This document shows, piece by piece, positions 1 to 64,000 of a stretch of 64,000 nucleotides of DNA. Below the pieces are notes generated by a model that had not been told where the DNA came from, searched no databases, and saw only the letters and a program-made list of their open reading frames with translations. The stretch lies in NCBI GenBank assembly GCA_020161615.1, contig JAIUPD010000002.1:124001-188000 (forward strand), read 5' to 3'. The translations under genes and the position numbers were made by a program. The stretch's first letter is position 1. Each line of letters starts with the position of its first letter. This DNA is from Pseudomonadota bacterium (GTDB taxonomy: Bacteria > Pseudomonadota > Alphaproteobacteria > Rhodobacterales > Rhodobacteraceae).

Positions 1-194
1 TCATCGCGCTGAGCGAGGTGGGCGTGACCTATGCCTTCCGCAAGTTCTTTGAATACCTGCTGCCCGAAAGCCTGGAGCCGCAGGGGCTGATGCAACTCCT
101 CTCCACCGACTACAAGTTCGCGGTCAGCTTCGTGCTGCTGGTGCTTGTGCTGCTGTTCCGCCCGACCGGGCTCTTCAAGGGGCAATCCGTATGA
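1..194 (+). CDS. livH: Branched-chain amino-acid ABC transporter permease LivH, C-terminal part (partial)
   Basis: The open frame enters from the left edge and gives the last 63 or so residues of an integral membrane protein, ending in a hydrophobic helix followed by RPTGLFKG, the usual C-terminus of LivH permeases. LivH pairs with LivM to form the membrane channel of the high-affinity branched-chain amino-acid (or related amide/urea) ABC importer. Its stop codon overlaps the start of livM (ATGA), so the two are translationally coupled. The substrate cannot be read from this fragment; the binding protein and ATPase genes are not in the window and probably lie to the left. Confidence 0.85.
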   Translation, partial: IALSEVGVTYAFRKFFEYLLPESLEPQGLMQLLSTDYKFAVSFVLLVLVLLFRPTGLFKGQSV

Positions 195-1492
195 GCGCGA
201 AGAACACCTCCTATTTCCTCATCATGGCGGTGCTGCTGGTCTTGGTCGGCTGGCTGCAGAGCCCCTCGGTCGCCATGGGCCTGGTCAACATGTGCCTGAT
301 CTCGGCGATCATGGCGCTGGGCGTGAACATCCAATGGGGCTATGCCGGGCTCTTCTCGGTCGGCACGATGGGTTTCGTGGCGCTGGGCGGGTTGGCCACG
401 GTGCTGACCTCGATGCCGCCGGTGCATGACGCCTGGGCGGCGGGCGGCCTCAGGGCGATCTTCGGCATCCTGATCGGGGTCGCGGCCATCGCGCTCAGCG
501 TCGTCGTCTACCGGCGGATGCCAAAGGGCTGGGCCCGGGCCGCGGTGCTGCTGGTCGTGGTGGTTGGCGGCTTTTTCCTCTACCGCGCAGTGCTGGACCC
601 GGCGGTCAACGCGATCGAGGGCACCAATACCGCCGTCGCGGGCTATCTGGGCGGCGCCGGTCTTCCGATCTTCGTCAGCTGGATCGTCGGCGGGCTGCTG
701 GCGGCGGGCGCGGCCTGGGTGATCGGCAAGATCAGCCTCGGCCTCAGGTCCGATTACCTGGCCATCGCCACGCTGGGCATCGCCGAGACGATCATCGCCG
801 TCCTGAAGAACGAGGATTGGCTCTCGCGCGGGGTGCGCAACGTGAACGGCCTGCCGCGCGCGCCGATCCCCTACGAGGTCAGCCTGCAGAGCAACCCCGA
901 TTTCATCGCCTGGGCCTCGTGGTTCGGGCTGGAACCGGCCGAGGCCTCGTCCCTCTTCGTGAAGGCCTGTTTCGCGCTGACCTTCATTGTTGTGCTGGGC
1001 GTCATCATGTGGCTGTCGGAACGCGCCTGGCGCTCGCCCTGGGGGCGGATGATGCGCGCGATCCGCGACAATGAAACCGCGGCCCGGGCCATGGGCAAGG
1101 ATGTGACCAAGCGCCACCTGCAGGTGTTCATCCTGGGTTCGGCGGTCTGCGGGCTGGCGGGTGCGATGCTGACCACGCTGGACGGGCTGTTCACGCCCGG
1201 CTCGTACCAGCCCCTGCGCTTCACCTTCCTGATCTGGGTGATGGTGATCGTCGGCGGGTCCGGGAACAATTGGGGGGCCGTGCTGGGTGGCTTCCTGATT
1301 TGGTTCCTCTGGGTCGAGGTCGAGCCGATCGGCCTGTGGCTGATGGGCTGGATCACCGCCCCCCTGCCGGCGGACAGCTTCCTGCGGACGCATCTGCTGG
1401 ACAGCGCGGCGCATATGCGGCTCCTGACCATGGGGCTGATCCTGCTGCTGGTCCTGCGTTTCGCGCCGAGGGGGCTGATCCCGGAGAAGTAG
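191..1492 (+). CDS. livM: Branched-chain amino-acid ABC transporter permease LivM
   Basis: A 433-residue polytopic membrane protein with about ten hydrophobic segments. It has the LivM-type early motif around NIQWGYAGLFSVG, the conserved SDYLAIATLGIAE stretch near the middle, the cytoplasmic EAA-like loop around MMRAIRDNETAARAMG, and the C-terminal RFAPRGLIPEK ending. It is the second permease of the Liv-type importer. The start overlaps the stop of livH by four bases. It is longer than the E. coli protein core because of an extra hydrophobic insert at about residues 85-160. The gene is followed at once by a strong terminator, so livG/livF do not follow as they do in many genomes. Confidence 0.9.
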   Translation: MSAKNTSYFLIMAVLLVLVGWLQSPSVAMGLVNMCLISAIMALGVNIQWGYAGLFSVGTMGFVALGGLATVLTSMPPVHDAWAAGGLRAIFGILIGVAAIALSVVVYRRMPKGWARAAVLLVVVVGGFFLYRAVLDPAVNAIEGTNTAVAGYLGGAGLPIFVSWIVGGLLAAGAAWVIGKISLGLRSDYLAIATLGIAETIIAVLKNEDWLSRGVRNVNGLPRAPIPYEVSLQSNPDFIAWASWFGLEPAEASSLFVKACFALTFIVVLGVIMWLSERAWRSPWGRMMRAIRDNETAARAMGKDVTKRHLQVFILGSAVCGLAGAMLTTLDGLFTPGSYQPLRFTFLIWVMVIVGGSGNNWGAVLGGFLIWFLWVEVEPIGLWLMGWITAPLPADSFLRTHLLDSAAHMRLLTMGLILLLVLRFAPRGLIPEK

Positions 1493-1515
1493 CGTTTTCC
1501 GGCGCGTGACAGGGA

Positions 1516-1542
1516 AGGGCCCGTGCCGGTGGTACGGGCCCT
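1516..1542 (+). terminator. Rho-independent-like hairpin after livM
   Basis: A perfect 9-bp stem (1516-1524 pairing with 1534-1542) is extended by three more pairs around a 3-base loop. It lies 24 bases after the livM stop and is followed by an A/T-rich ATTCAATC rather than a pure T tract. It separates the Liv genes from the convergent XRE-cupin gene. Confidence 0.7.
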
Positions 1543-1562
1543 ATTCAATCGGGGCGCGCGAC

Positions 1563-1588
1563 GGCGGGATGAAATCCCACCCTACGGG
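1563..1588 (+). repeat. Dispersed palindromic repeat, GGGATGAAATCCC type, copy 1
   Basis: The core is GGCGGGAT-GAA-ATCCCACC, an 8-bp stem around GAA with one G:T-type mismatch, followed by CTACGGG. The same unit occurs twice more, as a facing pair at 25927-25951 and 25996-26019. Here it sits between the convergent livM and XRE-cupin genes, so it may help terminate transcription from both sides. Confidence 0.7.
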
Positions 1589-1624
1589 GCGGGGCCGGTG
1601 CGGGCGAGCACGCGCCCTGCGGGG

Positions 1625-2251
1625 TCAGGCGCCGCTTTCCGATTCGGTGCAGACCACCAGGATCCGGGCATCCACCGCCCCGGCCGAGGCATAGAGATGC
1701 CCGCGCGAACTGTCGAAATAGAGCGAATCGCCCTGCCTGAGCAGCACCGGCGCCTTCCCTTCGGCGAAGACCGTGACCGCGCCTTCCAGCACCAGCAGGA
1801 ATTCCTGGCCCGGATGGCGGACGAAATCGTCGAAATCCATCAGGTCATGGGCCTTGAGCGTGCCCATCATCGGCACCATCGCCTTGTTGCGGATCTCGGG
1901 GAACAGCATTTCGTAGACGTAGTTCCGCGTCTCCTGCTTCTGGAACACGCCCTTCGGCGCCACGGCGAAACTGCCGGGCGCGAAGACCGCGCCCTCGGCG
2001 GTGAAGAACTCAGCCATGTCCACGCCGATTCCCCGCGCCAGCGCGAGCATCCGGTCGTAGGTCAGCGACATCAGCCCCCGCTCGGCCTTGGAAATGGTCG
2101 AGACGGCCAGGCCCGACCGCTCGGCCAACTGTGCCAGCGTCCAGCCGCGGGCAAGGCGCAACTCCTTCAACCGGCTGCCGAATTCGGCGCGCTGGCTGTC
2201 AGCCATCTCGGTCGGATCGGGGCGGGCCAGGGCGCGGTTTCTGGGCGACAT
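1625..2251 (-). CDS. XRE-family transcriptional regulator with C-terminal cupin domain (PuuR-like)
   Basis: This 208-residue protein has an N-terminal helix-turn-helix of the XRE/Cro type at about residues 20-75, with the typical LKELRLARGWTLAQLAE and SGLAVSTISKAERG. A C-terminal cupin barrel at about 125-200 contains LVLEGAVTVFAEG and LRQGDSLYFDS. Regulators with this layout usually sense a small metabolite in the cupin and repress an adjacent catabolic operon. It is transcribed away from the D-amino-acid dehydrogenase/TRAP operon, and a large palindrome lies in the shared promoter region. The ATG at 2251 was chosen because the reading frame upstream runs through that palindrome and has no family-like sequence. 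Confidence 0.85.
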   Translation of the reverse strand: MSPRNRALARPDPTEMADSQRAEFGSRLKELRLARGWTLAQLAERSGLAVSTISKAERGLMSLTYDRMLALARGIGVDMAEFFTAEGAVFAPGSFAVAPKGVFQKQETRNYVYEMLFPEIRNKAMVPMMGTLKAHDLMDFDDFVRHPGQEFLLVLEGAVTVFAEGKAPVLLRQGDSLYFDSSRGHLYASAGAVDARILVVCTESESGA

Positions 2252-2289
2252 GCGGTGATCATACGCGCAACCATGACGCGCGCAATTAA

Positions 2290-2327
2290 TTTTCGTATCG
2301 GAAAAATTCTTCTTTCTGATGCGAAAA
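2290..2327. promoter_or_regulatory. Palindromic operator between the XRE-cupin regulator and the dauA-like operon
   Basis: Two 15-base arms (2290-2304 and 2313-2327) form an imperfect inverted repeat with 13 of 15 matching positions around an 8-base spacer; the outer parts are TTTTCG and CGAAAA. The region is sharply A/T-rich against a GC-rich background and lies 34 bases before the dauA-like start and 39 bases before the regulator start. It is the obvious candidate binding site for the XRE-cupin regulator, controlling both directions. This is inferred from symmetry and position only. Confidence 0.6.
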
Positions 2328-2360
2328 TCCGTGCTAGCGTGAGGCAGGGGAAGGTGCACG

Positions 2361-3494
2361 ATGGGCTCAACGGGACATCACAGGGGGATCGTCGTGATCG
2401 GCGCCGGGATTGCCGGAGCCTCGGTCGCGGCCGAACTGGCGGCGGCGGGGCAGGACGTTCTGCTGCTGGAACGCGAAAGCGCGCCGGGCTACCACACGAC
2501 CGGGCGCTCGGCCGCGCTGTACACCCCGAGCTACGGCCCGCCGGTGATCCGCGCCCTGACGCGCGCTTCGGCCTCGGCCTTCAACGCGGGCCCCACGGCA
2601 GAGCGTCCGCATCCGTTGCTGCGCCCCCGGGATGTGCTCTTCATCGCCAGGGCCGACCAGATCGACAGCCTCGAGGCCGCCGCCGCCGATCTGCCCGTCA
2701 CCCGGCTGGGGCCTGCGCAGGCGCGGGCGATGCTGCCGCTGCTGCGCGAAGATTACCTCGCCGGCGCGCTGCACGATGCGGGCTCGGCCGATATCGACGT
2801 CGAGGCGCTGCACCGCCAGTTCCTGCGGGCGCTGACCGCCCATGGCGGCGACCTGCGGCTCAGGGCCGAGGTGACCGCGATCACCCGCGAGGGCGCCGGC
2901 TGGCGTATCGCCACGCCCCAGGGCGAGGTCACGGGCGAGATGCTGGTCAATGCCTCGGGCGCCTGGGCCGACGCGATCGCCCTCATGGCCGGGGTGGCGC
3001 CGGTGGGTCTGGTGCCGAAGCGGCGCACGGCGATGCTGGTGGCGCCGCCCGCCGGGCAGAATGTGGATGATTGGCCGATGGTCGTGGATATCGACGAAAC
3101 CTTCTATCTGCGCCCCGACGCGGGCAAGCTGCTGCTCTCGCCTGCCGACGAAACGCCCTCCGAGCCCTGCGACGCCCAGCCCGACGAATGGGATGTGGCG
3201 GTCTGCATCGACCGGGTGCAGCAGGCGGTGGACCTGCCGGTGCGGCGGGTCGAGCATAAATGGGCGGGGCTTCGGTCCTTCGTCGCCGACAAGGCGCCGG
3301 TCGTGGGCCATGCGCCCGATGCCCCGGGCTTCGTCTGGGTGGCGGGGCAGGGGGGCTACGGCATCCAGACCGCGCCCGCCCTGGGTCGCGCCGCGGCGGC
3401 GCTGGCGCTGGGCCAGCCGATCCCGCAGGACATCGCCGACCAGGGGGTCCGGGCCGAGGCACTCGCCCCCCGCCGCCAGGCGCTTGCCGCATGA
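2361..3494 (+). CDS. FAD-dependent D-amino-acid dehydrogenase, D-arginine dehydrogenase (DauA)-like
   Basis: A 377-residue flavoprotein of the DAO family with the FAD dinucleotide motif GAGIAG at residues 14-19. It closely resembles Pseudomonas D-arginine dehydrogenase as remembered: GYHTTGRSAA after the FAD fold, PKRRTAM, DETFYLRPDAGKLLLSPADE, WAGLRSFVAD and GGYGIQT near the end. This family oxidises D-amino acids to 2-oxo acids and ammonia, passing electrons to a non-oxygen acceptor. The tyrosine and two arginines that hold the substrate carboxylate appear kept. The residues matching His48 and Glu87 of the Pseudomonas enzyme appear to be Leu and Val, so a different side-chain preference is likely. 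It is first in a six-gene overlapping operon, and its stop overlaps the TRAP permease start. Confidence 0.82.
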   Translation: MGSTGHHRGIVVIGAGIAGASVAAELAAAGQDVLLLERESAPGYHTTGRSAALYTPSYGPPVIRALTRASASAFNAGPTAERPHPLLRPRDVLFIARADQIDSLEAAAADLPVTRLGPAQARAMLPLLREDYLAGALHDAGSADIDVEALHRQFLRALTAHGGDLRLRAEVTAITREGAGWRIATPQGEVTGEMLVNASGAWADAIALMAGVAPVGLVPKRRTAMLVAPPAGQNVDDWPMVVDIDETFYLRPDAGKLLLSPADETPSEPCDAQPDEWDVAVCIDRVQQAVDLPVRRVEHKWAGLRSFVADKAPVVGHAPDAPGFVWVAGQGGYGIQTAPALGRAAAALALGQPIPQDIADQGVRAEALAPRRQALAA

Positions 3495-4777
3495 TCTGGG
3501 CGGTCCCCCTCCTGGGTGCGGTGCTGCTGGGGTCGGGCCTGGCCATCGCCTATGTCATCGGCGGCGCCACGGTGGTGGCCTTCTTCGCCGCCGGGCAGGA
3601 GCGTTACCTCGCCGTCCTGCCGCAGCAGATCTTCTCCAAAATCGACGTCTTCGCGTTGATGGCCATGCCGCTCTTCATCCTGGCGGGCGAGATCATGAAC
3701 CGCGGCGGCGTGACCCGGGTGCTGATCCGGCTGGCCATGGTGATGGTCGGGCGGGTGCGCGGCGGGCTGGGGCATGTGAACGTGCTGACCTCGGTTTTCT
3801 TTGCCGGCATCTCGGGCTCGGCGGTGGCCGACAGCGCGGCGGTGTCGAACACGCTGGTCCCGGCGATGACCGAACAGGGCTACAAGCTGCCCTATGCCGG
3901 GGCGATCACCGCCGCCTCGTCGATCATCGGGCCGATCGTGCCGCCCTCGATCATCATGATCTTCTACGGGGCGCTGATGGGCACCTCGGTCACCGCGCTC
4001 TTCATCGCCGGGATCGTGCCGGGTCTGTTGCTGGCCGCGGCGCTGATGGCCACGAACAGCTTCTTCGCCTGGCGCGACGATCACCCGCGGCTGACTCGCG
4101 CCGAGATCCCGCCGTTGCTGCCCACCGTCCTCAACGCGCTGCCCGCGCTGGGCATTCCGCTGATCATCGTCGGCGGGATCGTTCTGGGCTGGATGACGCC
4201 GACCGAGGCCGCCGCCGTCGCCGTCATCGCCGCCACGCTGGCCGGGATGTTCTACGAGCGTCTGGCGCTGGGCCAGATGATCGAGGCGCTCAGGCGCACG
4301 GCGATGCTGTCGGGATCGATCTTCATGATCATCTGCGCCGTCTCGGCGCTGGGCTATCTGGGCGCGCTGGAACGCCTGCCCGAGGCCATCGCCGGGTTGG
4401 TCACCGAAATGGGGCTGGGGCCGGTCGGCTACATGATCCTGCTCAACCTGATCTTTCTGGCGGCGGGCATGGTGCTGGACATCCCCGTGGCGCTGGCGCT
4501 GCTGGTGCCGCTGCTGGCGCCCGTGGCCATCGAACAGGGCGCCGACCCGGTGCATCTGGGGATCGTGCTGTGCTTCAATCTCTGCATCGGCCTGATCTCG
4601 CCGCCGCTCGGCGGTTGCCTCTTGATCGTGTCCACGGTGACGGGGCTCAATTACTGGCGGCTGGCGCGGGCGGTGCTGCCGTTCCTGGTGGTCGAGATTC
4701 TGGTGCTGGGTGTGCTGATCTGGCTGCCCGATGTGACGCTCTGGCTGCCCCGGACCATGGGGCTGCTGGGAGACTGA
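3491..4777 (+). CDS. TRAP transporter large permease (DctM family)
   Basis: A 428-residue very hydrophobic protein with the layout of TRAP large permeases. Recognisable parts are LFILAGEIMNRGGVT, GISGSAVADSAAVSN, IGPIVPPSIIMIFYGA, GWMTPTEAAAVAV and LISPPLGGCLLIVS. It forms the sodium-coupled transmembrane channel for a substrate delivered by the periplasmic DctP protein. The ATG at 3491 overlaps the stop of the dehydrogenase gene (ATGA) and gives the expected N-terminus at the first membrane helix. The large permease comes before the binding protein and small permease here, an unusual order for TRAP operons. Confidence 0.93.
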   Translation: MIWAVPLLGAVLLGSGLAIAYVIGGATVVAFFAAGQERYLAVLPQQIFSKIDVFALMAMPLFILAGEIMNRGGVTRVLIRLAMVMVGRVRGGLGHVNVLTSVFFAGISGSAVADSAAVSNTLVPAMTEQGYKLPYAGAITAASSIIGPIVPPSIIMIFYGALMGTSVTALFIAGIVPGLLLAAALMATNSFFAWRDDHPRLTRAEIPPLLPTVLNALPALGIPLIIVGGIVLGWMTPTEAAAVAVIAATLAGMFYERLALGQMIEALRRTAMLSGSIFMIICAVSALGYLGALERLPEAIAGLVTEMGLGPVGYMILLNLIFLAAGMVLDIPVALALLVPLLAPVAIEQGADPVHLGIVLCFNLCIGLISPPLGGCLLIVSTVTGLNYWRLARAVLPFLVVEILVLGVLIWLPDVTLWLPRTMGLLGD

Positions 4778-4811
4778 CCCAAGAACGAAACCAACAAGCG
4801 GAGGTAAGACG

Positions 4812-5774
4812 ATGAAAAAGATCCTTCTCGCGGCGAGCGCGCTCGCCCTGTTCGCCAGCGCCGCCTCGGCGCAGATCAAGATCTCGCTCGACAGCCCGCC
4901 CGATCTGCAGGGCTCGGGCAGCTATGTCTGGGCGCATGCCTTCTCGACCTATCTGAACGAACACGGCATGGCGGCCGAGGAATACCAGCGCGGCGCGCTG
5001 GGCGGCGATGACGAGGTGTTCGATCAGGTCAGCCAGGGCCTGGTGGAAGTGGGCCTCTCGCCCCTGGGCATCGTCGCCTCGATCGACACGCTGATCTACG
5101 GCCTGCGCCTGCCCTATTTCTTCGCCGACATGGCGACCGTTGACCGCGCGCTTTACGACAACGGCATGCTGGCGGCGATCAACGAGGGGCTCGACGGTTC
5201 GGGCGTGCAGGTGCTGGCGGTCAATACCGTGGGCCCGGCGACCGGCATCTTCAACACCGAGCGCCCGATCACCTCGATGGCCGATATGGCGGGGCTGCGG
5301 ATGCGGGCGCTCGATGAAAGCCAGATCCAGCTCTACGCGTCCTGGGGCTCGACCGGGACTGTGGTCAGCTGGGCCGAGGTGCCGAACGCGCTGCAAACGG
5401 GCGTCGCCAACGGCTATCTGAACCCGGCCTTCGTGCCGCTGCTCTTCGGCCATACCGACTTCATCAAGTATTTCACCCCGGCCGAAATCTCGCCCTCGCT
5501 GCGGATCATCATCGTCTCCGAGGATTGGTACGAGGGGCTGAGCGACGCCGACCGCGCCACGGTCGATGCCGCCGCTACCGCCGCCAACGAGGCGAACCGC
5601 GCCTGGCTGGAAACCCAGACCGGCGTGATCGCGCAACTCGAAGCCGCGGGCGTCACCGTTTCGGAACTCTCGCCCGAGGCGCGGGCCGAGTTCCAGACGG
5701 CCTCGGCCACCACCTACGAGACGATCGTCACGCCCGAGCAGCTTGCCCAGTGGCAGGCGGCGATCGCCGAATAA
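4812..5774 (+). CDS. TRAP transporter periplasmic substrate-binding protein (DctP family)
   Basis: A 320-residue protein with a Sec signal peptide (MKKILLAASALALFASAASA) and a mature part typical of DctP proteins. It has the conserved arginine region around DMAGLRMRALD, which normally binds the carboxylate of the ligand, then GVANGYLNPAFVPL. It captures the substrate in the periplasm for the DctM/DctQ channel. A good ribosome site (GGAGG) lies about seven bases before the ATG. The flanking amino-acid-processing genes suggest an amino-acid-like or N-substituted carboxylate ligand, but the sequence does not fix it. Confidence 0.9.
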   Translation: MKKILLAASALALFASAASAQIKISLDSPPDLQGSGSYVWAHAFSTYLNEHGMAAEEYQRGALGGDDEVFDQVSQGLVEVGLSPLGIVASIDTLIYGLRLPYFFADMATVDRALYDNGMLAAINEGLDGSGVQVLAVNTVGPATGIFNTERPITSMADMAGLRMRALDESQIQLYASWGSTGTVVSWAEVPNALQTGVANGYLNPAFVPLLFGHTDFIKYFTPAEISPSLRIIIVSEDWYEGLSDADRATVDAAATAANEANRAWLETQTGVIAQLEAAGVTVSELSPEARAEFQTASATTYETIVTPEQLAQWQAAIAE

Positions 5775-5801
5775 CGTCTCTGTTGGGGAAGGACGCGCGC
5801 G

Positions 5802-6344
5802 ATGATCGGCAAGGCGGCCCGCGGCCTGGACCGCGTTTCGGCAGCGCTCAACACCATTGCCCTCTGGGGCGCGGTGCTGGCGGTGCTGGTCATGGTCTAT
5901 GCCGCGGGCTGGCAGGTCATCGCGCGTTACCTCCTCTCTGATCCGCCGATCTGGACCGAGGAAATGGCCCGCCGCGCCATGGTCTGGGCCGGGATGCTGG
6001 GGGCTTCGGCGGCGTTCCGCGCCGGGGCCGACCCGGTTCTGTTCCCGGCCATGGCCGCGGTCCGCGGTGCGGCGGGCGGCGCGCTGGCAGCGATCCGGGC
6101 GCTGGGCGTCCTGATCTTTGTGGTGCCCGTCCTCTGGTACTGCCTCTTCGGTCCCAATATGAGCCTGTCGCGCGGGTTTCTGGGCCGCAGCCTCGGCCGT
6201 TCGGCCGAGATGCTGGACATTCCGATGATCTGGTTCACCGCGGCCGTGCCGGTCGCCTTCGCGCTGATCCTTGTGCATCTGGCGGCCCGGCTGGCGCTGC
6301 AGATGACGGGTCAGCTTCCCGCCCCTGCCCGGACTGCCCCATGA
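5802..6344 (+). CDS. TRAP transporter small permease (DctQ family)
   Basis: A 180-residue membrane protein with four hydrophobic helices and the small-permease signature WTEEMARRAMVWAGMLGAS after the second helix region. It pairs with the DctM subunit. The stop overlaps the start of the M81 peptidase gene (ATGA), so it belongs to the same transcript. Confidence 0.88.
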   Translation: MIGKAARGLDRVSAALNTIALWGAVLAVLVMVYAAGWQVIARYLLSDPPIWTEEMARRAMVWAGMLGASAAFRAGADPVLFPAMAAVRGAAGGALAAIRALGVLIFVVPVLWYCLFGPNMSLSRGFLGRSLGRSAEMLDIPMIWFTAAVPVAFALILVHLAARLALQMTGQLPAPARTAP

Positions 6345-7816
6345 AGTGCTTCATCGCCTGCCTTGCCACCGAGACCAACAGCTTCTCGCCCCTGCCCACC
6401 GGCATTGCCGCCTTCGAGGAGGGGCATATCCACCACGGCACCGCGACGCGGGGCGATCCCGTCTATTGGACCGGCGCGCTGCACCTGTGGCGCAAGGCGG
6501 CCGAGGAACGCGGCTGGCAGGTGGCCGAAAGCCTCGCCGCCTTTGCCCAGCCCGGCGGCCTGACCTTGCGCAAGGTCTATCAGGACTTTCGGGACGAGAT
6601 CGTCGCCGACCTCAAGGCCGCGATGCCGGTGGACGTGATCCTGCTGCAGTTGCACGGCGCGATGATCGCCGACGGCTATCCCGATTGCGAGGGCGACCTG
6701 ATCGCCGCCTGCCGCGCCGTCGCGCCGGAGGCGAAGATCGGTGCGCTGCTGGATCCGCATTGCCACCTGACCGAGCAGATGCTGACCCGGGCCACCGCCC
6801 TCATCTGCTTCAAGGAATACCCCCATATCGATATTCTGGAGCGCGGGGCGGAGCTGTTCGCCCTCCTCGCCGACGCGGCCGAAGGGAAGACCAACCCGGT
6901 GATGCGCGATTACGATTGCCGGATCATCATGGCCATGCCCACGCCCGAAGGCCCGATGCGCGCCTTCGTCGATGCCCTGACCGCGCGCGAGGCCGAGCCC
7001 GGGGTGCTGTCCCTGTCGCTGGCCCATGGCTTCCCCTGGGGCGATCACGAACGCACCGGGGCGAGGGCGCTGGCGATCACCGATGGCGACCCGGCGCTGG
7101 CCGAGAAGATGGCGCGCGAGATCGGCGAAAAGCTCTGGCGCGAGAAGGAGGCGATCTTCCAGGAGGTCCTGACCATCGATCAGGCGCTGGACAAGGCTGC
7201 CGGTCACAACCAGGGGCCGATCGTGCTGGCCGATATGTCGGATAATGCCGGCGGCGGGGCGCCGTCGGATTCGACCTTCCTGCTGCGCGCGATCCTCGAC
7301 CGCGGCCTGACCTCGGTCGCCTCGGGCATCTATTGGGACCCGGTAGTCGTCAGGCTCTGCGCCGAGATCGGCGAGGGCGCACAGCTGGCCATCCGGCTGG
7401 GGGGCAAATGCGGGCCGATGTCGGGCGATCCCCTGGACCTTAACGTCACCATCAAGCGTGTCGCCACCGGCCTGACCCAACGCTTCGGCAGCCTGCCGGT
7501 CACTCTGGGCACCATCGCCTGGCTGTCCATCGACGCGGGCACGGGGGACGAGACGGACGATATCGACCTAATCGTCAACGATACGAGGACCCAGACCTTC
7601 CACCCTGAGGCCTTTACCCAGCTCGGCATCGACCTGTCGCGGAAGCGCCATGTCTGCGTGAAATCCTCGAACCATTACCGCGCCGGGTTCGCGCCCATCG
7701 CCTCGGTCATCATCCCCATCGCCGCGCCGGGGGCGATCACCCCCGATTTCACCGCCATCCCCTACCGTCACCGGTCGCTGACCTATTGGCCGCGCGTGGA
7801 GAACCCCTTCGCATGA
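6341..7816 (+). CDS. M81 family metallopeptidase (MlrC / microcystinase C-like)
   Basis: A 491-residue protein of the M81 family. Visible motifs are ATETNSFSP at residues 9-17, HGAM at 105-108, an Asp-x-His metal motif (D138, H140, in DPHCHL), HGFPWGDH in the middle and DNAGGGAPSD near residue 300; an SSNHYRAGF stretch follows toward the C-terminus. MlrC, the best studied member, finishes microcystin breakdown by cutting linear peptides next to a D-amino acid; most bacterial members have unknown substrates. Placed between a TRAP importer and amino-acid dehydrogenases, it probably hydrolyses the imported compound to release an amino acid. It is coupled to its neighbours by ATGA overlaps on both sides. 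Confidence 0.85.
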   Translation: MKCFIACLATETNSFSPLPTGIAAFEEGHIHHGTATRGDPVYWTGALHLWRKAAEERGWQVAESLAAFAQPGGLTLRKVYQDFRDEIVADLKAAMPVDVILLQLHGAMIADGYPDCEGDLIAACRAVAPEAKIGALLDPHCHLTEQMLTRATALICFKEYPHIDILERGAELFALLADAAEGKTNPVMRDYDCRIIMAMPTPEGPMRAFVDALTAREAEPGVLSLSLAHGFPWGDHERTGARALAITDGDPALAEKMAREIGEKLWREKEAIFQEVLTIDQALDKAAGHNQGPIVLADMSDNAGGGAPSDSTFLLRAILDRGLTSVASGIYWDPVVVRLCAEIGEGAQLAIRLGGKCGPMSGDPLDLNVTIKRVATGLTQRFGSLPVTLGTIAWLSIDAGTGDETDDIDLIVNDTRTQTFHPEAFTQLGIDLSRKRHVCVKSSNHYRAGFAPIASVIIPIAAPGAITPDFTAIPYRHRSLTYWPRVENPFA

Positions 7817-8670
7817 CCAACTCGCTGATGCTGGCGCGCGACGCCTTTCTTTCGCGTTTTCCCGAAAAACGGATCGAGCTGGAAGGCCGCGACTGGGGCC
7901 TGATCGACACCGGTGGCGCGGGCGAGGCCTTTCTGTTCCTGCCCGGCACGCTGGGCCGCGCCGATATCTTCTTCGCGCAGATCGAGGCATTGGCGCCGCA
8001 TTGCCGCGTGCTGTCCGTCAGCTATCCCGACAGCGGCGGTGTCCCCGAATGGTCGGCCTCGCTGACCCTGCTGCTGGCACGGCTGGGGATCGCGCGGACC
8101 GCTGTGCTCGGCTCCTCGCTGGGCGGGTTCCTGGCGCAATATTTCGCGGCGCGGAATCCGGGGCTGGTCACCCATCTGTTCCCCGCCAACACCCTGGCCG
8201 ATGTCGGCGCCCCACGCACCCATCTGCCCTATTCGCTGGACCTGTGGCACGCCCCTATCGAAGACCTGCGCGCCGGGTTCGAGACCGCGATGAGCGCTGC
8301 GCAGGCGGCCTATCCCGACTGGGCCGAGATGTTCGATCTGCTGCTGACCGAGGCGGGGGGCCGGATCCTGGAGAACGAACTCCGCGCAAGGCTCGACGCG
8401 ATCAAGACCGGCCCCGTCCTGCCGCCGCTGACCAACACCGCCGACAGCGCCACCACCATCGAATCCGTGGACGACCCGCTGATCCCCCCGCCGATGCGCG
8501 ACGCCGTGCGGGCGCGCAACGCCCCGGCCGCCGGGTTCCGCTTCCTCTGGGGCGGGCATTTCCCCTATCTGCTGCGCCCGGCGCTCTATACCAACATCCT
8601 CACGGCGCGGCTGGGGCTGGAACCCCTGTCGGCGGATTGGGTGCTGCAGGACGGGATCTTTCAGGCATGA
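7813..8670 (+). CDS. Alpha/beta-fold hydrolase
   Basis: A 285-residue alpha/beta hydrolase with the nucleophile elbow GSSLGG near residue 99, the oxyanion-type FLPGTLGRADIFF segment near 42-54 and a late GGHFPYL that probably supplies the catalytic His. It weakly recalls the maspardin-like group. No signal peptide is seen, so it acts in the cytoplasm. The ATG at 7813 overlaps the M81 stop. Its likely role is cleavage of an ester, amide or thioester in the same pathway as the M81 enzyme; the substrate cannot be deduced. Confidence 0.75.
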   Translation: MTNSLMLARDAFLSRFPEKRIELEGRDWGLIDTGGAGEAFLFLPGTLGRADIFFAQIEALAPHCRVLSVSYPDSGGVPEWSASLTLLLARLGIARTAVLGSSLGGFLAQYFAARNPGLVTHLFPANTLADVGAPRTHLPYSLDLWHAPIEDLRAGFETAMSAAQAAYPDWAEMFDLLLTEAGGRILENELRARLDAIKTGPVLPPLTNTADSATTIESVDDPLIPPPMRDAVRARNAPAAGFRFLWGGHFPYLLRPALYTNILTARLGLEPLSADWVLQDGIFQA

Positions 8671-9641
8671 GGATCCTCTCCAACGCCGATATCGCCGCGC
8701 TGCTGCCGATGGACCAGGCGATCGAGGTCATCGACACCACGATGCGCAGCGTCTCGCGCGGGGCGGCGGAACTGCCCCTGCGTCATGTGGTGCCGGTGGG
8801 CGGCGCGAACATGATGGGCGTCATGTCCGGCGCCTTGGGCGAGCCGCTGTGCTACGGGGTGAAGTTGGTGAGCCTCTTTCCCGAAAACCCGAAGAAAGGC
8901 CTGTCCGGCCATCGCGGCGCCGTGGTGCTGTTCGAGTCCGAGACGGGCGGCGCCGTGGCGATGATGGATGCGGGGCTGCTGACGGCGATCCGCACCGCCG
9001 CCGCCTCGGCGGTTGCCACACGGGCACTGGCCCGGGCTGATACCACGCGGCTGACGCTGATCGGCACCGGCGAGCAGGCCGAGCACCATCTGACGGCGAT
9101 GATGGCGGTCCGCCCGATCACCCATCTGCATGTCGTCGGCCGCCGGGCCGAGGCCGCGCAGACCTTCGCCGCCCATGCCGCCGACCGGCATCCCGGGCTG
9201 ACCATCACGCATGGCATTGATGTGAAGGCGGGGGTGCAGGGCGCCGACATCATCTGCACCGTGACCAATTCCGCCACGCCGGTGCTGAGAGGCGCGTGGC
9301 TGGAACCGGGGCAGCACCTCAATATCGTCGGTGCCTCGGTCGCCTCGAAACGGGAGGTGGACGATGCCGTCATCCCGCGGGCCGAGGTCTTCTGCGATTA
9401 CCTGCCCTCGCTGCTGGCGCAGGCCGGAGAGGTGGTCGAAGGACTGAAAGCCGGGATATTCGGACCGGATCACCTGAAAGGCGAGATCGGCGCCCATCTG
9501 GACGGCGGGCCCGGGCGGTCGGAGCCGCAAGCGATCACGCTTTACCGCTCGCTGGGGATCGTGGCGCAGGATCTGGCCGTCGCGCATCACGTACTGGGAC
9601 GGGCCGAGCGCGAGGGGCGGGGGACGGACGTCCCACTCTGA
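8667..9641 (+). CDS. Ornithine cyclodeaminase / mu-crystallin family NAD(P)-dependent enzyme (DauB-like possible)
   Basis: A 324-residue member of the OCD/mu-crystallin family with the Rossmann motif GTGEQA at residues 133-138, the conserved GVKLVSLFPEN near 64-74, TAIRTAA near 107-113, and NIVGAS later. Members include ornithine cyclodeaminase, alanine dehydrogenase and DauB, which reduces the 2-oxo acid made by DauA back to an L-amino acid. Because the first gene of this operon is a DauA relative, a DauB-like reductive amination step that completes D-to-L inversion is the most attractive reading. Ornithine cyclodeaminase or imine reductase activity remains possible. It is last in the operon and overlaps the previous stop. 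Confidence 0.8.
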   Translation: MRILSNADIAALLPMDQAIEVIDTTMRSVSRGAAELPLRHVVPVGGANMMGVMSGALGEPLCYGVKLVSLFPENPKKGLSGHRGAVVLFESETGGAVAMMDAGLLTAIRTAAASAVATRALARADTTRLTLIGTGEQAEHHLTAMMAVRPITHLHVVGRRAEAAQTFAAHAADRHPGLTITHGIDVKAGVQGADIICTVTNSATPVLRGAWLEPGQHLNIVGASVASKREVDDAVIPRAEVFCDYLPSLLAQAGEVVEGLKAGIFGPDHLKGEIGAHLDGGPGRSEPQAITLYRSLGIVAQDLAVAHHVLGRAEREGRGTDVPL

Positions 9642-9654
9642 TCCGCGCGCGCCG

Positions 9655-10062
9655 TCAGTTGATCAGCGCGCTGAGCAGGCCGATGATGGCCACCACCTGC
9701 AGGGTCTGGGCATCGACCATGACCAGCTGGCCATTGATCACCCGGTATTCCCGGCCATAGGGCGCGGGGCCGAAGCCATAGCCATCGCGCCAGGTCCAGC
9801 GCTCGCCATGACGGGCGTTGTCGCCGATGTTGATGGTTATGTTGGTCACGTTGGTGTCGTGACGGCGGTCCAGATGCCGTCCGCCATGCCGCTCGTCGTT
9901 CCAGCCGTGTCCGGGATTGCCACGCTGGCCGCAATTGTGACCGACGCATTCGGAATGCCCCCGGCCATGCGCCCGTGCATGAGGAGGCGGGTCGGCAAAG
10001 GCCGCCGGGGCCGCGACAAGCGTGCTCATGGCCGCGATACCGGCGATCATGATGCGGTTCAT
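9655..10062 (-). CDS. RcnB-like periplasmic protein
   Basis: A 135-residue protein with a clear signal peptide (cleavage near AAPAAFADPP), a His/Arg/Gly-rich middle part (HARAHGRGH, NDERHGGRHLDRRHD) and a C-terminal segment YRVINGQLVMVDAQTLQVV that matches the end of RcnB-family proteins. RcnB helps nickel/cobalt homeostasis in E. coli; related Rhodobacterales proteins are uncharacterised. The histidine-rich stretch fits metal contact. The ATG at 10062 has an AGGAAG ribosome site and starts the signal peptide. It is convergent with the OCD-family gene, with only 13 bases between the stops. Confidence 0.65.
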   Translation of the reverse strand: MNRIMIAGIAAMSTLVAAPAAFADPPPHARAHGRGHSECVGHNCGQRGNPGHGWNDERHGGRHLDRRHDTNVTNITINIGDNARHGERWTWRDGYGFGPAPYGREYRVINGQLVMVDAQTLQVVAIIGLLSALIN

Positions 10063-10339
10063 GGTGTTCTTCCTTCCACGGGGACCCGCGGCGGCGGGTC
10101 TTGGTTGCGCAGGAAACGCGAGGACCGGCCCGAAGTTCCAGACCTGCCCCCGCCGGGCGGCGGAACTCCGCCGGACCCGACCTGCGACACAGCCCTTTTC
10201 CAATGGCCGTGGCCGCGCTATATCAGGGCGACCCCCGGCTTGGCCCGGGGGCGCTATCGGTGACCGGGCCCCTCTGGCGAAAGTTGCGGCGCTTTCGCGA
10301 TGTCGGCACCGACGTGACAACTGCCGCCCGACGGTCATC
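10063..10339. other. Intergenic region between the divergent rcnB-like and DUF475 genes
   Basis: This stretch holds the promoters of the two divergent genes. The only structure noticed is a G/C hairpin at about 10229-10250 (CCCCCGG against CCGGGGG). No yybP-ykoY manganese riboswitch, which often precedes TerC-like genes, could be recognised. Confidence 0.4.
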
Positions 10340-11434
10340 ATGTCCCCGACACCCAAGCTGCCCTCCGCCGCTGCGCCCGGCCCGGCGCATGCCCCGCTTT
10401 TCCACTATTTCCGTGCCGCCCTTGTGGTCACGATCCTGGGGATTGCCCTGGGCGGCGTTCTGGGCTGGCAGAGCAGCGGCACCTGGTCCGGGGCGCTGTC
10501 GACGCTGTTCATCGTCGCGGTCCTGGCGGTGCTGGAAATCTCGCTGTCGTTCGACAACGCTGTCGTCAATGCCAACAAGCTCAAGGACATGCGGCCCGAA
10601 TGGCAACGCCGCTTCCTGACCTGGGGCATCCTGATCGCCGTCTTCGGCATGCGGATCGTCTTCCCGCTGCTGATCGTCGTGATCGCCGCCCATGTCGGCC
10701 CATGGGAGGCCCTGCGCCTGGCGGCGACCGAGCCCGACAGCTATGCGCATATCCTGGAGAACGCGCATCTGCCCATCGCGGCTTTCGGCGGCACCTTCCT
10801 GATGATGGTCGGCCTGACCTTCTTCTTCGACAATGACAAGGATATCCACTGGTTTCCCTGGCTGGAAAGCCGCATGTCCCGCTATGCCACCGTCCGTGGC
10901 ATTGAGGTCGCCGTGGTCCTGGTGCTGGCGCTGGGCATTTCGCGCCTTCTGCCCGAGATCGAGCGGCACCTCTTCACCGTCTCGGCCATCTGGGGCCTGC
11001 TGACCTTCCTGCTGGTCGAGGTGCTGTCCGGCTTCCTCGATTCGCGGCAGGCGGCGCTTGCCACCGCCGCCAAGGGCGGGGTCGGGGCGTTCTTGTATCT
11101 CGAGGTACTGGATGCCTCGTTCAGTTTCGATGGCGTGATCGGCGCCTTCGCCCTCAGCCACAACCTGTTCGTCATCGCCATCGGGCTTGGCATCGGGGCG
11201 ATGTATGTCCGCTCCATGACCATCATGCTGGTCGAGAAGCAGACGCTGGCGCAGTATCGCTACCTCGAACACGGGGCTTTCTATGCGATCATCGCGCTGT
11301 CGGTCATCATGTATGTGCAGGCGCTGGTGGCGATCCCCGAGGTGGTGACGGGATTGTTCGGCGCGGGGCTGATCGGCGTGGCGCTCTGGTCGTCGGTGCG
11401 CTGGAACCGGCTGAACGCGGGGGCGGGCGAATAG
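10340..11434 (+). CDS. DUF475 / TerC-like integral membrane protein
   Basis: A 364-residue protein with about nine membrane helices. Two acidic membrane motifs, SLSFDNAVVNANKL near residues 69-82 and DASFSFDGVIGAFALS near 260-275, are the paired SFDN/SFDG signatures of the TerC superfamily; DUF475 is the specific family. TerC relatives export Mn2+ or Ca2+, so metal-ion efflux is the best guess. The ATG at 10340 was chosen because the frame upstream lacks hydrophobic or family-like sequence; the N-terminus before the first helix is short and proline-rich. Confidence 0.82.
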   Translation: MSPTPKLPSAAAPGPAHAPLFHYFRAALVVTILGIALGGVLGWQSSGTWSGALSTLFIVAVLAVLEISLSFDNAVVNANKLKDMRPEWQRRFLTWGILIAVFGMRIVFPLLIVVIAAHVGPWEALRLAATEPDSYAHILENAHLPIAAFGGTFLMMVGLTFFFDNDKDIHWFPWLESRMSRYATVRGIEVAVVLVLALGISRLLPEIERHLFTVSAIWGLLTFLLVEVLSGFLDSRQAALATAAKGGVGAFLYLEVLDASFSFDGVIGAFALSHNLFVIAIGLGIGAMYVRSMTIMLVEKQTLAQYRYLEHGAFYAIIALSVIMYVQALVAIPEVVTGLFGAGLIGVALWSSVRWNRLNAGAGE

Positions 11435-11503
11435 AAACAATTTTCCACAATTTCCAGCCTAATCTGCCCGGATTTTGCCATTGTTTCTGAATAGGAAAGG
11501 GCC

Positions 11504-12346
11504 ATGCGCCCGATCCTCGCCCTCCCCGCCCTCGTTCTTGTCGCCGCCTGCTCGTCGGGAGGCGGCTTGCCGCCGCTTCCAACCGGTCAGCCGATCACCG
11601 TCGCCGGCTACGAGACCTATACGACCGCCCACAACGGCTATAGCCGGGTGCGCCGCGACTATGCGACGCCCGCCGACCAGAGCGCCATCGCCGCTTTCGA
11701 GGATGACGATCCCGCCGACCCGGCCGGCTATCGCTCGCTGATCGACCTGCGTGGCACCCCCTACGAGGGGCGGATGGCGATCGAGGTTCTGGCCGAGGTC
11801 GATGGCCCGACCGGCCGCGCCACGCGGCTGGTCCGGCTGACCGCCGACCAGGAGCCTTTTTCGAACGTGCGTGACGGCGCCCTGATCGCCGCGACCGGCC
11901 GCTTCTACCTGCGGGGCGCGAATTATTCCTGGGTGACCATCGACGGCGGCCCGATGCTGCAGGGGTCGGACGCCGAAGGCTTGGTCAACATGGAGATCGA
12001 CTTCGATGCCGAGACGGTCAGCCTGAACCTGCGCACCGGGGTCACCGCCGAGTCGCAGGTCCGCATGGAGATCGAGGCCGAGGACATGCCGCTCAACATC
12101 ATCAGCGGTGCCTACGGCGACGGCGTCACGATCCGCGTCTGGGACCCGGACAGCCCCGCCATCCTGGCGGTGGACGGCACGCTGCGCGGCACGCTGGGCG
12201 GCACACCTACCTACGAGGACGGCTTGAACCAATTGTCGACCTCGGGCCTCTACGAGGCCGATGGCACCGATCCGACGACCGGCCGGCTGGTGACCGTGGA
12301 CGGCGGCTTTGTCGGGGTGGATCCGAATGCCTTCGTTCGCCCGTAA
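11504..12346 (+). CDS. Lipoprotein, candidate Slam-dependent surface lipoprotein
   Basis: A 280-residue protein with a lipoprotein signal and lipobox (VLVAAC, Cys16). The mature part is rich in alternating beta pattern and in Asp/Gly/Thr, with a late GAYGDGVTIRVWD and a closing VTVDGGFVGVDPNA. This loosely recalls the small TbpB-like barrel domains of surface lipoproteins, but the match is weak. Its 3' end overlaps the next gene by 20 bases. That neighbour looks like a Slam-family outer-membrane translocon, and Slam genes are commonly paired with their lipoprotein client, which is the main reason for this call. Confidence 0.55.
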   Translation: MRPILALPALVLVAACSSGGGLPPLPTGQPITVAGYETYTTAHNGYSRVRRDYATPADQSAIAAFEDDDPADPAGYRSLIDLRGTPYEGRMAIEVLAEVDGPTGRATRLVRLTADQEPFSNVRDGALIAATGRFYLRGANYSWVTIDGGPMLQGSDAEGLVNMEIDFDAETVSLNLRTGVTAESQVRMEIEAEDMPLNIISGAYGDGVTIRVWDPDSPAILAVDGTLRGTLGGTPTYEDGLNQLSTSGLYEADGTDPTTGRLVTVDGGFVGVDPNAFVRP

Positions 12347-13394
12347 GGCGCTTGCCCTTCTGACGATGCTCTGCATCGGTCTGACGGCGCTGCCGCCGCG
12401 GGCGTTGGCGGATGCCTTCGACCGGGCGCGGCTGGCGCCCCTGGCCTCCAGCGAGCGGCTCAGACTCTTCACCCTCGCCCGGGCGCAGGACACCCGCCGC
12501 GCGCCGCCTGCCTATACCAACGCGCTGCGTCGGGCCCTGCGCGACACCGGCTTTTATCATGAGGGCGGGGCGGAGCTCATGGACCGTTCCCTGCGCTTCA
12601 GCCCCGTGCTGACCTGGGACGAGAACATCAACGGCGGCTATTTCAACGACCGGCTGGATCTGGGCGGACTGATCCTGGTCGCCGATCCCGCCAATCTGGC
12701 CCGTGCCGGGGCGCTGGTCGGCGGGCGGGTCGATGCCACGGCCCGCCTGTCCTGGGACGAGGGGCGGGTGATCGACCTGCGCGCCAGCGCCGAACTCGCC
12801 TGGTCGCCCGAGCATGACATTGGCCGCGCCTCGGCCGGGGTCGAGGCCTGCGGGCGCAACCATGTCACCGGCTGGACCTTCGTCGATCTCTGCGCTTCGG
12901 CCTCGGCCAGCCAGCGCGCGCTGTCCGAAGGCAGCGCCGCCGGCATCTCGGCCGCGCTGGTGCATCTGGTCTCGACGGCCGAGGCCGCGCATCAGTTCAG
13001 CCTGGAGCTTGATCGCCGCGCGCTGGACGCAGGCTTCCAGACCGGGCTGACGCTGGGCTGGTCGGCGGTCTGGAACCGCGCCGTGACCGAGATCACGCTG
13101 GGCGCCGGCACGCCGATCCCGGACGCGACCGCGACGAGGGGCCGGGTCAGCGCCCGGGTCGGCTTCCTGTGGCACGAGCGCGCGGTCTCGCTCAGCGCCT
13201 GGCATGTGCAGGCCTCGGGTGGCCGCCTGTTGGGCATGGACCGCGCCGACCGCGTGACCGGGCTCGGCGTCTCCATCGAGGCGCGGCGCGGGATGAGCAT
13301 CGAGGTCACGCATCAGGTCACGCGCTCGACCATCGCCCTCTTTGACGAGGACCGGACCGGGCTTTCGGTGCGATTCCGGTTGGGCCGGCGCTGA
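12327..13394 (+). CDS. Slam-like (DUF560) outer-membrane beta-barrel protein
   Basis: A 355-residue protein: a signal peptide (MPSFARKALALLTMLCIGLT...), a short periplasmic part of roughly 70 residues, then about 260 residues of alternating beta strands. The barrel opens with RFSPVLTWDENINGGYFND, like the start of DUF560/Slam barrels, and ends with TRSTIALFDEDRTGLSVRF, like their last strands. Slam proteins move lipoproteins to the cell surface. Compared with the neisserial proteins the TPR-containing N-terminal domain is mostly missing. The ATG at 12327 has GGGGTGG upstream and gives the signal peptide; it overlaps the lipoprotein gene, supporting a functional pair. A generic barrel of another family cannot be excluded. 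Confidence 0.6.
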   Translation: MPSFARKALALLTMLCIGLTALPPRALADAFDRARLAPLASSERLRLFTLARAQDTRRAPPAYTNALRRALRDTGFYHEGGAELMDRSLRFSPVLTWDENINGGYFNDRLDLGGLILVADPANLARAGALVGGRVDATARLSWDEGRVIDLRASAELAWSPEHDIGRASAGVEACGRNHVTGWTFVDLCASASASQRALSEGSAAGISAALVHLVSTAEAAHQFSLELDRRALDAGFQTGLTLGWSAVWNRAVTEITLGAGTPIPDATATRGRVSARVGFLWHERAVSLSAWHVQASGGRLLGMDRADRVTGLGVSIEARRGMSIEVTHQVTRSTIALFDEDRTGLSVRFRLGRR

Positions 13395-13413
13395 GTCGCG
13401 GCAGCGCGGCAAG

Positions 13414-13457
13414 ACCGGAATTCCGGCGCGGCCGGGGCTTCGCGGACCGGAATTCCG
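13414..13457. repeat. Two direct copies of the palindrome ACCGGAATTCCG before cysG
   Basis: The 12-mer ACCGGAATTCCG, whose inner CGGAATTCCG is a perfect palindrome, occurs at 13414-13425 and again at 13446-13457, 32 bases apart. The copies lie between the Slam-like gene and the sulfate-assimilation operon. They could bind a regulator or act as hairpins; nothing identifies the factor. Confidence 0.5.
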
Positions 13458-13492
13458 AAAGCGGCCCCCGTAGAACGATTTTCTCCCTTCAC

Positions 13493-13507
13493 GGGACGGA
13501 ACGTCCC
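13493..13507. promoter_or_regulatory. Small hairpin GGGACG-GAA-CGTCCC upstream of cysG
   Basis: A perfect 6-bp inverted repeat with a 3-base loop, about 80 bases before the cysG start. A further imperfect palindrome (TGGA...TCCA, 13543-13559) lies closer to the gene. Either could be an operator for the sulfur operon; the function is unknown. Confidence 0.35.
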
Positions 13508-13586
13508 TGAATCCTCCTTGTTTCGCCGGTTATCTTGCTGTTTGGAGGAAATTTTTCCATGTTGAGCCTCAACCCCGGAGGCGACG

Positions 13587-14981
13587 ATGCAGCATTTCCC
13601 GATCTTCCTCGATCTCGCCGACCGCAAGGTCGTGATCGCCGGCAGCGGTGCCTTCGCGCTGGCCAAGCTGCGTCTCCTGCTGAAGACCGAGGCGCGGCTC
13701 GTGCTTTTCGCGGCCGAGCCCGAGGCTGACCTCGAAACGACCGCCGCCGCCCATGCCGTCCCGCTGATCCGCCGCGCGCCCGAGGCCGCCGACCTGCAAG
13801 GCGCGGCGCTGGCCTATGGCGCGCATGGCGAGGCCGAGGCCGACGCGCGCCTCGCCCGGCTGGCGCGGGCCGCGGGGGTGCTGGTCAACGTGGTCGACAA
13901 CCTCGAAGGCAGCGATTTCATCACGCCGGCCATCGTCGACCGCGATCCTGTCACCATCGCCATCGGCACCGAAGGCGCCGCGCCGGTGCTGGCCCGGTCC
14001 CTGAAAACCGATCTGGAAGAGCGTCTGCCGCAAGGTCTGGGCCCGCTCGCCCGCGCCGGCAAGCTGTTCCGCGCGCGGGCCGAGGCGCTGCCGCAGGGCC
14101 GCGCCCGGCGCGATTTCTGGGCCGATTACTATTTCCGCACCGGGCCCGAGGTTCTGGCCGAGGCCGGCGAGGAACTGCTGGACCACGCGCTGGAAGCCCT
14201 GCTGCACGAGCACCTGCACGCCGAGCCCGAGGCCGGCCGCGTCGATCTGGTCGGCGCCGGTCCCGGCGATCCCGAGCTGATGACGCTGAAGGCCCGCCGC
14301 CTGCTGGATGCCGCCGATGTGGTGATCCACGACCGGCTGGTTCCCGCCGCGATCCTGGAACTGGCCCGGCGCGAGGCCGAGTTCATCGCCGTCGGCAAGG
14401 AGGGGTTCGGCCCCTCGACCCCGCAGGACGAGATCAACGCCCACATGATCCGCCACGCCGCCGCCGGGCTGCGCGTGGTGCGGCTGAAAGGCGGCGATGC
14501 CTCGGTCTTCGGCCGTCTGGACGAGGAAACCGAAGCGCTGACCGAGGCCGGGATCGACTGGTCCGTGACGCCCGGCATCACCGCCGCCAGCGCCGCCGCT
14601 GCCGCCATCGGCGCCAGCCTGACCCGCCGGGGCCGCAACAGCGAGCTTCGGTTGCTGACCGCGCAGGATGTGCAGGGCTACGCCGATCATGACTGGCGCA
14701 CGCTGGCGCGTCCGGGTGCCGTCGCCGCGATCTACATGGGCAAGCGCGCCGCGCGCTTCGTGCAGGGGCGGCTGATCATGCACGGCGCCGATGCCGACAC
14801 CCCGGTCACGCTGGTCGAGAACGTCTCGCGCCCTGACCAGCGCATCGTCACCGCGACGCTGGGCGATCTGCCCGCCACGCTGGCCGAGGCCGCCTTCGCC
14901 GGTCCCGTCATCACCCTCTTCGGCCTCGCGCCCGCCAAGGCCGCTGCCGTCCTTCCCGCCCTTCTCGAGGAATTCGCCTGA
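13587..14981 (+). CDS. cysG: Siroheme synthase CysG (dehydrogenase/ferrochelatase plus uroporphyrinogen-III methyltransferase)
   Basis: A 464-residue fusion protein. Residues 1-115 are the precorrin-2 dehydrogenase/ferrochelatase domain (DLADRKVVIAGSGAFALAKL, LVNVVDN). From about 215 comes the SUMT methyltransferase with VDLVGAGPGDPELMTLKA, VVIHDRLV, VRLKGGDASVFGR and YMGKRAA. It makes siroheme from uroporphyrinogen III, the cofactor of the sulfite reductase encoded two genes later. The usual GGDPF motif reads GGDAS here, a mild variant. A strong GGAGG site precedes the ATG. It is the first gene of the sulfate-assimilation operon. Confidence 0.93.
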   Translation: MQHFPIFLDLADRKVVIAGSGAFALAKLRLLLKTEARLVLFAAEPEADLETTAAAHAVPLIRRAPEAADLQGAALAYGAHGEAEADARLARLARAAGVLVNVVDNLEGSDFITPAIVDRDPVTIAIGTEGAAPVLARSLKTDLEERLPQGLGPLARAGKLFRARAEALPQGRARRDFWADYYFRTGPEVLAEAGEELLDHALEALLHEHLHAEPEAGRVDLVGAGPGDPELMTLKARRLLDAADVVIHDRLVPAAILELARREAEFIAVGKEGFGPSTPQDEINAHMIRHAAAGLRVVRLKGGDASVFGRLDEETEALTEAGIDWSVTPGITAASAAAAAIGASLTRRGRNSELRLLTAQDVQGYADHDWRTLARPGAVAAIYMGKRAARFVQGRLIMHGADADTPVTLVENVSRPDQRIVTATLGDLPATLAEAAFAGPVITLFGLAPAKAAAVLPALLEEFA

Positions 14982-15280
14982 TGTCCCGCGCGCCCAAGAT
15001 CCATGTCGTCACCGCCAACGCCCTCATCGAGGGCGACGTGGTCTATCTGACCGCGGCCGAAGGCTGGACCCGCGACCTGAAAGCGGCCCGCGCCTTCGAG
15101 GATCAGACCGAGGCCGAGGCGGCGCTGGCCAAGGCGGCCAAGCGCGGCAATGAGGTGGTCGGCTGTTACCTCGCCGAGGTCCGCCTGACTGCCCAGGGCA
15201 TCGAACCCACCCATTTCCGCGAGGATTTCCGCCGCCGCGGCCCCTCGAACTATGCCCACGGCAAGCAAGCTGCGGCCTGA
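14981..15280 (+). CDS. DUF2849 domain protein of the sulfite-reductase operon
   Basis: A 99-residue cytoplasmic protein with the DUF2849 pattern: VVTANALIEGDVVYLTAAEGWTRD at the N-terminus and later EVVGCYLAEVRLT with HFREDFRRRGPSNY. The family is found almost only between cysG and the sulfite reductase gene in alphaproteobacteria, so a role in sulfite reductase function or siroheme handling is inferred by context. The start overlaps the cysG stop by one base (TGATG). Confidence 0.85.
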   Translation: MSRAPKIHVVTANALIEGDVVYLTAAEGWTRDLKAARAFEDQTEAEAALAKAAKRGNEVVGCYLAEVRLTAQGIEPTHFREDFRRRGPSNYAHGKQAAA

Positions 15281-15290
15281 GGACAGATCC

Positions 15291-16955
15291 ATGTACGTCT
15301 ACGACGATTTCGACACCGCCTTCCTGAAAGAGCGCAACCGCCAGTTCCGCGAGCAGGTCGCCCGCCGCATCGACGGCTCGCTGACCGAGGACGAGTTCCG
15401 CCCGCTGCGCCTGATGAACGGGCTCTACCTGCAGCTCCATGCCTACATGCTGCGCGTGGCCGTGCCGTACGGCACGCTGAACCCCAACCAGCTGCGCAAG
15501 CTGGCCGAGATCGCCGACCGCTGGGACGAGGGCTATGGCCATGTCACCACCCGGCAGAACGTGCAGTTCAACTGGCCGAAGCTGACCGATGTGCCGGACA
15601 TGCTGGACGCGCTGGGCGAGGTCGGGCTGCACGCGATCCAGACCTCGGGCAACACGATCCGCAACGTGACCTCGGACCATTTCGCCGCCGCTGCGGCGGA
15701 CGAGATCGCCGATCCGCGGCCCTACGCCGAATTGATCCGCCAATGGTCCACCGACCACCCGGAATTCCAGTTCCTGCCGCGCAAGTTCAAGGTCGCTGTC
15801 ACGGGGTCCGAGATCGACCGCGCGGTGACCAAGGCCCATGACGTCGGCCTGCGCATGGTCCGCAAGGACGGCGCCGAGGGGTTCGAGGTGATCGTGGGCG
15901 GGGGCCTCGGCCGGACGCCGATGATCGGCAAGGTGCTGCGCGACTTCCTGCCGGTGGCCGATCTGCTGCCCTATCTGGAGGCCGTGGTCGGGACCTACAA
16001 CCTGCTGGGTCGTCGCGACAACAAATACAAGGCCCGCATCAAGATCACCGTGCATGAGAACGGGATCGAGGCGGTCCGCGATCTGGTCGAGGCCCGCTTC
16101 GCCGAGATCGCGCCGCAGTTCGACACCGCCGCGACGCTGGCCACGCTCGCCCGCATCCAGGGGATGTTCCGCGCGCCGGAATTTCGCCAGGTCTCGGACC
16201 TCGCCTATCAGGCGGCCCATGGCGCCGACCCGGTGTTCCGCGCCTGGGCCGATACCAACCTGCACGCCCACAAGGCCGAGGGCCATGCCATCGTCACCAT
16301 CTCGCTGAAAGCGCATGGCGCGACGCCCGGCGACATGACCTCGGACCAGATGCGGCTCATTGCCGATCTGGCCGAGCGCTATGGCTATGGCGAGATCCGC
16401 CTCAGCCATGAGCAGAACGTGATCCTGCCGCATGTGGCGCTGGCCGATCTGCCGGCGGTCCACAAGGCGCTGAAAGGGCGCGGCCTCGCCACGGCGAACG
16501 TGGGCCTCGTCAGCGACATTATCGCCTGCCCGGGCATGGATTATTGCGCGCTGGCCACCGCCCGCTCGATCCCCATCGCGCAGGAGATCGCCACCCATTT
16601 CGACGCGCTGAAGCTGGAGCACGACATCGGCCCGCTGAAGATCAAGATCTCGGGCTGCATCAACGCCTGCGGGCATCACCACGTCGGGCATATCGGCATC
16701 CTGGGCCTGGACCGCGCGGGGGTGGAGAATTACCAGATCACCCTGGGCGGCGACGGGTCCGAGGACGCGGCGCTGGGCGAACGCACCGGCCCCGGTTTCG
16801 CCTATGACCAGATCGTCCCGGCCATCGAGCGGATCCTGCGCGCCTATCTGGAGCTGCGGACCAGCCGCGAAGAGACCTTCCTGCAGGCCTATCGCCGCCT
16901 CGGCCTCGGCCCGTTCAAGGAGGCGCTCTATGGCGCAGAACGTCATGCAGCCTGA
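15291..16955 (+). CDS. cysI: Assimilatory sulfite (nitrite/sulfite) reductase, siroheme and [4Fe-4S] enzyme
   Basis: A 554-residue member of the nitrite/sulfite reductase family: two ferredoxin-like repeats (RVAVPYGTLNPNQLRKLA, GHVTTRQNVQFNWPKL, TSGNTIRNVTSD and a second half with GEIRLSHEQNVILP) and the cluster/siroheme ligands as CPGMDYC near residues 413-419 and SGCINACGHHHVG near 454-466 (C-x5-C then C-x3-C). It reduces sulfite to sulfide with electrons probably delivered from the reductase encoded at the end of the operon. The ATG at 15291 was chosen for its family-typical MYVYDDFDTAFL start and the GAGGAC site. Family membership alone does not separate sulfite from nitrite; the cysH neighbour favours sulfite. 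Confidence 0.9.
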   Translation: MYVYDDFDTAFLKERNRQFREQVARRIDGSLTEDEFRPLRLMNGLYLQLHAYMLRVAVPYGTLNPNQLRKLAEIADRWDEGYGHVTTRQNVQFNWPKLTDVPDMLDALGEVGLHAIQTSGNTIRNVTSDHFAAAAADEIADPRPYAELIRQWSTDHPEFQFLPRKFKVAVTGSEIDRAVTKAHDVGLRMVRKDGAEGFEVIVGGGLGRTPMIGKVLRDFLPVADLLPYLEAVVGTYNLLGRRDNKYKARIKITVHENGIEAVRDLVEARFAEIAPQFDTAATLATLARIQGMFRAPEFRQVSDLAYQAAHGADPVFRAWADTNLHAHKAEGHAIVTISLKAHGATPGDMTSDQMRLIADLAERYGYGEIRLSHEQNVILPHVALADLPAVHKALKGRGLATANVGLVSDIIACPGMDYCALATARSIPIAQEIATHFDALKLEHDIGPLKIKISGCINACGHHHVGHIGILGLDRAGVENYQITLGGDGSEDAALGERTGPGFAYDQIVPAIERILRAYLELRTSREETFLQAYRRLGLGPFKEALYGAERHAA

Positions 16956-17655
16956 CCTCCGCCGCCTGAACGCCCGCTACGAGGGCGATGGCGCGGGCGC
17001 GCTGCGCGTCGCGCTCTCCGGCGCGCTGGGGCAGATCGCCATGGTGTCGAGCTTCGGGGCCGATTCGGCCGTGCTGCTGCATATGGTGGCGCAGATCGAC
17101 CGCGACACGCCGGTCCTGTTCATCGACACGCTGATGCTGTTCGAGGAAACGCTGGCCTATCAGCGCGAGTTGGCGGAAACGCTGGGCCTGAGCGACCTGC
17201 GGGTCATCCGCCCCTCGCGCGAGGCGCTGTTTCAGGGCGACAGCGACAACCTGCTGCATCTGTCGGATACCGACAGCTGCTGCGACCTGCGCAAGACAAG
17301 GCCGCTGGAACAGGCGCTTCAGGGCTTCGACGGCTGGATCACCGGCCGCAAGCGGTTCCAGAGCGGCGAGCGCGCGGCCATCGACCTCTTCGAGCATGAC
17401 AGCGCGACCGGGCATCTGAAGGTCAACCCGCTGGCCGGCTGGAAGGCCGCGGATCTGGCGGCCTATATGGACGCGCATGACCTGCCCCGGCACCCGCTGG
17501 TTGCCAAGGGTTATCCGTCCATCGGCTGCGCGCCCTGCACCGGGCCGGTGGCCCCGGGCGAGGATCCCCGCGCCGGTCGCTGGCGCGGGCAGGACAAGAA
17601 CGAATGCGGCATCCATATCGTCGATGGCCGCGTGATCAGGAGGCAGGCGTCATGA
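16930..17655 (+). CDS. cysH: Assimilatory adenylylsulfate (APS) reductase CysH
   Basis: A 241-residue PAPS/APS reductase family protein. It has the PP-loop-like SSFGADSAVLLHM, the iron-sulfur ligands CC at 117-118 and C200-x2-C203, and the catalytic ECGIH at 225-229. The four-cysteine set marks the [4Fe-4S] APS-reducing type rather than the E. coli PAPS type. It makes sulfite for the upstream reductase. The ATG at 16930 lies 26 bases inside the sulfite reductase gene and has an excellent AAGGAGG site seven bases upstream. Confidence 0.93.
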   Translation: MAQNVMQPDLRRLNARYEGDGAGALRVALSGALGQIAMVSSFGADSAVLLHMVAQIDRDTPVLFIDTLMLFEETLAYQRELAETLGLSDLRVIRPSREALFQGDSDNLLHLSDTDSCCDLRKTRPLEQALQGFDGWITGRKRFQSGERAAIDLFEHDSATGHLKVNPLAGWKAADLAAYMDAHDLPRHPLVAKGYPSIGCAPCTGPVAPGEDPRAGRWRGQDKNECGIHIVDGRVIRRQAS

Positions 17656-18029
17656 GCGTGATCGTCACTGACCAGGGCTTTCAGCCCGAAACCCATAACG
17701 GCGACTGGTTCGACCTCGCCCCCGATGTGGATATCGCCGCCGTCGAGACGCAGCTTGACGGCGTGACGGCGATCCGCGTGGCCTTTCCGGCCTTCTCCGA
17801 TGGGCGCGGCTTCACGCTGGCCGCGCGGCTGCGGCGTGCAGGCTTCACCGGGCGCCTACGGGCCGCGGGGCATGTCATCGCCGACCAATACGCCATGGCT
17901 CGGCGGGCCGGGTTCGACGAGGTGGAGATCGACGAGGATCTGGCCGAACGTCAGCCCGAGTCGCAATGGCTGTCTCGCGCCGGCTGGCAGGGCCATGATT
18001 ACCGCGCCCGGTTGCGGAGGATCGCATGA
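17652..18029 (+). CDS. DUF934 domain protein
   Basis: A 125-residue protein of the DUF934 family, with IRVAFPAFSDGRGFTLAARLR, GHVIADQYAMARRAGFDEVE and a conserved C-terminal RARLRRIA. Members sit next to cysH/cysI in many proteobacteria and are annotated as putative sulfite-reductase-associated oxidoreductases without biochemical proof. The start overlaps the cysH stop (ATGA) and its stop overlaps the fpr start (ATGA), so it is tightly coupled to sulfate assimilation. Confidence 0.87.
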   Translation: MSVIVTDQGFQPETHNGDWFDLAPDVDIAAVETQLDGVTAIRVAFPAFSDGRGFTLAARLRRAGFTGRLRAAGHVIADQYAMARRAGFDEVEIDEDLAERQPESQWLSRAGWQGHDYRARLRRIA

Positions 18030-18820
18030 ACGTCGCTTTGAGCCCCGACTTGCAGACGGTGACGCAGGTCACCCACTGGACCGACCGGCTGTTTTCCTTC
18101 CGGGTGACGCGGCCGAAAAGCCTGCGCTTCCGCTCGGGCGAGTTCGTGATGATCGGGCTGGCGGGCGACAACGGCAAGCCGATCCTGCGCGCCTATTCCA
18201 TCGCCTCGCCCGCCTGGGACGAGGAACTGGAATTCTACTCGATCAAGGTGCCGGACGGCCCCCTGACCTCGCGCCTGCAACATATCGAGGTGGGCCAGCC
18301 GATCATCCTGCGACCCAAGCCCGTGGGGACGCTGGTGCATGACGCGCTGAAACCCGGCAAGCGGCTGTGGTTCCTGGCCACGGGGACCGGGTTCGCGCCC
18401 TTCGCCAGCCTCCTGCGCGAGCCCGAGACCTGGGAGAAATACGAGACCGTGGTGATGATGCACACCTGCCGCGAGGTGGGGGAACTCGACTACGGGCGGC
18501 GGCTGGTCGAGGATCTGCGCGACGATCTCCTGATCGGCGAGCTGATCGGCGACAAGCTGCATTACTACCCGACGACCACGCGGGAAGAGAGCCCCTTTAT
18601 GGGCCGGATCACCGACAACCTGACCTCGGGCAAGGTCTTTGCCGATCTGGGGCTCGAGGGGCCGCTCGACCCGGCGCTTGACCGGGCGATGGTCTGCGGC
18701 TCGCTTGCCTTCAACAAGGATGTGGCGGCGGTTCTGGAAAGCTTCGGGCTGCAAGAGGGCTCGAATTCCGCGCCCGCCGATTACGTGATCGAAAAGGCCT
18801 TCGTCGGCGACGGCGTGTGA
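18026..18820 (+). CDS. fpr: Ferredoxin/flavodoxin-NADP+ reductase
   Basis: A 264-residue FAD-dependent reductase with the FAD motif RAYSIASP near residues 56-63, the NADP-binding LATGTGFAPFASLLREPE near 116-133 and a late VCGSLAFNKD. The C-terminus ends VIEKAFV followed by a short tail, as in bacterial (subclass I) Fpr enzymes. It moves electrons between NADPH and ferredoxin/flavodoxin. Being last in the siroheme/sulfite operon, it is likely the electron source of the sulfite reductase. Confidence 0.9.
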   Translation: MNVALSPDLQTVTQVTHWTDRLFSFRVTRPKSLRFRSGEFVMIGLAGDNGKPILRAYSIASPAWDEELEFYSIKVPDGPLTSRLQHIEVGQPIILRPKPVGTLVHDALKPGKRLWFLATGTGFAPFASLLREPETWEKYETVVMMHTCREVGELDYGRRLVEDLRDDLLIGELIGDKLHYYPTTTREESPFMGRITDNLTSGKVFADLGLEGPLDPALDRAMVCGSLAFNKDVAAVLESFGLQEGSNSAPADYVIEKAFVGDGV

Positions 18821-18828
18821 AGGCGCCC

Positions 18829-18856
18829 GCAGGATGGGCAAGTTTGCCCATCCTGC
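18829..18856. terminator. Bidirectional hairpin between fpr and the giant repeat protein
   Basis: A perfect 12-bp inverted repeat (18829-18840 with 18845-18856) around AGTT lies between two convergent stop codons, 8 bases after fpr and 15 bases after the facing gene. No T tract follows, so termination may need Rho. Confidence 0.7.
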
Positions 18857-18871
18857 AGACCTGCGTTCCGC

Positions 18872-21800
18872 TTATTTCATCGGCCGAGGCTCAGGCGCAT
18901 GGGGCAGGGGCGCCGGGGGGCGCAATTCCTCCAACCGGGCGCGGGCCTCGTCGGCGTGCAATCCTTGCGGCCACATCTTCAGATAGGTCCAGAAACCTTC
19001 CATCCGCGCCTCGTCCAGCGCCCGCTGCCAATCCACCGCCTCGGGGTCGGTGCGGGGCGTGGTCGGGCGGCGTTCATCCGGCGGCACGATGCCGCGCGCC
19101 CGCAGCATCGCCCGCGCATCGCCCGAATGCAGCCCCCGCGGATAGGCGGCGAGATAGGCCAGCAGCGCCTCGGTGCTGCCGTCCCTGCGCGCGGCCTCGA
19201 AGGCCTGCGCCTCGGGGCTGGCGGTCGAGGCGGCCGGGGATTGGACCTGCCCGGGTTGGTTCTGGGGCGTCTCGGCCGCCGGCGGGGTGCGCTCGGGCGC
19301 CGTAGCCTCGGTCTGCGGCGGGATCTCGGGGCTGCCGCTCAGGCTTGCCAGGAAGTCCCGCTCGAATCCGGCGGCGGCCTCGGGTGCCAGCCCGGCCGAA
19401 CGCAGCACCAGCCAAGGGGTGAGCCCGTTGGCCGCAGGCGCCTCGGCGATCAGATAGAGCAGCCGCACCGCGCGCCCGTCCTCTTGGCCTTCGCCCCGGA
19501 AGGCGCGCAAGGACAGATCGCCCAGCACCATCCGCTCGCCGGTGTCGGCGACGGTGAGCTCGCCGAAATCCGAGAGCATTGCCGCGAAACCCTGCTGGTC
19601 GGGGCTCTGCAACGGCATGTCCTGCAGCGCGCGCGGGGTGAAGACGCGGATCGAGATTTCCTCGGTGATCTCGCCCGAGGCATCGCGCGCCTGCAGCCAG
19701 TATTCCAGCCGGTCGGCGACACTGCGCTCGCGGCGCATCTCCATCCCCGCGGGGGCGGCGAAGCTGAGGCCGAACCGGCTGTGCTGCACCCAGCCCTCGG
19801 GCAGCGCGGAGGATGGGGTGACCGGGGCTGCATCGCTGCTGCCGCTTGCGGGCGCCACGCTGCGGGCGAACAACGCGTGCACCGCCTCGATCACCGAGGC
19901 TGCACATTCCTCGGCCCCGTCGGGCCGTTGCAGCGCCAGCTGCGGCAGCATGGCGTCGAGGCGCGCCTCGTCCCCCGGGGCGACCAGGATGCCCAGGAGA
20001 TAGACCGGCGCCCCGTCTTCGCACAGGCGCGGCACCACGATCTGGGCCGGGATCCGGGCGGCGGCATCGACCGGCCGATCCTCGAGCGAATGGGTGGCCG
20101 TGCCGTGGATGACCCAGACCGGCACGCCGCCGATCTCGGCCTCGATCACCGCATCGACCTCGTGCAGCATGCGGTCGAGCTGCTGCTCCAGGGGGCGGCC
20201 CATCAGCCGCCCGGCGTTGATCCGGGTATGCGGCTGCGCGCCCGCGTCGCCCAGGAACAGGTCGGCCGAGCGATCGTTGCGGTCTTCCTGCATGACGGTG
20301 ACGCCCGGCGGCAGGCGAAGTCCGGCAAGCCCGGGCAGAATCGCGGTTTCCGTCGCGGGCGCGTCGGCCGGATCATCGGCCGGGGCGTCCGATCGGGGCG
20401 CGGCCGCATCGCCATAGCCGGCAATGATCTGGCCGATCTGCGTCACGGCCTCGGCATCGGCGTAGCCGCGGAACACACCGCCCAGGATCAGCGGATCCCC
20501 CGCCGCATCGGGCTGCATCGACACCAGATAGTAGCCGATCAGCCGGCCGCCCAGTTGCGGCGTTTCCTCCTGTTCGCCCGCGGCGACGTAGAGCCGCATC
20601 TCGCGCGGGCCGATATACAGCGAGCGGCCCGTATCCCGGACCTCGACCTCGGCCCAGCGCTCAAGCACCGCGGGGAATTCGGGGCTGCCGGGCAGGGCCT
20701 CTACCCGGTCCAGCCCGCCGATGATCCCGCCCATCTCGATCTCGGTACGCGCGGCCTCGTCGCGGCCGCCGATGGTGACGCCGCGGCCCTCGGGAGCGAT
20801 TTCCACCGTCAGACCGGGCGGGATCGCCATCCTGACGCCCAGTGCCTCGATCTGCTCCCAGCCGGCGGGCAGGGCGCCCGAGGGATCGGGCAGCGCTGCG
20901 GCGATGGCGTCGAAGTCCAGCCTGCCGGCGTCGGTGGTGGCTTCGGTGGTGGCGGCTTCGGCCTCGGGCGGGGTCTCGGTCGTGGCCGGAGCAGCCTCGA
21001 CAATCTCGGGCGCGATCGAGGCGATCGCCTGATTGACCAGCGCTTCGGCCTCATCCGGGGCATAACCGCGGGCCGTGGCGCCGGCGACGGCATAGATGCC
21101 CTCGGCGTCGGGTTCCTCGGTGATCAGAGAAACGGTGTGCTCATAGTCGCCCTGATGCGGCGGGCGATCGCGCAGGCCCATGCCGACATAGATCATCATG
21201 CCCCGGTCGCCGACCAGAATGCGGCGCGGGCTTTCGGCGGTCGGGATCCCGGCGCCCCGGGCAATCATCTCGAGGAAGCCGGGGGTTCCGGGGGCGATGC
21301 CGAGGGCCGAGAGTTCCTCGGCGCTCATCGCCGCCAGCGCGATCCGCAGCTCGGTCCCGGAACCTTGGGGCCGCAGCCTGAACGAAACCTCCGGGTTCCG
21401 CCGGTTGCTGCGGTCGGTCACCTCGGCTTCGGCCGGGGCGGCGACGGAAAGACCGAAGGCGCTGTGACGCTGCCAGCCCTCGGGGGTGATCCGGGCGGGC
21501 AGGGGCATCGCCTCGACCGCGGCCAGCAGGGCGGGCGTCGGGTCCGCCCCGGCGGCGGGCTCGGCCGCGGTTTCCGGGGTGCTGGCGGCTTCCGGGGCTT
21601 CGGCCTCAGGCGCGGCATCGGGCGCGGCTGAGGCCGGGGCCAGCGAGCCCACGAAACGCGCTTCCAGCTCGGCCGCGACGCCTTCGCCCAGGCCCGCGCT
21701 GAAGACCGCGATCATCAGCGCCTGCCCGTTCGCGTCAGGTTCGGCGGACACGAGATAGAGCATCCGCGCCTCGAGCGTGGCGCCGCCGGCGGCCGGGATC

Positions 21801-22294
21801 GGCCCGCTGCCGCCATAGGCCAGCAACCGTTGCCCGCCAAGCGTCATCTCGACCCCGGTAGCGGTGACCGGCACCCCGGCGAGGTCCGAGAGATAGGTCG
21901 CCATCTCGACCGAACCCGCGGCGGGCATCCCCTCGCGGTCGCTGGCGTCCAGCAGGCTGATCGCCATCCGCGTGCCCACCCCGTCCGCGCCGATGGTCGA
22001 GACGGTGACCTCGCGCTGGCCCTCGGCGGGGTCGGGGATGGCGGCGCCGGGCGGAACCTCGAAGTCCAGGCCCAGCCGGGTGACGGCCTGCCAGGGCGCC
22101 TCGGCTCCGGCGGCGGCGTCAGGGGCAGCGATCGCTGGCGCGGCGATTTCGGGCGCCGGAGCCCCGGGCAGGGGGGCCTGGGGCGCGGGCGCCTCGGACG
22201 TGGCCTGCGCGAAGGCGGTGAACGGAACGGCAATGGTCAGCGAAACCGAAAGCGCGACAAGGGCGGTCGAGCCGCGAAGCGAAAAAGCAGTCAT
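18872..22294 (-). CDS. Large secreted protein built from five degenerate beta-rich repeats plus two C-terminal helical repeats
   Basis: A 1140-residue protein I do not recognise as a characterised family. It has a signal peptide (to about residue 29, TAFAQA), then an Ala/Pro/Glu-rich linker. Five related units of about 150 residues follow, at roughly 67-220, 270-435, 480-650, 670-830 and 831-985. Most open with a phrase like LPxGW..h..fGl.f..P (for example LPEGWVQHSRFGLSFAAPAG) and carry a late YLVS/YLIA strand. Low-complexity A/P/E linkers join them. The C-terminal 115 residues contain two copies of an AYLAAYPRGLHSGDARAML-like helical motif. The start at 22294 is set by the signal peptide and a GGAGG site. 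It stands alone, convergent with fpr. Confidence 0.7.
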   Translation of the reverse strand: MTAFSLRGSTALVALSVSLTIAVPFTAFAQATSEAPAPQAPLPGAPAPEIAAPAIAAPDAAAGAEAPWQAVTRLGLDFEVPPGAAIPDPAEGQREVTVSTIGADGVGTRMAISLLDASDREGMPAAGSVEMATYLSDLAGVPVTATGVEMTLGGQRLLAYGGSGPIPAAGGATLEARMLYLVSAEPDANGQALMIAVFSAGLGEGVAAELEARFVGSLAPASAAPDAAPEAEAPEAASTPETAAEPAAGADPTPALLAAVEAMPLPARITPEGWQRHSAFGLSVAAPAEAEVTDRSNRRNPEVSFRLRPQGSGTELRIALAAMSAEELSALGIAPGTPGFLEMIARGAGIPTAESPRRILVGDRGMMIYVGMGLRDRPPHQGDYEHTVSLITEEPDAEGIYAVAGATARGYAPDEAEALVNQAIASIAPEIVEAAPATTETPPEAEAATTEATTDAGRLDFDAIAAALPDPSGALPAGWEQIEALGVRMAIPPGLTVEIAPEGRGVTIGGRDEAARTEIEMGGIIGGLDRVEALPGSPEFPAVLERWAEVEVRDTGRSLYIGPREMRLYVAAGEQEETPQLGGRLIGYYLVSMQPDAAGDPLILGGVFRGYADAEAVTQIGQIIAGYGDAAAPRSDAPADDPADAPATETAILPGLAGLRLPPGVTVMQEDRNDRSADLFLGDAGAQPHTRINAGRLMGRPLEQQLDRMLHEVDAVIEAEIGGVPVWVIHGTATHSLEDRPVDAAARIPAQIVVPRLCEDGAPVYLLGILVAPGDEARLDAMLPQLALQRPDGAEECAASVIEAVHALFARSVAPASGSSDAAPVTPSSALPEGWVQHSRFGLSFAAPAGMEMRRERSVADRLEYWLQARDASGEITEEISIRVFTPRALQDMPLQSPDQQGFAAMLSDFGELTVADTGERMVLGDLSLRAFRGEGQEDGRAVRLLYLIAEAPAANGLTPWLVLRSAGLAPEAAAGFERDFLASLSGSPEIPPQTEATAPERTPPAAETPQNQPGQVQSPAASTASPEAQAFEAARRDGSTEALLAYLAAYPRGLHSGDARAMLRARGIVPPDERRPTTPRTDPEAVDWQRALDEARMEGFWTYLKMWPQGLHADEARARLEELRPPAPLPHAPEPRPMK

Positions 22295-22508
22295 GAATAT
22301 ATTCCCCGGAGGATCGGCCAATTGCCGGGTACGATAACACTCCTTCCCCACAAACAAAGCCTCTCGTGGACTTTCAGGATCACGACCTCTTCATCGCGGC
22401 CTTGATTTGCGGGCCGCGCGGGCGTAGAGGGGCGCGTCGCCCGCCCGGCCAGAACGGCCCGGGGGCGCGGCCAAGTCCCCGACCACCTTGTCAAAACGGT
22501 TTCAGAAC
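22295..22508. other. Divergent intergenic region before the giant repeat gene and the VUT transporter
   Basis: GC-rich in the middle and A/T-richer near both starts. No preQ1 riboswitch was recognised upstream of the transporter. A short minus-strand frame ending in RAARKSRPR (about 22400-22490) was seen but is not convincing as a gene. Confidence 0.35.
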
Positions 22509-23144
22509 ATGACCCGCCTCTACCTCCCCGGCATCCTTGCCATGGCCGCCATCGTCGTGGCCTCGAATATCCTTGTGCAATTCCTTCTGGGTGACTGGCT
22601 CACCTGGGGCGCGCTGACCTATCCCTTCGCCTTCCTCGTCACCGATGTGATGAATCGCGTCTATGGACCGCAGGCCGCGCGCCGCGTCGTCTGGGCCGGG
22701 TTCGCCGTCGGCGTCCTCTGCTCGCTGATCGGCACGCAGATCATGATCCAGGGCGATGGCTACGACTTCCCCGCCGTGACGCTGCGCGTGGCGCTGGGCT
22801 CGGGCGCCGCTTTCCTGGTGGCGCAGATGGTCGATATCGGCGTTTTCAACGCGGTCCGCGGAGGGGTGTGGTGGAAAGCGCCGCTGATCTCGACCCTGGT
22901 CGGTGCCTCGCTCGACACGCTGATTTTCTTCTCGACCGCCTTCTCGGCGACCATGGCATGGGTCGATCCGGCGGCGGATGTTAGCTGGGCGCAAGAGATT
23001 GTGCCAGCGCTGGGTGTCGGTCCGATGACACCTTTGTGGGTTTCTCTCGCGCTTGCCGATTGGATGGTCAAATTGGCGCTGGCAATGGTGGCTTTGTTGC
23101 CCTTCCGACTCATCGTTGCGAAATTGACCCAAAGGATGGCGTAA
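22509..23144 (+). CDS. VUT-family / queuosine precursor transporter (YhhQ-like)
   Basis: A 211-residue protein with six hydrophobic helices and the VUT/YhhQ signatures: ASNILVQFLLG, LTYPFAFLVTDVMNRVYGPQAARRVVW, a charged AQMVDIGVFNAVR stretch, and STLVGASLDTLIFFS. Characterised members (E. coli YhhQ) import queuine precursors preQ0/preQ1 for tRNA modification. The ATG at 22509 starts at the first helix; a TTG eight codons upstream is a weaker alternative. It has no obvious operon partner. Confidence 0.83.
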   Translation: MTRLYLPGILAMAAIVVASNILVQFLLGDWLTWGALTYPFAFLVTDVMNRVYGPQAARRVVWAGFAVGVLCSLIGTQIMIQGDGYDFPAVTLRVALGSGAAFLVAQMVDIGVFNAVRGGVWWKAPLISTLVGASLDTLIFFSTAFSATMAWVDPAADVSWAQEIVPALGVGPMTPLWVSLALADWMVKLALAMVALLPFRLIVAKLTQRMA

Positions 23145-23199
23145 AAGCCTTTGACAAATACAACATACATGCCACCATCGCCTTACGGTTCAACCCAGC

Positions 23200-23214
23200 G
23201 AAAGGAGGTGGTCC
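23200..23214 (+). promoter_or_regulatory. Extended Shine-Dalgarno sequence of the 18-codon sORF
   Basis: GAAAGGAGGTGGTCC can pair with all 15 bases of the 16S rRNA 3' end as known for proteobacteria (GGATCACCTCCTTTC), with one G:U pair. Ordinary sites pair over 4-7 bases. The GTG start lies at ideal spacing, 7 bases after GGAGG. Confidence 0.7.
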
Positions 23215-23215
23215 A

Positions 23216-23272
23216 GTGTCGAGAGTGATATTGGAGAGAGGTGTCGGGACAGTCAGGAGGACGGCCAGCTGA
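23216..23272 (+). CDS. 18-residue sORF rich in rare codons, possible leader peptide
   Basis: The frame GTG...TGA encodes MSRVILERGVGTVRRTAS. It uses AGA, ATA, AGA, AGG and AGG, codons that are nearly absent from the GC-rich neighbours, so its base use is constrained by something other than protein coding or it is a stalling leader peptide. The tandem AGG-AGG is itself an SD-like element inside the frame. The very strong ribosome site argues that it is translated. No family is recognised. Confidence 0.5.
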   Translation: MSRVILERGVGTVRRTAS

Positions 23273-23342
23273 CGGCAGCCCGTCGGCTGTAATATCCTGA
23301 TTGGGCCTGTTTCTAACCGGCTCCATCTCCTGAAGCTCGTGA

Positions 23343-23368
23343 GGGCCGCTCGAATAGTCGGGCGGCCC
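23343..23368 (+). terminator. Hairpin terminator before arfB
   Basis: GGGCCGC (23343-23349) pairs with GCGGCCC (23362-23368), extended inward by four more pairs (one G:T) around ATAG, and is followed by TTTCGATT. It lies 35 bases before the arfB start, so it either ends the small transcript or attenuates arfB. Confidence 0.65.
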
Positions 23369-23403
23369 TTTCGATTAGCGTTGCGAAGCCTATTTCAAGA
23401 TCC

Positions 23404-23829
23404 ATGCTTTACGTCACCGATCAGATCACCATCCAGGACTGGGAACTGAGCGAGAGCTTCATGCGCGCCTCGGGACCCGGCGGGCAGAACGTCAACAAGG
23501 TCTCCTCGGCCGTGGAATTGCGGTTCGAGGCCGAGCGCTCGCCTGCGCTGGCGCCCGCCGTCAAGGCGCGGCTCAAGCGGCTGGCCGGGCGGCGCTGGAC
23601 GCTGGAGGGGGCGCTGGTCCTGCAAGTGGACGAGACCCGCAGCCAGGCCCGCAACCGCGAGATCGCGCGCGAGCGTCTGACCGACCTGATCCGCCAGGCG
23701 CTGGTCGCGCCGCGTCGCCGGATTGCCACGAAACCCACCTATGGTAGCCAGCAACGCCGCATGGATGCGAAAACCCGGCGCGGGTCGGTCAAATCCTTGC
23801 GCGGTCCTGTTGACGACCCGGAAAGCTGA
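23404..23829 (+). CDS. arfB: Alternative ribosome-rescue aminoacyl-tRNA hydrolase ArfB (YaeJ)
   Basis: A 141-residue class-I release-factor-like protein with the catalytic GGQ at residues 26-28 (RASGPGGQNVNKVSSAVELR) and a basic C-terminal tail (KTRRGSVKSLRG after SQQRRMDAKTRR) that enters the empty mRNA channel. It hydrolyses peptidyl-tRNA on stalled non-stop ribosomes without a stop codon. Length fits the family. It is preceded by the small-RNA/leader locus and followed after nine bases by the Nudix gene. Confidence 0.92.
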   Translation: MLYVTDQITIQDWELSESFMRASGPGGQNVNKVSSAVELRFEAERSPALAPAVKARLKRLAGRRWTLEGALVLQVDETRSQARNREIARERLTDLIRQALVAPRRRIATKPTYGSQQRRMDAKTRRGSVKSLRGPVDDPES

Positions 23830-23838
23830 GCGCAGTCT

Positions 23839-24366
23839 GTGGATAAGTCCAAACCGCAAAACGAGCCGCCCCGCAGCGAGGCAGCCCCCGAGGTCGAGCA
23901 GAACCGCATGAAACAGACCACCCTGGCGGCCTTTCGCAACTTTGTCGAACCGGTGTTCAAGCGCCCTGAATTCGTTCAGACGGCGGCTTTGTGCGTTCGG
24001 CAGGGCAAGAAGGGTCCCGAGGTGCTGCTGGTGACCAGCCTCGATTCGAAGCGCTGGATCGTGCCGAAGGGCTGGCCGATGGAGGGCAAGTCCCTGGCCC
24101 AGGCCGCCCTGCAGGAAGCCTGGGAGGAAGCGGGCGTCCAGGGGGCGGTCGATGAATACCCGGTCGGCAGCTATGGCTATCAGAAGATGGTCAAGGGCGG
24201 GATTCCCGTGACCTGCCGTTGCTCGATCTACCGGATCGACGTGACCACGCTGGCCGAGGAATACCCGGAAAGGGCCCGCCGCCGCCGCAGCTGGATGCGG
24301 GTGAACGAGGCCGCGAAAGCGGTGGAAGAGCCCGAACTGAAGGCGGTGATCCGCGCGCTGGCCTGA
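23839..24366 (+). CDS. Nudix hydrolase (diphosphoinositol-polyphosphate-phosphohydrolase-like group)
   Basis: A 175-residue protein with a Nudix box beginning PKGWPMEGKSLAQAALQEAW and continuing into EEAGV, near residues 80-105. The glutamate after the first five spacer residues is Lys and the Arg of REUXEE is Gln, so the box is a variant of the kind common in alphaproteobacterial members; the metal-binding EE pair is kept. Substrate unknown. The GTG at 23839 gives the whole frame; an internal ATG at 23908 (MKQTTLAAF) is an equally possible start since neither has a strong ribosome site. It follows arfB closely. Confidence 0.8.
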   Translation: MDKSKPQNEPPRSEAAPEVEQNRMKQTTLAAFRNFVEPVFKRPEFVQTAALCVRQGKKGPEVLLVTSLDSKRWIVPKGWPMEGKSLAQAALQEAWEEAGVQGAVDEYPVGSYGYQKMVKGGIPVTCRCSIYRIDVTTLAEEYPERARRRRSWMRVNEAAKAVEEPELKAVIRALA

Positions 24367-24404
24367 CTTCCCGGTTGTGATCGTGCCCATGCCGCGTTAG
24401 GGGG

Positions 24405-24422
24405 CTGTAACAGTTCTGTGAC
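24405..24422 (+). promoter_or_regulatory. Pho-box-like direct repeat upstream of the phosphate transporter
   Basis: CTGTAAC (24405-24411) and CTGTGAC (24416-24422) are direct repeats with an 11-base period, the spacing and sequence of a PhoB half-site pair (consensus CTGTCAT-N4-CTGTCAT). The site lies 17 bases before the transporter start, which suggests phosphate control; a second half-site pair was not seen. Confidence 0.6.
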
Positions 24423-24438
24423 ACTCCCCGGAGCCCGC

Positions 24439-25920
24439 ATGACCTCGCCTGCCGACCCGAACGCCAAGGCCATCAAGACCCTCGACAAGGACCTCGGTCG
24501 TATCGGCCTGCTGGAACAGGCCACGCTCTTCACCTCGCGGCCGCTGGTCGCGCCGGGGATCGCGCTGGTCTTCATCGTCATCGCCGGTCTGGCCGCCGTC
24601 ACCATCATGGGCGGCGGCGCCGGGACCTGGGTCGTGGTTCTGGCCGCCGCCATCGGCGCCTATATGGCGCTGAACATCGGCGCGAATGATGTCGCCAACA
24701 ACATGGGTCCGGCGGTGGGCGCCCGCGCCGTGACGCTGGGCGGCGCGCTGGTCATCGCGGCGCTTTGCGAAACTGCGGGGGCGCTGCTGGCCGGGGGCGA
24801 TGTGGTCTCCACCGTCTCGCGCGGGATCGTGGCACCCGAAAGCGTCGCCGCGCCCGAAATCTTCGTCTGGGCGATGATGGCGGCGCTATTGGCCGGGGCG
24901 CTCTGGATCCACCTGGCCACCGCCATGGGCGCCCCGGTCTCGACCACGCATTCCATCGTCGGCGGCGTGATGGGTGCGGGGATCGCCGCGGCGGGCTTCG
25001 GGGCGGTCAACTGGCCGGTCATGGGCACCATCGCCGCCAGTTGGGTGATTTCGCCCGTCATGGGCGGGGTGATCGCCGCCCTGTTCCTGGCGCTTCTGAA
25101 CAACCGGATCCTGTACCGGAAGGACAAGATCGCCGCCGCCCGGACCTGGGTGCCGATCCTGATCGGCGTGATGGGCGGCGTCTTTGCCACCTATATGGCG
25201 CTGAAGGGGCTGAAGGCGTTGGTGCATCTGTCGCTGGGCGAGTCGCTGCTGGTCGGCCTTGCCGTGGCGGTGCCGCTGGCGCTGGTCATGCGCCCGGTGA
25301 TCGCCCGCCAGTCACGCGGGCTGGAGAATCGGACGAAATCGCTGAAGGGCCTTTTCGCGATCCCGCTGGTCCTGTCGGCGGCGCTGCTCAGCTTCGCCCA
25401 TGGCGCGAATGACGTGGCGAACGCGGTGGGGCCGCTCGCCGCCATCGTCCATGCGGTGTCGGACGGGGCTTCGGGCGACCGGGTGCAGATCCCCTATTGG
25501 GTGATGATCGTCGGCGCGGTGGGCCTGTCGGTGGGCCTGATGCTGTTCGGGCCGAAGCTGATCAACATCGTGGGGTCCGAGATCACGCGGCTCAACGCCA
25601 TGCGCGCCTGGTGCGTGGCGCTGTCGGCGGCGGTGGTGGTGATCATCGCCTCGTGGCTGGGTCTGCCGGTCAGCTCGACCCATATCGCCATCGGCGGGAT
25701 CTTCGGCGTGGGCTTCTACCGCGAATGGTATCACGAGAAGATCCTGAAGGAGAACCGCGACCTCTCGACCCTGCCGGTCGAGGAACGGACCCGGCGCAAG
25801 GTCGTCCGCCGTTCGCATATGCTGACGATCCTGGCGGCCTGGGTGATCACGGTTCCCGCCACGGCGGCGCTCTCGGCGGGGCTTTTCTGGGCGGCGACGT
25901 TGTTGGCCGGGTTGCGGTGA
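24439..25920 (+). CDS. Inorganic phosphate transporter, PiT family
   Basis: A 493-residue membrane protein with the duplicated PiT signature: NIGANDVANNMGPAVGARAV in the first half and FAHGANDVANAVGPLAA in the second, plus paired STTHSIVGG and SSTHIAIGG motifs. PiT proteins carry phosphate with protons or sodium. The long N-terminal extension before the first helix (about 40 residues) is typical of the alphaproteobacterial forms. The ATG at 24439 has GGAG upstream; a GTG seven codons earlier falls inside the Pho-box-like repeat and is less likely. No pit accessory gene (DUF47) is beside it. Confidence 0.92.
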   Translation: MTSPADPNAKAIKTLDKDLGRIGLLEQATLFTSRPLVAPGIALVFIVIAGLAAVTIMGGGAGTWVVVLAAAIGAYMALNIGANDVANNMGPAVGARAVTLGGALVIAALCETAGALLAGGDVVSTVSRGIVAPESVAAPEIFVWAMMAALLAGALWIHLATAMGAPVSTTHSIVGGVMGAGIAAAGFGAVNWPVMGTIAASWVISPVMGGVIAALFLALLNNRILYRKDKIAAARTWVPILIGVMGGVFATYMALKGLKALVHLSLGESLLVGLAVAVPLALVMRPVIARQSRGLENRTKSLKGLFAIPLVLSAALLSFAHGANDVANAVGPLAAIVHAVSDGASGDRVQIPYWVMIVGAVGLSVGLMLFGPKLINIVGSEITRLNAMRAWCVALSAAVVVIIASWLGLPVSSTHIAIGGIFGVGFYREWYHEKILKENRDLSTLPVEERTRRKVVRRSHMLTILAAWVITVPATAALSAGLFWAATLLAGLR

Positions 25921-25926
25921 GGCGCG

Positions 25927-26019
25927 TGGTGGGATGAAATCCCACCCTACGCCCGGTGCGCCTCGTCATATCGGGTTTCGATTGCCCCTCACCCTGTAGG
26001 GTGGGATTTCATCCCACCA
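25927..26019. repeat. Facing pair of GGGATGAAATCCC repeats forming a long inverted repeat between convergent genes
   Basis: Copy 2 (25927-25951, plus) and copy 3 (25996-26019, reversed) are identical over 24 bases and face each other across 44 bases. Each also folds on itself (GGTGGGAT-GAA-ATCCCACC). The unit starts 6 bases after the phosphate transporter stop and ends 6 bases from the facing stop of the cyclo-ligase gene, so it can act as a terminator for both. A third relative lies at 1563-1588. Confidence 0.8.
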
Positions 26020-26025
26020 CACACC

Positions 26026-26667
26026 TCACCACCCGTTCAGGATCACGCCCCTCTCCCCCGTGACGATCGCGTTCATGGCGATGTCATGCGGCTGGGGATG
26101 GATGCTGCGCAGCGCCGCCGAGGGATGGCCGACGCCCACCGCCTTCACCCCCGGCCCCAGCGCGGCGAGCGTCCGGTCGAAGAACCCGCCGCCATAGCCC
26201 AGCCGGAAGGCATCAGGATCGAAACCGACCAGCGGCGCGATGGTCAGGGTCGGCGTGATCTCCTCGGTTCCCGCCGGTTGCAGGATGTTCCAGACCCCCC
26301 GTTCCATCGCGCAGCCCGGGTGCCATTCGCGAAATTTCAGCGGCTGACCCTTGGCGACGACCAGCGGCAGGGCGATCCGGGCTCCCCGGGCCTGCGCGCT
26401 TTCCATCCAGAACCGCAGGTCCAGTTCCGCCTTGAACGGCCAGTAGAGGCTGATGACCTGCCCCGGCCCCGGGGCGATCAGCCGGTCAAGCACCGACGCC
26501 ACTTCGGCCGCGACCCGGGCGCGTTCCTCGGCCGGGATCGCCTGCCGGGCGGCGAGCAGCGCCTCGCGCTGAGCCTTGCGCCAATGTGGCCAATCGAGCG
26601 GCCGGGCGGGCGCGGGAACCTCATGCGCGTAGCAGGGCGGCGAGGCGGGTTCGGGGGTGTCGTTCAT
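26026..26667 (-). CDS. 5-formyltetrahydrofolate cyclo-ligase
   Basis: A 213-residue protein with the family motifs WRKAQREALLAAR near the N-terminus, ISLYWPFKAELDLRFWM in the middle, and the C-terminal APLVGFDPDAFRLGYGGGFFD loop. It converts 5-formyl-THF to 5,10-methenyl-THF using ATP, recycling a folate storage form. The ATG at 26667 follows a GGAGG-type site on the minus strand. The N-terminal 25 residues before the conserved part (MNDTPEPASPPCYAHEVPAP) are an extension of unknown role. Confidence 0.9.
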   Translation of the reverse strand: MNDTPEPASPPCYAHEVPAPARPLDWPHWRKAQREALLAARQAIPAEERARVAAEVASVLDRLIAPGPGQVISLYWPFKAELDLRFWMESAQARGARIALPLVVAKGQPLKFREWHPGCAMERGVWNILQPAGTEEITPTLTIAPLVGFDPDAFRLGYGGGFFDRTLAALGPGVKAVGVGHPSAALRSIHPQPHDIAMNAIVTGERGVILNGW

Positions 26668-26760
26668 GGATGCCTCCGTCAGTTGCCCAAGAATTAGGCA
26701 TCTGACGCGCCGGCGGACAGGGGAAACCGCCGCCTTTCGGCCGAAACCGCCGCCCGGGGA

Positions 26761-26796
26761 ATGGGCCAACCCGCGCCAGGGCGCGGAACGGCCCAT
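26761..26796 (-). terminator. Hairpin directly after trhO
   Basis: ATGGGCC (26761-26767) pairs with GGCCCAT (26790-26796), with an inner CCGCGC/GCGCGG stem. It touches the trhO stop codon and resembles in sequence the GGATGGGC hairpin at 18829-18856. No T tract is present. Confidence 0.55.
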
Positions 26797-26797
26797 C

Positions 26798-27709
26798 CTA
26801 CGCCTCGTCCGGTCCCAGATGCCGTGCGCCCCGCGCCTGGGCCAGCCGCATCTGGCGCTGGCGCTCGCGGAAGCCTTCGCGGCGGGCCTCGCTGTATTCC
26901 CCGATGCAGCGGGCGCAGCTGACACCTTCCTCGTAATCCGGGTGCTGCCGGTCGGCGGCCTCCAGCGGTCGGCGGCAGGCATGGCAGAGCGCGTGGCCCG
27001 TGGGTTTCAGCCCGTGTCCCACCGCGACGCGCTGGTCGAAGACGAAGCAGCCCCCGTGCCAGAGGCTTTTCTCCTCGGGCACCTCCTCCAGATATTTCAG
27101 GATGCCACCCTTGAGGTGATAGACCTCCTCGACCCCCTGCTGCAGCAGCCAGTTGGTCGATTTCTCGCATCGGATGCCGCCGGTGCAGAACATGGCGATG
27201 CGCTTGTTGTGGAAGCGCTCGCGGTTGGCCTGCCACCAGGCCGGGAAATCGCCGAAAGCCTTGGTGCCCGGGTCCACGGCGCCCTCGAAACTGCCGATTG
27301 CGACCTCGTAATCGTTGCGGGTGTCGATGACCGCCACGTCTGGGGCGCTGATCAGGGCGTTCCAGTCCCGCGCCTCGACATAATGACCGACGCGGGCGCG
27401 GGGATCGACGCCGGGCTGGCCCATGGTCACGATCTCGCGCTTGAGGCGCACCTTGAGACGGCCGAAGGGCATGGTTTCGGCGGGGGATTCCTTCCAGTCC
27501 AGATCGGCGCAGCCGGGCAGGGCGCGGATATGCGCCAGCATGGCGTCGATGCCCTCGCGGGTGCCGGCGATGGTGCCGTTGATCCCCTCGGGCGCCAGCA
27601 GGAGCGAGCCCTTGACCCCCAGCGAACAGCCGAGCCGGGCGAGCGGGCCTTTCAGCGCGGCGGGGTCGGGGAAGCGGGCGAAATGGTAAAGCGCGGCGAC
27701 AACCAGCAT
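26798..27709 (-). CDS. trhO: tRNA U34 hydroxylase TrhO (YceA, rhodanese-family)
   Basis: A 303-residue protein with an N-terminal acylphosphatase-like UPF0176 domain ([20 protein letters not shown]), a rhodanese domain with the catalytic loop [10 protein letters not shown] at residues 175-184, and a C-terminal cysteine-rich zinc-type segment ([26 protein letters not shown]). TrhO proteins hydroxylate U34 of certain tRNAs in an oxygen-dependent step toward 5-methoxyuridine-type modifications. The start overlaps the rhomboid stop by one base (TGATG on the minus strand), so they are co-transcribed. Confidence 0.93.
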
Positions 27710-28527
27710 CAGGCGGCCCCCCCGAGCACCGTCTCGACCAGAACGGCGACAACGATGAAGAAGATCGTGGCCTTGACCCAGAACCACAGCGCCGAACCGC
27801 CCGGCCGCTCCTTGCCGAAATCCGGCAGCCAGCGGCCCGCGCCGAGGAACCCGGCCTCGGGATGCGGCTGGGGCGGCTGGAAGAGCGGCACATCGCGCCA
27901 GCGCATGACGACGATCAGCAGCGCCCCCGCCGCGAAACCGCCAATATGGGCCCAGAAGGCCACCCGCACCTCGCCCGGGATTTCGGACAGCGCGGCGATC
28001 ACGTCGAGCGCGACGCTGAGCCCGACGAAAAGCCCGGCCGGCGCCAGCACGGGCACGCGGAAGGCCACCAGCACCAGCACCTTGGCCCGGGGATGCAGCA
28101 GCAGATAGGCGCCCATCACCCCGGCGATGGCCCCCGAAGCGCCGATCACCGGCACGGTCGGATCGGCGGAAAGCCAGGCCTCGGCCCCCGCGCCCGCCAT
28201 GCCGCACAGGATGAAGAACAGGGGATAGCGCCAATGGCCCATCGCATCCTCGATATTGTCGCCGAAGACCCAGAGCGTGATCATGTTGCCGATCAGATGC
28301 AGCCAGGTGGCGTGCAGAAACATGTAACTGACCATCTGGCCCACGACCTCGGGCCCGCCGCCCGGGGGCTTGATCCCGCCCACGGAATGCAGGCTGGCCG
28401 GTGTGAAGGCGTAATCGGGCCAGGGAACCTGAATCACGAAGAGCAGCGTGCAGAGCGCGATCAGGGCCCAGTTCACATAGGGAAAGCGGATGTGGCGGGT
28501 GGGATTGTGGTCGGCGATGGCGAACAT
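27709..28527 (-). CDS. Rhomboid family intramembrane serine protease
   Basis: A 272-residue protein with six or seven membrane helices. The catalytic pair is visible as [13 protein letters not shown] (Ser131) and AHIGGFAAG (His194); the HLIGNM motif of the family is at residues 77-82. Rhomboids cut substrate proteins within or next to the membrane. A C-terminal helix ([17 protein letters not shown]) follows a proline-rich cytoplasmic linker. It is the first gene of a two-gene operon with trhO and is divergent from ffh. Confidence 0.9.
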
Positions 28528-28553
28528 CCGGGGGCCCTCTGGGTGGATAGGCC

Positions 28554-28607
28554 GGGGGGCCGTCTGCCCCCCGGACCCCCCGAGCGTATTTCAGGCAGAA
28601 TGAAAAG
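28554..28607 (+). repeat. Rhodobacteral intergenic repeat, copy A
   Basis: Hairpin GGGGGGC-CGTCT-GCCCCCC (28554-28560 with 28566-28572), then GGACCCCCC and a tail with GTATTT and CAGAATGAAAAG. Modules 3 and 4 of the family are present; the upstream modules are absent. It lies between the divergent rhomboid and ffh genes. Confidence 0.8.
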
Positions 28608-28798
28608 CACAGGCGGCGCGGGCTCGGGCGGGGGATTTCCTTGACTCGGGCGGCCTGCGGGCCTATGTGCCGGTCAATTCCCCGGATGCCCTTACGCGTC
28701 CGGTCCCATCGCATTTTGCGGGGATCGCCATCCGTCAGCGCGTTGCGCCCACGGGTGCGGAACCCCGTGGACCCGAAGTCTGTCCCGAAAGGACTGCC

Positions 28799-30301
28799 AT
28801 GTTCGAGAATCTGTCCGAGCGCCTTGGCGGCGTCTTCGACCGCCTCACCAAGGCGGGCGCGCTGTCGGCTGATGACGTGACCGCTGCCCTGCGCGAGGTG
28901 CGGGTGGCACTGCTGGAGGCGGATGTCTCGCTGCCGGTGGCGCGCAGCTTCATCAAGCGGGTGCAGGAGAAGGCGACGGGCTCGGCGGTCACGAAGTCGG
29001 TGACGCCCGGCCAGCAGGTGGTGAAGATCGTCCATGACGAGCTGATCGCCACCCTGCGTGGCGATGAGGATCCGGGCCGGCTGAAGATCGACAACCCGCC
29101 GGCACCGGTTCTGATGGTCGGTCTGCAGGGCTCGGGCAAGACGACGACCACCGCCAAGCTGGCCCGCCGGTTGAAGGAGCGCGAGGGCAAGCGGGTGCTG
29201 ATGGCGTCGCTGGACACCAACCGCCCGGCGGCGATGGAGCAGCTGGCCATTCTGGGCGGGCAGATCGGCGTCGACACGCTGCCCATCGTCAAGGGCGAGA
29301 ACGCCGTTCAGATCGCCAAGCGCGCCAAGTCGCAGGCGACGCTGGGCGGCTATGACGTCTATCTGCTGGACACCGCCGGCCGTCTGCACATCGACGAAGT
29401 CCTGATGGACGAGGTTCAGGCCGTCCGCGATGCAGTCAACCCGCGCGAGACGCTGCTGGTGGTCGACGGCCTCACCGGCCAGGACGCGGTGAACGTCGCG
29501 ACCGAGTTCGAGGGCAAGGTCGGCATCACCGGCGTCGTGCTGACGCGGATGGACGGCGACGGGCGGGGCGGTGCGGCGCTGTCGATGCGCGCTGTCACCG
29601 GCAAGCCGATCCGCTTCGTCGGTCTGGGCGAGAAGACCGACGCGCTGGAGACTTTCGAGGCCGAGCGGATCGCCGGGCGGATCCTCGGCATGGGCGACAT
29701 CGTGGCGCTGGTCGAGCGCGCGCAGCAGACGCTGGAGGCCGAACAGGCCGAGCGGATGATGAAGCGCTTCCAGAAGGGTCAGTTCAACATGAACGACCTG
29801 AAGCAGCAGTTGGACCAGATGCTGAAGATGGGCGGCATGCAATCGGTGATGGGCATGATGCCCGGCATGGCGAAGATGTCGAAGCAGGCCGAGGAAGCCG
29901 GCTTCGACGACCGGATGCTGAAGCGCCAGATCGCGCTGATCCAGTCGATGACCAAGAAGGAACGCGCCAACCCCGAGCTGTTGCAGGCCAGCCGCAAGAA
30001 GCGGATCGCGGCGGGCGCGGGGCTGGAAGTCTCCGAGTTGAACAAATTGCTCAAGATGCACCGGCAGATGGCCGATGTGATGAAGAAGATGGGCAAGGGC
30101 GGCATGCTGAAACAAGCGATGAAGTCGATGTTCGGCAAGAACCCCGACATGGCCGAGATGCAGAAGCAACTGGCCGATCCCGAGGCGATGAAGGCCGCCT
30201 CGGCCGCGATGCGCGGCGGGGCGATGCCGCGCGGCATGGGTTTGCCCGGGCTGGGCGGCGGGTTGCCGGGGGGCCTCTCGGGCCTCGGCAAGAAACGGTA
30301 A
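28799..30301 (+). CDS. ffh: Signal recognition particle GTPase Ffh
   Basis: A 500-residue protein with the N domain ([20 protein letters not shown]), the GTPase P-loop [15 protein letters not shown] at residues 108-122, the G-domain motifs [16 protein letters not shown] and [10 protein letters not shown], and a methionine-rich M domain from about 325 to the end with a Gly/Leu-rich tail. It binds signal sequences and 4.5S RNA and targets nascent membrane proteins to FtsY. No 4.5S RNA gene was seen nearby. The ATG at 28799 is family-typical; the GAAAGGACT before it supplies the ribosome site. Confidence 0.97.
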
Positions 30302-30385
30302 GCGGATGCGTCAGACCCCTTTCAGCGCGGCGATGCGGCGGACGGTGCCCGGCACCGGTCGGCGGGCGGCGCATGGAGGGGCGGC

Positions 30386-30922
30386 ATGAGCGCGGTCACA
30401 CTGAGCCCGACGCCGGTGCTGACCACCGACCGGCTGGTGCTGCGCGCGCCGGTGGCGGCGGATTGGCCGCTGTTTCTGGATTTCACCCGCGACGAGCGCT
30501 CGCGCTTCGTGCGCGCGGCCGAGATGGATGACGAGAAGGCGTGGCGCGGTTTCGGCCATGTCATCGGCCATTGGGTGCTGCGCGGCTACGGCATGTTCAC
30601 GATCACCGCCAAGGGCGACGACCGGGCGCTGGGCATGGCTGGCCCCTGGTTCCCCGCTGCCTGGCCCGAGCCGGAAATCGGCTGGTCGATCTGGAATGCC
30701 GGGGCCGAGGGCAAGGGCTATGCCTTTGAAGCCGCGAGCGCGGTGCGCGACTGGGCGCGGGACAGCCTGGGCTGGACCCGTTTCGTCAGCTACATCGACC
30801 GGGCCAACACCCGTTCGGAAGCGCTGGCACGGCGGCTGGGCTGCACGCCCGATGCCGCAGCCGCGACGCCGGGCACCGAGGACGTGCGGGCTTGGCGCCA
30901 CCCGGAAGGGGGCGCGGCATGA
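30386..30922 (+). CDS. GNAT N-acetyltransferase (RimJ/RimL-like), first of three in tandem
   Basis: A 178-residue GNAT protein of the RimJ/RimL type: LTTDRLVLRAPVAADW at the N-terminus, the family GHWVLRGYGMFTI, EIGWSIW, an acetyl-CoA loop around GKGYAFEAASAVRDWA, and SYIDRANTRSEALARRLGC. It acetylates an amino group of a protein or small molecule. A GGAGG site precedes the ATG, and the stop overlaps the second copy (ATGA). Sitting between ffh and ribosomal genes, a ribosomal protein substrate is plausible but unproven. Confidence 0.85.
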   Translation: MSAVTLSPTPVLTTDRLVLRAPVAADWPLFLDFTRDERSRFVRAAEMDDEKAWRGFGHVIGHWVLRGYGMFTITAKGDDRALGMAGPWFPAAWPEPEIGWSIWNAGAEGKGYAFEAASAVRDWARDSLGWTRFVSYIDRANTRSEALARRLGCTPDAAAATPGTEDVRAWRHPEGGAA

Positions 30923-31476
30923 GCCTGTCGCAGAGCTTTGAGGCGCTGGTCCCCCGGCTGGAAACGCCGCGTCTGGTGCTGCGCGCGCCCCGCGCTGCGG
31001 ATTTTGACGCCTATGCAGTCTATCTGGCCAGCGAGCGTTCGCGTTTCACCGGCGGGCCGATGGACCGCAACCTCGCCTGGCGGGCCTTCGGGCATGTGGT
31101 GGGCCATTGGGTGCTCAGGGGCTACGGCGTCTTCGTGATCGAAGACAAGGTGACCGGCGAAGCGCTCGGCACCACCGGGCCCTTCTTCCCCGAGGGCTGG
31201 CCGGAACCCGAAATCGCCTGGACCCTCTGGCAGGGCGAAGGCCGCGGCATCGCCACCGAGGCGGCGCTTGCGGCCCGGACCTGGGCCTATGAGGCGCTGG
31301 GCTGGACCACGGCGATCAGCCTGATCCTCGACGGCAACACCCGGTCCGAGGCGCTGGCCGCACGGCTGGGCTGCGTCCGGGAAAGCAGCGTGACCCATGC
31401 GCAATTCGGCCCGGCGGGCATCTGGCGCCACCCCGCGGCCGATGCCCAGGGCGCCGGCATGGAGGCCTACGCATGA
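30919..31476 (+). CDS. GNAT N-acetyltransferase, second of three in tandem
   Basis: A 185-residue paralogue of the preceding gene with the same layout: ETPRLVLRAPRAADFDAY, GHWVLRGYGVFVIED, EIAWTLW, GRGIATEAALAARTWA and ILDGNTRSEALAARLGC. Both neighbours overlap it by ATGA. The shared HWVLRGYG motif makes a local duplication likely. Confidence 0.85.
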   Translation: MSLSQSFEALVPRLETPRLVLRAPRAADFDAYAVYLASERSRFTGGPMDRNLAWRAFGHVVGHWVLRGYGVFVIEDKVTGEALGTTGPFFPEGWPEPEIAWTLWQGEGRGIATEAALAARTWAYEALGWTTAISLILDGNTRSEALAARLGCVRESSVTHAQFGPAGIWRHPAADAQGAGMEAYA

Positions 31477-32033
31477 TCGCCGCCGCGCACGAGACGCCGA
31501 TCGCCGGCCCCGCGCAGGATGCGGCGCGGGCGCTTGCCGCCCATGTGCCGGTGCTGCGTACCGCGCGGCTCGTGCTGCGCGCGCCGCGGCTGGAGGATTT
31601 CCCGGCCTATGCCGCGATCCTGACCGGTCCGAGGGCCGAGCCGATGGGCGAGCGCCTGACACGCGAGGAGGCCTGGAGCGACTGGTGCCGCCTGGTGGGC
31701 CTGTGGCTCTTGCGCGGGCACGGGATCTGGACGCTGGAGACCGGCACGGCCGAGGTTGCAGGCTTCGCGCTGATCGGCTTCGAGCCCGGCGACCTGGAAC
31801 CCGAACTCGGCTGGTTCCTGGCTGCCGATCACGAAGGGCAGGGGCTGGCGCAGGAGGCGGCGCGCGCGGTGCTGGCCCATGCGCGGGACGCGCTGGGCAT
31901 GGCCTCGCTGGTCAGCTACATCGCCCCCGACAACGACCGCTCGCGCGCCCTGGCCCAACGGCTGGGCGCCGCGCGCGACGGAACCCATGCCGGCTGCGAG
32001 GTCTGGCGCCACAATCTCGGAGGGAAGGCATGA
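31473..32033 (+). CDS. GNAT N-acetyltransferase, third of three in tandem
   Basis: A 186-residue paralogue, more diverged: RTARLVLRAPRLEDFPAY, WLLRGHGIWTLE, ELGWFLAADHEGQGLAQE and YIAPDNDRSRALAQRLGA. It starts in the stop of copy two and its stop overlaps the chorismate mutase start. The acetyl-CoA loop is the canonical HEGQGLA type, closest of the three to RimJ. Confidence 0.84.
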   Translation: MIAAAHETPIAGPAQDAARALAAHVPVLRTARLVLRAPRLEDFPAYAAILTGPRAEPMGERLTREEAWSDWCRLVGLWLLRGHGIWTLETGTAEVAGFALIGFEPGDLEPELGWFLAADHEGQGLAQEAARAVLAHARDALGMASLVSYIAPDNDRSRALAQRLGAARDGTHAGCEVWRHNLGGKA

Positions 32034-32365
32034 GCCCTCGCGATTCCAAGGACAGGCCGGAGGCCCGAATGACCGACGATTCCCAACGCGCCGACGAGTT
32101 GCTGCGCGGGCACCGCGAAAGCATCGACCGGCTCGATGCGATCCTCGTCTATACCCTCGCCGAACGCTTCAAGCACACCCAGGCGGTGGGCAAGCTGAAG
32201 GCGGAACACGCCCTTCCCCCGTCCGATCCCTCGCGCGAGGCGCGACAGATCGAGCGGCTGGAATGGTTGGCCAAAGAGGCCGACCTCGACCCGGAATTCG
32301 CCAAGAAATTCCTGACCTTCATCATCTCGGAGGTGATCCGTCACCACGAGAGGTTGCAGCACTGA
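32030..32365 (+). CDS. Chorismate mutase, monofunctional AroQ type
   Basis: A 111-residue helical protein with the AroQ pattern: [32 protein letters not shown], with the catalytic Arg/Lys set in helix 1 and 2, and [19 protein letters not shown] at the end. It rearranges chorismate to prephenate for Phe/Tyr synthesis. The ATG at 32030 overlaps the preceding stop and has GGAGGGAAGG before it; an ATG at 32069 (MTDDSQ) with GGAGG is an alternative. Confidence 0.88.
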
Positions 32366-32423
32366 CCCCCCATTGGCAGCCCCGGCGGGGTTGCCAGACC
32401 AGCCATTCAAAGGAGATCCAACC

Positions 32424-32771
32424 ATGGCTACCAAAATCCGTCTCGCCCGCGGCGGTTCGAACAAGCGCCCCTTCTACGCCATCGTCGTGTCCGATTCGCG
32501 CATGCCGCGCGACGGCCGCTTCCTGGAGAAGGTCGGCACCTATAACCCGCTGGTCGCCAAGGACAGCGAAGAGCGCGTGAAGATGGATGTCGAGCGCGTC
32601 CAGTTCTGGCTGGAACGCGGCGCCCAGCCGACCGACCGCGTTGTGCGCTTCCTGGAAGCGGCCGGTCTGCGCCCCAAGACCGAGCGCAACAACCCGCAGA
32701 AAGCCCAGCCGGGCAAGAAAGCCGTGGAACGCGCCAAAGAGCGCGCCGCCAAGGCCGACTCGGCCGAGTAA
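32424..32771 (+). CDS. rpsP: 30S ribosomal protein S16
   Basis: A 115-residue protein with the S16 start [26 protein letters not shown], then [10 protein letters not shown] and the [16 protein letters not shown] region, and a Lys/Ala-rich C-terminal tail. A strong AAAGGAG site lies before the ATG at 32424. It is an essential small-subunit protein and belongs to the conserved rpsP-rimM-trmD order. Confidence 0.97.
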
Positions 32772-32775
32772 GACC

Positions 32776-32890
32776 GGCGAGGGGTTTCGCCCTCGGCCGC
32801 GACGCCTCCGGCGCCGAGCCCTCGGGCGACCGGCCGGGGGGCATTCTGCCCCCCGGACCCCCCTGAGGATATTTGCAGAACGAAGATGAG
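32776..32890 (+). repeat. Rhodobacteral intergenic repeat, copy B
   Basis: The fullest plus-strand copy: a first hairpin CGAGGG/CCCTCG (32778-32783 with 32790-32795), a CCCTCGGGCGACC linker, the second hairpin GGGGGGC-ATTCT-GCCCCCC (32836-32842 with 32848-32854), and the tail GGATATTT (32867-32874) with GCAGAACGAAG. It fills the gap between rpsP and rimM and may set their relative expression. Confidence 0.85.
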
Positions 32891-32901
32891 GGGAGCCGCG
32901 C

Positions 32902-33408
32902 GTGGCATCTGACCGGGTCTGTGTGGGGGCGATTGCCGGGGCCTTCGGGGTGCGCGGCGAGGTGCGGCTGAAGTCCTTCTGCGCCCAGCCCGAGGCGATT
33001 GCCGCCTATGCGCCGCTCTGGTCCGAGGACGGCACGCGGCACTTCTCGGTCCGGCTGGGGCAGGCGATCCCGAACGGGTTTTCGGCGCGGCTCTCGGGCA
33101 TCGCGACGCGCGAGGAGGCCGAGGCGCTGAAGGGGCTGCGGCTCTTCGCCGAGCGCTCCAAGCTGCCGGTCCTGCCCGATGACGAATTCTATCATGCCGA
33201 TCTGATCGGGCTGACGGTGCTGGACACCGGCGGTGCCGTTCTGGGGCGGGTCAGCGCGGTGCTGAACCACGGCGCGGGCGACATTCTGGAGATCCAGCGC
33301 CCCGGCAAGGGCAACGCGCTGTTGCCCTTCACCCTGGCGGTGGTGCCGACCGTGGACCTGACCGCCGGCCGGATCATCGCCGACCCGCCCGAGGGGCTGT
33401 GGGAATGA
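32902..33408 (+). CDS. rimM: Ribosome maturation factor RimM
   Basis: A 168-residue protein with the RimM N-terminal barrel ([38 protein letters not shown]) and the PRC-barrel ([47 protein letters not shown]). It assists 30S head maturation with S19. It starts with GTG at 32902 after GAGGGGAG. The stop overlaps trmD (ATGA). Confidence 0.95.
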
Positions 33409-34211
33409 GCGACGAGGAGGCGCCCAAGCGCTCGCACCGGCGGGTGGCGATCCGCCTCTCGCTGCAGCCCGAGGATCTGATGGGCGGCCCGCCCCGGATC
33501 AAGGGTGCCTGGACCGCCAAGGTGATCACCCTCTTTCCCGCCGCCTTTCCCGGCGTGCTGGAGCAATCCCTGACCGGCAAGGCCATGGACCGTGGCCAGT
33601 GGCGGTTGGAGACCATCGACCTGCGCCCCTTCGGCGAGGGCAAGCACCGCAACGTGGATGACACGCCCGCGGGCGGCGGCGCCGGGATGGTGCTGCGCGC
33701 CGATGTCGTGGCCAAGGCCCTGCGCGCCGCCGATCGGGGCAACCCCGGGCGCGCGCGCTGGCCGGTGGTCTATCTCTCGCCCCGTGGGCGGCGCTTCGAC
33801 CAGGCGATGGCCCGGCGCTGGGCGGCCTGCGACGGGGTGACGCTGCTCTGCGGCCGGTTCGAGGGCGTGGACGAGCGGGTGCTGGAGCATTTCGGGATCG
33901 AGGAGGTGAGCCTCGGCGATTTCGTCCTGACCGGCGGCGAGATCGCGGCGCAGGCGATGATCGACGCCACCGTCCGGCTGCTGCCCGGGGTCCTCGGCAA
34001 CGCCGAGTCGACCGAGGAGGAAAGCCATTCGGCGGGCCTGCTGGAGCATCCGCAGTACACGAAGCCACCGGTCTGGGAAGGGCGCGAGATCCCGCCGGTC
34101 CTTCTGTCCGGCAACCACGCCGAGATCGCCAAATGGCGCCGGGCGGAAAGCGAGCGGATCACCCGTGAGCGGCGGCCGGACCTCTGGGCGGCGCGCGACG
34201 CGAAGGACTGA
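33405..34211 (+). CDS. trmD: tRNA (guanine-N1)-methyltransferase TrmD
   Basis: A 268-residue SPOUT methyltransferase. Visible are the start of the catalytic domain [16 protein letters not shown], the [17 protein letters not shown] loop, [14 protein letters not shown], and the knot [19 protein letters not shown], followed by the C-terminal [17 protein letters not shown]. It makes m1G37 in tRNA and prevents frameshifting. An N-terminal extension of about 35 residues ([20 protein letters not shown]) precedes the usual start. rplS, which often follows, is not present here. Confidence 0.95.
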
Positions 34212-34225
34212 GCGCCCGGCCGCCT

Positions 34226-34358
34226 GCGCCTTCTTTGCGCCTCAAATATCCCGGGGGGTTCGGGGGGCTGGCCCCCCGTCTTCCGGCGCGGCGGTCCGCC
34301 GCGCCGCTGGTCGCCCGAGGCGCCCGCGACAGCGGGCAACGAGGGCGAAACCCCTTCC
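34226..34358 (-). repeat. Rhodobacteral intergenic repeat, copy C
   Basis: A full reversed copy. Read on the minus strand: GGGTTTCGCCCTCG-type module, CCTCGGGCGACC, an extra GC palindrome, the hairpin GGGGGGC-CA-GCCCCCC (plus-strand 34262-34268 with 34271-34277), then GGATATTT (34244-34251) and GCAAAGAAG. It lies between convergent trmD and the next gene and reaches within four bases of that gene's stop. Confidence 0.85.
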
Positions 34359-34361
34359 CGC

Positions 34362-34877
34362 TCAGCGCCAGGCGGTGCCCTGCCGCTCGTAGCATTCCTG
34401 CGCCAGATCCAGCGCCGCGGTCGATCCGTTCAGGATCCATTGCCGCGGATCCTCGCCCTGCAGTTCAGCCGTCAGGATATTGCCATCCATGAGCTGCTGC
34501 AGCATCGCCTCGTCCACCGGCATCGAGGCCCAGCCGCCGGGATAGAGGCGCACCTCGGTCCGCACCTCCTGCTGGTCGACGCTGAACAGGGCGGGCAACT
34601 GATGGCCGTAGACCGGGCTCGGCGCCTGCGAGGTCGGCAGGAACATCGCCCAGTCGCCATAGCCGGCATAGCTGCGCTCCAGCAGCAGGGGCCCCGCGGC
34701 CTGCAGCGGGATCGTCGCCCGGCAGCCGGTGAAGATTCCGCCGATGCTCAGCGCCTCGATCATCCAGTTGCGGGCCGAGCCGTAGAAGGCGCTGGTCTCG
34801 GAACTGTCGGTGGGATTGGCGAGGGCCGGCGAGGTCCAGAGGGCGGCGGCAAGCAGCAGGCTGAATCGATAGGTCAC
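34362..34877 (-). CDS. Hypothetical periplasmic protein
   Basis: A 171-residue protein with a signal peptide (LLLAAALWTSPALA). I recognise no domain. The mature part has one early and one late cysteine (FTGCRATIP, AQECYERQG) that could pair, and an Arg/Gly/Trp stretch RLYPGGWASMPVDEAML. It starts with GTG and has a poor ribosome site. It stands alone between trmD and the divergent sugar dehydrogenase gene. Confidence 0.65.
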   Translation of the reverse strand: MTYRFSLLLAAALWTSPALANPTDSSETSAFYGSARNWMIEALSIGGIFTGCRATIPLQAAGPLLLERSYAGYGDWAMFLPTSQAPSPVYGHQLPALFSVDQQEVRTEVRLYPGGWASMPVDEAMLQQLMDGNILTAELQGEDPRQWILNGSTAALDLAQECYERQGTAWR

Positions 34878-35113
34878 GGCAATCCGGGCGTTCGTAAGGG
34901 TGGCGGAATGGTGGCGGGCGCGGCGCCAAGGTCAAGGGGTTTGCACGCGATTCCCCCCTTGGCCGATGGAATTCGCGGTGTGGCGCGGCGGCTGGCGCGC
35001 GATTCAAGGGCCGCTGACGCGATTGTCAGCGCGGCGCGGTTCTTTCGGCCGCAGGAACCCCTATCTTCAGCGGGAACCACCCGATCGCCCGCCCTCAACG
35101 ACGGACCCTCCCG

Positions 35114-36220
35114 ATGGCTCTTCCGCTCCTTCTCGCGCTTGCCCTTCTCGCTCAGCCCGCCCAGGCCCAGAACCGCCAGATCGGCGAACGGCCCGATGCC
35201 GATCCACCCTTCTCCGTCACCGAGGTGGCGCGGCTGGAATCGCCCTGGGCCATGGCCTTCCTGCCCGATGGGCGGATGCTGGTGACGCAGCGCCCGGGCG
35301 GCCTGTTCCTCGTCACGCAGCAGGGGGACATGACCGAGGTCGCCCATGCGCCCGAACCGCATGCCGAAGGGCAGAACGGCCTTCTGGATGTGGCGCTGGC
35401 GCCCGATTTCGCGGAATCGGGCCTGATCTATCTGTCCTATACCGCGCCGGGGCGGAACGGGAACGCGCTGACGCTGGTCCGCGCACGGCTCACCGATGCG
35501 CCCGCGCTGGAGGAGGTGACCGAGCTCTGGCGCCAGGACCCGCCCGGCGGCGGCGGCCATCCCGGGGCGCAGATCGCCTTCGATCCGGCGGGCGAGCATC
35601 TGTTCCTTGCCGTGGGCGACCGGACCGAGCAGGACCGCCTGCCCAATCCCGACGATCCGCGCGGCAAGATCCTGCGCCTGAGGCTCGATGGCAGCGTGCC
35701 GGCCGACAACCCGATGGCGGGCGAGGGCGGGGTGCGGGCGCTGACCTGGACCAGCGGGCACCGCAATCCCTACGGGCTGGCCTTCGCCCCCGACGGGCGG
35801 CTGTGGGAGCACGAGATGGGTCCGCGCGGCGGCGACGAGATGAACCTGATCGAGCGCGGGGCGAATTACGGCTGGCCGCTGGTCTCGAACGGCCGCAACT
35901 ACGGCGACACGGACATTCCCGATCACGTCACCCGCCCCGATCTGCACGCGCCCGCGCTCTGGTGGACACCGGTGATCGCGCCCGCCGGGCTCAGCTTCTA
36001 CAGCGGCCCCATGTTCCCCGAGTGGGAGGGGGCGGCGCTGATCGGCGGCCTGGCCAGCCAGGCGCTGGTGGTCGTGCGCTTCGAGGACGGCATCCCGAAT
36101 GAATCCGCGCGCTATTACATGGAAGCGCGGATCCGCGACGTCGCGGTGGCGCCGGACGGCGCGGTCTGGGTCATCGAGGACGATATCGACGGGCGCCTGA
36201 TGCGGCTGGCGGCCGACTAG
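35114..36220 (+). CDS. PQQ-dependent soluble aldose sugar dehydrogenase (YliI-like)
   Basis: A 368-residue secreted protein with a signal peptide (MALPLLLALALLAQPAQAQ) and a six-bladed propeller typical of soluble PQQ sugar dehydrogenases. Motifs include ESPWAMAFLPDGRMLVTQRPG, the catalytic-His region PPGGGGHPGAQIAFDP, GDRTEQDRLPNPDDPRGKI, and SGHRNPYGLAFAPDGRLWEHEMG followed by GGDEMN. It oxidises aldoses in the periplasm with PQQ. No PQQ synthesis gene is in view, so PQQ may come from elsewhere in the genome or be taken up. Confidence 0.88.
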   Translation: MALPLLLALALLAQPAQAQNRQIGERPDADPPFSVTEVARLESPWAMAFLPDGRMLVTQRPGGLFLVTQQGDMTEVAHAPEPHAEGQNGLLDVALAPDFAESGLIYLSYTAPGRNGNALTLVRARLTDAPALEEVTELWRQDPPGGGGHPGAQIAFDPAGEHLFLAVGDRTEQDRLPNPDDPRGKILRLRLDGSVPADNPMAGEGGVRALTWTSGHRNPYGLAFAPDGRLWEHEMGPRGGDEMNLIERGANYGWPLVSNGRNYGDTDIPDHVTRPDLHAPALWWTPVIAPAGLSFYSGPMFPEWEGAALIGGLASQALVVVRFEDGIPNESARYYMEARIRDVAVAPDGAVWVIEDDIDGRLMRLAAD

Positions 36221-36766
36221 GTTCTCCACCCACGAAGGTTGTTGTCGTCGTCGTCGGCGCGGATCGGTGAGCCACTTCCCAAGATGGGAGGTGGCGTGGC
36301 GCGCCTTGACGGGAGCGAGGACGACCAGGATCTCGTCCAATCGCTGATGCCCTGCTGGCCGCGCGGGATGGCGCGCGGGCATTGCTGGCGAGCGTCGAAG
36401 GGGATCTTCTGGCCGCCGTGAACCAGCTTTCCTTTGCGTCAGCTGCCAGAATGCTACGGCCCGGCCTTGCGATCTCGGATCGTTGCAGCGGTTGGTTCAA
36501 AGCTAGGGTCGCCGGCAGGTATCCAACATCTTTGCCGCCGAGTCCCGAAACAGGCTGAAGTTCATCGACATGTCGATCATCCGCACTTAAAAGCAGGCGA
36601 TACTGGCTGATACGCCGGCGGCGCGCTTGGGGGTCGATCACGGATATGACGCCCGTGCGATGCTCACCTTGATTGCAGCCCGGTGCGGAAAGGCAGGCAG
36701 GACCTAGGTCGCTGCCGCACTCATCATCGGTTCAAGCTTCCGGTTCAGGCATCATGAGTCCGCTTC
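36221..36766. pseudogene. Degenerate, lower-GC relic region with broken coding fragments
   Basis: No intact gene is visible in 546 bases. Short coding-like pieces exist in different frames, for example one ending ESRNRLKFIDMSIIRT near 36588 and one ending HGYDARAMLTLIAARC near 36706. Base composition is visibly less GC-rich than the flanks and codon pattern is lost. A perfect 14-base palindrome ATCGACATGTCGAT lies at 36564-36577. This looks like the remains of a transferred gene or mobile element; I cannot identify which. Confidence 0.45.
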
Positions 36767-37996
36767 CTAGGCCGGGTCCTGCCCCAGCCGGGGCAGGAAG
36801 GCTGCCAGGATGCCCAGCGCCGGCAGGAAGGCGCAGAGGTGGTAGACGAACTCGATGCTGGTGGCGTCGGCCACCAGACCCAGCGCTGCGGCCGCGATGC
36901 CGCCGATCCCGAAGGACAGGCCGAAGAACACGCCCGCGATCAGCCCGACCCGGCCCGGCACCAGTTCCTGTGCGAAGACCACGATGGCCGGGAAGGCCGA
37001 GGACAGGATCAGCCCGATGAAGACGGTCAGCACGCCGGTCCAGAAGAGGTTGGCATAGGGCAGGGCCAGGGTGAAGGGCAGGACCCCCAGGATCGACACC
37101 CAGATCACCGCCCGTGTGCCGATCCTGTCACCGATCGGCCCGCCGAAGATCACCCCCGCGGCCGAAGCGGCGAGGAAGATGAACAGCATCATCTGCGCTT
37201 CCTGCGTGCTCAGCTCGAACCGCTCGATCAGGAAGAAGGTGTAGTAGGAGCTGATCGAGGCGATATAGGCGTTCTTGGTGAAAACCAGGAAGGCGAGGAT
37301 GGCGATGGTGATCACCACCGTCCGCTTCGGCAGCCCATGCGCGCGCGCCGGTGCCACGGCCTTTTTCGTGCGCCGGTGATTGGCGTGCCAACGCCCGACC
37401 TGGCTGAGGATCGCCATGCCGACCAGCGCCAGCAGCGCGAACCAGGCGACCGAGGCCCGGCCCGACGGCACGACGATGAAGGCGGCCAGCAAGGGACCTG
37501 CGGCATGGCCGGCGTTGCCGCCGACCTGGAAGAAGCTCTGCGCGGTGCCGAACTTGCGGCCGGCGGCGGCGCGGGCGACGCGGCTGGCCTCGGGGTGGAA
37601 GACGGCCGAGCCGATGCCGATCAGCGCGGCACCCATCAGCAGGAAGGCATAGCTCGGCGCATTGGCCAGCAGCAGAAGGCCCAGCATGGTCGAGCCCATG
37701 CCCAGCGTCAGCGACTGCGCAAAGGGGTAGCGGTCGGTGATCGTGCCGACCAGCGGCTGCAGGACCGAGGCGGTGCCCATGAAGGCCAGCGACATCAGGC
37801 CGATTTGCGTGAAGCTCAACGAGAATTCGTCATGAAGCAGCGGATAGCTTGCCGAGAGCACCGACTGCATCACATCGTTGATGAAATGGCACACAGCAAT
37901 CGACAGGATCACCAGATACTGGGTCTGAACCACCGCCTGCGCCGGCTGCAGGGGCGGGGTGCCGATTGCGGACTGGGGCACGGTCGAGTCGGCCAT
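36767..37996 (-). CDS. MFS transporter, fosmidomycin-resistance (Fsr) family
   Basis: A 409-residue, 12-helix major-facilitator protein. The first helix reads LVILSIAVCHFINDVMQSVLS, and the loop GMGSTMLG with FHPEASRVARAA is typical of the Fsr group, as is the GGNAGHAAGPLLAA segment. Members export fosmidomycin and other drugs or metabolites. A GGAAG site lies before the ATG at 37996. It is divergent from tamA, and a perfect palindrome lies just ahead of the gene. Confidence 0.87.
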   Translation of the reverse strand: MADSTVPQSAIGTPPLQPAQAVVQTQYLVILSIAVCHFINDVMQSVLSASYPLLHDEFSLSFTQIGLMSLAFMGTASVLQPLVGTITDRYPFAQSLTLGMGSTMLGLLLLANAPSYAFLLMGAALIGIGSAVFHPEASRVARAAAGRKFGTAQSFFQVGGNAGHAAGPLLAAFIVVPSGRASVAWFALLALVGMAILSQVGRWHANHRRTKKAVAPARAHGLPKRTVVITIAILAFLVFTKNAYIASISSYYTFFLIERFELSTQEAQMMLFIFLAASAAGVIFGGPIGDRIGTRAVIWVSILGVLPFTLALPYANLFWTGVLTVFIGLILSSAFPAIVVFAQELVPGRVGLIAGVFFGLSFGIGGIAAAALGLVADATSIEFVYHLCAFLPALGILAAFLPRLGQDPA

Positions 37997-38013
37997 CGCA
38001 GCTTCCTTCACAT

Positions 38014-38027
38014 GTTCACGGGTGAAC
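38014..38027. promoter_or_regulatory. Perfect palindrome GTTCAC-GG-GTGAAC in the Fsr promoter region
   Basis: A 6-bp inverted repeat with a 2-base centre, 18 bases upstream of the Fsr start. On the minus strand a TTGACA box lies about 20 bases further upstream (38047-38052), so the palindrome would overlap the -10/start-point region and could be a repressor site. The factor is unknown. Confidence 0.45.
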
Positions 38028-38191
38028 TGAACCTCGGCGCCCTTTCTGTCAAGCGTTCTGCCCCTGAAATGAGCAAGGCGCCTTTCCGCCACGGCAGGCG
38101 CCGGGCCGCCGCGGCGGGGCAATCGGGTGTTGTCCGCTGGGGGGCTTTGTGCGACATCTTGAAAAAAGGCGGTACGACAAGAGGACAGCGC

Positions 38192-40066
38192 GTGGGCAAC
38201 GCGACGGCAGGACGGCGGGGAAACCCGGGCGCCGCCGGGGTGGCAGGGACTCCGGGATTCCGGGGCGGTGGCTCCCGGCTGTCTTGGTTTTTTGCCGTCG
38301 GGCTGATCGCTTTGCTGCCGCTGGGCACGCCGGCCAAGGCCCTGGAATCCCTGGAACTCAACGTCCCGGGCGCCTCGGACGCGCTGCGCGAGACGCTGGA
38401 AGCCAGCTCGCTTCTGATGACCGCGCAGGCGGCCGAGCGGACCGCGCCCCTCGACCTGATGGCGGCGGCGCGGGCGGAATACGGGCGGCTGATCAACCTG
38501 CTCTATGAAGAGGCCTATTACGCCCCGGTGATCCACGTTCTGGTCGATGGGCGCGAGGCGGCCGATATCTCGCCCCTCTCCAACCCGTCGCGGATCGACC
38601 GGATCGTGGTGAATATCGAGCTGGGGCCGGAATTCACCTTCGGCACGGTCGCGATCGCGCCGCTGGCGCCCGGCACAATCCTGCCCCAGGAATTCGCTCC
38701 CGGCCAGCCGGCACGCTCCACCACCGTGCGCGCGGCGCTGGCGGCGGCGATGGATGCCTGGCGCGACCAGGGCTATGCGCTGATCGAACCGACCGGGCAG
38801 CAGGTCGTGGCCAATCATGCGGCGCAGCGCCTCGACGTGCGGCTGTCGCTGGCGCCGGGCCCGCAGCTGAATGTGGGCGCTGTCATCCCGGCCGGGAACG
38901 AACGCACGCGCGGCGACCGGATTGTCGATATCGCCGGGCTCGACCGGGGCGAATTGCACACGCCCGAAGCCATCGCCGATGCCGAGACGCGGTTGCGCCA
39001 GACCGGTACCTTCTCCTCCGTGGTGCTGGAAACGGCCGAGCGCGCCAATCCTGACGGCACCATCGACGTGACGGCGCGGGTGGACGAGGCCCTGCCGCGC
39101 CGCATCGGTTTCGGGGTCGAGGTGGACAGCGAATCCGGCGTCAGGCTCAGCGGCTTCTGGCTGCACCGCAACCTTCTGCGCGGGGCCGAGCGGCTGCGGC
39201 TGGAGGCGGCGATCGACGGGATCGGCGCCCGGGTCGGCGGCATCGGTTTCACGCTGGACGCGCGCTATACCCGTCCCGCGACCTTCAACCGCGACACCGA
39301 TCTCGAACTCGGCCTGAACGCCGTCCGCATGAACGAACGCGATTACGAGGCCGATGCGTATGAGGCTTCGGCCCAGCTGGTGCGCCGCTTTGGCGAGGCG
39401 CTCCGGGTCAGCGCCGGTGCCGTTCTGCGCTTTGAGAACGCGGCATTTTCCGGCGTGGACCGCAATTTCGGCACCTTCGGCTTGCCGGTCGCCGTGACCC
39501 GTGACACCCGCGACGAGGCACTCGACGCGACGCGCGGTCATTACCTCTGGGCCGAGGCCATGCCCTATTACGGTTTCGCCGGGGCGGACAGCGGGCTGCG
39601 GCTGCGGTTCGACGGCCGGATCTATGCCGATCTGGGCACCGAGGGGCGGATCGTCCTGGCCGGTCGCGGGCAATTGGGCGCGGTCATCGGTCCCGATATC
39701 GACGCGACGCCCCGCGGCTTCCTGTTCTATTCCGGCGGCGGGGGCAGCGTGCGCGGGCTTCCCTATCAATCGCTGGGGGTGGCCGGACCGCCGCCCTCGG
39801 GCGGGCGGGGCTTTGCCGCGCTTTCGGGCGAGGTGCGGGTGCGGGTCAATGACAGCTGGCAGGTGGTAGGCTTCGCCGATGCGGGCGCCGTCTCGTCCGA
39901 GGTCTTTTCCGGTACGACAGGCTGGCAGGCGGGCGCGGGCTTCGGCATCCGCTACGCCACGCCCATCGGGCCGCTCCGGCTGGATCTGGCCGTACCGGTG
40001 CGCCGCAACGCGGGCGTGACCGGCAACAACCTGCAGATCTATCTCGGCATCGGCCAGGCGTTCTGA
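38192..40066 (+). CDS. tamA: Autotransporter/outer-membrane assembly factor TamA
   Basis: A 624-residue Omp85-family protein: N-terminal hydrophobic signal segment (WFFAVGLIALLPLGTPAKA), POTRA domains at about 60-290 (YYAPVIHVLVDGREAADISP, ETRLRQTGTFSSVVLE), and a C-terminal 16-strand barrel with GSVRGLPYQSLG and a final LQIYLGIGQAF ending in Phe. With TamB it helps insert outer-membrane proteins or moves lipids between membranes. The GTG at 38192 with AGAGGA was taken as start; the n-region before the signal helix is unusually long (about 30 residues). The stop overlaps tamB (TGATG). Confidence 0.92.
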   Translation: MGNATAGRRGNPGAAGVAGTPGFRGGGSRLSWFFAVGLIALLPLGTPAKALESLELNVPGASDALRETLEASSLLMTAQAAERTAPLDLMAAARAEYGRLINLLYEEAYYAPVIHVLVDGREAADISPLSNPSRIDRIVVNIELGPEFTFGTVAIAPLAPGTILPQEFAPGQPARSTTVRAALAAAMDAWRDQGYALIEPTGQQVVANHAAQRLDVRLSLAPGPQLNVGAVIPAGNERTRGDRIVDIAGLDRGELHTPEAIADAETRLRQTGTFSSVVLETAERANPDGTIDVTARVDEALPRRIGFGVEVDSESGVRLSGFWLHRNLLRGAERLRLEAAIDGIGARVGGIGFTLDARYTRPATFNRDTDLELGLNAVRMNERDYEADAYEASAQLVRRFGEALRVSAGAVLRFENAAFSGVDRNFGTFGLPVAVTRDTRDEALDATRGHYLWAEAMPYYGFAGADSGLRLRFDGRIYADLGTEGRIVLAGRGQLGAVIGPDIDATPRGFLFYSGGGGSVRGLPYQSLGVAGPPPSGGRGFAALSGEVRVRVNDSWQVVGFADAGAVSSEVFSGTTGWQAGAGFGIRYATPIGPLRLDLAVPVRRNAGVTGNNLQIYLGIGQAF

Positions 40067-43000
40067 TGAGGGAACGGCGCGCTTTCACCCGGGCTGCGGA
40101 GCGCCTGCTTCGCCGCCATCGCTGGGTTCTTGCTGGGTTGCTGGCCTTGGTGGCGCTGTTCGCCGCGCCCCTGCCGATGGCCGCCCAGGACACCAGCGAG
40201 GATGTCGGGATTCTGGCCGGCACGTTGCAGGACCTGCTGTCCGACGCCGGACGCGAGGTGCGGATCCGCGGCTTCCAGGGCGCGCTGTCCTCCCGCGCCA
40301 CGGTGCGCGAGATTTCCATCGCCGACGATCAGGGCATCTGGATCACGCTCAGCGATGTGGTGATCGACTGGAACCGCTCGGCGCTGCTGAACCGCCGGGT
40401 CGAGATCAACGAGCTCAGCGCCGGGCGCATCGACATCGCCCGCCTGCCCAATACCGCGCCCGCCGACAACAATCTGCCCAGCCCCACCGCGCGCGAGGAT
40501 TTTTCGCTGCCCGAATTGCCCGTGGCGGTGCTGATCGGCGAGGTTCGGGCGGGGCTGGTGCATCTGGAACCGCCGGTGATCGGGCAGGTGGCCGAGTTCA
40601 CGCTGACCGGCTCGGCACGGCTGCAGGGCGGGCAGGGCGAGGCGCGTTTCGACGCCCACCGCACCGACGGACAGGAAGGCGCCTTCCGCTTCGCCGGTGA
40701 TTTCGACAACCAGAGCCGAAACCTGACGCTGGACCTGGAACTGACCGAGGGCGCCGACGGCATCGTCGCCAATCTGCTGAACATCCCCGGTCATCCGGCG
40801 CTGGGCCTCAGGGTCCAGGGCGCGGGGCCGATCAGCACCTTCGCCGCCGACATCGCACTCTCGACCGATGGCGAGGAACAGGTCACCGGCCGCTTCACGG
40901 TCGTGGACGATTCCCCCGAGACCGGCGTCCTGACCGGTGGCGGGTTCGCGCTGGACATCCAGGGCGACCTGCGGCCCCTGCTGGTCGCGGATCTGCATCC
41001 GTTCTTCGGCCCCAACTCGCGGCTTAGGGCCACCGGCACCCGCGACGATGCGGGCGAGATCGACCTGCCGGAGCTGACCATCGCCACCCGCGCGATGCAG
41101 GTGAACGGCAATGCCGCCTTCAGTGCCCAGGGCGTGCCGCGCCGGGTGCAGCTGACCGCCGGGATTTCCCGCGAGGATGGCGAGCCGGTTCTGTTGCCGG
41201 GCACCTCGGGCGCGGGACATCTGCGCAGCGCCACCCTGACCATCGACTATGACGAAAGCCAGTCGCGCGACTGGCAGGTCCGGGCCGAGCTGGACAGGCT
41301 CGACCTGACCGACCTGACCATCGCCACCGCCACGCTGGACGGTCGAGGGCGGCTCAACGCCACCGAACAGGCGCCGCTGTCCGGTAACACGCAACTGCCG
41401 CTTTTCGAGGGGGTCTTCGAATTCCAGGCGCAGGGTGTCGATGCCGCCGATCCCGCCCTGCAACAGGCCATCGGCAGCAGCTTTTTCGGCCTGGCCAGCC
41501 TCAACTGGCCCGGCGCCGACAGCCCTGTCGAGTTGACCGGCCTCGCCTTCGAGGGGCAGACCGTCTCGCTCACCGCTTATGGCGAGCTGACCGGGCTGAA
41601 TTTCGACGGCTATGTCGAATTCGAGGCGCCGGACCTCTCGGCCTTCGGCGCGCTGGCCGGGCGTCCCCTGGGCGGGCATGCGCTGGCCAATATGCAGGGC
41701 AGCGTCAACCCGCTGACCGGGGCGCTGGACCTGGCGGCCAACCTGACCACGCGCGACCTGTCGGTCGGGATCGCCGAGGCCGATGCGCTGCTGGCCGGTC
41801 AGGCCGGGATCGAACTGTCGATCCGCCGCGATACCGAGGGGACGACGCTGCGCTCGTTCAGCCTGACGGCGGGTACGCTGCAACTTTCGGCCGAGGGGTC
41901 GCTGGAACCCGGCGCCGCGGATGTCAGCGCGCGGCTCGCGGCCTCGGACCTGTCGCGGCTGGGGGCGGGCTATGGCGGGCAGGCGGCGCTGGATGCACGG
42001 CTTTCGACCACCGCCAGCGCCACGCGCGTGCAGCTGGACGGCACCGTGTCGGATCTGGCGCTGGCCGATCTGCCCGCGGCGGGCATCCTGGGCGGTATCT
42101 TCACCGGCACCAACCGGCTGCTGGCCGATCTGGTCATCGCCGATGGCGTCACGCAGGTGGTCCAGGCCTCGCTGCAGGGCCCGCGGCTGGAGATGGAGGC
42201 CGAAGGCGCCTATTCCGGCACCGCCCCCGACCTGACGCTGAGGCTGCTCAGGCTCGACCTGGCGGCGCTGACGCCGGGCGGGCGCGGCGCGATCAGCGGC
42301 CGGGCCGAAATGAACGGCGCCGCGGGCACCACCCGCTACGCGCTGGCGGTCGAAGGCGAGGGGCCGCTCGCCACCGGCATCGCCCAGGTCGATACGCTGA
42401 TCGGCAGTGGCCTGTCGCTCATGGTCCGGGCCACGGCCACGGAAGGGGGCGCGATCACCATCGACACGGCGCAACTGACCGCCGACGGGCTGCGCGCCAG
42501 GGTCAGCGGCACACAACAGGCCACCGGCGCCGCCCGCTTCGCCATCGACGCGGCGATCGAGAACATCGGCCGTCTGGTGCCGGGCATCGGCGGACGGGTG
42601 ACGCTGGGCGGGGCGGTGACGCGCGGCGCGGGCGCCACAGCCTATGGCGTCGATCTGCGGCTGGCGGGTCCTTCGGGCCTGAACGCCACCACGACCGGCC
42701 GGATCAACGACGATTTCACCGTGGCGCTCGATTTCGGCGGACAGGCCGACAGCGTGCTTCTGAACCCGATGCTGGAGCCCGCCAGCGTCTCGGGCGTGGT
42801 GCGGTTCGACGGGTCGATGAACGGCCGGCCGGGACTCGACACACTGCGGCTTTCCGCCAGCCTGTCGGGCGGGCGCTATTCGCTGCCCGCGGTCGGCGTC
42901 GCCTTCCAGGATATCGAGGCCAGCGCCCGGCTGAACGGCGCCAGCGCGCAGGTCGAGCTGTCGGGCACTTCGTTGTCGGGCGGGCGGGCAACGATCTCGG

Positions 43001-44010
43001 GCGGGATCCGGCTGGACCGGGGCAGCAGCGCCGACCTCAGCATCCAGGTCACCGATCTGATGGTGCAGCAGCCAAGGCTCTTCGATGCGCGCGTCTCGGG
43101 CACGTTCCGGCTGAACGGGCCCCTGGGCGCGGGGGCGCTGGTCTCGGGCGATGTCACGGTGAACGAGGCCGAGATCCGCATCCCCAATTCGCCCCTCGGC
43201 CGGGCGGGTATCGGCCTGCAGGGCCTCACCCATGTGGCCGAGGATGCCGCCAGCCGCCAGACCCGCATCAACGCGGGCATCGCCACCGGCACCCGCGTGG
43301 GCGCGGCGCCGGTGCCGCTGCGGCTGGACCTCAGGCTCAATGCGCCGGGGCGGGTCTTCGTGCGGGGGCGGGGGCTGGACGCGGAACTGGGGGGCACGCT
43401 GACCCTGGGCGGCAATACCCGGACCGTGGTGCCCGCGGGCAATTTCACCCTGATCCGTGGCCGTCTGGACCTCTTGGGCAACCGCTTCACCCTGACCGAC
43501 GGTTCGGCCAGCATGGTCGGCAGCTTCATGCCCTTCATCCGCTTGACCGCAACGACCGAAAGCGACGGCGTGTTGACCTCGGTCACGCTGTCGGGGCAGG
43601 CCGACAGCCCCGAGATCAGCTTCTCCTCGGTGCCGGAATTGCCCGAAGACGAGGTAATGGCGCGGCTGATCTTCCGCCGCTCGCTGACCTCGCTCAGCCC
43701 CTTCCAGGCGGCACAATTGGCCATGTCGGTGGCCACGCTGACGGGCCGCGCCGACAATTCCATCCTGTCCCGCACGCGCGAGGCGATGGGGCTTGATGAC
43801 CTCGATTTCACGGTGAATGACGCGGGCAATACCCAGCTCAGGGCCGGACGACACATTGGCGACCGGGTTTATACCGATGTCAGCGTCGATTCGACCGGAC
43901 AGGGCGAGGTGACGATCAACCTCGACCTCTTGCCCAATGTCACGCTGAGGGGCCGCGCCGATACCTCCGGGGGCTCCGGCGTCGGCCTGTTCTACGAGCG
44001 CGATTACTGA
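40066..44010 (+). CDS. tamB: Inner-membrane translocation/assembly protein TamB
   Basis: A 1314-residue AsmA-like protein with one N-terminal membrane helix (WVLAGLLALVALFAAPLPM), a very long repetitive beta-helical taco region, and the conserved C-terminal DUF490 domain (about 980-1314: FTLIRGRLDLLGNRFTLTDG, LSGQADSPEISFSSVPELPE, VMARLIFRRSLTSLSPFQ), ending in a beta strand NVTLRGRADTSG. It bridges the periplasm to TamA. Gene order and overlap with tamA are the usual ones. Confidence 0.95.
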   Translation: MRERRAFTRAAERLLRRHRWVLAGLLALVALFAAPLPMAAQDTSEDVGILAGTLQDLLSDAGREVRIRGFQGALSSRATVREISIADDQGIWITLSDVVIDWNRSALLNRRVEINELSAGRIDIARLPNTAPADNNLPSPTAREDFSLPELPVAVLIGEVRAGLVHLEPPVIGQVAEFTLTGSARLQGGQGEARFDAHRTDGQEGAFRFAGDFDNQSRNLTLDLELTEGADGIVANLLNIPGHPALGLRVQGAGPISTFAADIALSTDGEEQVTGRFTVVDDSPETGVLTGGGFALDIQGDLRPLLVADLHPFFGPNSRLRATGTRDDAGEIDLPELTIATRAMQVNGNAAFSAQGVPRRVQLTAGISREDGEPVLLPGTSGAGHLRSATLTIDYDESQSRDWQVRAELDRLDLTDLTIATATLDGRGRLNATEQAPLSGNTQLPLFEGVFEFQAQGVDAADPALQQAIGSSFFGLASLNWPGADSPVELTGLAFEGQTVSLTAYGELTGLNFDGYVEFEAPDLSAFGALAGRPLGGHALANMQGSVNPLTGALDLAANLTTRDLSVGIAEADALLAGQAGIELSIRRDTEGTTLRSFSLTAGTLQLSAEGSLEPGAADVSARLAASDLSRLGAGYGGQAALDARLSTTASATRVQLDGTVSDLALADLPAAGILGGIFTGTNRLLADLVIADGVTQVVQASLQGPRLEMEAEGAYSGTAPDLTLRLLRLDLAALTPGGRGAISGRAEMNGAAGTTRYALAVEGEGPLATGIAQVDTLIGSGLSLMVRATATEGGAITIDTAQLTADGLRARVSGTQQATGAARFAIDAAIENIGRLVPGIGGRVTLGGAVTRGAGATAYGVDLRLAGPSGLNATTTGRINDDFTVALDFGGQADSVLLNPMLEPASVSGVVRFDGSMNGRPGLDTLRLSASLSGGRYSLPAVGVAFQDIEASARLNGASAQVELSGTSLSGGRATISGGIRLDRGSSADLSIQVTDLMVQQPRLFDARVSGTFRLNGPLGAGALVSGDVTVNEAEIRIPNSPLGRAGIGLQGLTHVAEDAASRQTRINAGIATGTRVGAAPVPLRLDLRLNAPGRVFVRGRGLDAELGGTLTLGGNTRTVVPAGNFTLIRGRLDLLGNRFTLTDGSASMVGSFMPFIRLTATTESDGVLTSVTLSGQADSPEISFSSVPELPEDEVMARLIFRRSLTSLSPFQAAQLAMSVATLTGRADNSILSRTREAMGLDDLDFTVNDAGNTQLRAGRHIGDRVYTDVSVDSTGQGEVTINLDLLPNVTLRGRADTSGGSGVGLFYERDY

Positions 44011-44029
44011 CGGCTAAGCAAAAGGGCGC

Positions 44030-44626
44030 TCAGCCCTTCATGAAAACGCGGCGGAAGGCCGGACGCTCGGCGATGCGCCCGGCATAGGCCTGAAGCGCGG
44101 GTTCGGTGATCTCGAACTTCGCCGCCCGGGCCCAGATCAGGCAATGCGCCAGCACGACATCGGCCACGGTGAAACTGTCACCCGTGACATAGGGCCGGTC
44201 GCCCATGCGCCGCACCAGCGAGGCCTGGTTGACCGAAAATTCCCAGCGCAGCGATTCCTTGACCTCGGGCACCCGCCGTTCGGCTGGCAGGATGAAACTG
44301 TGCCGGGCCGAGGTCCAGAGCACCGCGTCGAACTCGTCCAGGATCAGGTGCAGCATCGCGTCCTGCCGCGCCCGGTCCAGCGTGCCGGCGGCGGCGGTGA
44401 ACTGGCCATGCGCATCGGCCAGATACTGGATGATCGCCGTTGAATCGGTCAGCGGCTCGCCATCGACCAGAAGGACCGGCACCTTGCCGCGCGGATAGTG
44501 GCGGGTGACTTCCTCGGCATGGGGCTTCACGCCGACATGCTCATAGGGCACGCCCAGTTCTTCCAGCATCCACAGCGCGCGTCCGGCGCGGGTGCTGGCC
44601 GCACCGATCAGCGTGTAATGGGTCAT
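44030..44626 (-). CDS. Glutathione S-transferase family protein
   Basis: A 198-residue GST: thioredoxin-like N-terminal domain with YTLIGAASTRAGRALWMLEEL (a Ser near residue 11-12 is a likely catalytic position), the cis-Pro/substrate region GKVPVLLVDGEPLTDSTAIIQYLAD, and a helical C-terminal domain with YVTGDSFTVADVVLAHCL. The ATG at 44626 follows GGGAGGAC. It is convergent with tamB. The substrate is unknown. Confidence 0.88.
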   Translation of the reverse strand: MTHYTLIGAASTRAGRALWMLEELGVPYEHVGVKPHAEEVTRHYPRGKVPVLLVDGEPLTDSTAIIQYLADAHGQFTAAAGTLDRARQDAMLHLILDEFDAVLWTSARHSFILPAERRVPEVKESLRWEFSVNQASLVRRMGDRPYVTGDSFTVADVVLAHCLIWARAAKFEITEPALQAYAGRIAERPAFRRVFMKG

Positions 44627-44695
44627 TGAATGTCCTCCCTTGGCCTCGGCCGCATCAAGACATGCGGGGGTCATGGCAGCAAGTCCGCCGCAACG

Positions 44696-45721
44696 TCACC
44701 GCCGCGAGGCCATCCGCGCCAGCCGCAGAAGCGCGCGCTCCGCCACGGCCTGCAAGGGCGCCCGTGTGGTGGAGCGCAGCGTCAGGTCGGTCGCCGTCAG
44801 ATCCTTCAGTGCTTCCTCGACCCGGGGCAGGGTCCAGCGTTGCGCCTGACGAAGCAGCTTGTCGCGTCGGGGGCCGAAGACCGGCGGTTTCAGCGTGCCG
44901 ATCCCCTGCGTCGGCCCGCCCGGCGCGCTGAGCAGCGCGTGCAGCAGCCGCATGTGCCGCGTGGCGGCGATGCAGATGGTGACCGGCGTCACCCCCTGCG
45001 CCGCCAGCCGCGACAGGATCGGCGCGAGGTCGGCGACACGCCCTTCGGCCAAAGCCTCGATGATGTCGTCAACATCGGCTTCGCTGCTTTGCGGGGCCAG
45101 CAGCGCCACCTCGGCCGGGGTCAGCGGCTGCGGATCCCCCAGCTTGTAAAGCGCGATGCGGGTCAGGGTCTGGCGGAAATCGCCGGGTTCCAGCACCTGC
45201 CCCAGTGCCACCAGATCGGCCAGCGTCTGCGGCGGAACATCGCCCAGCCCCTCGGCGCGGAGCATTCCCTCGATCTCGGCCCGCCCGGGTGGATCGTCGT
45301 AAACGGCAAGGCAGAGCGCCCGCTTGTCCCCCTCGAAGAGCTTGCGCAGCTTCGAGCCCGGGGTCAGGGCGCCCGCCGTCACCACCAGCATCGCATCGCC
45401 CTCGGCCCATTCGGCCAGCGCTGTCTTCAGCGCCTCGGCCGCGGTGTCGGTCGCGTCATCCACCACCACGGCGCGCGGTCCGGGAAAGAAGCCCTGCGCC
45501 TTCAGCGCATCGACGGCGGCGGCGGCATCGCGGCGCAGGTCGCTGCCCGGCATCCGCGCCAGCCGCATCTCGGTATCCGCATTCGGGCCGGTATGGGCGC
45601 TGACCACCTTCGCCCGCCGTTCGCTGACCCGCATCGCATCGGCGCCATAGATCAGCAGACCCGGCACACGAGGATCGGGGCGGTTCAGGAAACCCGCCGC
45701 ATCGCGGGGCGAGAGTTTCAT
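44696..45721 (-). CDS. holA: DNA polymerase III delta subunit
   Basis: A 341-residue protein of the HolA family: N-terminal FLIYGADAMRVSER-like segment (GLLIYGADAMRVSERRAKV), the middle LFEGDKRALCLAVYDD, and a C-terminal helical part with RHMRLLHALLSAPGG and VEEALKDLTATDLTLRS. It opens the sliding clamp in the clamp-loader complex. Its start overlaps the stop of lptE (ATGA), the common leuS-lptE-holA arrangement. Confidence 0.9.
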   Translation of the reverse strand: MKLSPRDAAGFLNRPDPRVPGLLIYGADAMRVSERRAKVVSAHTGPNADTEMRLARMPGSDLRRDAAAAVDALKAQGFFPGPRAVVVDDATDTAAEALKTALAEWAEGDAMLVVTAGALTPGSKLRKLFEGDKRALCLAVYDDPPGRAEIEGMLRAEGLGDVPPQTLADLVALGQVLEPGDFRQTLTRIALYKLGDPQPLTPAEVALLAPQSSEADVDDIIEALAEGRVADLAPILSRLAAQGVTPVTICIAATRHMRLLHALLSAPGGPTQGIGTLKPPVFGPRRDKLLRQAQRWTLPRVEEALKDLTATDLTLRSTTRAPLQAVAERALLRLARMASRR

Positions 45722-46227
45722 GCCGCGGGGATGCCCGGCTCGGTGTAAAGCCGCGTGACCAGCGAATCCGCCAGCATCCGCATCAGCCGCTGTTCGGCAT
45801 CCTCGGCGGCGGTGAAGCTGGCGAATTGCGTGCCGGTCGTGGAATAGGCCGTGTTGCCCTCGACCTGCCCCTCGGCCAGCGTGGCGCCGGTGGCGATCTC
45901 GGTCAGGGTGAAATGCAGCGTGCCGAACAGCTGAATCCGCGTATCCCCGAAATCCTGCACCGTGCCGCCGCCGTCGCGCCGGGTGACGATCCGGTAGGCC
46001 AGCGCGAATCGCGGCGCGGCCGGGCGGCCAAGCCGCTCCTGAAACGCATGGAGGAACTGGAAATCGGCGCGGCTGACGGGATCGTCGGCGCGGACGGCGT
46101 TCTGCAGCACCCGCCCCGCGCCCCCCTCGCCATAGACCGGGCGGAAGCCGCAGCCCGCCAGCGCGAAAAGGCCCCCTGCCATCAGGAAGCCCCGCCGGTT
46201 CAAGCCCTTGGTCTCAGACCACCACAT
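45718..46227 (-). CDS. lptE: LPS-assembly lipoprotein LptE
   Basis: A 169-residue lipoprotein with a twin-arginine-like N-terminus ([17 protein letters not shown], lipobox LAGC) then GFRPVYG, the hallmark start of alphaproteobacterial LptE. The rest alternates beta strands ([39 protein letters not shown]) and ends with a helix containing [18 protein letters not shown]. It plugs LptD in the outer membrane. The ATG at 46227 overlaps leuS by 14 bases; an internal TTG nearer the signal is possible. Confidence 0.88.
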
Positions 46228-48865
46228 TCACGATCCGCCCCGGCACCACGATCACCTTCTTGGGCGTGGCACCCGCCAGCCCCCGGATGACAGCTTCGTC
46301 GGCCAGCGCGGCTTTTTCAACCTCTTCCTTGCTGGCGTCCTTGGGCACGGTGATCTCGGTCCGGCGCTTGCCGTTGAATTGGACGGCCAGCGTGACCATG
46401 TCGTCGACCAGCAGCGCCGGGTCGGCCTTCGGCCAGGGGGCCAGCATCACCAGCCCGGCGCCGCCCAGACGATGCCAGAGTTCCTCGGCCAGATGCGGCG
46501 TCATCGGCGACATCAGCTGCGCCAGAACCCGCGCCGCCTGTTTCTGCGCCGCGCCGCTGGCCTTGGAGCGGCTCAGGATATTGGTGAATTCATAGAGCTT
46601 GGCGATGGCCTTGTTGAAGGCGAAGCCCTCGATCATCCGCGTCACGTCGTCGATGGCCCGGTGGGTGGCGCGCAGCAGGTCATCGTCGCCCTCGCCGGGG
46701 GTTGTGGCCTCCATCGCGGCGACCCGCTCGCCCAGCGACCAGACGCGGCCCAGGTGCTTGTGCGTCGCTTCGGCCCCGGCGGCGGTCCATTCCACGTCGC
46801 GCTCGGGCGGGCTGTCCGACATCACGAACCAGCGCGCGGTATCGGCGCCGAATTGCTCGATGATGGCGACGGGATCGACCACGTTGCGCTTCGATTTCGA
46901 CATCTTGGCCGAGGGGATGATCTCGACAAGGTCATGTTCCTGGAGCTTTCCACGCATGTGCTCTTGCGCAAGAGCAGCGGCATCTTCGGCAGACCCTGTA
47001 AGTTCGCGTGCGGTTTGCTTGAGGACCGCGCGCTTTCTCCCGGCGCTATCAGTGAATTCTGTCACCTCCTCGGGGAAGTGATAGACCGGGCGGTCCTGCG
47101 CGTCGCGGGTCTGGAAGATGGCATGCGTCACCATCCCCTGCGTGAAGAGCGCATTGAACGGCTCGATCGACTTGGCCGGCAGGTGGCCGGTCTTGTTCAT
47201 CGCCCGGGCGAAGAAGCGCGAGTAGAGCAGGTGCAGGATCGCGTGTTCGATGCCGCCGATATATTGATCGACGTTCATCCAGTATTCGGCCTCGGCCATG
47301 TCCGTAGGGGTCGAGGCATGGGGCGCGGTGAAGCGGGCGAAATACCACGACGAATCGACGAAGGTGTCCATCGTGTCGGTTTCGCGCTTGGCCGGGGCAC
47401 CGCAGGCGGGGCAGGTGCAATCGCGCCAGGTCGGGTGCCGGTCCAGCGGGTTGCCGGGCTTGTCGAAGGTCACATCCTCGGGCAGGCGGACCGGCAGGTT
47501 TTCCTTTTTCTCGGGCACCACGCCGCAGGTGTCGCAATGGATCACCGGAATCGGGCAACCCCAATAGCGCTGGCGGCTCAGCCCCCAGTCGCGCAGGCGG
47601 AACTTGGTGACGCCCTGGCCTATGCCCTTCGATTCGCAAAGCGCGATGGCGGCATCGACAGCGGCCTCGCCCGTCTGCACCGCCTCGCCCGCCAGCAGGC
47701 GGACATAGCGCACGGGCTCGGTCTTAGGCGGGACGAAAGCCTCGGTCAGCGCGTCTTCCCCGGCCTCGGCCGGGACGAAGACGGGCGGGATCGGCAGGGC
47801 GTATTTGGTGCCGAATTCGAAGTCCCGCTGATCATGCGCCGGGCAACCGAAGATGGCGCCGGTGCCGTAATCCATCAGGATGAAGTTCGCGATCCAGACG
47901 GGCAGCTGCCAGTCGGGATCGAAGGGATGCTTGACCGTGAGCCCGGTGTCGAAGCCCTTCTTCTCGGCGGTTTCCAGCTCTTCCGCCGTGGTCCCGCCCT
48001 TGGCGCATTCCTCGCGGAAGGCCTGCAGCGCGGGATTGCCCGCCGCCAGCTCCTTGGCCAGCGGGTGATCGGGCGAGATACCGACGAAGCTTGCGCCCAT
48101 CAACGTGTCTGGGCGGGTGGTATAGACCTCGATCCGGCCCTGGCCATCGGTGCGGTCGAAGGCGAATTGCAGACCGCGCGACTTGCCGATCCAGTTGGCC
48201 TGCATGAGGCGCACCTTCTCGGGCCAGTCCTTCAGCCCGTCGATGGCATCCAGCAATTCCTCGGAATAATCCGAGATCTTGAAGAACCATTGCGTCAGCT
48301 CGCGCCGCTCGACCTCGGCGCCCGAGCGCCAGCCCTTGCCGTCGATGACCTGCTCGTTGGCCAGAACCGTCATGTCCACGGGGTCCCAGTTGACCACCGC
48401 ATTCTTGCGATAGACGAGACCCGCCTTCAGCATGTCCAGAAACAGCGCCTGTTGCTGGCCGTAATATTCCGGGTCGCAGGTGGCGAATTCGCGCGACCAG
48501 TCGATCGACAGGCCCAGGGGCTTCATCTGCCCCTTCATCACCTTGATGTTGTTGTAGGTCCAGGTCCCGGGATGCCCGCCCTCGGCCATCGCGGCGTTTT
48601 CCGCGGGCATCCCGAACGCGTCCCAGCCCATCGGATGCAGCACGCTGAAGCCCTGCGCCTTCTTGTAGCGCGCCACCACGTCGCCCATCGTATAGTTGCG
48701 CACATGCCCGATATGGATGCGCCCCGACGGATAGGGGAACATCTCCAGCACGTAATATTTCGGGCGCGCCGGGTCGGCCTTGGCGGCGAAGCAGCCCTCG
48801 GCGTCCCAGGCGGCTTGCCAGCGGGGCTCGATCTCTTGTGGCGAATAGCGGGCGTCAGCGGACAT
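46214..48865 (-). CDS. leuS: Leucyl-tRNA synthetase
   Basis: An 883-residue class-I synthetase with HIGH at residues 51-54 ([15 protein letters not shown]), the editing domain in the middle ([38 protein letters not shown]), a zinc-like CDTCG/CPACG insertion, the KMSKS signature AKMSKSKRN, and the C-terminal anticodon-binding part. Length fits the bacterial family. It charges tRNA-Leu and removes mischarged Ile/nor-Val. It heads leuS-lptE-holA. Confidence 0.97.
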
Positions 48866-48880
48866 GCGCGTTTCCTGAAC

Positions 48881-48909
48881 TGAAAAGGCCGGGCTTTCGG
48901 GGCCCGGCC
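48881..48909 (-). terminator. Rho-independent terminator of the DUF3576 gene
   Basis: GGCCGGGC (48887-48894) pairs with GCCCGGCC (48902-48909). Read on the minus strand the stem is followed by TTTTCA (48881-48886), a proper terminator tail for the DUF3576 lipoprotein gene. It lies 16 bases before the leuS start. Confidence 0.85.
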
Positions 48910-48965
48910 GTGTCTTACTCTGAGGCGGGCAGGGATTCCAGCCCGCCGAATCGGCCCCTATCCGC

Positions 48966-49472
48966 TCAGAGACCCAGCTCGCGGATGCGGATCTGCCGGG
49001 CGCGGGTCAGGATGGCGTTTTCCACCGCGCGCACCGTCTCGGCGCTGGCCGGGCCGTTGCGCGTCATCAGCGCCACGTTGAGCGAGCGCGCGTCCAGCGC
49101 GGCATCGGTCACGGCGATGGTGGCGCGATAGGGGCGCCCGCCGCCGGGGGGCGTGCCGAAGCCGGTGGTGATCACGCCTGAGAAGGGATCGACCTGCTCG
49201 ACCGGCAGGAAATCCAGCGTCTCGAGCGCGGCGGTCCAGATGTAGCGGTTCACCGTCAGGACGGTCGAGGGGTCTTCGCGATTGGAAAAGAGGTTCCAGA
49301 TCGAATCCGTGGTTCCGGTCTCGGCCTGGCGTTGTCTGAGGGATTCGCGCTCTGCCGCTGCGCGGTCGTCCGAGTTATCGCCGCCGAACAGCCCGCCGCC
49401 GCCGCAGCCGGCCAGCGCCCCGGCCATGCCCAGCGCCAGCAGCGACCGTCGTGTCACCCGTGTTTCCGCCAT
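48966..49472 (-). CDS. DUF3576 lipoprotein
   Basis: A 168-residue protein with a twin-arginine and lipobox signal ([18 protein letters not shown]), a Gly-rich linker, then the DUF3576 core: [28 protein letters not shown] and [18 protein letters not shown]. The family is alphaproteobacterial and uncharacterised; its usual position before leuS/lptE/holA suggests an envelope role. It has its own terminator before leuS. Confidence 0.85.
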
Positions 49473-49820
49473 CCGTCGCTCCTGATCCTCGCGCGGTTCT
49501 TCTGAACGGCGGGCCTCGTGTCGCCCGGCGTCCGGTCGGGCCGTGTCTAGCCGAGCGGCGCGATCCGAACAAGCGCTTTGCTCCCCGGGGCGGGGCCAGG
49601 GCGCCTCGTTCGGCGTGCCTGCGCCCGCGCGCGCGTAGAAGCAGGCCGTTTCGGGGCGGGACCGGGGCTGCGCGGGGTGTCGTGGCAAATCTGCACCACA
49701 AATCGGCAGAGTTTGGGCGGGCTTGGCGGTGAACTTGCATTGAGCCAACGAAAAAACGAAACAGAGCAAGACCCAGCTTGTTGGCAAGGTGGGCAAGATT
49801 TTACGTCAACGAGGGAAACC

Positions 49821-50732
49821 ATGAAAAAGCTTCTTCTTGCTACGACCGCCCTGGCCCTGTCGGCTGGTCTGGCCCACGCGCAAGGCGTGACCATCAACGG
49901 CAACGGCCGGATGGGTCTCATCCACACCCGCGCTGGCGGCGTTTCGACCACCGTGATGGAAAACCGCCTGCGTCTGCAGTTCAACGTCGCGATCGAAGCC
50001 GACCACGGCCTGACCTTCGGTGCCTTCGCCCGTACCCAGTCGGGTTCGAACGGTGGCGCTGCGTTCGCTGGCGTGATCTCGGGCTCGCGCATCTGGGTCG
50101 AATCGAACGGCCTGCGTCTGACCTTCGGCAACCAGGACGGTGCCATCCAGTCGCGTCTCGTCGGCGCCCAGACCGTTGGCTACACCGGCGGCACCTTCGC
50201 GGGCAGCTCGGCTGGCATGTTCATCTTCCCGCAGGGCCAGACCTCGAACGGCGCCGGCCCGAACCAGCGCGTCGCGGTCCAGTACCAGGCCAACGGCTAC
50301 TATGTGCACGTGTCGCATGACCGCGCCTGGGGCGGTGCCAACGCCGGTACCGAAATCGCCGTCGGCGGCACCTTCGGCCAGTTCAGCGTGATGGTTGGCC
50401 ATGCCAACGCCACCGGCCCGCTCTACCTCGCCGGCACCTCGATGACCACCGTTGCCGGTGCCTACAACGGCGGCAGCTGGGGCCTCAGCGCCATCGTCGC
50501 CCGTCGTGAAAACGTCGGCACCAACTGGATCATCGGCGGTAACGTCGCTCTGGGCGGTGGCACTCTGAACGGCTACGTCGGCCGCTATGTCGATGGCGTC
50601 GTCGCGACCAACGACAACACCTACGGCCTCGGCTACTCCTACGGCCTGGGCGGTGGTGCTCGCGTTGCCGCCGGCATCGAGCGCACCAACGACGTGACCC
50701 GCGCCGAAGTCGGTGTTGCGTTCAACTTCTGA
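49821..50732 (+). CDS. Outer-membrane porin, Rhodobacter type
   Basis: A 303-residue protein with signal peptide MKKLLLATTALALSAGLAHA and about 16 predicted beta strands rich in Gly, Ala, Thr and aromatic girdles, ending in Phe (VGVAFNF) as porins do. Matching parts are MENRLRLQFNVAIEADHGLTFGAFAR and SGSRIWVESNGLRLTFGNQDGA, familiar from the Rhodobacter porin. It forms a general diffusion pore. Codon use is strongly biased (almost only C/G-ending and CGT/CTG), as expected for a very abundant protein. It has a long 5' region and a strong terminator. Confidence 0.92.
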   Translation: MKKLLLATTALALSAGLAHAQGVTINGNGRMGLIHTRAGGVSTTVMENRLRLQFNVAIEADHGLTFGAFARTQSGSNGGAAFAGVISGSRIWVESNGLRLTFGNQDGAIQSRLVGAQTVGYTGGTFAGSSAGMFIFPQGQTSNGAGPNQRVAVQYQANGYYVHVSHDRAWGGANAGTEIAVGGTFGQFSVMVGHANATGPLYLAGTSMTTVAGAYNGGSWGLSAIVARRENVGTNWIIGGNVALGGGTLNGYVGRYVDGVVATNDNTYGLGYSYGLGGGARVAAGIERTNDVTRAEVGVAFNF

Positions 50733-50752
50733 TACGGTTCTACCGGATCGGC

Positions 50753-50786
50753 AAAGAGCGGGCTCAGGCCCGCTCTTTGTTTTTTC
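50753..50786 (+). terminator. Strong Rho-independent terminator of the porin gene
   Basis: An 11-bp perfect stem (50753-50763 with 50768-50778) around TCAG, followed by GTTTTTTC. It lies 20 bases after the porin stop. Confidence 0.93.
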
Positions 50787-50924
50787 AGATCCCGGGCTGC
50801 TGGCCTTGCACCGATTGCCCCGGACCCGGATGCCGGATCGGCAAATCTCCGCCCATTCCGGGCGCGAGCCTTCCGAGTTGCCAGCCCGCGTGATAGCGTT
50901 TTCAAAACAAACGCGATTTCACCC

Positions 50925-51236
50925 ATGATCCCCCCTTTCCGCGCCGCCCTCCTTTCTGCGATTCTGCCGCTGGCCCTGTCGGGACCGGCGCTGGCCGATG
51001 TCTCGCATTCGATTCAGGGGCGCTTCGGCGTCGCCTATACCCAGGGTCCGGGTGCAGCCGGGGGCCAGGCCGAGCCGCTGTTTGAGGGGCGCTATACCAC
51101 GACTTTCGACCATCAGGCCGACAATGGCATGCGCTTTCGTTTCGAACTGGGCGTGATGTTTGGCAACCTCGATCCCGACCGTCGCCCGCAATCGCCCTTC
51201 GAATCGCGCGCCAGCGCGGCCGACCGGCGGAACTGA
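50925..51236 (+). CDS. Small secreted protein resembling the first strands of a porin
   Basis: A 103-residue protein with a signal peptide (LSAILPLALSGPALA) and a mature part VSHSIQGRFGVAYTQGPG..., EGRYTTTFDHQADNGMRFRFELGVMFGN that looks like the opening beta strands of porins of the type encoded just upstream. It stops where a full porin would continue, so it may be a truncated duplicate or a small beta protein of its own. No clear ribosome site precedes the ATG, which lowers confidence that it is expressed. Confidence 0.5.
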   Translation: MIPPFRAALLSAILPLALSGPALADVSHSIQGRFGVAYTQGPGAAGGQAEPLFEGRYTTTFDHQADNGMRFRFELGVMFGNLDPDRRPQSPFESRASAADRRN

Positions 51237-51310
51237 CTTTCCTTTTCCGGCCTGCTGTGGCTTTTTCGGCCCGAACCGCCCGATAGCCCGGGCGCGGAGG
51301 AGGTAAGGCC

Positions 51311-51967
51311 ATGTCCCTGCAATCCATTACCGAGCGGATTCGCGCCGCCGAAGGCCGCGCCGGGCGCACGCCGGGATCGGTCACGCTGATCGCCGTCTCG
51401 AAGGTGCAGCCTGCCGAGCGGGTCGAGGCGGTTCTGGAGCAGGGGCACCGCATCTTCGGAGAGAATCGGGTGCAGGAGGCGCAGACCCGCTGGCCCGAGT
51501 TTCAGGCCCGCTATGCCGGAATCTCGCTGCATCTGATCGGTCCGCTGCAATCCAACAAGGCGCGGGCGGCGATGGGCATGGTCGATGCGATCCACTCGGT
51601 GGACCGGGTGAAACTGGCCGAAACGCTGGCCCGCCTCGCCGACGAGATCGGCCGCTGCCCCGAGCTTTTCCTGCAGGTCAACACCGGCGCCGAACCGCAG
51701 AAGGCGGGCGTTCTGCCCGCCGAGGCCGATGCGCTGGTCGCCCGGGCCCGGGCGCTGTCGCTGCCGGTCACCGGGCTGATGTGCATCCCCCCGGCCGGGG
51801 AAGACCCCGCGCCGCATTTCCGCCTGCTGGGCGAGATCGCCGGGCGCAACGGCTTGAGCGGGCTCTCCATGGGCATGTCCGAGGATTTCGAGACGGCGGT
51901 GGCACTGGGGGCCACGCATGTGCGCGTGGGCTCGGCGATTTTCGGCACGCGGGTCTCGCCGGTCTGA
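51311..51967 (+). CDS. YggS family PLP-binding homeostasis protein
   Basis: A 218-residue protein of the YggS/PLPBP family with the PLP lysine at residue 31 (LIAVSKVQPAE), FGENRVQEAQTRWP, LHLIGPLQSNKAR, HSVDRVKLAETL, FLQVNTGAEPQKAGV and the C-terminal LSMGMSEDFETAVALGATHVRVGSAIFG. It manages free PLP and amino-acid/keto-acid balance. A strong GGAGGAGG site precedes the ATG. Confidence 0.93.
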   Translation: MSLQSITERIRAAEGRAGRTPGSVTLIAVSKVQPAERVEAVLEQGHRIFGENRVQEAQTRWPEFQARYAGISLHLIGPLQSNKARAAMGMVDAIHSVDRVKLAETLARLADEIGRCPELFLQVNTGAEPQKAGVLPAEADALVARARALSLPVTGLMCIPPAGEDPAPHFRLLGEIAGRNGLSGLSMGMSEDFETAVALGATHVRVGSAIFGTRVSPV

Positions 51968-52158
51968 GGGCCGCAAGGGGCGCGGCTCGGGGGCATCGAG
52001 CCCCTCGCCGCGCCGGGGGACCGTTTGCCCCCTGCCGGCCCTGACGGGCCAGTCCGGCCCTCCGCTTTCGCTCCGGGCGTTCGGGTCTGGCGACGCGCCA
52101 CAGGCGCCTCGTCCAGGCGGCCCTCACCCCCTTGGATATTTCCAGCATAAAGAAGAGG
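51966..52158 (+). repeat. Rhodobacteral intergenic repeat, copy D (divergent)
   Basis: Long GC-rich stretch after YggS with several hairpins, including GGGGGCATCGAGCCCC near 51990-52005, and ending in the diagnostic tail CACCCCCTTGGATATTT (GGATATTT at 52134-52141) with CAGCATAAAGAAG. The central GGGGGGC hairpin is reduced to GGGGGACCGTTTGCCCCC. It fills the gap to the convergent L,D-transpeptidase gene. Confidence 0.65.
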
Positions 52159-52662
52159 TCAGGAGCGGATCAGGATCCGGGCGCCGGGTTGAAGGCGCTG
52201 GGCGATCCAGAAAAGGTGTTCCCGCGCAAAGGCGAGGCAGCCCGCCGTCGGATAGCCGGGGCGGCGCCAGCTATGGAGGAAGATGGCCGAGCCCTTGCCG
52301 GGAATGGCCGTCGGGAAATTCCAGTCGGTGGTCAGGATCAGGTCATAGAGCGGATCGGCGCGGCGCAATGCTTCGTGGCTGGCTTTGAAGGGGGCGCGAA
52401 CCGGAAGGTTATAGGCGGGATGCGCCGGGTCGTCGCACCAGAGGTCGCGCAGGCCGATGGGCCGGGCCCAACGGGGCAGGGCGCGCGGGTTCAGCCGGTC
52501 AGGACGGTAGAGCATCCCCGTCACATGCAGGATCCCGGCCGGGGTGGCACTGTCGCCTTCGCGCTTGTCGCGCGTGATGCCGCCGCGGCCCAGCGTGCAG
52601 GGGATCAGGCGGCCCCTGAAGCGCAGGCCGAGGGGGGTGAGGAGCAGGTCGTCGGGGCTCAG
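52159..52662 (-). CDS. L,D-transpeptidase (YkuD) family protein, apparent CTG start
   Basis: A protein of about 167 residues with the YkuD pattern: IPCTLGRGGITRDKREGDSATPAG near the N-terminus, LWCDDPAHPAYN in the middle, and the catalytic FLHSWRRPGYPTAGCLAF with His and Cys in place (S/T-x-G-C as TAGC). It has no signal peptide. There is no ATG, GTG or TTG at the right place; a CTG at 52662, overlapping the stop of the upstream gene and eight bases after AAGGAG, gives the natural N-terminus LSPDDLLLTPLGLRF. It is the last gene of a three-gene minus-strand set. Confidence 0.8.
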   Translation of the reverse strand: MSPDDLLLTPLGLRFRGRLIPCTLGRGGITRDKREGDSATPAGILHVTGMLYRPDRLNPRALPRWARPIGLRDLWCDDPAHPAYNLPVRAPFKASHEALRRADPLYDLILTTDWNFPTAIPGKGSAIFLHSWRRPGYPTAGCLAFAREHLFWIAQRLQPGARILIRS

Positions 52663-53369
52663 CGCAGGATCTCCTTTGCCAGGGACAGCCAGATCGTGTC
52701 GAGCGCGTCCAGTTCGGCCGTGTCGAAGCGCCGGGCCTCGTGCTCGTAGCGCCCGGTCGGGGTGTGGTAGCCGAGCCGCGCCTCGGTGGCCAGAGGGGCG
52801 GCGAGGTCGGGCGGGGGGAGGGGTATTTCGTCGGCAAGCGCAGCGAGCGTGCTGCGGGGGAAGACCAGGCGGCTTTCGCCCGCCGAGAGGTTGACACAGG
52901 CGCAGCCGCGGGCCGCGGCCAGCAGCAGAAGGCGGGCCGCCTTCGCCTCGAGATTGCGCAGCGAGATATCGGCGCGCAGGGGATCGGGCTGGCCGGTGCC
53001 GTAGAAATGCGTGGGGCCGGTGGCGGGATAGACCAGATCGCAGCCGAACCACGCCAGCACCCGCGGTTTCAGCGCCCCCAGCGCCCAATACCCGGCGGTG
53101 AAGGCCATGGTCGCCCCGGCAAGGACGAAGCCGCCGAAGCGGTTCTGCACCGGCACATACTCGGCGGCGGTGACGATCCGCTGGCCGGGACGCGGCGCCT
53201 GGGGCAGCCGGTTGGGCGGCAGATCCTCGGGGTGGATCAGCACGTCCCAGTCGGGCCGCAGCCGCCAAGCGTTGTTGATCGCGACCAGCGTGTCGAAGGG
53301 GCGGGGCCAACCGGCAACCTGCACCGCCTGGGGTGCGCTGCCGAGGAGGAGGACCACCCCGCCGCTCAT
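52659..53369 (-). CDS. Glycosyltransferase-like / DUF115-like hypothetical protein
   Basis: A 236-residue cytoplasmic protein. Its opening VVLLLGSAPQA and NNAWRLRPDWDVLIHPEDLP recalls the nucleotide-binding start of DUF115/sialyltransferase-like (GT-A-type) proteins. Later parts are AWFGCDLVYPATGPTHFYG and VNLSAGESRLVFPRSTL. No activity can be assigned with confidence. It lies between ribA (10 bases upstream) and the L,D-transpeptidase gene, whose start overlaps its stop, so the three are probably co-transcribed. Confidence 0.6.
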   Translation of the reverse strand: MSGGVVLLLGSAPQAVQVAGWPRPFDTLVAINNAWRLRPDWDVLIHPEDLPPNRLPQAPRPGQRIVTAAEYVPVQNRFGGFVLAGATMAFTAGYWALGALKPRVLAWFGCDLVYPATGPTHFYGTGQPDPLRADISLRNLEAKAARLLLLAAARGCACVNLSAGESRLVFPRSTLAALADEIPLPPPDLAAPLATEARLGYHTPTGRYEHEARRFDTAELDALDTIWLSLAKEILR

Positions 53370-53379
53370 CAGATCGGCG

Positions 53380-54444
53380 TCACAACAGATGCCCCGACTT
53401 GGCGGCCTTGGTCGCCAGATAGGCGGCGTTCTCGTCCGTGAGGCCGACCTGCAGCGGCACCCGCTCGACCACCTCGATGCCGCCTTTTTCCAGCATCGCC
53501 ACCTTGCGGGGATTGTTGGTCAGGAGCCGCACCTGCGAAAAGCCCATCTTGCGCAGGAGTTCCGCACCGAGGCGGAAGTCGCGCTCGTCATCCTCGAACC
53601 CCAGGCGGTGATTGGCCTCGACCGTGTCGAACCCCTGATCCTGAAGCGAATAGGCGCGCATCTTATTGGCGAGGCCGATGCCGCGCCCTTCCTGATTGAG
53701 GTAGAGCAGCACGCCGGACCCGGCCGCGTGCATCGCCGAAAGGGCCGCGTGCAGCTGCGGGCCGCAATCGCATTTGAGCGAGCCCAGCACATCGCCGGTG
53801 AAACAGGCCGAATGCAGCCGCGCCAGCACCGGGGCATCGCGCATCGGCTTGCCGACCTCGACCGCGTAATGCTCGATCCCGCCATCCTCGGGACGGAAGA
53901 CATGCAGCCGGCCGGCGCCGGCCAACCGCATCGGCAGCCGGGCGGCGATCACTGGGGCGAGGCGGGTTTCGGGCGTCGCGGTTTCGGCGGCCGAGAGCTG
54001 TGTCAAGCCCGCGGGCGGGGTGATGCCGGTCACCACCAGCGCCGCGGGCAAAAGTTGCGCCGATTTCACCAGCCGGATGGCGGCGCGGTGCAGATCGGCG
54101 CGACCCTCGCGCTGGCTGACCAGCGGGCCCTTCATCGGATGGGTCAGGTCGTCGGCGGGATCGGCGAGGGCCTCTATCCAGGCGACACCCTCATCCCGGG
54201 GCAGCAGGATCCGCGCCAGGTCGCCGTCATAGGCGCGGGCCTTCAGTGTCGCCGCCCGATGCGCGGTCAGGGCCACGACCGGCTGGCCCAGCGCCCGGAT
54301 TGCGGCCAGCCGGTCGGCATCCAGCGTCTCGGCGGCGGCGACCAGCGCCACCTCGGCGCCATCGGTCAGCACGACCGGCAGGCCCACGCGCAGGTCGGCG
54401 CGGGCACGGTTCAGGCGTTCGAGAGGGCCGGGAGTGAGCGACAT
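53380..54444 (-). CDS. ribA: GTP cyclohydrolase II with a degenerate N-terminal RibB-like domain
   Basis: A 354-residue protein. The C-terminal half (about 155-354) is a canonical GTP cyclohydrolase II: HSACFTGDVLGSLKCDCGPQL with the zinc cysteines (C-x10-C-x-C), LLYLNQEGRGIGLANKM, and RLLTNNPRKVAMLEKGGIE. The N-terminal 150 residues look like a worn-down 3,4-dihydroxy-2-butanone-4-phosphate synthase domain (LPVVLTDGAEVALVAAAETL) that lacks the acidic DDEDREN catalytic motif, so only the RibA activity is expected. It starts riboflavin synthesis from GTP. Confidence 0.9.
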   Translation of the reverse strand: MSLTPGPLERLNRARADLRVGLPVVLTDGAEVALVAAAETLDADRLAAIRALGQPVVALTAHRAATLKARAYDGDLARILLPRDEGVAWIEALADPADDLTHPMKGPLVSQREGRADLHRAAIRLVKSAQLLPAALVVTGITPPAGLTQLSAAETATPETRLAPVIAARLPMRLAGAGRLHVFRPEDGGIEHYAVEVGKPMRDAPVLARLHSACFTGDVLGSLKCDCGPQLHAALSAMHAAGSGVLLYLNQEGRGIGLANKMRAYSLQDQGFDTVEANHRLGFEDDERDFRLGAELLRKMGFSQVRLLTNNPRKVAMLEKGGIEVVERVPLQVGLTDENAAYLATKAAKSGHLL

Positions 54445-54618
54445 ATCCGCCTGCGGTCTGAAACAATTCCCCCGAGGATGTAAGACACCCGGGCGGAAAT
54501 TGAAACATAACCCGGCATGGCGACACGTCCGCGTGAGAAAACCGCCCCTCGCTTGAACCTTTCGCTGCGCTGCAACACCTTATCCGTGAAGACCCCGTGA
54601 ACGACGAGGACCCGAAAG

Positions 54619-55305
54619 ATGGGAAAACTGAACAAGATCCTGCTGGTGGACGATGACGAGGACCTGCGCGAGGCGCTGGCCGAGCAGCTGGTCGCGACCG
54701 AGGATTTCGACACGTTCGAGGCCGGCGACGGTGCCTCGGGCATGGAGCGCGTGCGCGAGGAACAATACGACCTGGTGATCCTGGACGTGGGCCTGCCCGA
54801 TACCGACGGGCGCGAATTGTGCAAGCGGATGCGCAAGGCCGGGGTGAAATGCCCGATCATCATGCTGACCGGGCAGGATTCGGACGCCGACATGATCCTG
54901 GGCCTGGATTCCGGCGCCAATGATTACGTCACCAAACCCTTCAAATTCCCGGTGCTGCTGGCCCGCATCCGCGCCCAGCTGCGCCAGCACGAGCAATCGG
55001 AAAACGCCGTCTTCCAGTTGGGCGAGTACCAGTTCAAGCCGGCGCAGAAGATGCTGGTCGACCCGAAAGAGCGCAAGATCCGCCTGACCGAGAAGGAGAC
55101 CAACATCCTGAAGTTCCTCTACCGGGCGCCCGATGGCCTGGCCCCGCGCGAGGTGCTGCTGCACGAGGTCTGGGGCTACAACGCCGGGGTCACCACCCAC
55201 ACGCTGGAGACGCATATCTACCGCCTGCGGCAGAAGATCGAATCCGACCCCTCGAACGCCCGTCTCTTGGTGACAGAGCCGGGGGGTTACCGGCTGGTCC
55301 CGTGA
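54619..55305 (+). CDS. OmpR-family response regulator (CenR-like possible)
   Basis: A 228-residue two-component regulator: receiver domain with acidic pocket D11-D13, phospho-acceptor D56 (LVILDVGLPDTDG) and K106 (TKPF), then a winged-helix DNA-binding domain with RKIRLTEKETNILKFLY and HEVWGYNAGVTTHTLETHIYRLRQKIE. The sequence as remembered resembles the alphaproteobacterial envelope regulator CenR, but that cannot be confirmed here. No histidine kinase gene is adjacent. It is followed by two small-RNA-like units. Confidence 0.88.
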   Translation: MGKLNKILLVDDDEDLREALAEQLVATEDFDTFEAGDGASGMERVREEQYDLVILDVGLPDTDGRELCKRMRKAGVKCPIIMLTGQDSDADMILGLDSGANDYVTKPFKFPVLLARIRAQLRQHEQSENAVFQLGEYQFKPAQKMLVDPKERKIRLTEKETNILKFLYRAPDGLAPREVLLHEVWGYNAGVTTHTLETHIYRLRQKIESDPSNARLLVTEPGGYRLVP

Positions 55306-55418
55306 CTGTTTCCGGGCCGGGGTCGCATTGTTGCCGGATTTACCCGGCATAAAGACTCTTCTGGCAGGCTGTGACTGTCAGTGGTTTTCCCTCCCCTGCG
55401 TGTCGGGGTCATGACACG

Positions 55419-55463
55419 CTCCTCCCTGTTGGACTGGCCCGGGCTTTGCCCGGGCCTTTTTTC
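55419..55463 (+). ncRNA. Candidate small RNA unit 1 (CTCCTCCC box plus terminator) after the response regulator
   Basis: CTCCTCCC (55419-55426) begins a box that continues TGTTGGACTGG and runs into a perfect terminator, GGCCCGGGC-TTT-GCCCGGGCC (55436-55456) followed by six T. CUCCUCCC is the signature of CcsR/'cuckoo' small RNAs of alphaproteobacteria and is complementary to Shine-Dalgarno sequences. A separate promoter is not obvious, so it may be the 3' end of the regulator transcript. Confidence 0.6.
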
Positions 55464-55507
55464 ATTTGCCCGGTCTTTCCGCCGCGCAACCGGGGTCAGG
55501 GGCGGGC

Positions 55508-55521
55508 TTGATCTGCATCAA
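55508..55521 (+). promoter_or_regulatory. Perfect FNR/FnrL box
   Basis: TTGAT-CTGC-ATCAA is an exact FNR consensus (TTGAT-N4-ATCAA). Its centre, 55514.5, is 41.5 bases before position 55556, and a -10-like TTTATC/TATCTG lies at 55542-55549, the geometry of a class II FNR-activated promoter. The only thing downstream on this strand is the small-RNA-like unit 2. Confidence 0.75.
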
Positions 55522-55555
55522 AGCAGCATCCGGCAGGCAGGTTTATCTGATGATC

Positions 55556-55610
55556 TCTCCCTGTTGGACTTGGGCCCCGACGCAGAGCCTGCGCGGGGCC
55601 TCTCTTTTCT
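55556..55610 (+). ncRNA. Candidate FnrL-activated small RNA, unit 2
   Basis: From the predicted start, the RNA would be only about 55 bases: a single-stranded TCTCTCCCTGTTGGACTT head and a terminator, GGCCCCG (55573-55579) pairing with CGGGGCC (55594-55600) with an inner CGCA/TGCG stem, followed by TCTCTTTTCT. The head shares CTCCCTGTTGGACT exactly with unit 1 (55422-55435 and 55557-55570). It lies convergent with the next gene and encodes no protein. Boundaries are inferred. Confidence 0.6.
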
Positions 55611-55623
55611 CAGGGCGCGGGCG

Positions 55624-56085
55624 TCAGTCCAGCGGGCCGGGGGTCGGCGCGAAATTCAGGGGCGGCAGCGTCACGTCGAAATCGACGCGGATCCCGGCCT
55701 CGGCGCTTTCAATCACCCCGCGCAGCCGCAGGTTCGAGCCGCGCTGCAGCACCCGTGACAGGCTCAGCGTGACGCCCGGCGCATTGCCCAGTCCCGGCAG
55801 CCCCGGCGCGAAGAGCAGGCCGTCGACGGCCTCGCCATCCCGGTACGAACCCGAGACGCTGTAGGTACCGTCCGGTCCCTCGGCGTCGATGTTGAAGCGG
55901 TAGCCGCCGTTGTCGGGGTCCCAGCTGGTCCGGTAGCCGCGGGTTTCGGCGGCGATGGTCAGCGTATGGCGCGCGCCGTCGCGGGTCAGGGTGACGCTTT
56001 CGGATGCGGCGGGCGCCGCCAGGGGCGCGACGCCCAGGGCAAGGGCGCCCAGCAGCACGGTGCGGCGGGACAGAAGGTCGGTCAC
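55624..56085 (-). CDS. Hypothetical secreted protein with Tat-like signal
   Basis: A 153-residue protein starting with GTG (GGAGAAAGCC before it) and a twin-arginine-type signal LLSRRTVLLGALALGVAPLAAPAA. The mature part is beta-rich (VTLTRDGARHTLTIAAETRGY, YRFNIDAEGPDGTYSVSGSY, LRLRGVIESAEAGIRVDFDV) and ends in a proline-rich tail. I recognise no family. It is divergent from xthA and convergent with the small-RNA units. Confidence 0.65.
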   Translation of the reverse strand: MTDLLSRRTVLLGALALGVAPLAAPAASESVTLTRDGARHTLTIAAETRGYRTSWDPDNGGYRFNIDAEGPDGTYSVSGSYRDGEAVDGLLFAPGLPGLGNAPGVTLSLSRVLQRGSNLRLRGVIESAEAGIRVDFDVTLPPLNFAPTPGPLD

Positions 56086-56136
56086 GGCTTTCTCCGAAAC
56101 GAGGGGCGGTGTAGAGGGAAGGGGAAAGGAAACCCC

Positions 56137-56925
56137 ATGAGCTTTACCCTCGCTACCTGGAACATCAATTCTGTCCGTTTGCGGAGCCCTCTGGTTCAAA
56201 AGTTCCTCACCGATCACGCGCCGGACGTGCTGTGCCTGCAGGAATGCAAAAGCCCGGTCGACAAGATCCCGCTCGCCGATTTTGCGGCGCTGGGCTATGG
56301 CCACATGGTCGCGCGCGGGCAGAAGGGCTACAACGGCGTGGCGATCCTGTCGCGCCTGCCCATCGAGGATGCGGGCCATATCGACTGGTGCCAGAAGGGC
56401 GACGCGCGCCACGTGGCGGCGAAGCTGTCGAATGGCGTGACGGTCCACAATTGCTATGTCCCCGCCGGCGGCGACATCCCCGACCGCACGCTCAACGACA
56501 AATTTGGCCACAAGCTGGATTACGTCGAGGAGATGCGCACCCTGTTCCGCGATTCCCGGCCCGAGAAGTCGATCCTGGTGGGCGACCTGAACATCGCCCC
56601 GCGCGAGGATGACGTCTGGAACCACAAGGCGCTGCTGAAGGTGGTCAGCCATACGCCGGTCGAGGTCGAGGCTTTCGAGGCCGCGCGCGAGGCGGGTGGC
56701 TGGGTGGATGTGACCCGCAAGGACATTCCTCAAGGCCAGCTCTATTCCTGGTGGTCCTATCGCTCGCCCGATTGGGACGCCGCTGACAAGGGACGCCGGC
56801 TGGACCATATCTGGGCCTCGGCCGATATCGGCAACGCGGGGCATTCCTCCACCGTGCTGCGCCATGTGCGGGGCTGGGAGCAGCCCAGCGACCATGCGCC
56901 CGTGCTGGCGACCTTCGACCTCTGA
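56137..56925 (+). CDS. xthA: Exodeoxyribonuclease III
   Basis: A 262-residue AP endonuclease/exonuclease of the ExoIII family: LATWNINSVRLR, LQECK (Glu36), GYNGVAILSR, YVPAGGD, LVGDLNIAPREDDVW, WSYR, RLDHIWAS and the C-terminal QPSDHAPVLATFDL. It cuts DNA at abasic sites and digests 3' ends. The C-terminal catalytic Asp-His pair is present. Confidence 0.94.
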   Translation: MSFTLATWNINSVRLRSPLVQKFLTDHAPDVLCLQECKSPVDKIPLADFAALGYGHMVARGQKGYNGVAILSRLPIEDAGHIDWCQKGDARHVAAKLSNGVTVHNCYVPAGGDIPDRTLNDKFGHKLDYVEEMRTLFRDSRPEKSILVGDLNIAPREDDVWNHKALLKVVSHTPVEVEAFEAAREAGGWVDVTRKDIPQGQLYSWWSYRSPDWDAADKGRRLDHIWASADIGNAGHSSTVLRHVRGWEQPSDHAPVLATFDL

Positions 56926-57022
56926 CCCGCGCGGGGGCCTGCCGGGCGCATGTCTTGGCAGGCCGGGCGGCGGCCCCTATAACCGGGGGAACCCCACTTT
57001 CAACAGCGGCGCGCGGCATTCC

Positions 57023-57736
57023 ATGGCAGGGACGGACAGCGCCCTCTGGCAGCAGATCGAACAGCGCCTCCGGCAGGAGATCGCCGAGGGTCATCGCCCC
57101 GGGGATCGCCTGCCGACCGAGGCGCAGCTCGCCGCCCGCTTCGGCGTGAACCGCCACACCGTGCGTCGGGCGCTGGCGGCGCTGGCCGAGGAGGGGCTTC
57201 TTCATTCCCGCCGCGGCGCCGGGGTCTTCGTCGCCGCCCGGCCCACCGAATACCCGCTCACCCGCCGCATGCGGTTCCACAACGCCCTCTCGGCCACCGG
57301 CCGCGTGCCTGGGCGCCGGGTGCTGAGCGTCGAGCGGGTGGCAGCCAGCCCGGCCGAGGCCGAAGCGCTGGCGCTGCCCCCCGGCGCCCCGGTGCTGCGG
57401 GTCGAGGGGCTGACGCTGTCGGACGGGACGGTGATCGGCCATTTCCGCTCGGCCTTTCCGGGTGAGCGTCTGGCGGGGCTGGAGGCGCCGCTGCGCGCCG
57501 GCGAGGGGGTGACCGCCTCGCTGGCGCTGTGCGGCGTGCCGGACCACCTGCGGGCCTGGACGAAGCTCACGGCGGTGGCGGCGGATGCGCTGCTGGCCGG
57601 GCATCTGCAAATCCGCCAGGGCGCCCCGGTGATGCGCGCGGAATCGGTCAACACCGACCCCGAGGGCGTGCCCGTCGAATATGGCATCATCCATTTCGCG
57701 GGCGAGCGCGTGACGCTCAGCGTGATCCCCGAGTAA
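57023..57736 (+). CDS. phnF: GntR/UTRA transcriptional regulator, PhnF-like
   Basis: A 237-residue regulator: GntR winged helix (WQQIEQRLRQEIAEGHRPGDRLPTE, FGVNRHTVRRALAALAEEGLL, SRRGAGVFV) and a C-terminal UTRA ligand domain (LRVEGLTLSDG, FRSAFPGERL, YGIIHFAGERVTL). The phrase RPTEYPLTRRMRFHNAL after the helix is typical of PhnF, regulator of phosphonate genes. No phn gene is adjacent here, so the regulon, if phosphonate, lies elsewhere. Confidence 0.82.
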   Translation: MAGTDSALWQQIEQRLRQEIAEGHRPGDRLPTEAQLAARFGVNRHTVRRALAALAEEGLLHSRRGAGVFVAARPTEYPLTRRMRFHNALSATGRVPGRRVLSVERVAASPAEAEALALPPGAPVLRVEGLTLSDGTVIGHFRSAFPGERLAGLEAPLRAGEGVTASLALCGVPDHLRAWTKLTAVAADALLAGHLQIRQGAPVMRAESVNTDPEGVPVEYGIIHFAGERVTLSVIPE

Positions 57737-57764
57737 CCCTCAGCCCCCGCCGGAAGGAACCGCC

Positions 57765-58169
57765 ATGCTTCTCTATTCCACGCTCGGCACCAACGACATG
57801 CCCCGCGCGACGCGCTTTTACGACGCGATCATGGGGGTGCTGGGTCAGAAACGCTTCGACCTGCAATCCGAGGGCTGGGCGGCCTATGGCGAGGATTACG
57901 ACACCGGCTATGGCCTCTTCCTGTGCGCGCCTTTCGACGGCGCCCCCGCCACGCCGGGCAACGGGGCCATGCAGGCCTTCAAGGCCGAGAGCGCCGCACA
58001 GGTCCGCGACTGGTACGCCGCGGGCCTCGGTGCGGGTGGGCAGGACGAAGGGGCGCCCGGTCTCCGCGACGCCTATGGCCCGCGCTTCTACGTCGCCTAT
58101 CTGCGCGACCCGGACGGCAACAAGCTGGCCTGCGTCTTTCACCGCTACGACCCGGCCGTCGCACCCTGA
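57765..58169 (+). CDS. VOC family (glyoxalase/bleomycin-resistance-like) protein
   Basis: A 134-residue VOC-fold protein: LYSTLGTNDMPRATRFYDAIMGVLG, YDTGYGLFLCAPFDGAPAT, and DAYGPRFYVAYLRDPDGNKLACVFH. Such proteins use a metal in a small paired-beta fold; function ranges widely. It follows the PhnF-like gene by 28 bases and is probably co-transcribed with it. Confidence 0.85.
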   Translation: MLLYSTLGTNDMPRATRFYDAIMGVLGQKRFDLQSEGWAAYGEDYDTGYGLFLCAPFDGAPATPGNGAMQAFKAESAAQVRDWYAAGLGAGGQDEGAPGLRDAYGPRFYVAYLRDPDGNKLACVFHRYDPAVAP

Positions 58170-58200
58170 GGCGGGCCACCCGTCACGGGGCCGCCCGCCT
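58169..58200 (+). terminator. Hairpin between the VOC and msrA genes
   Basis: AGGCGGGC (58169-58176) pairs with GCCCGCCT (58193-58200) right after the VOC stop and is followed by TC. It probably ends the phnF-VOC transcript, facing msrA. Confidence 0.6.
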
Positions 58201-58236
58201 TCATGGCGTCCCCTTCATGGCGCTACAGGGCGCGCG

Positions 58237-58743
58237 TCACTCGGCGGCGCTGCGCCGGGGCAGGACCCAGTTCGGGCGCGGGAAGTGGCAGGTATAGCCG
58301 TTCGGGATCCGCTCCAGGTAATCCTGATGCTCGGGCTCGGCTTCCCAGAAATCGCCGACCGGCTCCACCTCGGTCACCACCTTGCCCGGCCAGAGGCCCG
58401 AGGCCTCGACATCGGCGATGGTTTCCCGCGCCACCTGCTCCTGTTCGGGCGAGGTGTAGTAGAGCGCCGAGCGGTAGCTCATGCCGCGGTCGTTCCCCTG
58501 CCGGTTCGGCGTGGTCGGGTCGTGGATCTGGAAGAAGAATTCCAGAAGCCGCCGGTAGCTGATGACCGAAGGGTCGAACAGGATCTCGATCCCCTCGGCA
58601 TGGGTGCCGTGGTTGCGGTAGGTGGCGTTCTTCACATCGCCCCCGGTATAGCCCACGCGGGTGGCGGTGACACCGGGCAGCTTGCGGATCAGATCCTGCA
58701 TGCCCCAGAAACAGCCCCCCGCCAGAACGGCGCGTTCGCTCAT
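58237..58743 (-). CDS. msrA: Peptide-methionine (S)-S-oxide reductase MsrA
   Basis: A 168-residue MsrA with the catalytic GGCFWG (Cys11), [46 protein letters not shown] and YRSALYY. It repairs oxidised methionine in proteins. No second MsrB gene is beside it. The ATG at 58743 follows AGGAGGATC. Confidence 0.95.
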
Positions 58744-58913
58744 CGCTGATCCTCCTGTTGATCGCTGCGGCCAGGCCTCTGGGCCGCGATGCCCCTCAAT
58801 GTGGGGTGCGAACGGCCACTTGGCCAGAGGGGCGATGACGGGACGTTCGGGCTTCATTGTCTCCGGGGTCGGGTCTATAGCTCGGACAACCCTGCCGAAT
58901 GCGAGCCGATCCG

Positions 58914-59948
58914 ATGCCCGATATTGCCCTCGACTTCCCCTTCGCCGACCCGCCCGCCCCCGGCACCGTGATCGAGGTCGCGCCCGGCATCCTCTGGGCC
59001 CGGCTGCCGCTGCCCTACCGGCTGGACCATGTGAACGTCTATTTCATCGAGGACGGCGGCGCCTGGGCCATCGTCGACACCGGCATCGGCGACGAGGATT
59101 GCCGCGCCGCCTGGGAGGCGCTGCTGGCCGGGCCGCTGGCGGGTGCGCGCTTCAGCCGCCTCATCGTCACCCATCACCACCCCGACCATATCGGGCTGGC
59201 CGGATGGCTCTGCGACCGGCTGGGGGTGCCTTTGCAGACCAGCCTCAGCTCGTATCTCGGCTGCGTCAACATCTCGCTCAGCCCCGGCGCGATGGAGGCC
59301 CAGACCTATCGCGATTTCTACCGCAGTCACGGCATGAGCCGCGATGTGGCCGATGCCGTGCTGACGCTGGGCCATGGCTATCTGCGCATGGTGACGCCCT
59401 TGCCCGCCAGCTTCCGGCGGCTGGTGCAGGGCGATCGGCTGGCCATGGGCGGGCGTCAGTTCGAGGTGCTGACCTCGGAGGGTCACGCCCAGGAACAGGT
59501 CATGCTGCATTGCCGCGCGGCCAATATCTTCCTGCCCGCCGACGAGGTTCTGGCCCGGATCACCCCCAATGTCAGCGTCTGGGCGGTCGATCCCGACGGC
59601 GACCCGCTGGGCCTCTTCCTGCGGTCGCTGGCGATGATCGAGCGTGAGGTGGCCGAGGATGCGCTGGTCCTGCCGGGCCATCACCTGCCCTTCCGCGGCC
59701 TGCACAAGCGTACGAGGGAGCTGGCCGAGCACCATGTCGAACGCTGCGCCCGCATCGCCGCCGCCTGCGCCGAGCGGCCGCAGAGCGTGGCCGATCTGGT
59801 GCCGCTGCTGTTCCCCAAGGTGCAGGACGTCCATCAGCTGGGCTTCGCCTTCAACGAGGTGCATGCCCATGTCAATTACATGATCTACCGCGGCGACCTG
59901 CATCAGCGCAGCCATAACGGCATCGAACGGGTCGAGGCGGCGGGCTGA
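58914..59948 (+). CDS. MBL-fold metallo-hydrolase
   Basis: A 344-residue metallo-beta-lactamase-fold hydrolase with the metal motif THHHPDH at residues 86-92, [28 protein letters not shown] and [12 protein letters not shown]. It has an extra C-terminal helical part ([34 protein letters not shown]) found in a group annotated as hydroxyacylglutathione- or lactonase-like. The substrate is unknown. Two in-frame ATGs exist (58899, 58914); the second was taken. Confidence 0.83.
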
Positions 59949-60062
59949 CCTTTTGGTTCCGGCGGCCTCATAACCGCCTGCACGCGGCAACGTGACCCCG
60001 AAGGCCGTCTCTGCGACACGAGGATGAGGGTGGCCCGCCGCAAGTAGACAATTTTATTCAAA

Positions 60063-60142
60063 TTGCCTTTCTTTGCGCTGAAAATATCATCGGGGGGTGA
60101 ATTGGCCCCCCGGGGCCAAGAGGGGGGCAGACAGCCCCCCCT
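60063..60142 (-). repeat. Rhodobacteral intergenic repeat, copy E
   Basis: Reversed copy after the succinate-semialdehyde dehydrogenase gene. Hairpin GGGGGGC-AGACA-GCCCCCC (60122-60128 with 60134-60140), a second GGGGGG-type hairpin, and the tail AAATATC (60082-60088) with TTTCTTTGCGC. The loop read on the minus strand is TGTCT, close to the ATTCT and CGTCT loops of copies B and A. Confidence 0.8.
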
Positions 60143-60161
60143 TTCTGTTTGCGGCCGGCGC

Positions 60162-61640
60162 TCAGATGCTGAGGCAGACGTATTTCAGTTCCAGGAAATC
60201 CTCGATCCCGTGGTGCGAGCCCTCGCGGCCCAGGCCCGATTGCTTCACCCCGCCGAAGGGCGCCACCTCGGTCGAGATGATGCCGGTGTTGACGCCGACG
60301 ATGCCGTATTCCAGCGCCTCCTGCACCCGGGTCACTCGGCCGACGTCTCGAGCGTAGAAATAGCAGGCCAGCCCGAAGATCGTGTCATTGGCGTAGTGGA
60401 TCGCCTCTTCTTCCGTCTCGAACTTGAAGAGCGGCGCCAAGGGCCCGAAGGTTTCCTCCTGCGCGACCTTCATGTCCTGGGTGACGCCGGTCACCACGGT
60501 CGGCTGGAAGAAGGTGCCCCCCAGCGCGTGCCGCTTGCCGCCGGTCATCAGCGCCCCGCCGTGGTCGAGCACGTCCTTGATATGCTCCTCGACCTTCTCG
60601 ACCGCCTTTTCGTTGATCAGGGGGCCGGTGGTCACGCCCTTCTCCAGCCCGTCGCCCACGTTCAGCTTCTCGACTGCCGCGCGCAGCTTCTCGGCAAAGG
60701 CGTCATAGACCCCGGCCTGAACGTAGATCCGGTTGGCGCAGACGCAGGTCTGGCCGTTGTTGCGGAACTTGGACATCATCGCGCCCTCGACCGCCGCATC
60801 CAGATCGGCGTCGTCGAAGACGATGAAGGGCGCGTTGCCGCCCAGCTCCATCGAGCATTTCATCACCTGATCGGCGGCCTGTTTCAGCAGGATGCGCCCC
60901 ACTTCGGTCGAGCCGGTGAAGGTCAGCTTCCGCACCGCCGGGTTCTCGCAGAATTCCTTGCCCACGTCCGCCGAACGAGAGGAGGTCACGACCGACAGGA
61001 TCCCCTTCGGGACGCCCGCGCGTTCGGCCAGCACCGCCATGGACAGGGCCGAGAGGGGCGTCTCGGCCGCCGGGCGGGCCACGAAACCGCAGCCCGCGGC
61101 CAGCGCCGGGGCCACTTTGCGGGCGATCATGGCGTTGGGGAAGTTCCAGGGCGTGATCGAGCCCACCACGCCGACCGGCTGTTTCAGCACGGTGATCCGC
61201 TTGTCGCGCAGATGGCCGGGGATCGTCTCGCCATAGATGCGTTTCGCCTCTTCGCCGAACCATTCGACGAAACCCGCGCCATAGAGGATCTCGCCCTTGG
61301 CCTCGGCCAGCGGCTTGCCCATTTCGGCGGTGAGGATCGTGGCCAGATCGTCGGCATTCTCGACCATCAGGTCGTACCATTGGCGCAAGACCGCGGCGCG
61401 TTCCTTGCCGGTGCGCCTGGCCCAGTCCTTCATCGCGGCTTCGGCGGCGGCGATGGCGCGGGTGACCTCGGCCCGGCCGAGGTCGGCGACCTCGGCGATG
61501 ACATCGCCCCGGGCGGGGTTGGTCACCGCGAAGGTCCTGCCGTCATCGGCCGCAACCCATTCGCCCGCCACGAAGGCGCGGGTTTCCAGAAGCGATGGGT
61601 CCTTGAGAAGGCTGCGCAGGTCGGTAGTCTGGTCCAGCAT
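60162..61640 (-). CDS. gabD: Succinate-semialdehyde dehydrogenase (NADP+)
   Basis: A 492-residue aldehyde dehydrogenase: the NADP-binding PWNFPNAMIARKVAPALAAG, FTGSTEVGRIL, the catalytic base MELGGNAPFIV, the nucleophile loop NNGQTCVCANRIYVQ, and EETFGPLAPLF. The second cysteine close to the catalytic one (CVC) is typical of GabD. It oxidises succinic semialdehyde to succinate in the GABA shunt or similar routes. No gabT lies beside it. A GGAGGAC site precedes the ATG at 61640. Confidence 0.92.
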   Translation of the reverse strand: MLDQTTDLRSLLKDPSLLETRAFVAGEWVAADDGRTFAVTNPARGDVIAEVADLGRAEVTRAIAAAEAAMKDWARRTGKERAAVLRQWYDLMVENADDLATILTAEMGKPLAEAKGEILYGAGFVEWFGEEAKRIYGETIPGHLRDKRITVLKQPVGVVGSITPWNFPNAMIARKVAPALAAGCGFVARPAAETPLSALSMAVLAERAGVPKGILSVVTSSRSADVGKEFCENPAVRKLTFTGSTEVGRILLKQAADQVMKCSMELGGNAPFIVFDDADLDAAVEGAMMSKFRNNGQTCVCANRIYVQAGVYDAFAEKLRAAVEKLNVGDGLEKGVTTGPLINEKAVEKVEEHIKDVLDHGGALMTGGKRHALGGTFFQPTVVTGVTQDMKVAQEETFGPLAPLFKFETEEEAIHYANDTIFGLACYFYARDVGRVTRVQEALEYGIVGVNTGIISTEVAPFGGVKQSGLGREGSHHGIEDFLELKYVCLSI

Positions 61641-61718
61641 GGTCTTGTCCTCCTTCGGCCGGTCCGGGGGCGGAACGACCTGAGCATGAATTACTTAACA
61701 ACGCAAGGAATGAGGCAC

Positions 61719-62507
61719 GTGCACGACGACCTGAGCCTGGCCTATGCCAACGCCGATTTCATTCCCGACGCCGGGTCGTTCCCGCCGCGTTGGGCGGCCG
61801 AGGCCGGGGCCTTCCGCAAAGCGCTGGGGGAACGCGCAAGGCTGGGTGTAGCCTATGGTCCCGCGCCGCGCCAGACTTTCGACCTGTTCCTGCCCGAAGG
61901 GTCCATCGCCGGGCTGATGGTTTTCGTCCATGGCGGCTATTGGATGGCCTTCGGCCCCTCCGACTGGTCGCATCTGGCCGCGGGGGCCTTGACCCGCGAT
62001 TGGGCGGTGGCGATGCCGGGTTACACGCTGGCGCCCGAGGCGCGGATCGAACAGATGACGGCCGAAGTCGAGGCGGCGATCGGCGCCGCCGCCGCCATCA
62101 TCGAGGGGCCCATCGTGGTGACCGGCCATTCGGCGGGCGGGCATCTGTCGGCGCGGATGGCCTGCTCCGACCGCAGGCCGGATTGGGGCGACCGTCTGAC
62201 CCGCGTCGTGCCGATCTCGCCGCTGTCGGATCTGAATCCGCTCAGGCAGACGGGCATGAACGCCACGCTGGGCCTCGACGCGGCCGAGGCGCAACGCGAA
62301 AGCCCCGCGCTTCTGGCGAAACGCGGGGATGTCGATTGCACAATCTGGGTCGGCGGGCAGGAACGGCCCAGCTTCCTGTGGCAGGCACGGGCGCTCAGCG
62401 AGGCCTGGGACTGCCCCTGGCATGTCGCACCGGGGCGGCACCATTTCGACGTGATCGACGATCTGGCCGATCCCGAGAGCCTGCTGATCCAGACCCTGCT
62501 GGATTAG
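61719..62507 (+). CDS. Alpha/beta hydrolase, kynurenine formamidase (arylformamidase)-like
   Basis: A 262-residue alpha/beta hydrolase with the HGGYW motif (VFVHGGYWMAFGPSDWSHLA) and nucleophile GHSAGGHL, both typical of the BNA7/KFase-type arylformamidases; an APGRHHFDVIDDL segment near the end supplies His. Kynurenine formamidase activity is a fair guess, but other small esterases share this fold. The GTG at 61719 was chosen because AAGGA sits 9 bases before it; ATGs at 61686 and 61710 are alternatives. Its stop overlaps the stop of the convergent ohr gene by four bases. Confidence 0.78.
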   Translation: MHDDLSLAYANADFIPDAGSFPPRWAAEAGAFRKALGERARLGVAYGPAPRQTFDLFLPEGSIAGLMVFVHGGYWMAFGPSDWSHLAAGALTRDWAVAMPGYTLAPEARIEQMTAEVEAAIGAAAAIIEGPIVVTGHSAGGHLSARMACSDRRPDWGDRLTRVVPISPLSDLNPLRQTGMNATLGLDAAEAQRESPALLAKRGDVDCTIWVGGQERPSFLWQARALSEAWDCPWHVAPGRHHFDVIDDLADPESLLIQTLLD

Positions 62508-62932
62508 ACCAAGGTCAGGGTCACGTCGATATTGCCCTTGGTCGCGTGCGAATAGGGGCAGACGAAATGCCCGGCATCGACCATCTTCTGCGCCAGCTCG
62601 GGCTCGACCCCCGGCAGGGCGATCTTCAGCTCGACGGCGATGCCGAAACCGCCATCGCCCCGCGGGCCGATTCCGACATTGGCGGTGACCGTCGCGTCGT
62701 CGGGGACGGTGCCCAGCTTCTGCATGTTGGCCGCGGCGCGCATCGCGCCCAGGAAACAGGCGGCATAGCCCAGCGCGAACAATTCTTCCGGGTTGTGGCC
62801 CTTGCCGGAACCGCCCAGCTCCTTGGGCGTTGCCATGGTCATGGTGAGCATGCCGCTGGCGAGGCTGGCGCTGCCGTTGCGGCCGCCGCCGGTGGCCGTG
62901 GCTTCGGTGCGGTATTTGACGTCGACGCTCAT
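62504..62932 (-). CDS. ohr: Organic hydroperoxide resistance protein Ohr
   Basis: A 142-residue OsmC/Ohr-family protein with both redox cysteines: AACFLGA near residue 59 and HFVCPYSHATKGN near 124, and the family GGSGKGHNPEELFALGYAAC. It reduces organic and fatty-acid peroxides with lipoylated partners. It is divergent from ohrR, with operator-like palindromes between them. Confidence 0.93.
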   Translation of the reverse strand: MSVDVKYRTEATATGGGRNGSASLASGMLTMTMATPKELGGSGKGHNPEELFALGYAACFLGAMRAAANMQKLGTVPDDATVTANVGIGPRGDGGFGIAVELKIALPGVEPELAQKMVDAGHFVCPYSHATKGNIDVTLTLV

Positions 62933-62958
62933 CGCTCTCTCCTATCGTTTCCGATTAT

Positions 62959-63026
62959 GTCGTGTGCGATACTTCTAGCGCGACTCGGCCGGTCTGTCAA
63001 TCGCTTGCGTTTCTATCGCGTGCGAT
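62959..63026. promoter_or_regulatory. OhrR operator cluster
   Basis: Three related palindromic sites lie between ohr and ohrR: GTCGTGTGCGAT (62959-62970), ATCGCTTGCGTT (63000-63011, weaker) and the perfect ATCGC-GT-GCGAT (63015-63026). The first covers the ohr promoter side, the last two the ohrR side, as expected for autoregulation by OhrR. Confidence 0.65.
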
Positions 63027-63039
63027 TTATCTCTGGGCC

Positions 63040-63474
63040 ATGCCCATCGCCCCCGTCGACATGCTCTGTTTCTCGCTCTACTCGGCCCAGCACGCGATGC
63101 AGGCGGCCTACAAGCCGCTGCTGGATCCGCTCGGGCTGACCTATCCGCAATATCTGGTGCTCTCGGCGCTCTGGGCGCAGGATGACCAGACAGTGGGCGC
63201 GCTGGGCGCGCAGCTAGCACTGGAGACGAACACGCTGACGCCGCTTCTGAAGCGGATGGAGGGCGCCGGGCTGATCGCCCGCCGCCGCGACAAGGCCGAT
63301 GAGCGGCAAGTCCGCATCACGCTGGCGCCGGGGGGCGAGGCGCTGCGCCAGAAAGCGGCGCATGTCCCGGCCTGTTTCCTGGAAGCGACGGGCATGAGCC
63401 TGCCCGAGGTCGTGGCGCTGCGCGATCAGGTGAAGGGGCTGAGGGACCGGCTGAAGCTCAAAGCCTCGAGCTGA
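63040..63474 (+). CDS. ohrR: Organic hydroperoxide-sensing repressor OhrR (MarR family)
   Basis: A 144-residue MarR regulator with the peroxide-sensing cysteine at residue 10 (DMLCFSLYSAQHAM), the winged helix LTYPQYLVLSALWAQDDQ, LALETNTLTPLLKRMEGAGL and RDKADERQVRITL. A reactive Cys in the MLCFSLY context is diagnostic for OhrR. It represses ohr until oxidised by organic peroxide. The ATG at 63040 starts the conserved N-terminus. Confidence 0.92.
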   Translation: MPIAPVDMLCFSLYSAQHAMQAAYKPLLDPLGLTYPQYLVLSALWAQDDQTVGALGAQLALETNTLTPLLKRMEGAGLIARRRDKADERQVRITLAPGGEALRQKAAHVPACFLEATGMSLPEVVALRDQVKGLRDRLKLKASS

Positions 63475-63937
63475 TCACGCCGGTGTTGAACCCGCCCATG
63501 CGCAATTCGCCGAAGAGGCGCTGATATTCGATCTTGGGGCAGCGGTTCTGCACGAAGGCGACGCCGCGCTCGGCGCACATCGCCCGCGCCTCGTCGCTGG
63601 TGACGCCGATCTGCAGCCAGACCAGCTTCAGCCCCGGCAGATGGTCCAGGGCCTCGCGCACGATGGGCGCGACATGCTCGGACCGGCGGAAAACATCGAG
63701 GGTATCCACCTCGGCCGGCAGGTCGCGCACACCGGCCACCACCGTGGCGCCCAGCAATTGCTCGCCGGCATGGCCGGGATTGACCGGGATCACCCGCATG
63801 CCGCGCAGCCCCAGATAGCGCGCCACGAAATAGCTGGGCCGCACCGGGTTGGGCGAGACGCCGACCACGCCGACGACGCGCATTCCCGTCAGCAGACGGC
63901 GCAATTCGGTATCGTCGGGGGCATCGGCAATCGTCAT
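63458..63937 (-). CDS. CoA-binding protein (YccU-like)
   Basis: A 159-residue Rossmann-type CoA-binding-domain protein: MRVVGVVGVSPNPVRPSYFVARYL, MRVIPVNPGHAGEQLLGATV, DTLDVFRRSEHVAPIV, LKLVWLQIGVTSDEA and FVQNRCPKIEYQRLFG. These small proteins bind CoA through a conserved loop; their role is unclear. The coding region overlaps the 3' end of ohrR by 17 bases in convergent orientation. GGAGAGCC precedes the ATG at 63937. Confidence 0.88.
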   Translation of the reverse strand: MTIADAPDDTELRRLLTGMRVVGVVGVSPNPVRPSYFVARYLGLRGMRVIPVNPGHAGEQLLGATVVAGVRDLPAEVDTLDVFRRSEHVAPIVREALDHLPGLKLVWLQIGVTSDEARAMCAERGVAFVQNRCPKIEYQRLFGELRMGGFNTGVISSRL

Positions 63938-64000
63938 GCGGCTCTCCTTGGTTCCGGCAAGACTTAGCGTCATGCAAAATGCAAACAAGGGGAAAGAAAA
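63938..64000. other. Upstream region of the CoA-binding gene, window edge
   Basis: Sixty-three A/T-richer bases that probably hold the promoter of the CoA-binding protein gene (minus strand). No further gene is visible before the window ends. Confidence 0.4.

Follow-up and report, generated by a model that had tools for sequence, protein, structure and literature searches.

A predicted hairpin-less SorX paralogue behind a putative FnrL-type promoter downstream of an ompR-type gene in the Rhodobacteraceae

The window, that is, the whole stretch of 64,000 nucleotides that was analysed, contains an open reading frame for an OmpR-type response regulator on the plus strand (54619-55305), for which 80 relatives were kept and whose counterpart in R. 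sphaeroides is ompR-1 (RSP_0847). Downstream on the same strand lies a copy of the small RNA SorX (SorX copy 1, 55391-55461), which matches the Rfam model RF02784 with 79.8 bits (cut-off 46.6) and consists of a 5' hairpin, a seed, CTCCCTGTTGGACT, at positions 55422-55435, and a terminator. It is placed between the ompR gene and a second unit, here called unit 2, which is predicted to encode a hairpin-less SorX-type small RNA of roughly 53 nucleotides with predicted ends at 55556 and 55608 on the plus strand. An exact FNR/FnrL-type box, TTGATCTGCATCAA, is found in the interval between the two units (55508-55521, no strand assigned), and a -10-like element, TATCTG, is located at 55544-55549 on the plus strand. 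Further Rfam matches over the cut-off in the window are the terC RNA (RF03067, 10256-10314) and the ffh sRNA (RF01793, 28714-28765).

Unit 2 consists of TCTCCCTGTTGGACTT, a GC-rich hairpin and the tract CTCTTTT, with a predicted fold of -26.6 kcal/mol. The putative seed of 14 nucleotides, CTCCCTGTTGGACT, is located at 55557-55570 on the plus strand, and RNA folding places the terminator-type hairpin at 55572-55601 on the same strand, followed by CTCTTTT. As in SorX, the seed is thus followed by an intrinsic terminator, and the unit is located downstream of an ompR-type gene, with its seed 254 nucleotides past the end of the ompR match. However, neither the fold nor the alignment contains a 5' hairpin ahead of the seed in the predicted RNA, and the SorX model gives only 19.2 bits over the unit (C2:179524-179606), which is below the gathering cut-off of 46.6. 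Unit 2 is therefore a SorX-type RNA, yet not a member of the family by the cut-off of the model. Since CTCCCTGTTGGACT is common to both, and this identity can be read directly from the DNA, unit 2 is by its sequence a tandem paralogue of SorX that has been stripped of the 5' hairpin. The sequence-only reading had missed this kinship, and a stand-alone novel RNA is ruled out by the neighbouring SorX gene and the identical seed. The same reading had described a -10-like element and a terminator-ended unit without coding capacity, and here it was right: open reading frames in the window cross the unit and none fits it, which rules out a coding role. Open reading frames that run across such units are usual in GC-rich DNA. 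A bidirectional terminator serving a convergent gene on the minus strand was also ruled out, since the hairpin is not followed by a run of T when the minus strand is read.

The exact seed of 14 nucleotides, CTCCCTGTTGGACT, is present at three places in the genome: SorX copy 1, unit 2 and C7:157975. The third copy belongs to a SorY-like RNA located after a LysR-type gene (L002 1501-1579, corresponding to G000:C7:157939-158015), which scores 56.3 bits against the SorY model RF02651 (cut-off 111) and 41.8 bits against the SorX model (cut-off 46.6), below the cut-off in both cases. As this copy is SorY-like, one seed is common to SorX, the SorY-like RNA and unit 2, and the sequences suggest that SorX and SorY may form one family. 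Unit 2 differs from SorY in that it lacks a hairpin and is found at another locus, and no match to RF02651 at the cut-off was obtained over it. Weak Rfam matches to SorX elsewhere in the genome were rejected as chance, as 11 of 14 control genomes also match.

In class-II FNR promoters, the box is centred near -41.5 and a -10 element is found at the matching place. The exact box reported in the sequence-only reading is present at its positions, and it is one of seven exact TTGATN4ATCAA sites in the genome (4,866,760 bases, 26 contigs), against none in a control in which the pattern was read backwards. Because the start was placed by counting the class-II distance of 41.5 from the centre of the box (55514.5), the resulting position 55556 is a prediction, with the TA of TATCTG at -12/-11. 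The start and the length of 55 bases proposed in the sequence-only reading (about 53 here) are both predictions. The distance from the box to the seed of unit 2 is 49 nucleotides. With the start so predicted, both the window and the logo of the family (50 of 64 units, see below) combine a box near -41.5 with a matching -10 element, a promoter-like architecture that is apparent in the DNA itself. Scans with consensus patterns listed no promoter and no terminator at unit 2, the latter perhaps because the T-tract is interrupted. No box of at least 8/10 was found ahead of SorX copy 1 in the region 40-99 nucleotides before its seed. The genome also encodes an FNR-type protein with the cluster cysteines, an FnrL-like protein at L185 with CGDCPIRHRAVCARC and the Pfam domain HTH_Crp_2, and the neighbouring gene, which is encoded on the other strand, resembles HemN; both names were assigned by eye.

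Published descriptions assign SorX to the defence against singlet oxygen and organic hydroperoxides. In R. sphaeroides, SorX is described as located after an ompR-type gene and processed by RNase E (PMC6238624), an RpoHI/II promoter serves both RSP_0847 and SorX as one transcript (PMC3320616), and SorX represses potA in an Hfq-dependent manner (PMC9438474). Unit 2 resembles SorX in its position after the ompR-type gene, in the 14-nucleotide seed of the SorX copy in its own genome, in the terminator and in a potA-type predicted target, but differs in that it lacks the hairpin and has an FNR-type promoter of its own, whereas SorX of R. sphaeroides is processed from the RpoHI/II-dependent ompR co-transcript. 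A ChIP-seq study of FnrL in R. sphaeroides reported sites within putative promoter regions, namely those of RSs0019 and RSs2461, and established no effect for them (PMC4263372); RSs2461 is the former name of SorX (PMC5036791). A link between FnrL and SorX is thus partly known already. In the literature searched, mainly non-subscription sources available in part, no description was found of a boxed second SorX copy, nor of a tandem copy without the hairpin, of its promoter or of the pattern across the family, and no test of an anaerobic role of SorX was found. The accessible portion of the R. pomeroyi small-RNA paper (PMC4809877) yielded nothing for the ompR-SorX locus. PcrZ and PcrX of R. sphaeroides, set against unit 2 by description, differ from it in that their targets belong to photosynthesis. 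FnrS of Escherichia coli is longer than unit 2. Likened by description alone, FnrS is similar in being directly regulated by FNR and repressing its targets anaerobically (as cited in PMC4263372), but the same source notes that RSs2461 has no sequence similarity to FnrS.

Candidate targets were sought among translation starts. Two genes in the genome passed the potA cut-off, L213 and L212, and a pairing start was predicted for one of the two. The potA-type gene L213 carries AGTCCCAACAGGGGGAAG just upstream of a GTG start, which was chosen by us, and the seed of 14 nucleotides pairs with this region at -22.6 kcal/mol, a value reached by none of 2538 window tiles. The 20-nucleotide head of unit 2 reaches -26.1 kcal/mol (2 of 2822 tiles), and with a head of 23 nucleotides the optimum moves to a split pairing of -28.0 kcal/mol. 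The start of L212 did not pair (-10.4 kcal/mol). Six further transporter ATPase genes gave -8.1 to -18.3 kcal/mol with the head of unit 2, but for the 20-nucleotide head of SorX copy 1 one of these six, L216, equals L213 (-26.2 and -25.8 kcal/mol). Complements to the seed with at most two mismatches are not enriched in the genome, with 17 sites versus 29 in the control; three of the 17 are the RNA genes, one is an antisense element described below, and 13 are others. Three of these 13 sites, at L203, L204 and L208, are located 6-8 nucleotides before the ATG of frames of 152, 410 and 430 codons, and their seed duplexes have energies of -22.5, -19.4 and -15.5 kcal/mol, respectively. The idea that the potA-type start is the best mRNA partner was dropped, as the start at L203, which belongs to an unrelated gene, pairs equally well (seed -22.5 versus -22.6 kcal/mol, head -27.6 versus -26.1 kcal/mol). 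At L203 and L204, near the middle of each locus, the ATG follows the near-complement of the seed by six nucleotides, and the L204 frame starts with MRKITIVGGGQSG; on these sequences, both frames are possible further targets.

The potA-type starts were also compared between genomes. Fifteen genomes of the genus had a match, one of which was too short upstream, and in the remaining 14 the duplex energies range from -15.6 to -24.1 kcal/mol, with the motif AACAGGG in 8 of 14. For the best 29 of 51 potA matches from other genera, the energies are -9.5 to -19.1 kcal/mol and the motif is present in 5 of 29, the background mean over all loci being -11.5 kcal/mol; 43 of 44 loci were used in this run, with L302 too short upstream. 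Part of this pairing is due to the Shine-Dalgarno core. By sequence, potA is thus a plausible target of unit 2, helped by the fact that it is a published target of SorX, but it is not singled out by the computation. The earlier suggestion that the head could cover ribosome sites holds for the potA-type start and a few others among the starts compared, while the proposal that the targets are aerobic genes found no support.

Judging from these features, we consider it fairly probable that unit 2 is an FnrL-activated, shortened paralogue of SorX that represses translation at low oxygen. The sequence evidence for the promoter and its conservation is strong, and we infer transcription, the response to oxygen, the use of Hfq and the targets as follows. 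At low oxygen, FnrL would occupy the box at 55508-55521, and RNA polymerase would start near 55556. The product of about 53 nucleotides would comprise little more than the SorX seed and a terminator, and the seed, CUCCCUGUUGGACU, would pair with ribosome-binding regions, probably including that of a potA-type polyamine-transporter gene. The pairing would block translation, probably with Hfq, while SorX copy 1 and the third, SorY-like copy would supply an identical seed in response to different signals.

The best non-self complement to the seed among the complement sites is a conserved non-coding element on the minus strand of another contig (G000:C1:523930-524010; L016 ~1445-1535), which carries GGCCAGTCCGACAGGGAG, complementary to the seed, with a seed duplex of -26.3 kcal/mol. 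It contains a promoter-like pair, GTTGAC...TAGCGT, the core TAAGTCGGCCAGTCCGACAGGGAG and a terminator, and a search detected it in all but one of the 18 genomes of the genus (17 of 18) and in 2 of 22 others; a second antisense match in G222 (L239) extends over no more than the terminator and was set aside. The element is possibly a sponge or a relative of StsR, kinship to the latter being a guess. StsR is a 72-nucleotide RNA under the control of RpoHI/RpoHII, the loss of which raised SorX and SorY (PMC8307010). An alternative, which we regard as unlikely, is that unit 2 acts as a decoy, an FnrL-made RNA with another small RNA as its principal partner, which titrates this antisense RNA, or is titrated by it, and so alters the activity of SorX and the SorY-like RNA. 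It draws on the extent of the pairing, which comprises 14 contiguous pairs with the seed and 18 with SorX copy 1, including one G-U pair, and on duplexes of -26.7, -30.6 and -31.0 kcal/mol with unit 2, SorX and the SorY-like RNA, values that 2 of 2822 tiles reached in the first case and none in the other two. The conservation of the element within the genus and its promoter-like pair point in the same direction, as do changes in the core that keep the pairing through G-U. However, the core folds into a hairpin of its own, GTCGG-CCAGT-CCGAC, which could explain its conservation, and transcription of the element is itself a prediction. A decoy role would also be compatible with silencing of mRNAs, so that the two are not exclusive.

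The case for an FnrL-activated SorX paralogue was further examined within the genus, where a seed pattern of 15 bases with at most one mismatch gave matches in 18 of 18 genomes. The set comprised 20 stretches from 16 genomes together with the window and G222, and one stretch of the G408 type holds three units. A second unit is present downstream of ompR in 12 of the 18 genomes, and 11 of these 12 units are hairpin-less, end in a terminator and have a box 49-50 nucleotides ahead of the seed, so that the spacing in the window is kept (nine boxes of 10/10, two of 8/10). By comparison, a box scoring at least 8/10 is absent from all 19 hairpin-containing SorX units of the genus. The tandem second unit in G405 has a hairpin and no box, five genomes (G394, G395, G396, G401 and G409) have a single ompR-linked unit each in the stretches examined, and no ompR-linked seed was found in G407. 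The boxed unit is thus missing in 7 of the 18 genomes in the stretches examined; G396 and G401 are 80-82% complete, and the other five are 97-100% complete. When the 11 boxed units are aligned, the seed shows no variation in its 14 columns and the box hardly any, while the stretch between them is variable, a pattern of conservation that is seen in the aligned sequences themselves. The invariance of the seed is partly built in, because the units were gathered by an exact core of 11 bases, and strongly diverged copies would have escaped, since collection demanded both this core and a box scoring 8/10 or more. The TA at -12/-11 is present in 7 of the 11 boxed units, shifted by one or two bases in two and absent in two, as read from the alignment. 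A failure of the box and the unit to be conserved together had been named in advance as what would speak against the sequence-only reading; the check was run and did not refute it, with the seven genomes above as exceptions.

We consider it improbable that unit 2 is a decayed duplicate of SorX with a leftover box, perhaps transcribed but with no role. The loss of the 5' hairpin and the seven genomes of the genus without a boxed unit in the stretches examined are consistent with decay. Against it, the box, the spacing and the seed are held together while the intervening sequence drifts, and a comparable terminator hairpin folds in 18 of 18 units tested, seven of them from other genera, although the stems differ. 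Hairpin-less boxed units also recur outside the genus, at L064, L083, L109, L110, L115, L116 and L117.

Across the family, 394 genomes from 393 genera were searched with the pattern TTGAN6TCAA-N21-50-CTCCCTGTTGG and its N51-80 counterpart. The first pattern matched in 12 of 394 genomes and the second in 66, while the reversed-pattern control gave zero in every genome. The 78 units have gaps between box and seed of either 35-40 or 59-79 nucleotides, and the typical difference of about 30 nucleotides is near the length of the SorX hairpin. Of the 78 units, 74 have an ompR homologue upstream, in most cases no more than 120 nucleotides from the box. The 12 units with short gaps comprise seven without a hairpin and five (L106, L107, L108, L111 and L112, all from other genomes of the family) in which the box comes immediately after ompR and borders on the SorX hairpin, so that class-II activation is not possible; perhaps the boxes of these five serve repression, or are partly made up of the ompR stop codon. 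When these five are left out together with two poor boxes, L162 and L163, a geometry compatible with class II is found in 71 of 394 genomes, 64 of which have the spacing of a hairpin-type unit, so that the box is mostly ahead of SorX itself. For the promoter logo, 14 of the 78 units were omitted, namely the 12 with short gaps and L162 and L163, whose boxes lie before SorY-like units. Among the remaining 64, with gaps of at least 62 nucleotides, a TA is present at offset 36 from the box, corresponding to -12/-11, in 50 units; offset 37 has a TA in 12, and elsewhere between offsets 15 and 59 the number ranges from 0 to 12. Among 80 ompR loci, a set that shares some members with the units above, the exact seed occurs in 53 and two seeds in six, and a box is present within 100 nucleotides in 19 of 59 units, as compared with 0.085 expected from block shuffles. 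At four loci in other genomes of the family (L126, L131, L173 and L177), two seeds follow ompR and the downstream, hairpin-type unit is boxed, a layout that is by its sequence an analogue of the arrangement in the window.

We consider it very unlikely that the box controls something else, such as read-through from ompR-SorX, which it might block, or an antisense transcript, which it might drive. In favour are the palindromic nature of FNR boxes and the five family genomes (L106, L107, L108, L111 and L112) in which the box stands so close to the SorX hairpin that class-II activation of SorX is not possible, with the ompR stop codon perhaps supplying part of the box. Against it, the box in the window lies beyond the terminator of SorX, no unit other than unit 2 stands at the class-II distance from it, and no gene was seen to start leftwards from it. 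The FnrL control proposed in the sequence-only reading is supported by the FnrL-like gene, a boxed unit in 11 of the 18 genus genomes and the TA in 50 of 64 family units.

Taken at the level of sequence, these patterns suggest that SorX, an RNA of oxidative stress, is probably also used at low oxygen. A more tentative reading, to which we give limited credence as a whole, is that a single silencing seed of 14 nucleotides is the common output of opposite oxygen signals in the Rhodobacteraceae, with SorX and SorY-like RNAs made under stress on the one side and SorX or its tandem twin made under FnrL on the other, and that a conserved antisense RNA drains all copies. The tandem pair would be a clean natural case in which duplication gives one seed a second promoter. 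If control of the FNR type is as common as the 71 of 394 genomes suggest, an anaerobic role of SorX would be expected, and the FnrL ChIP-seq site reported near SorX in 2014 would gain meaning.
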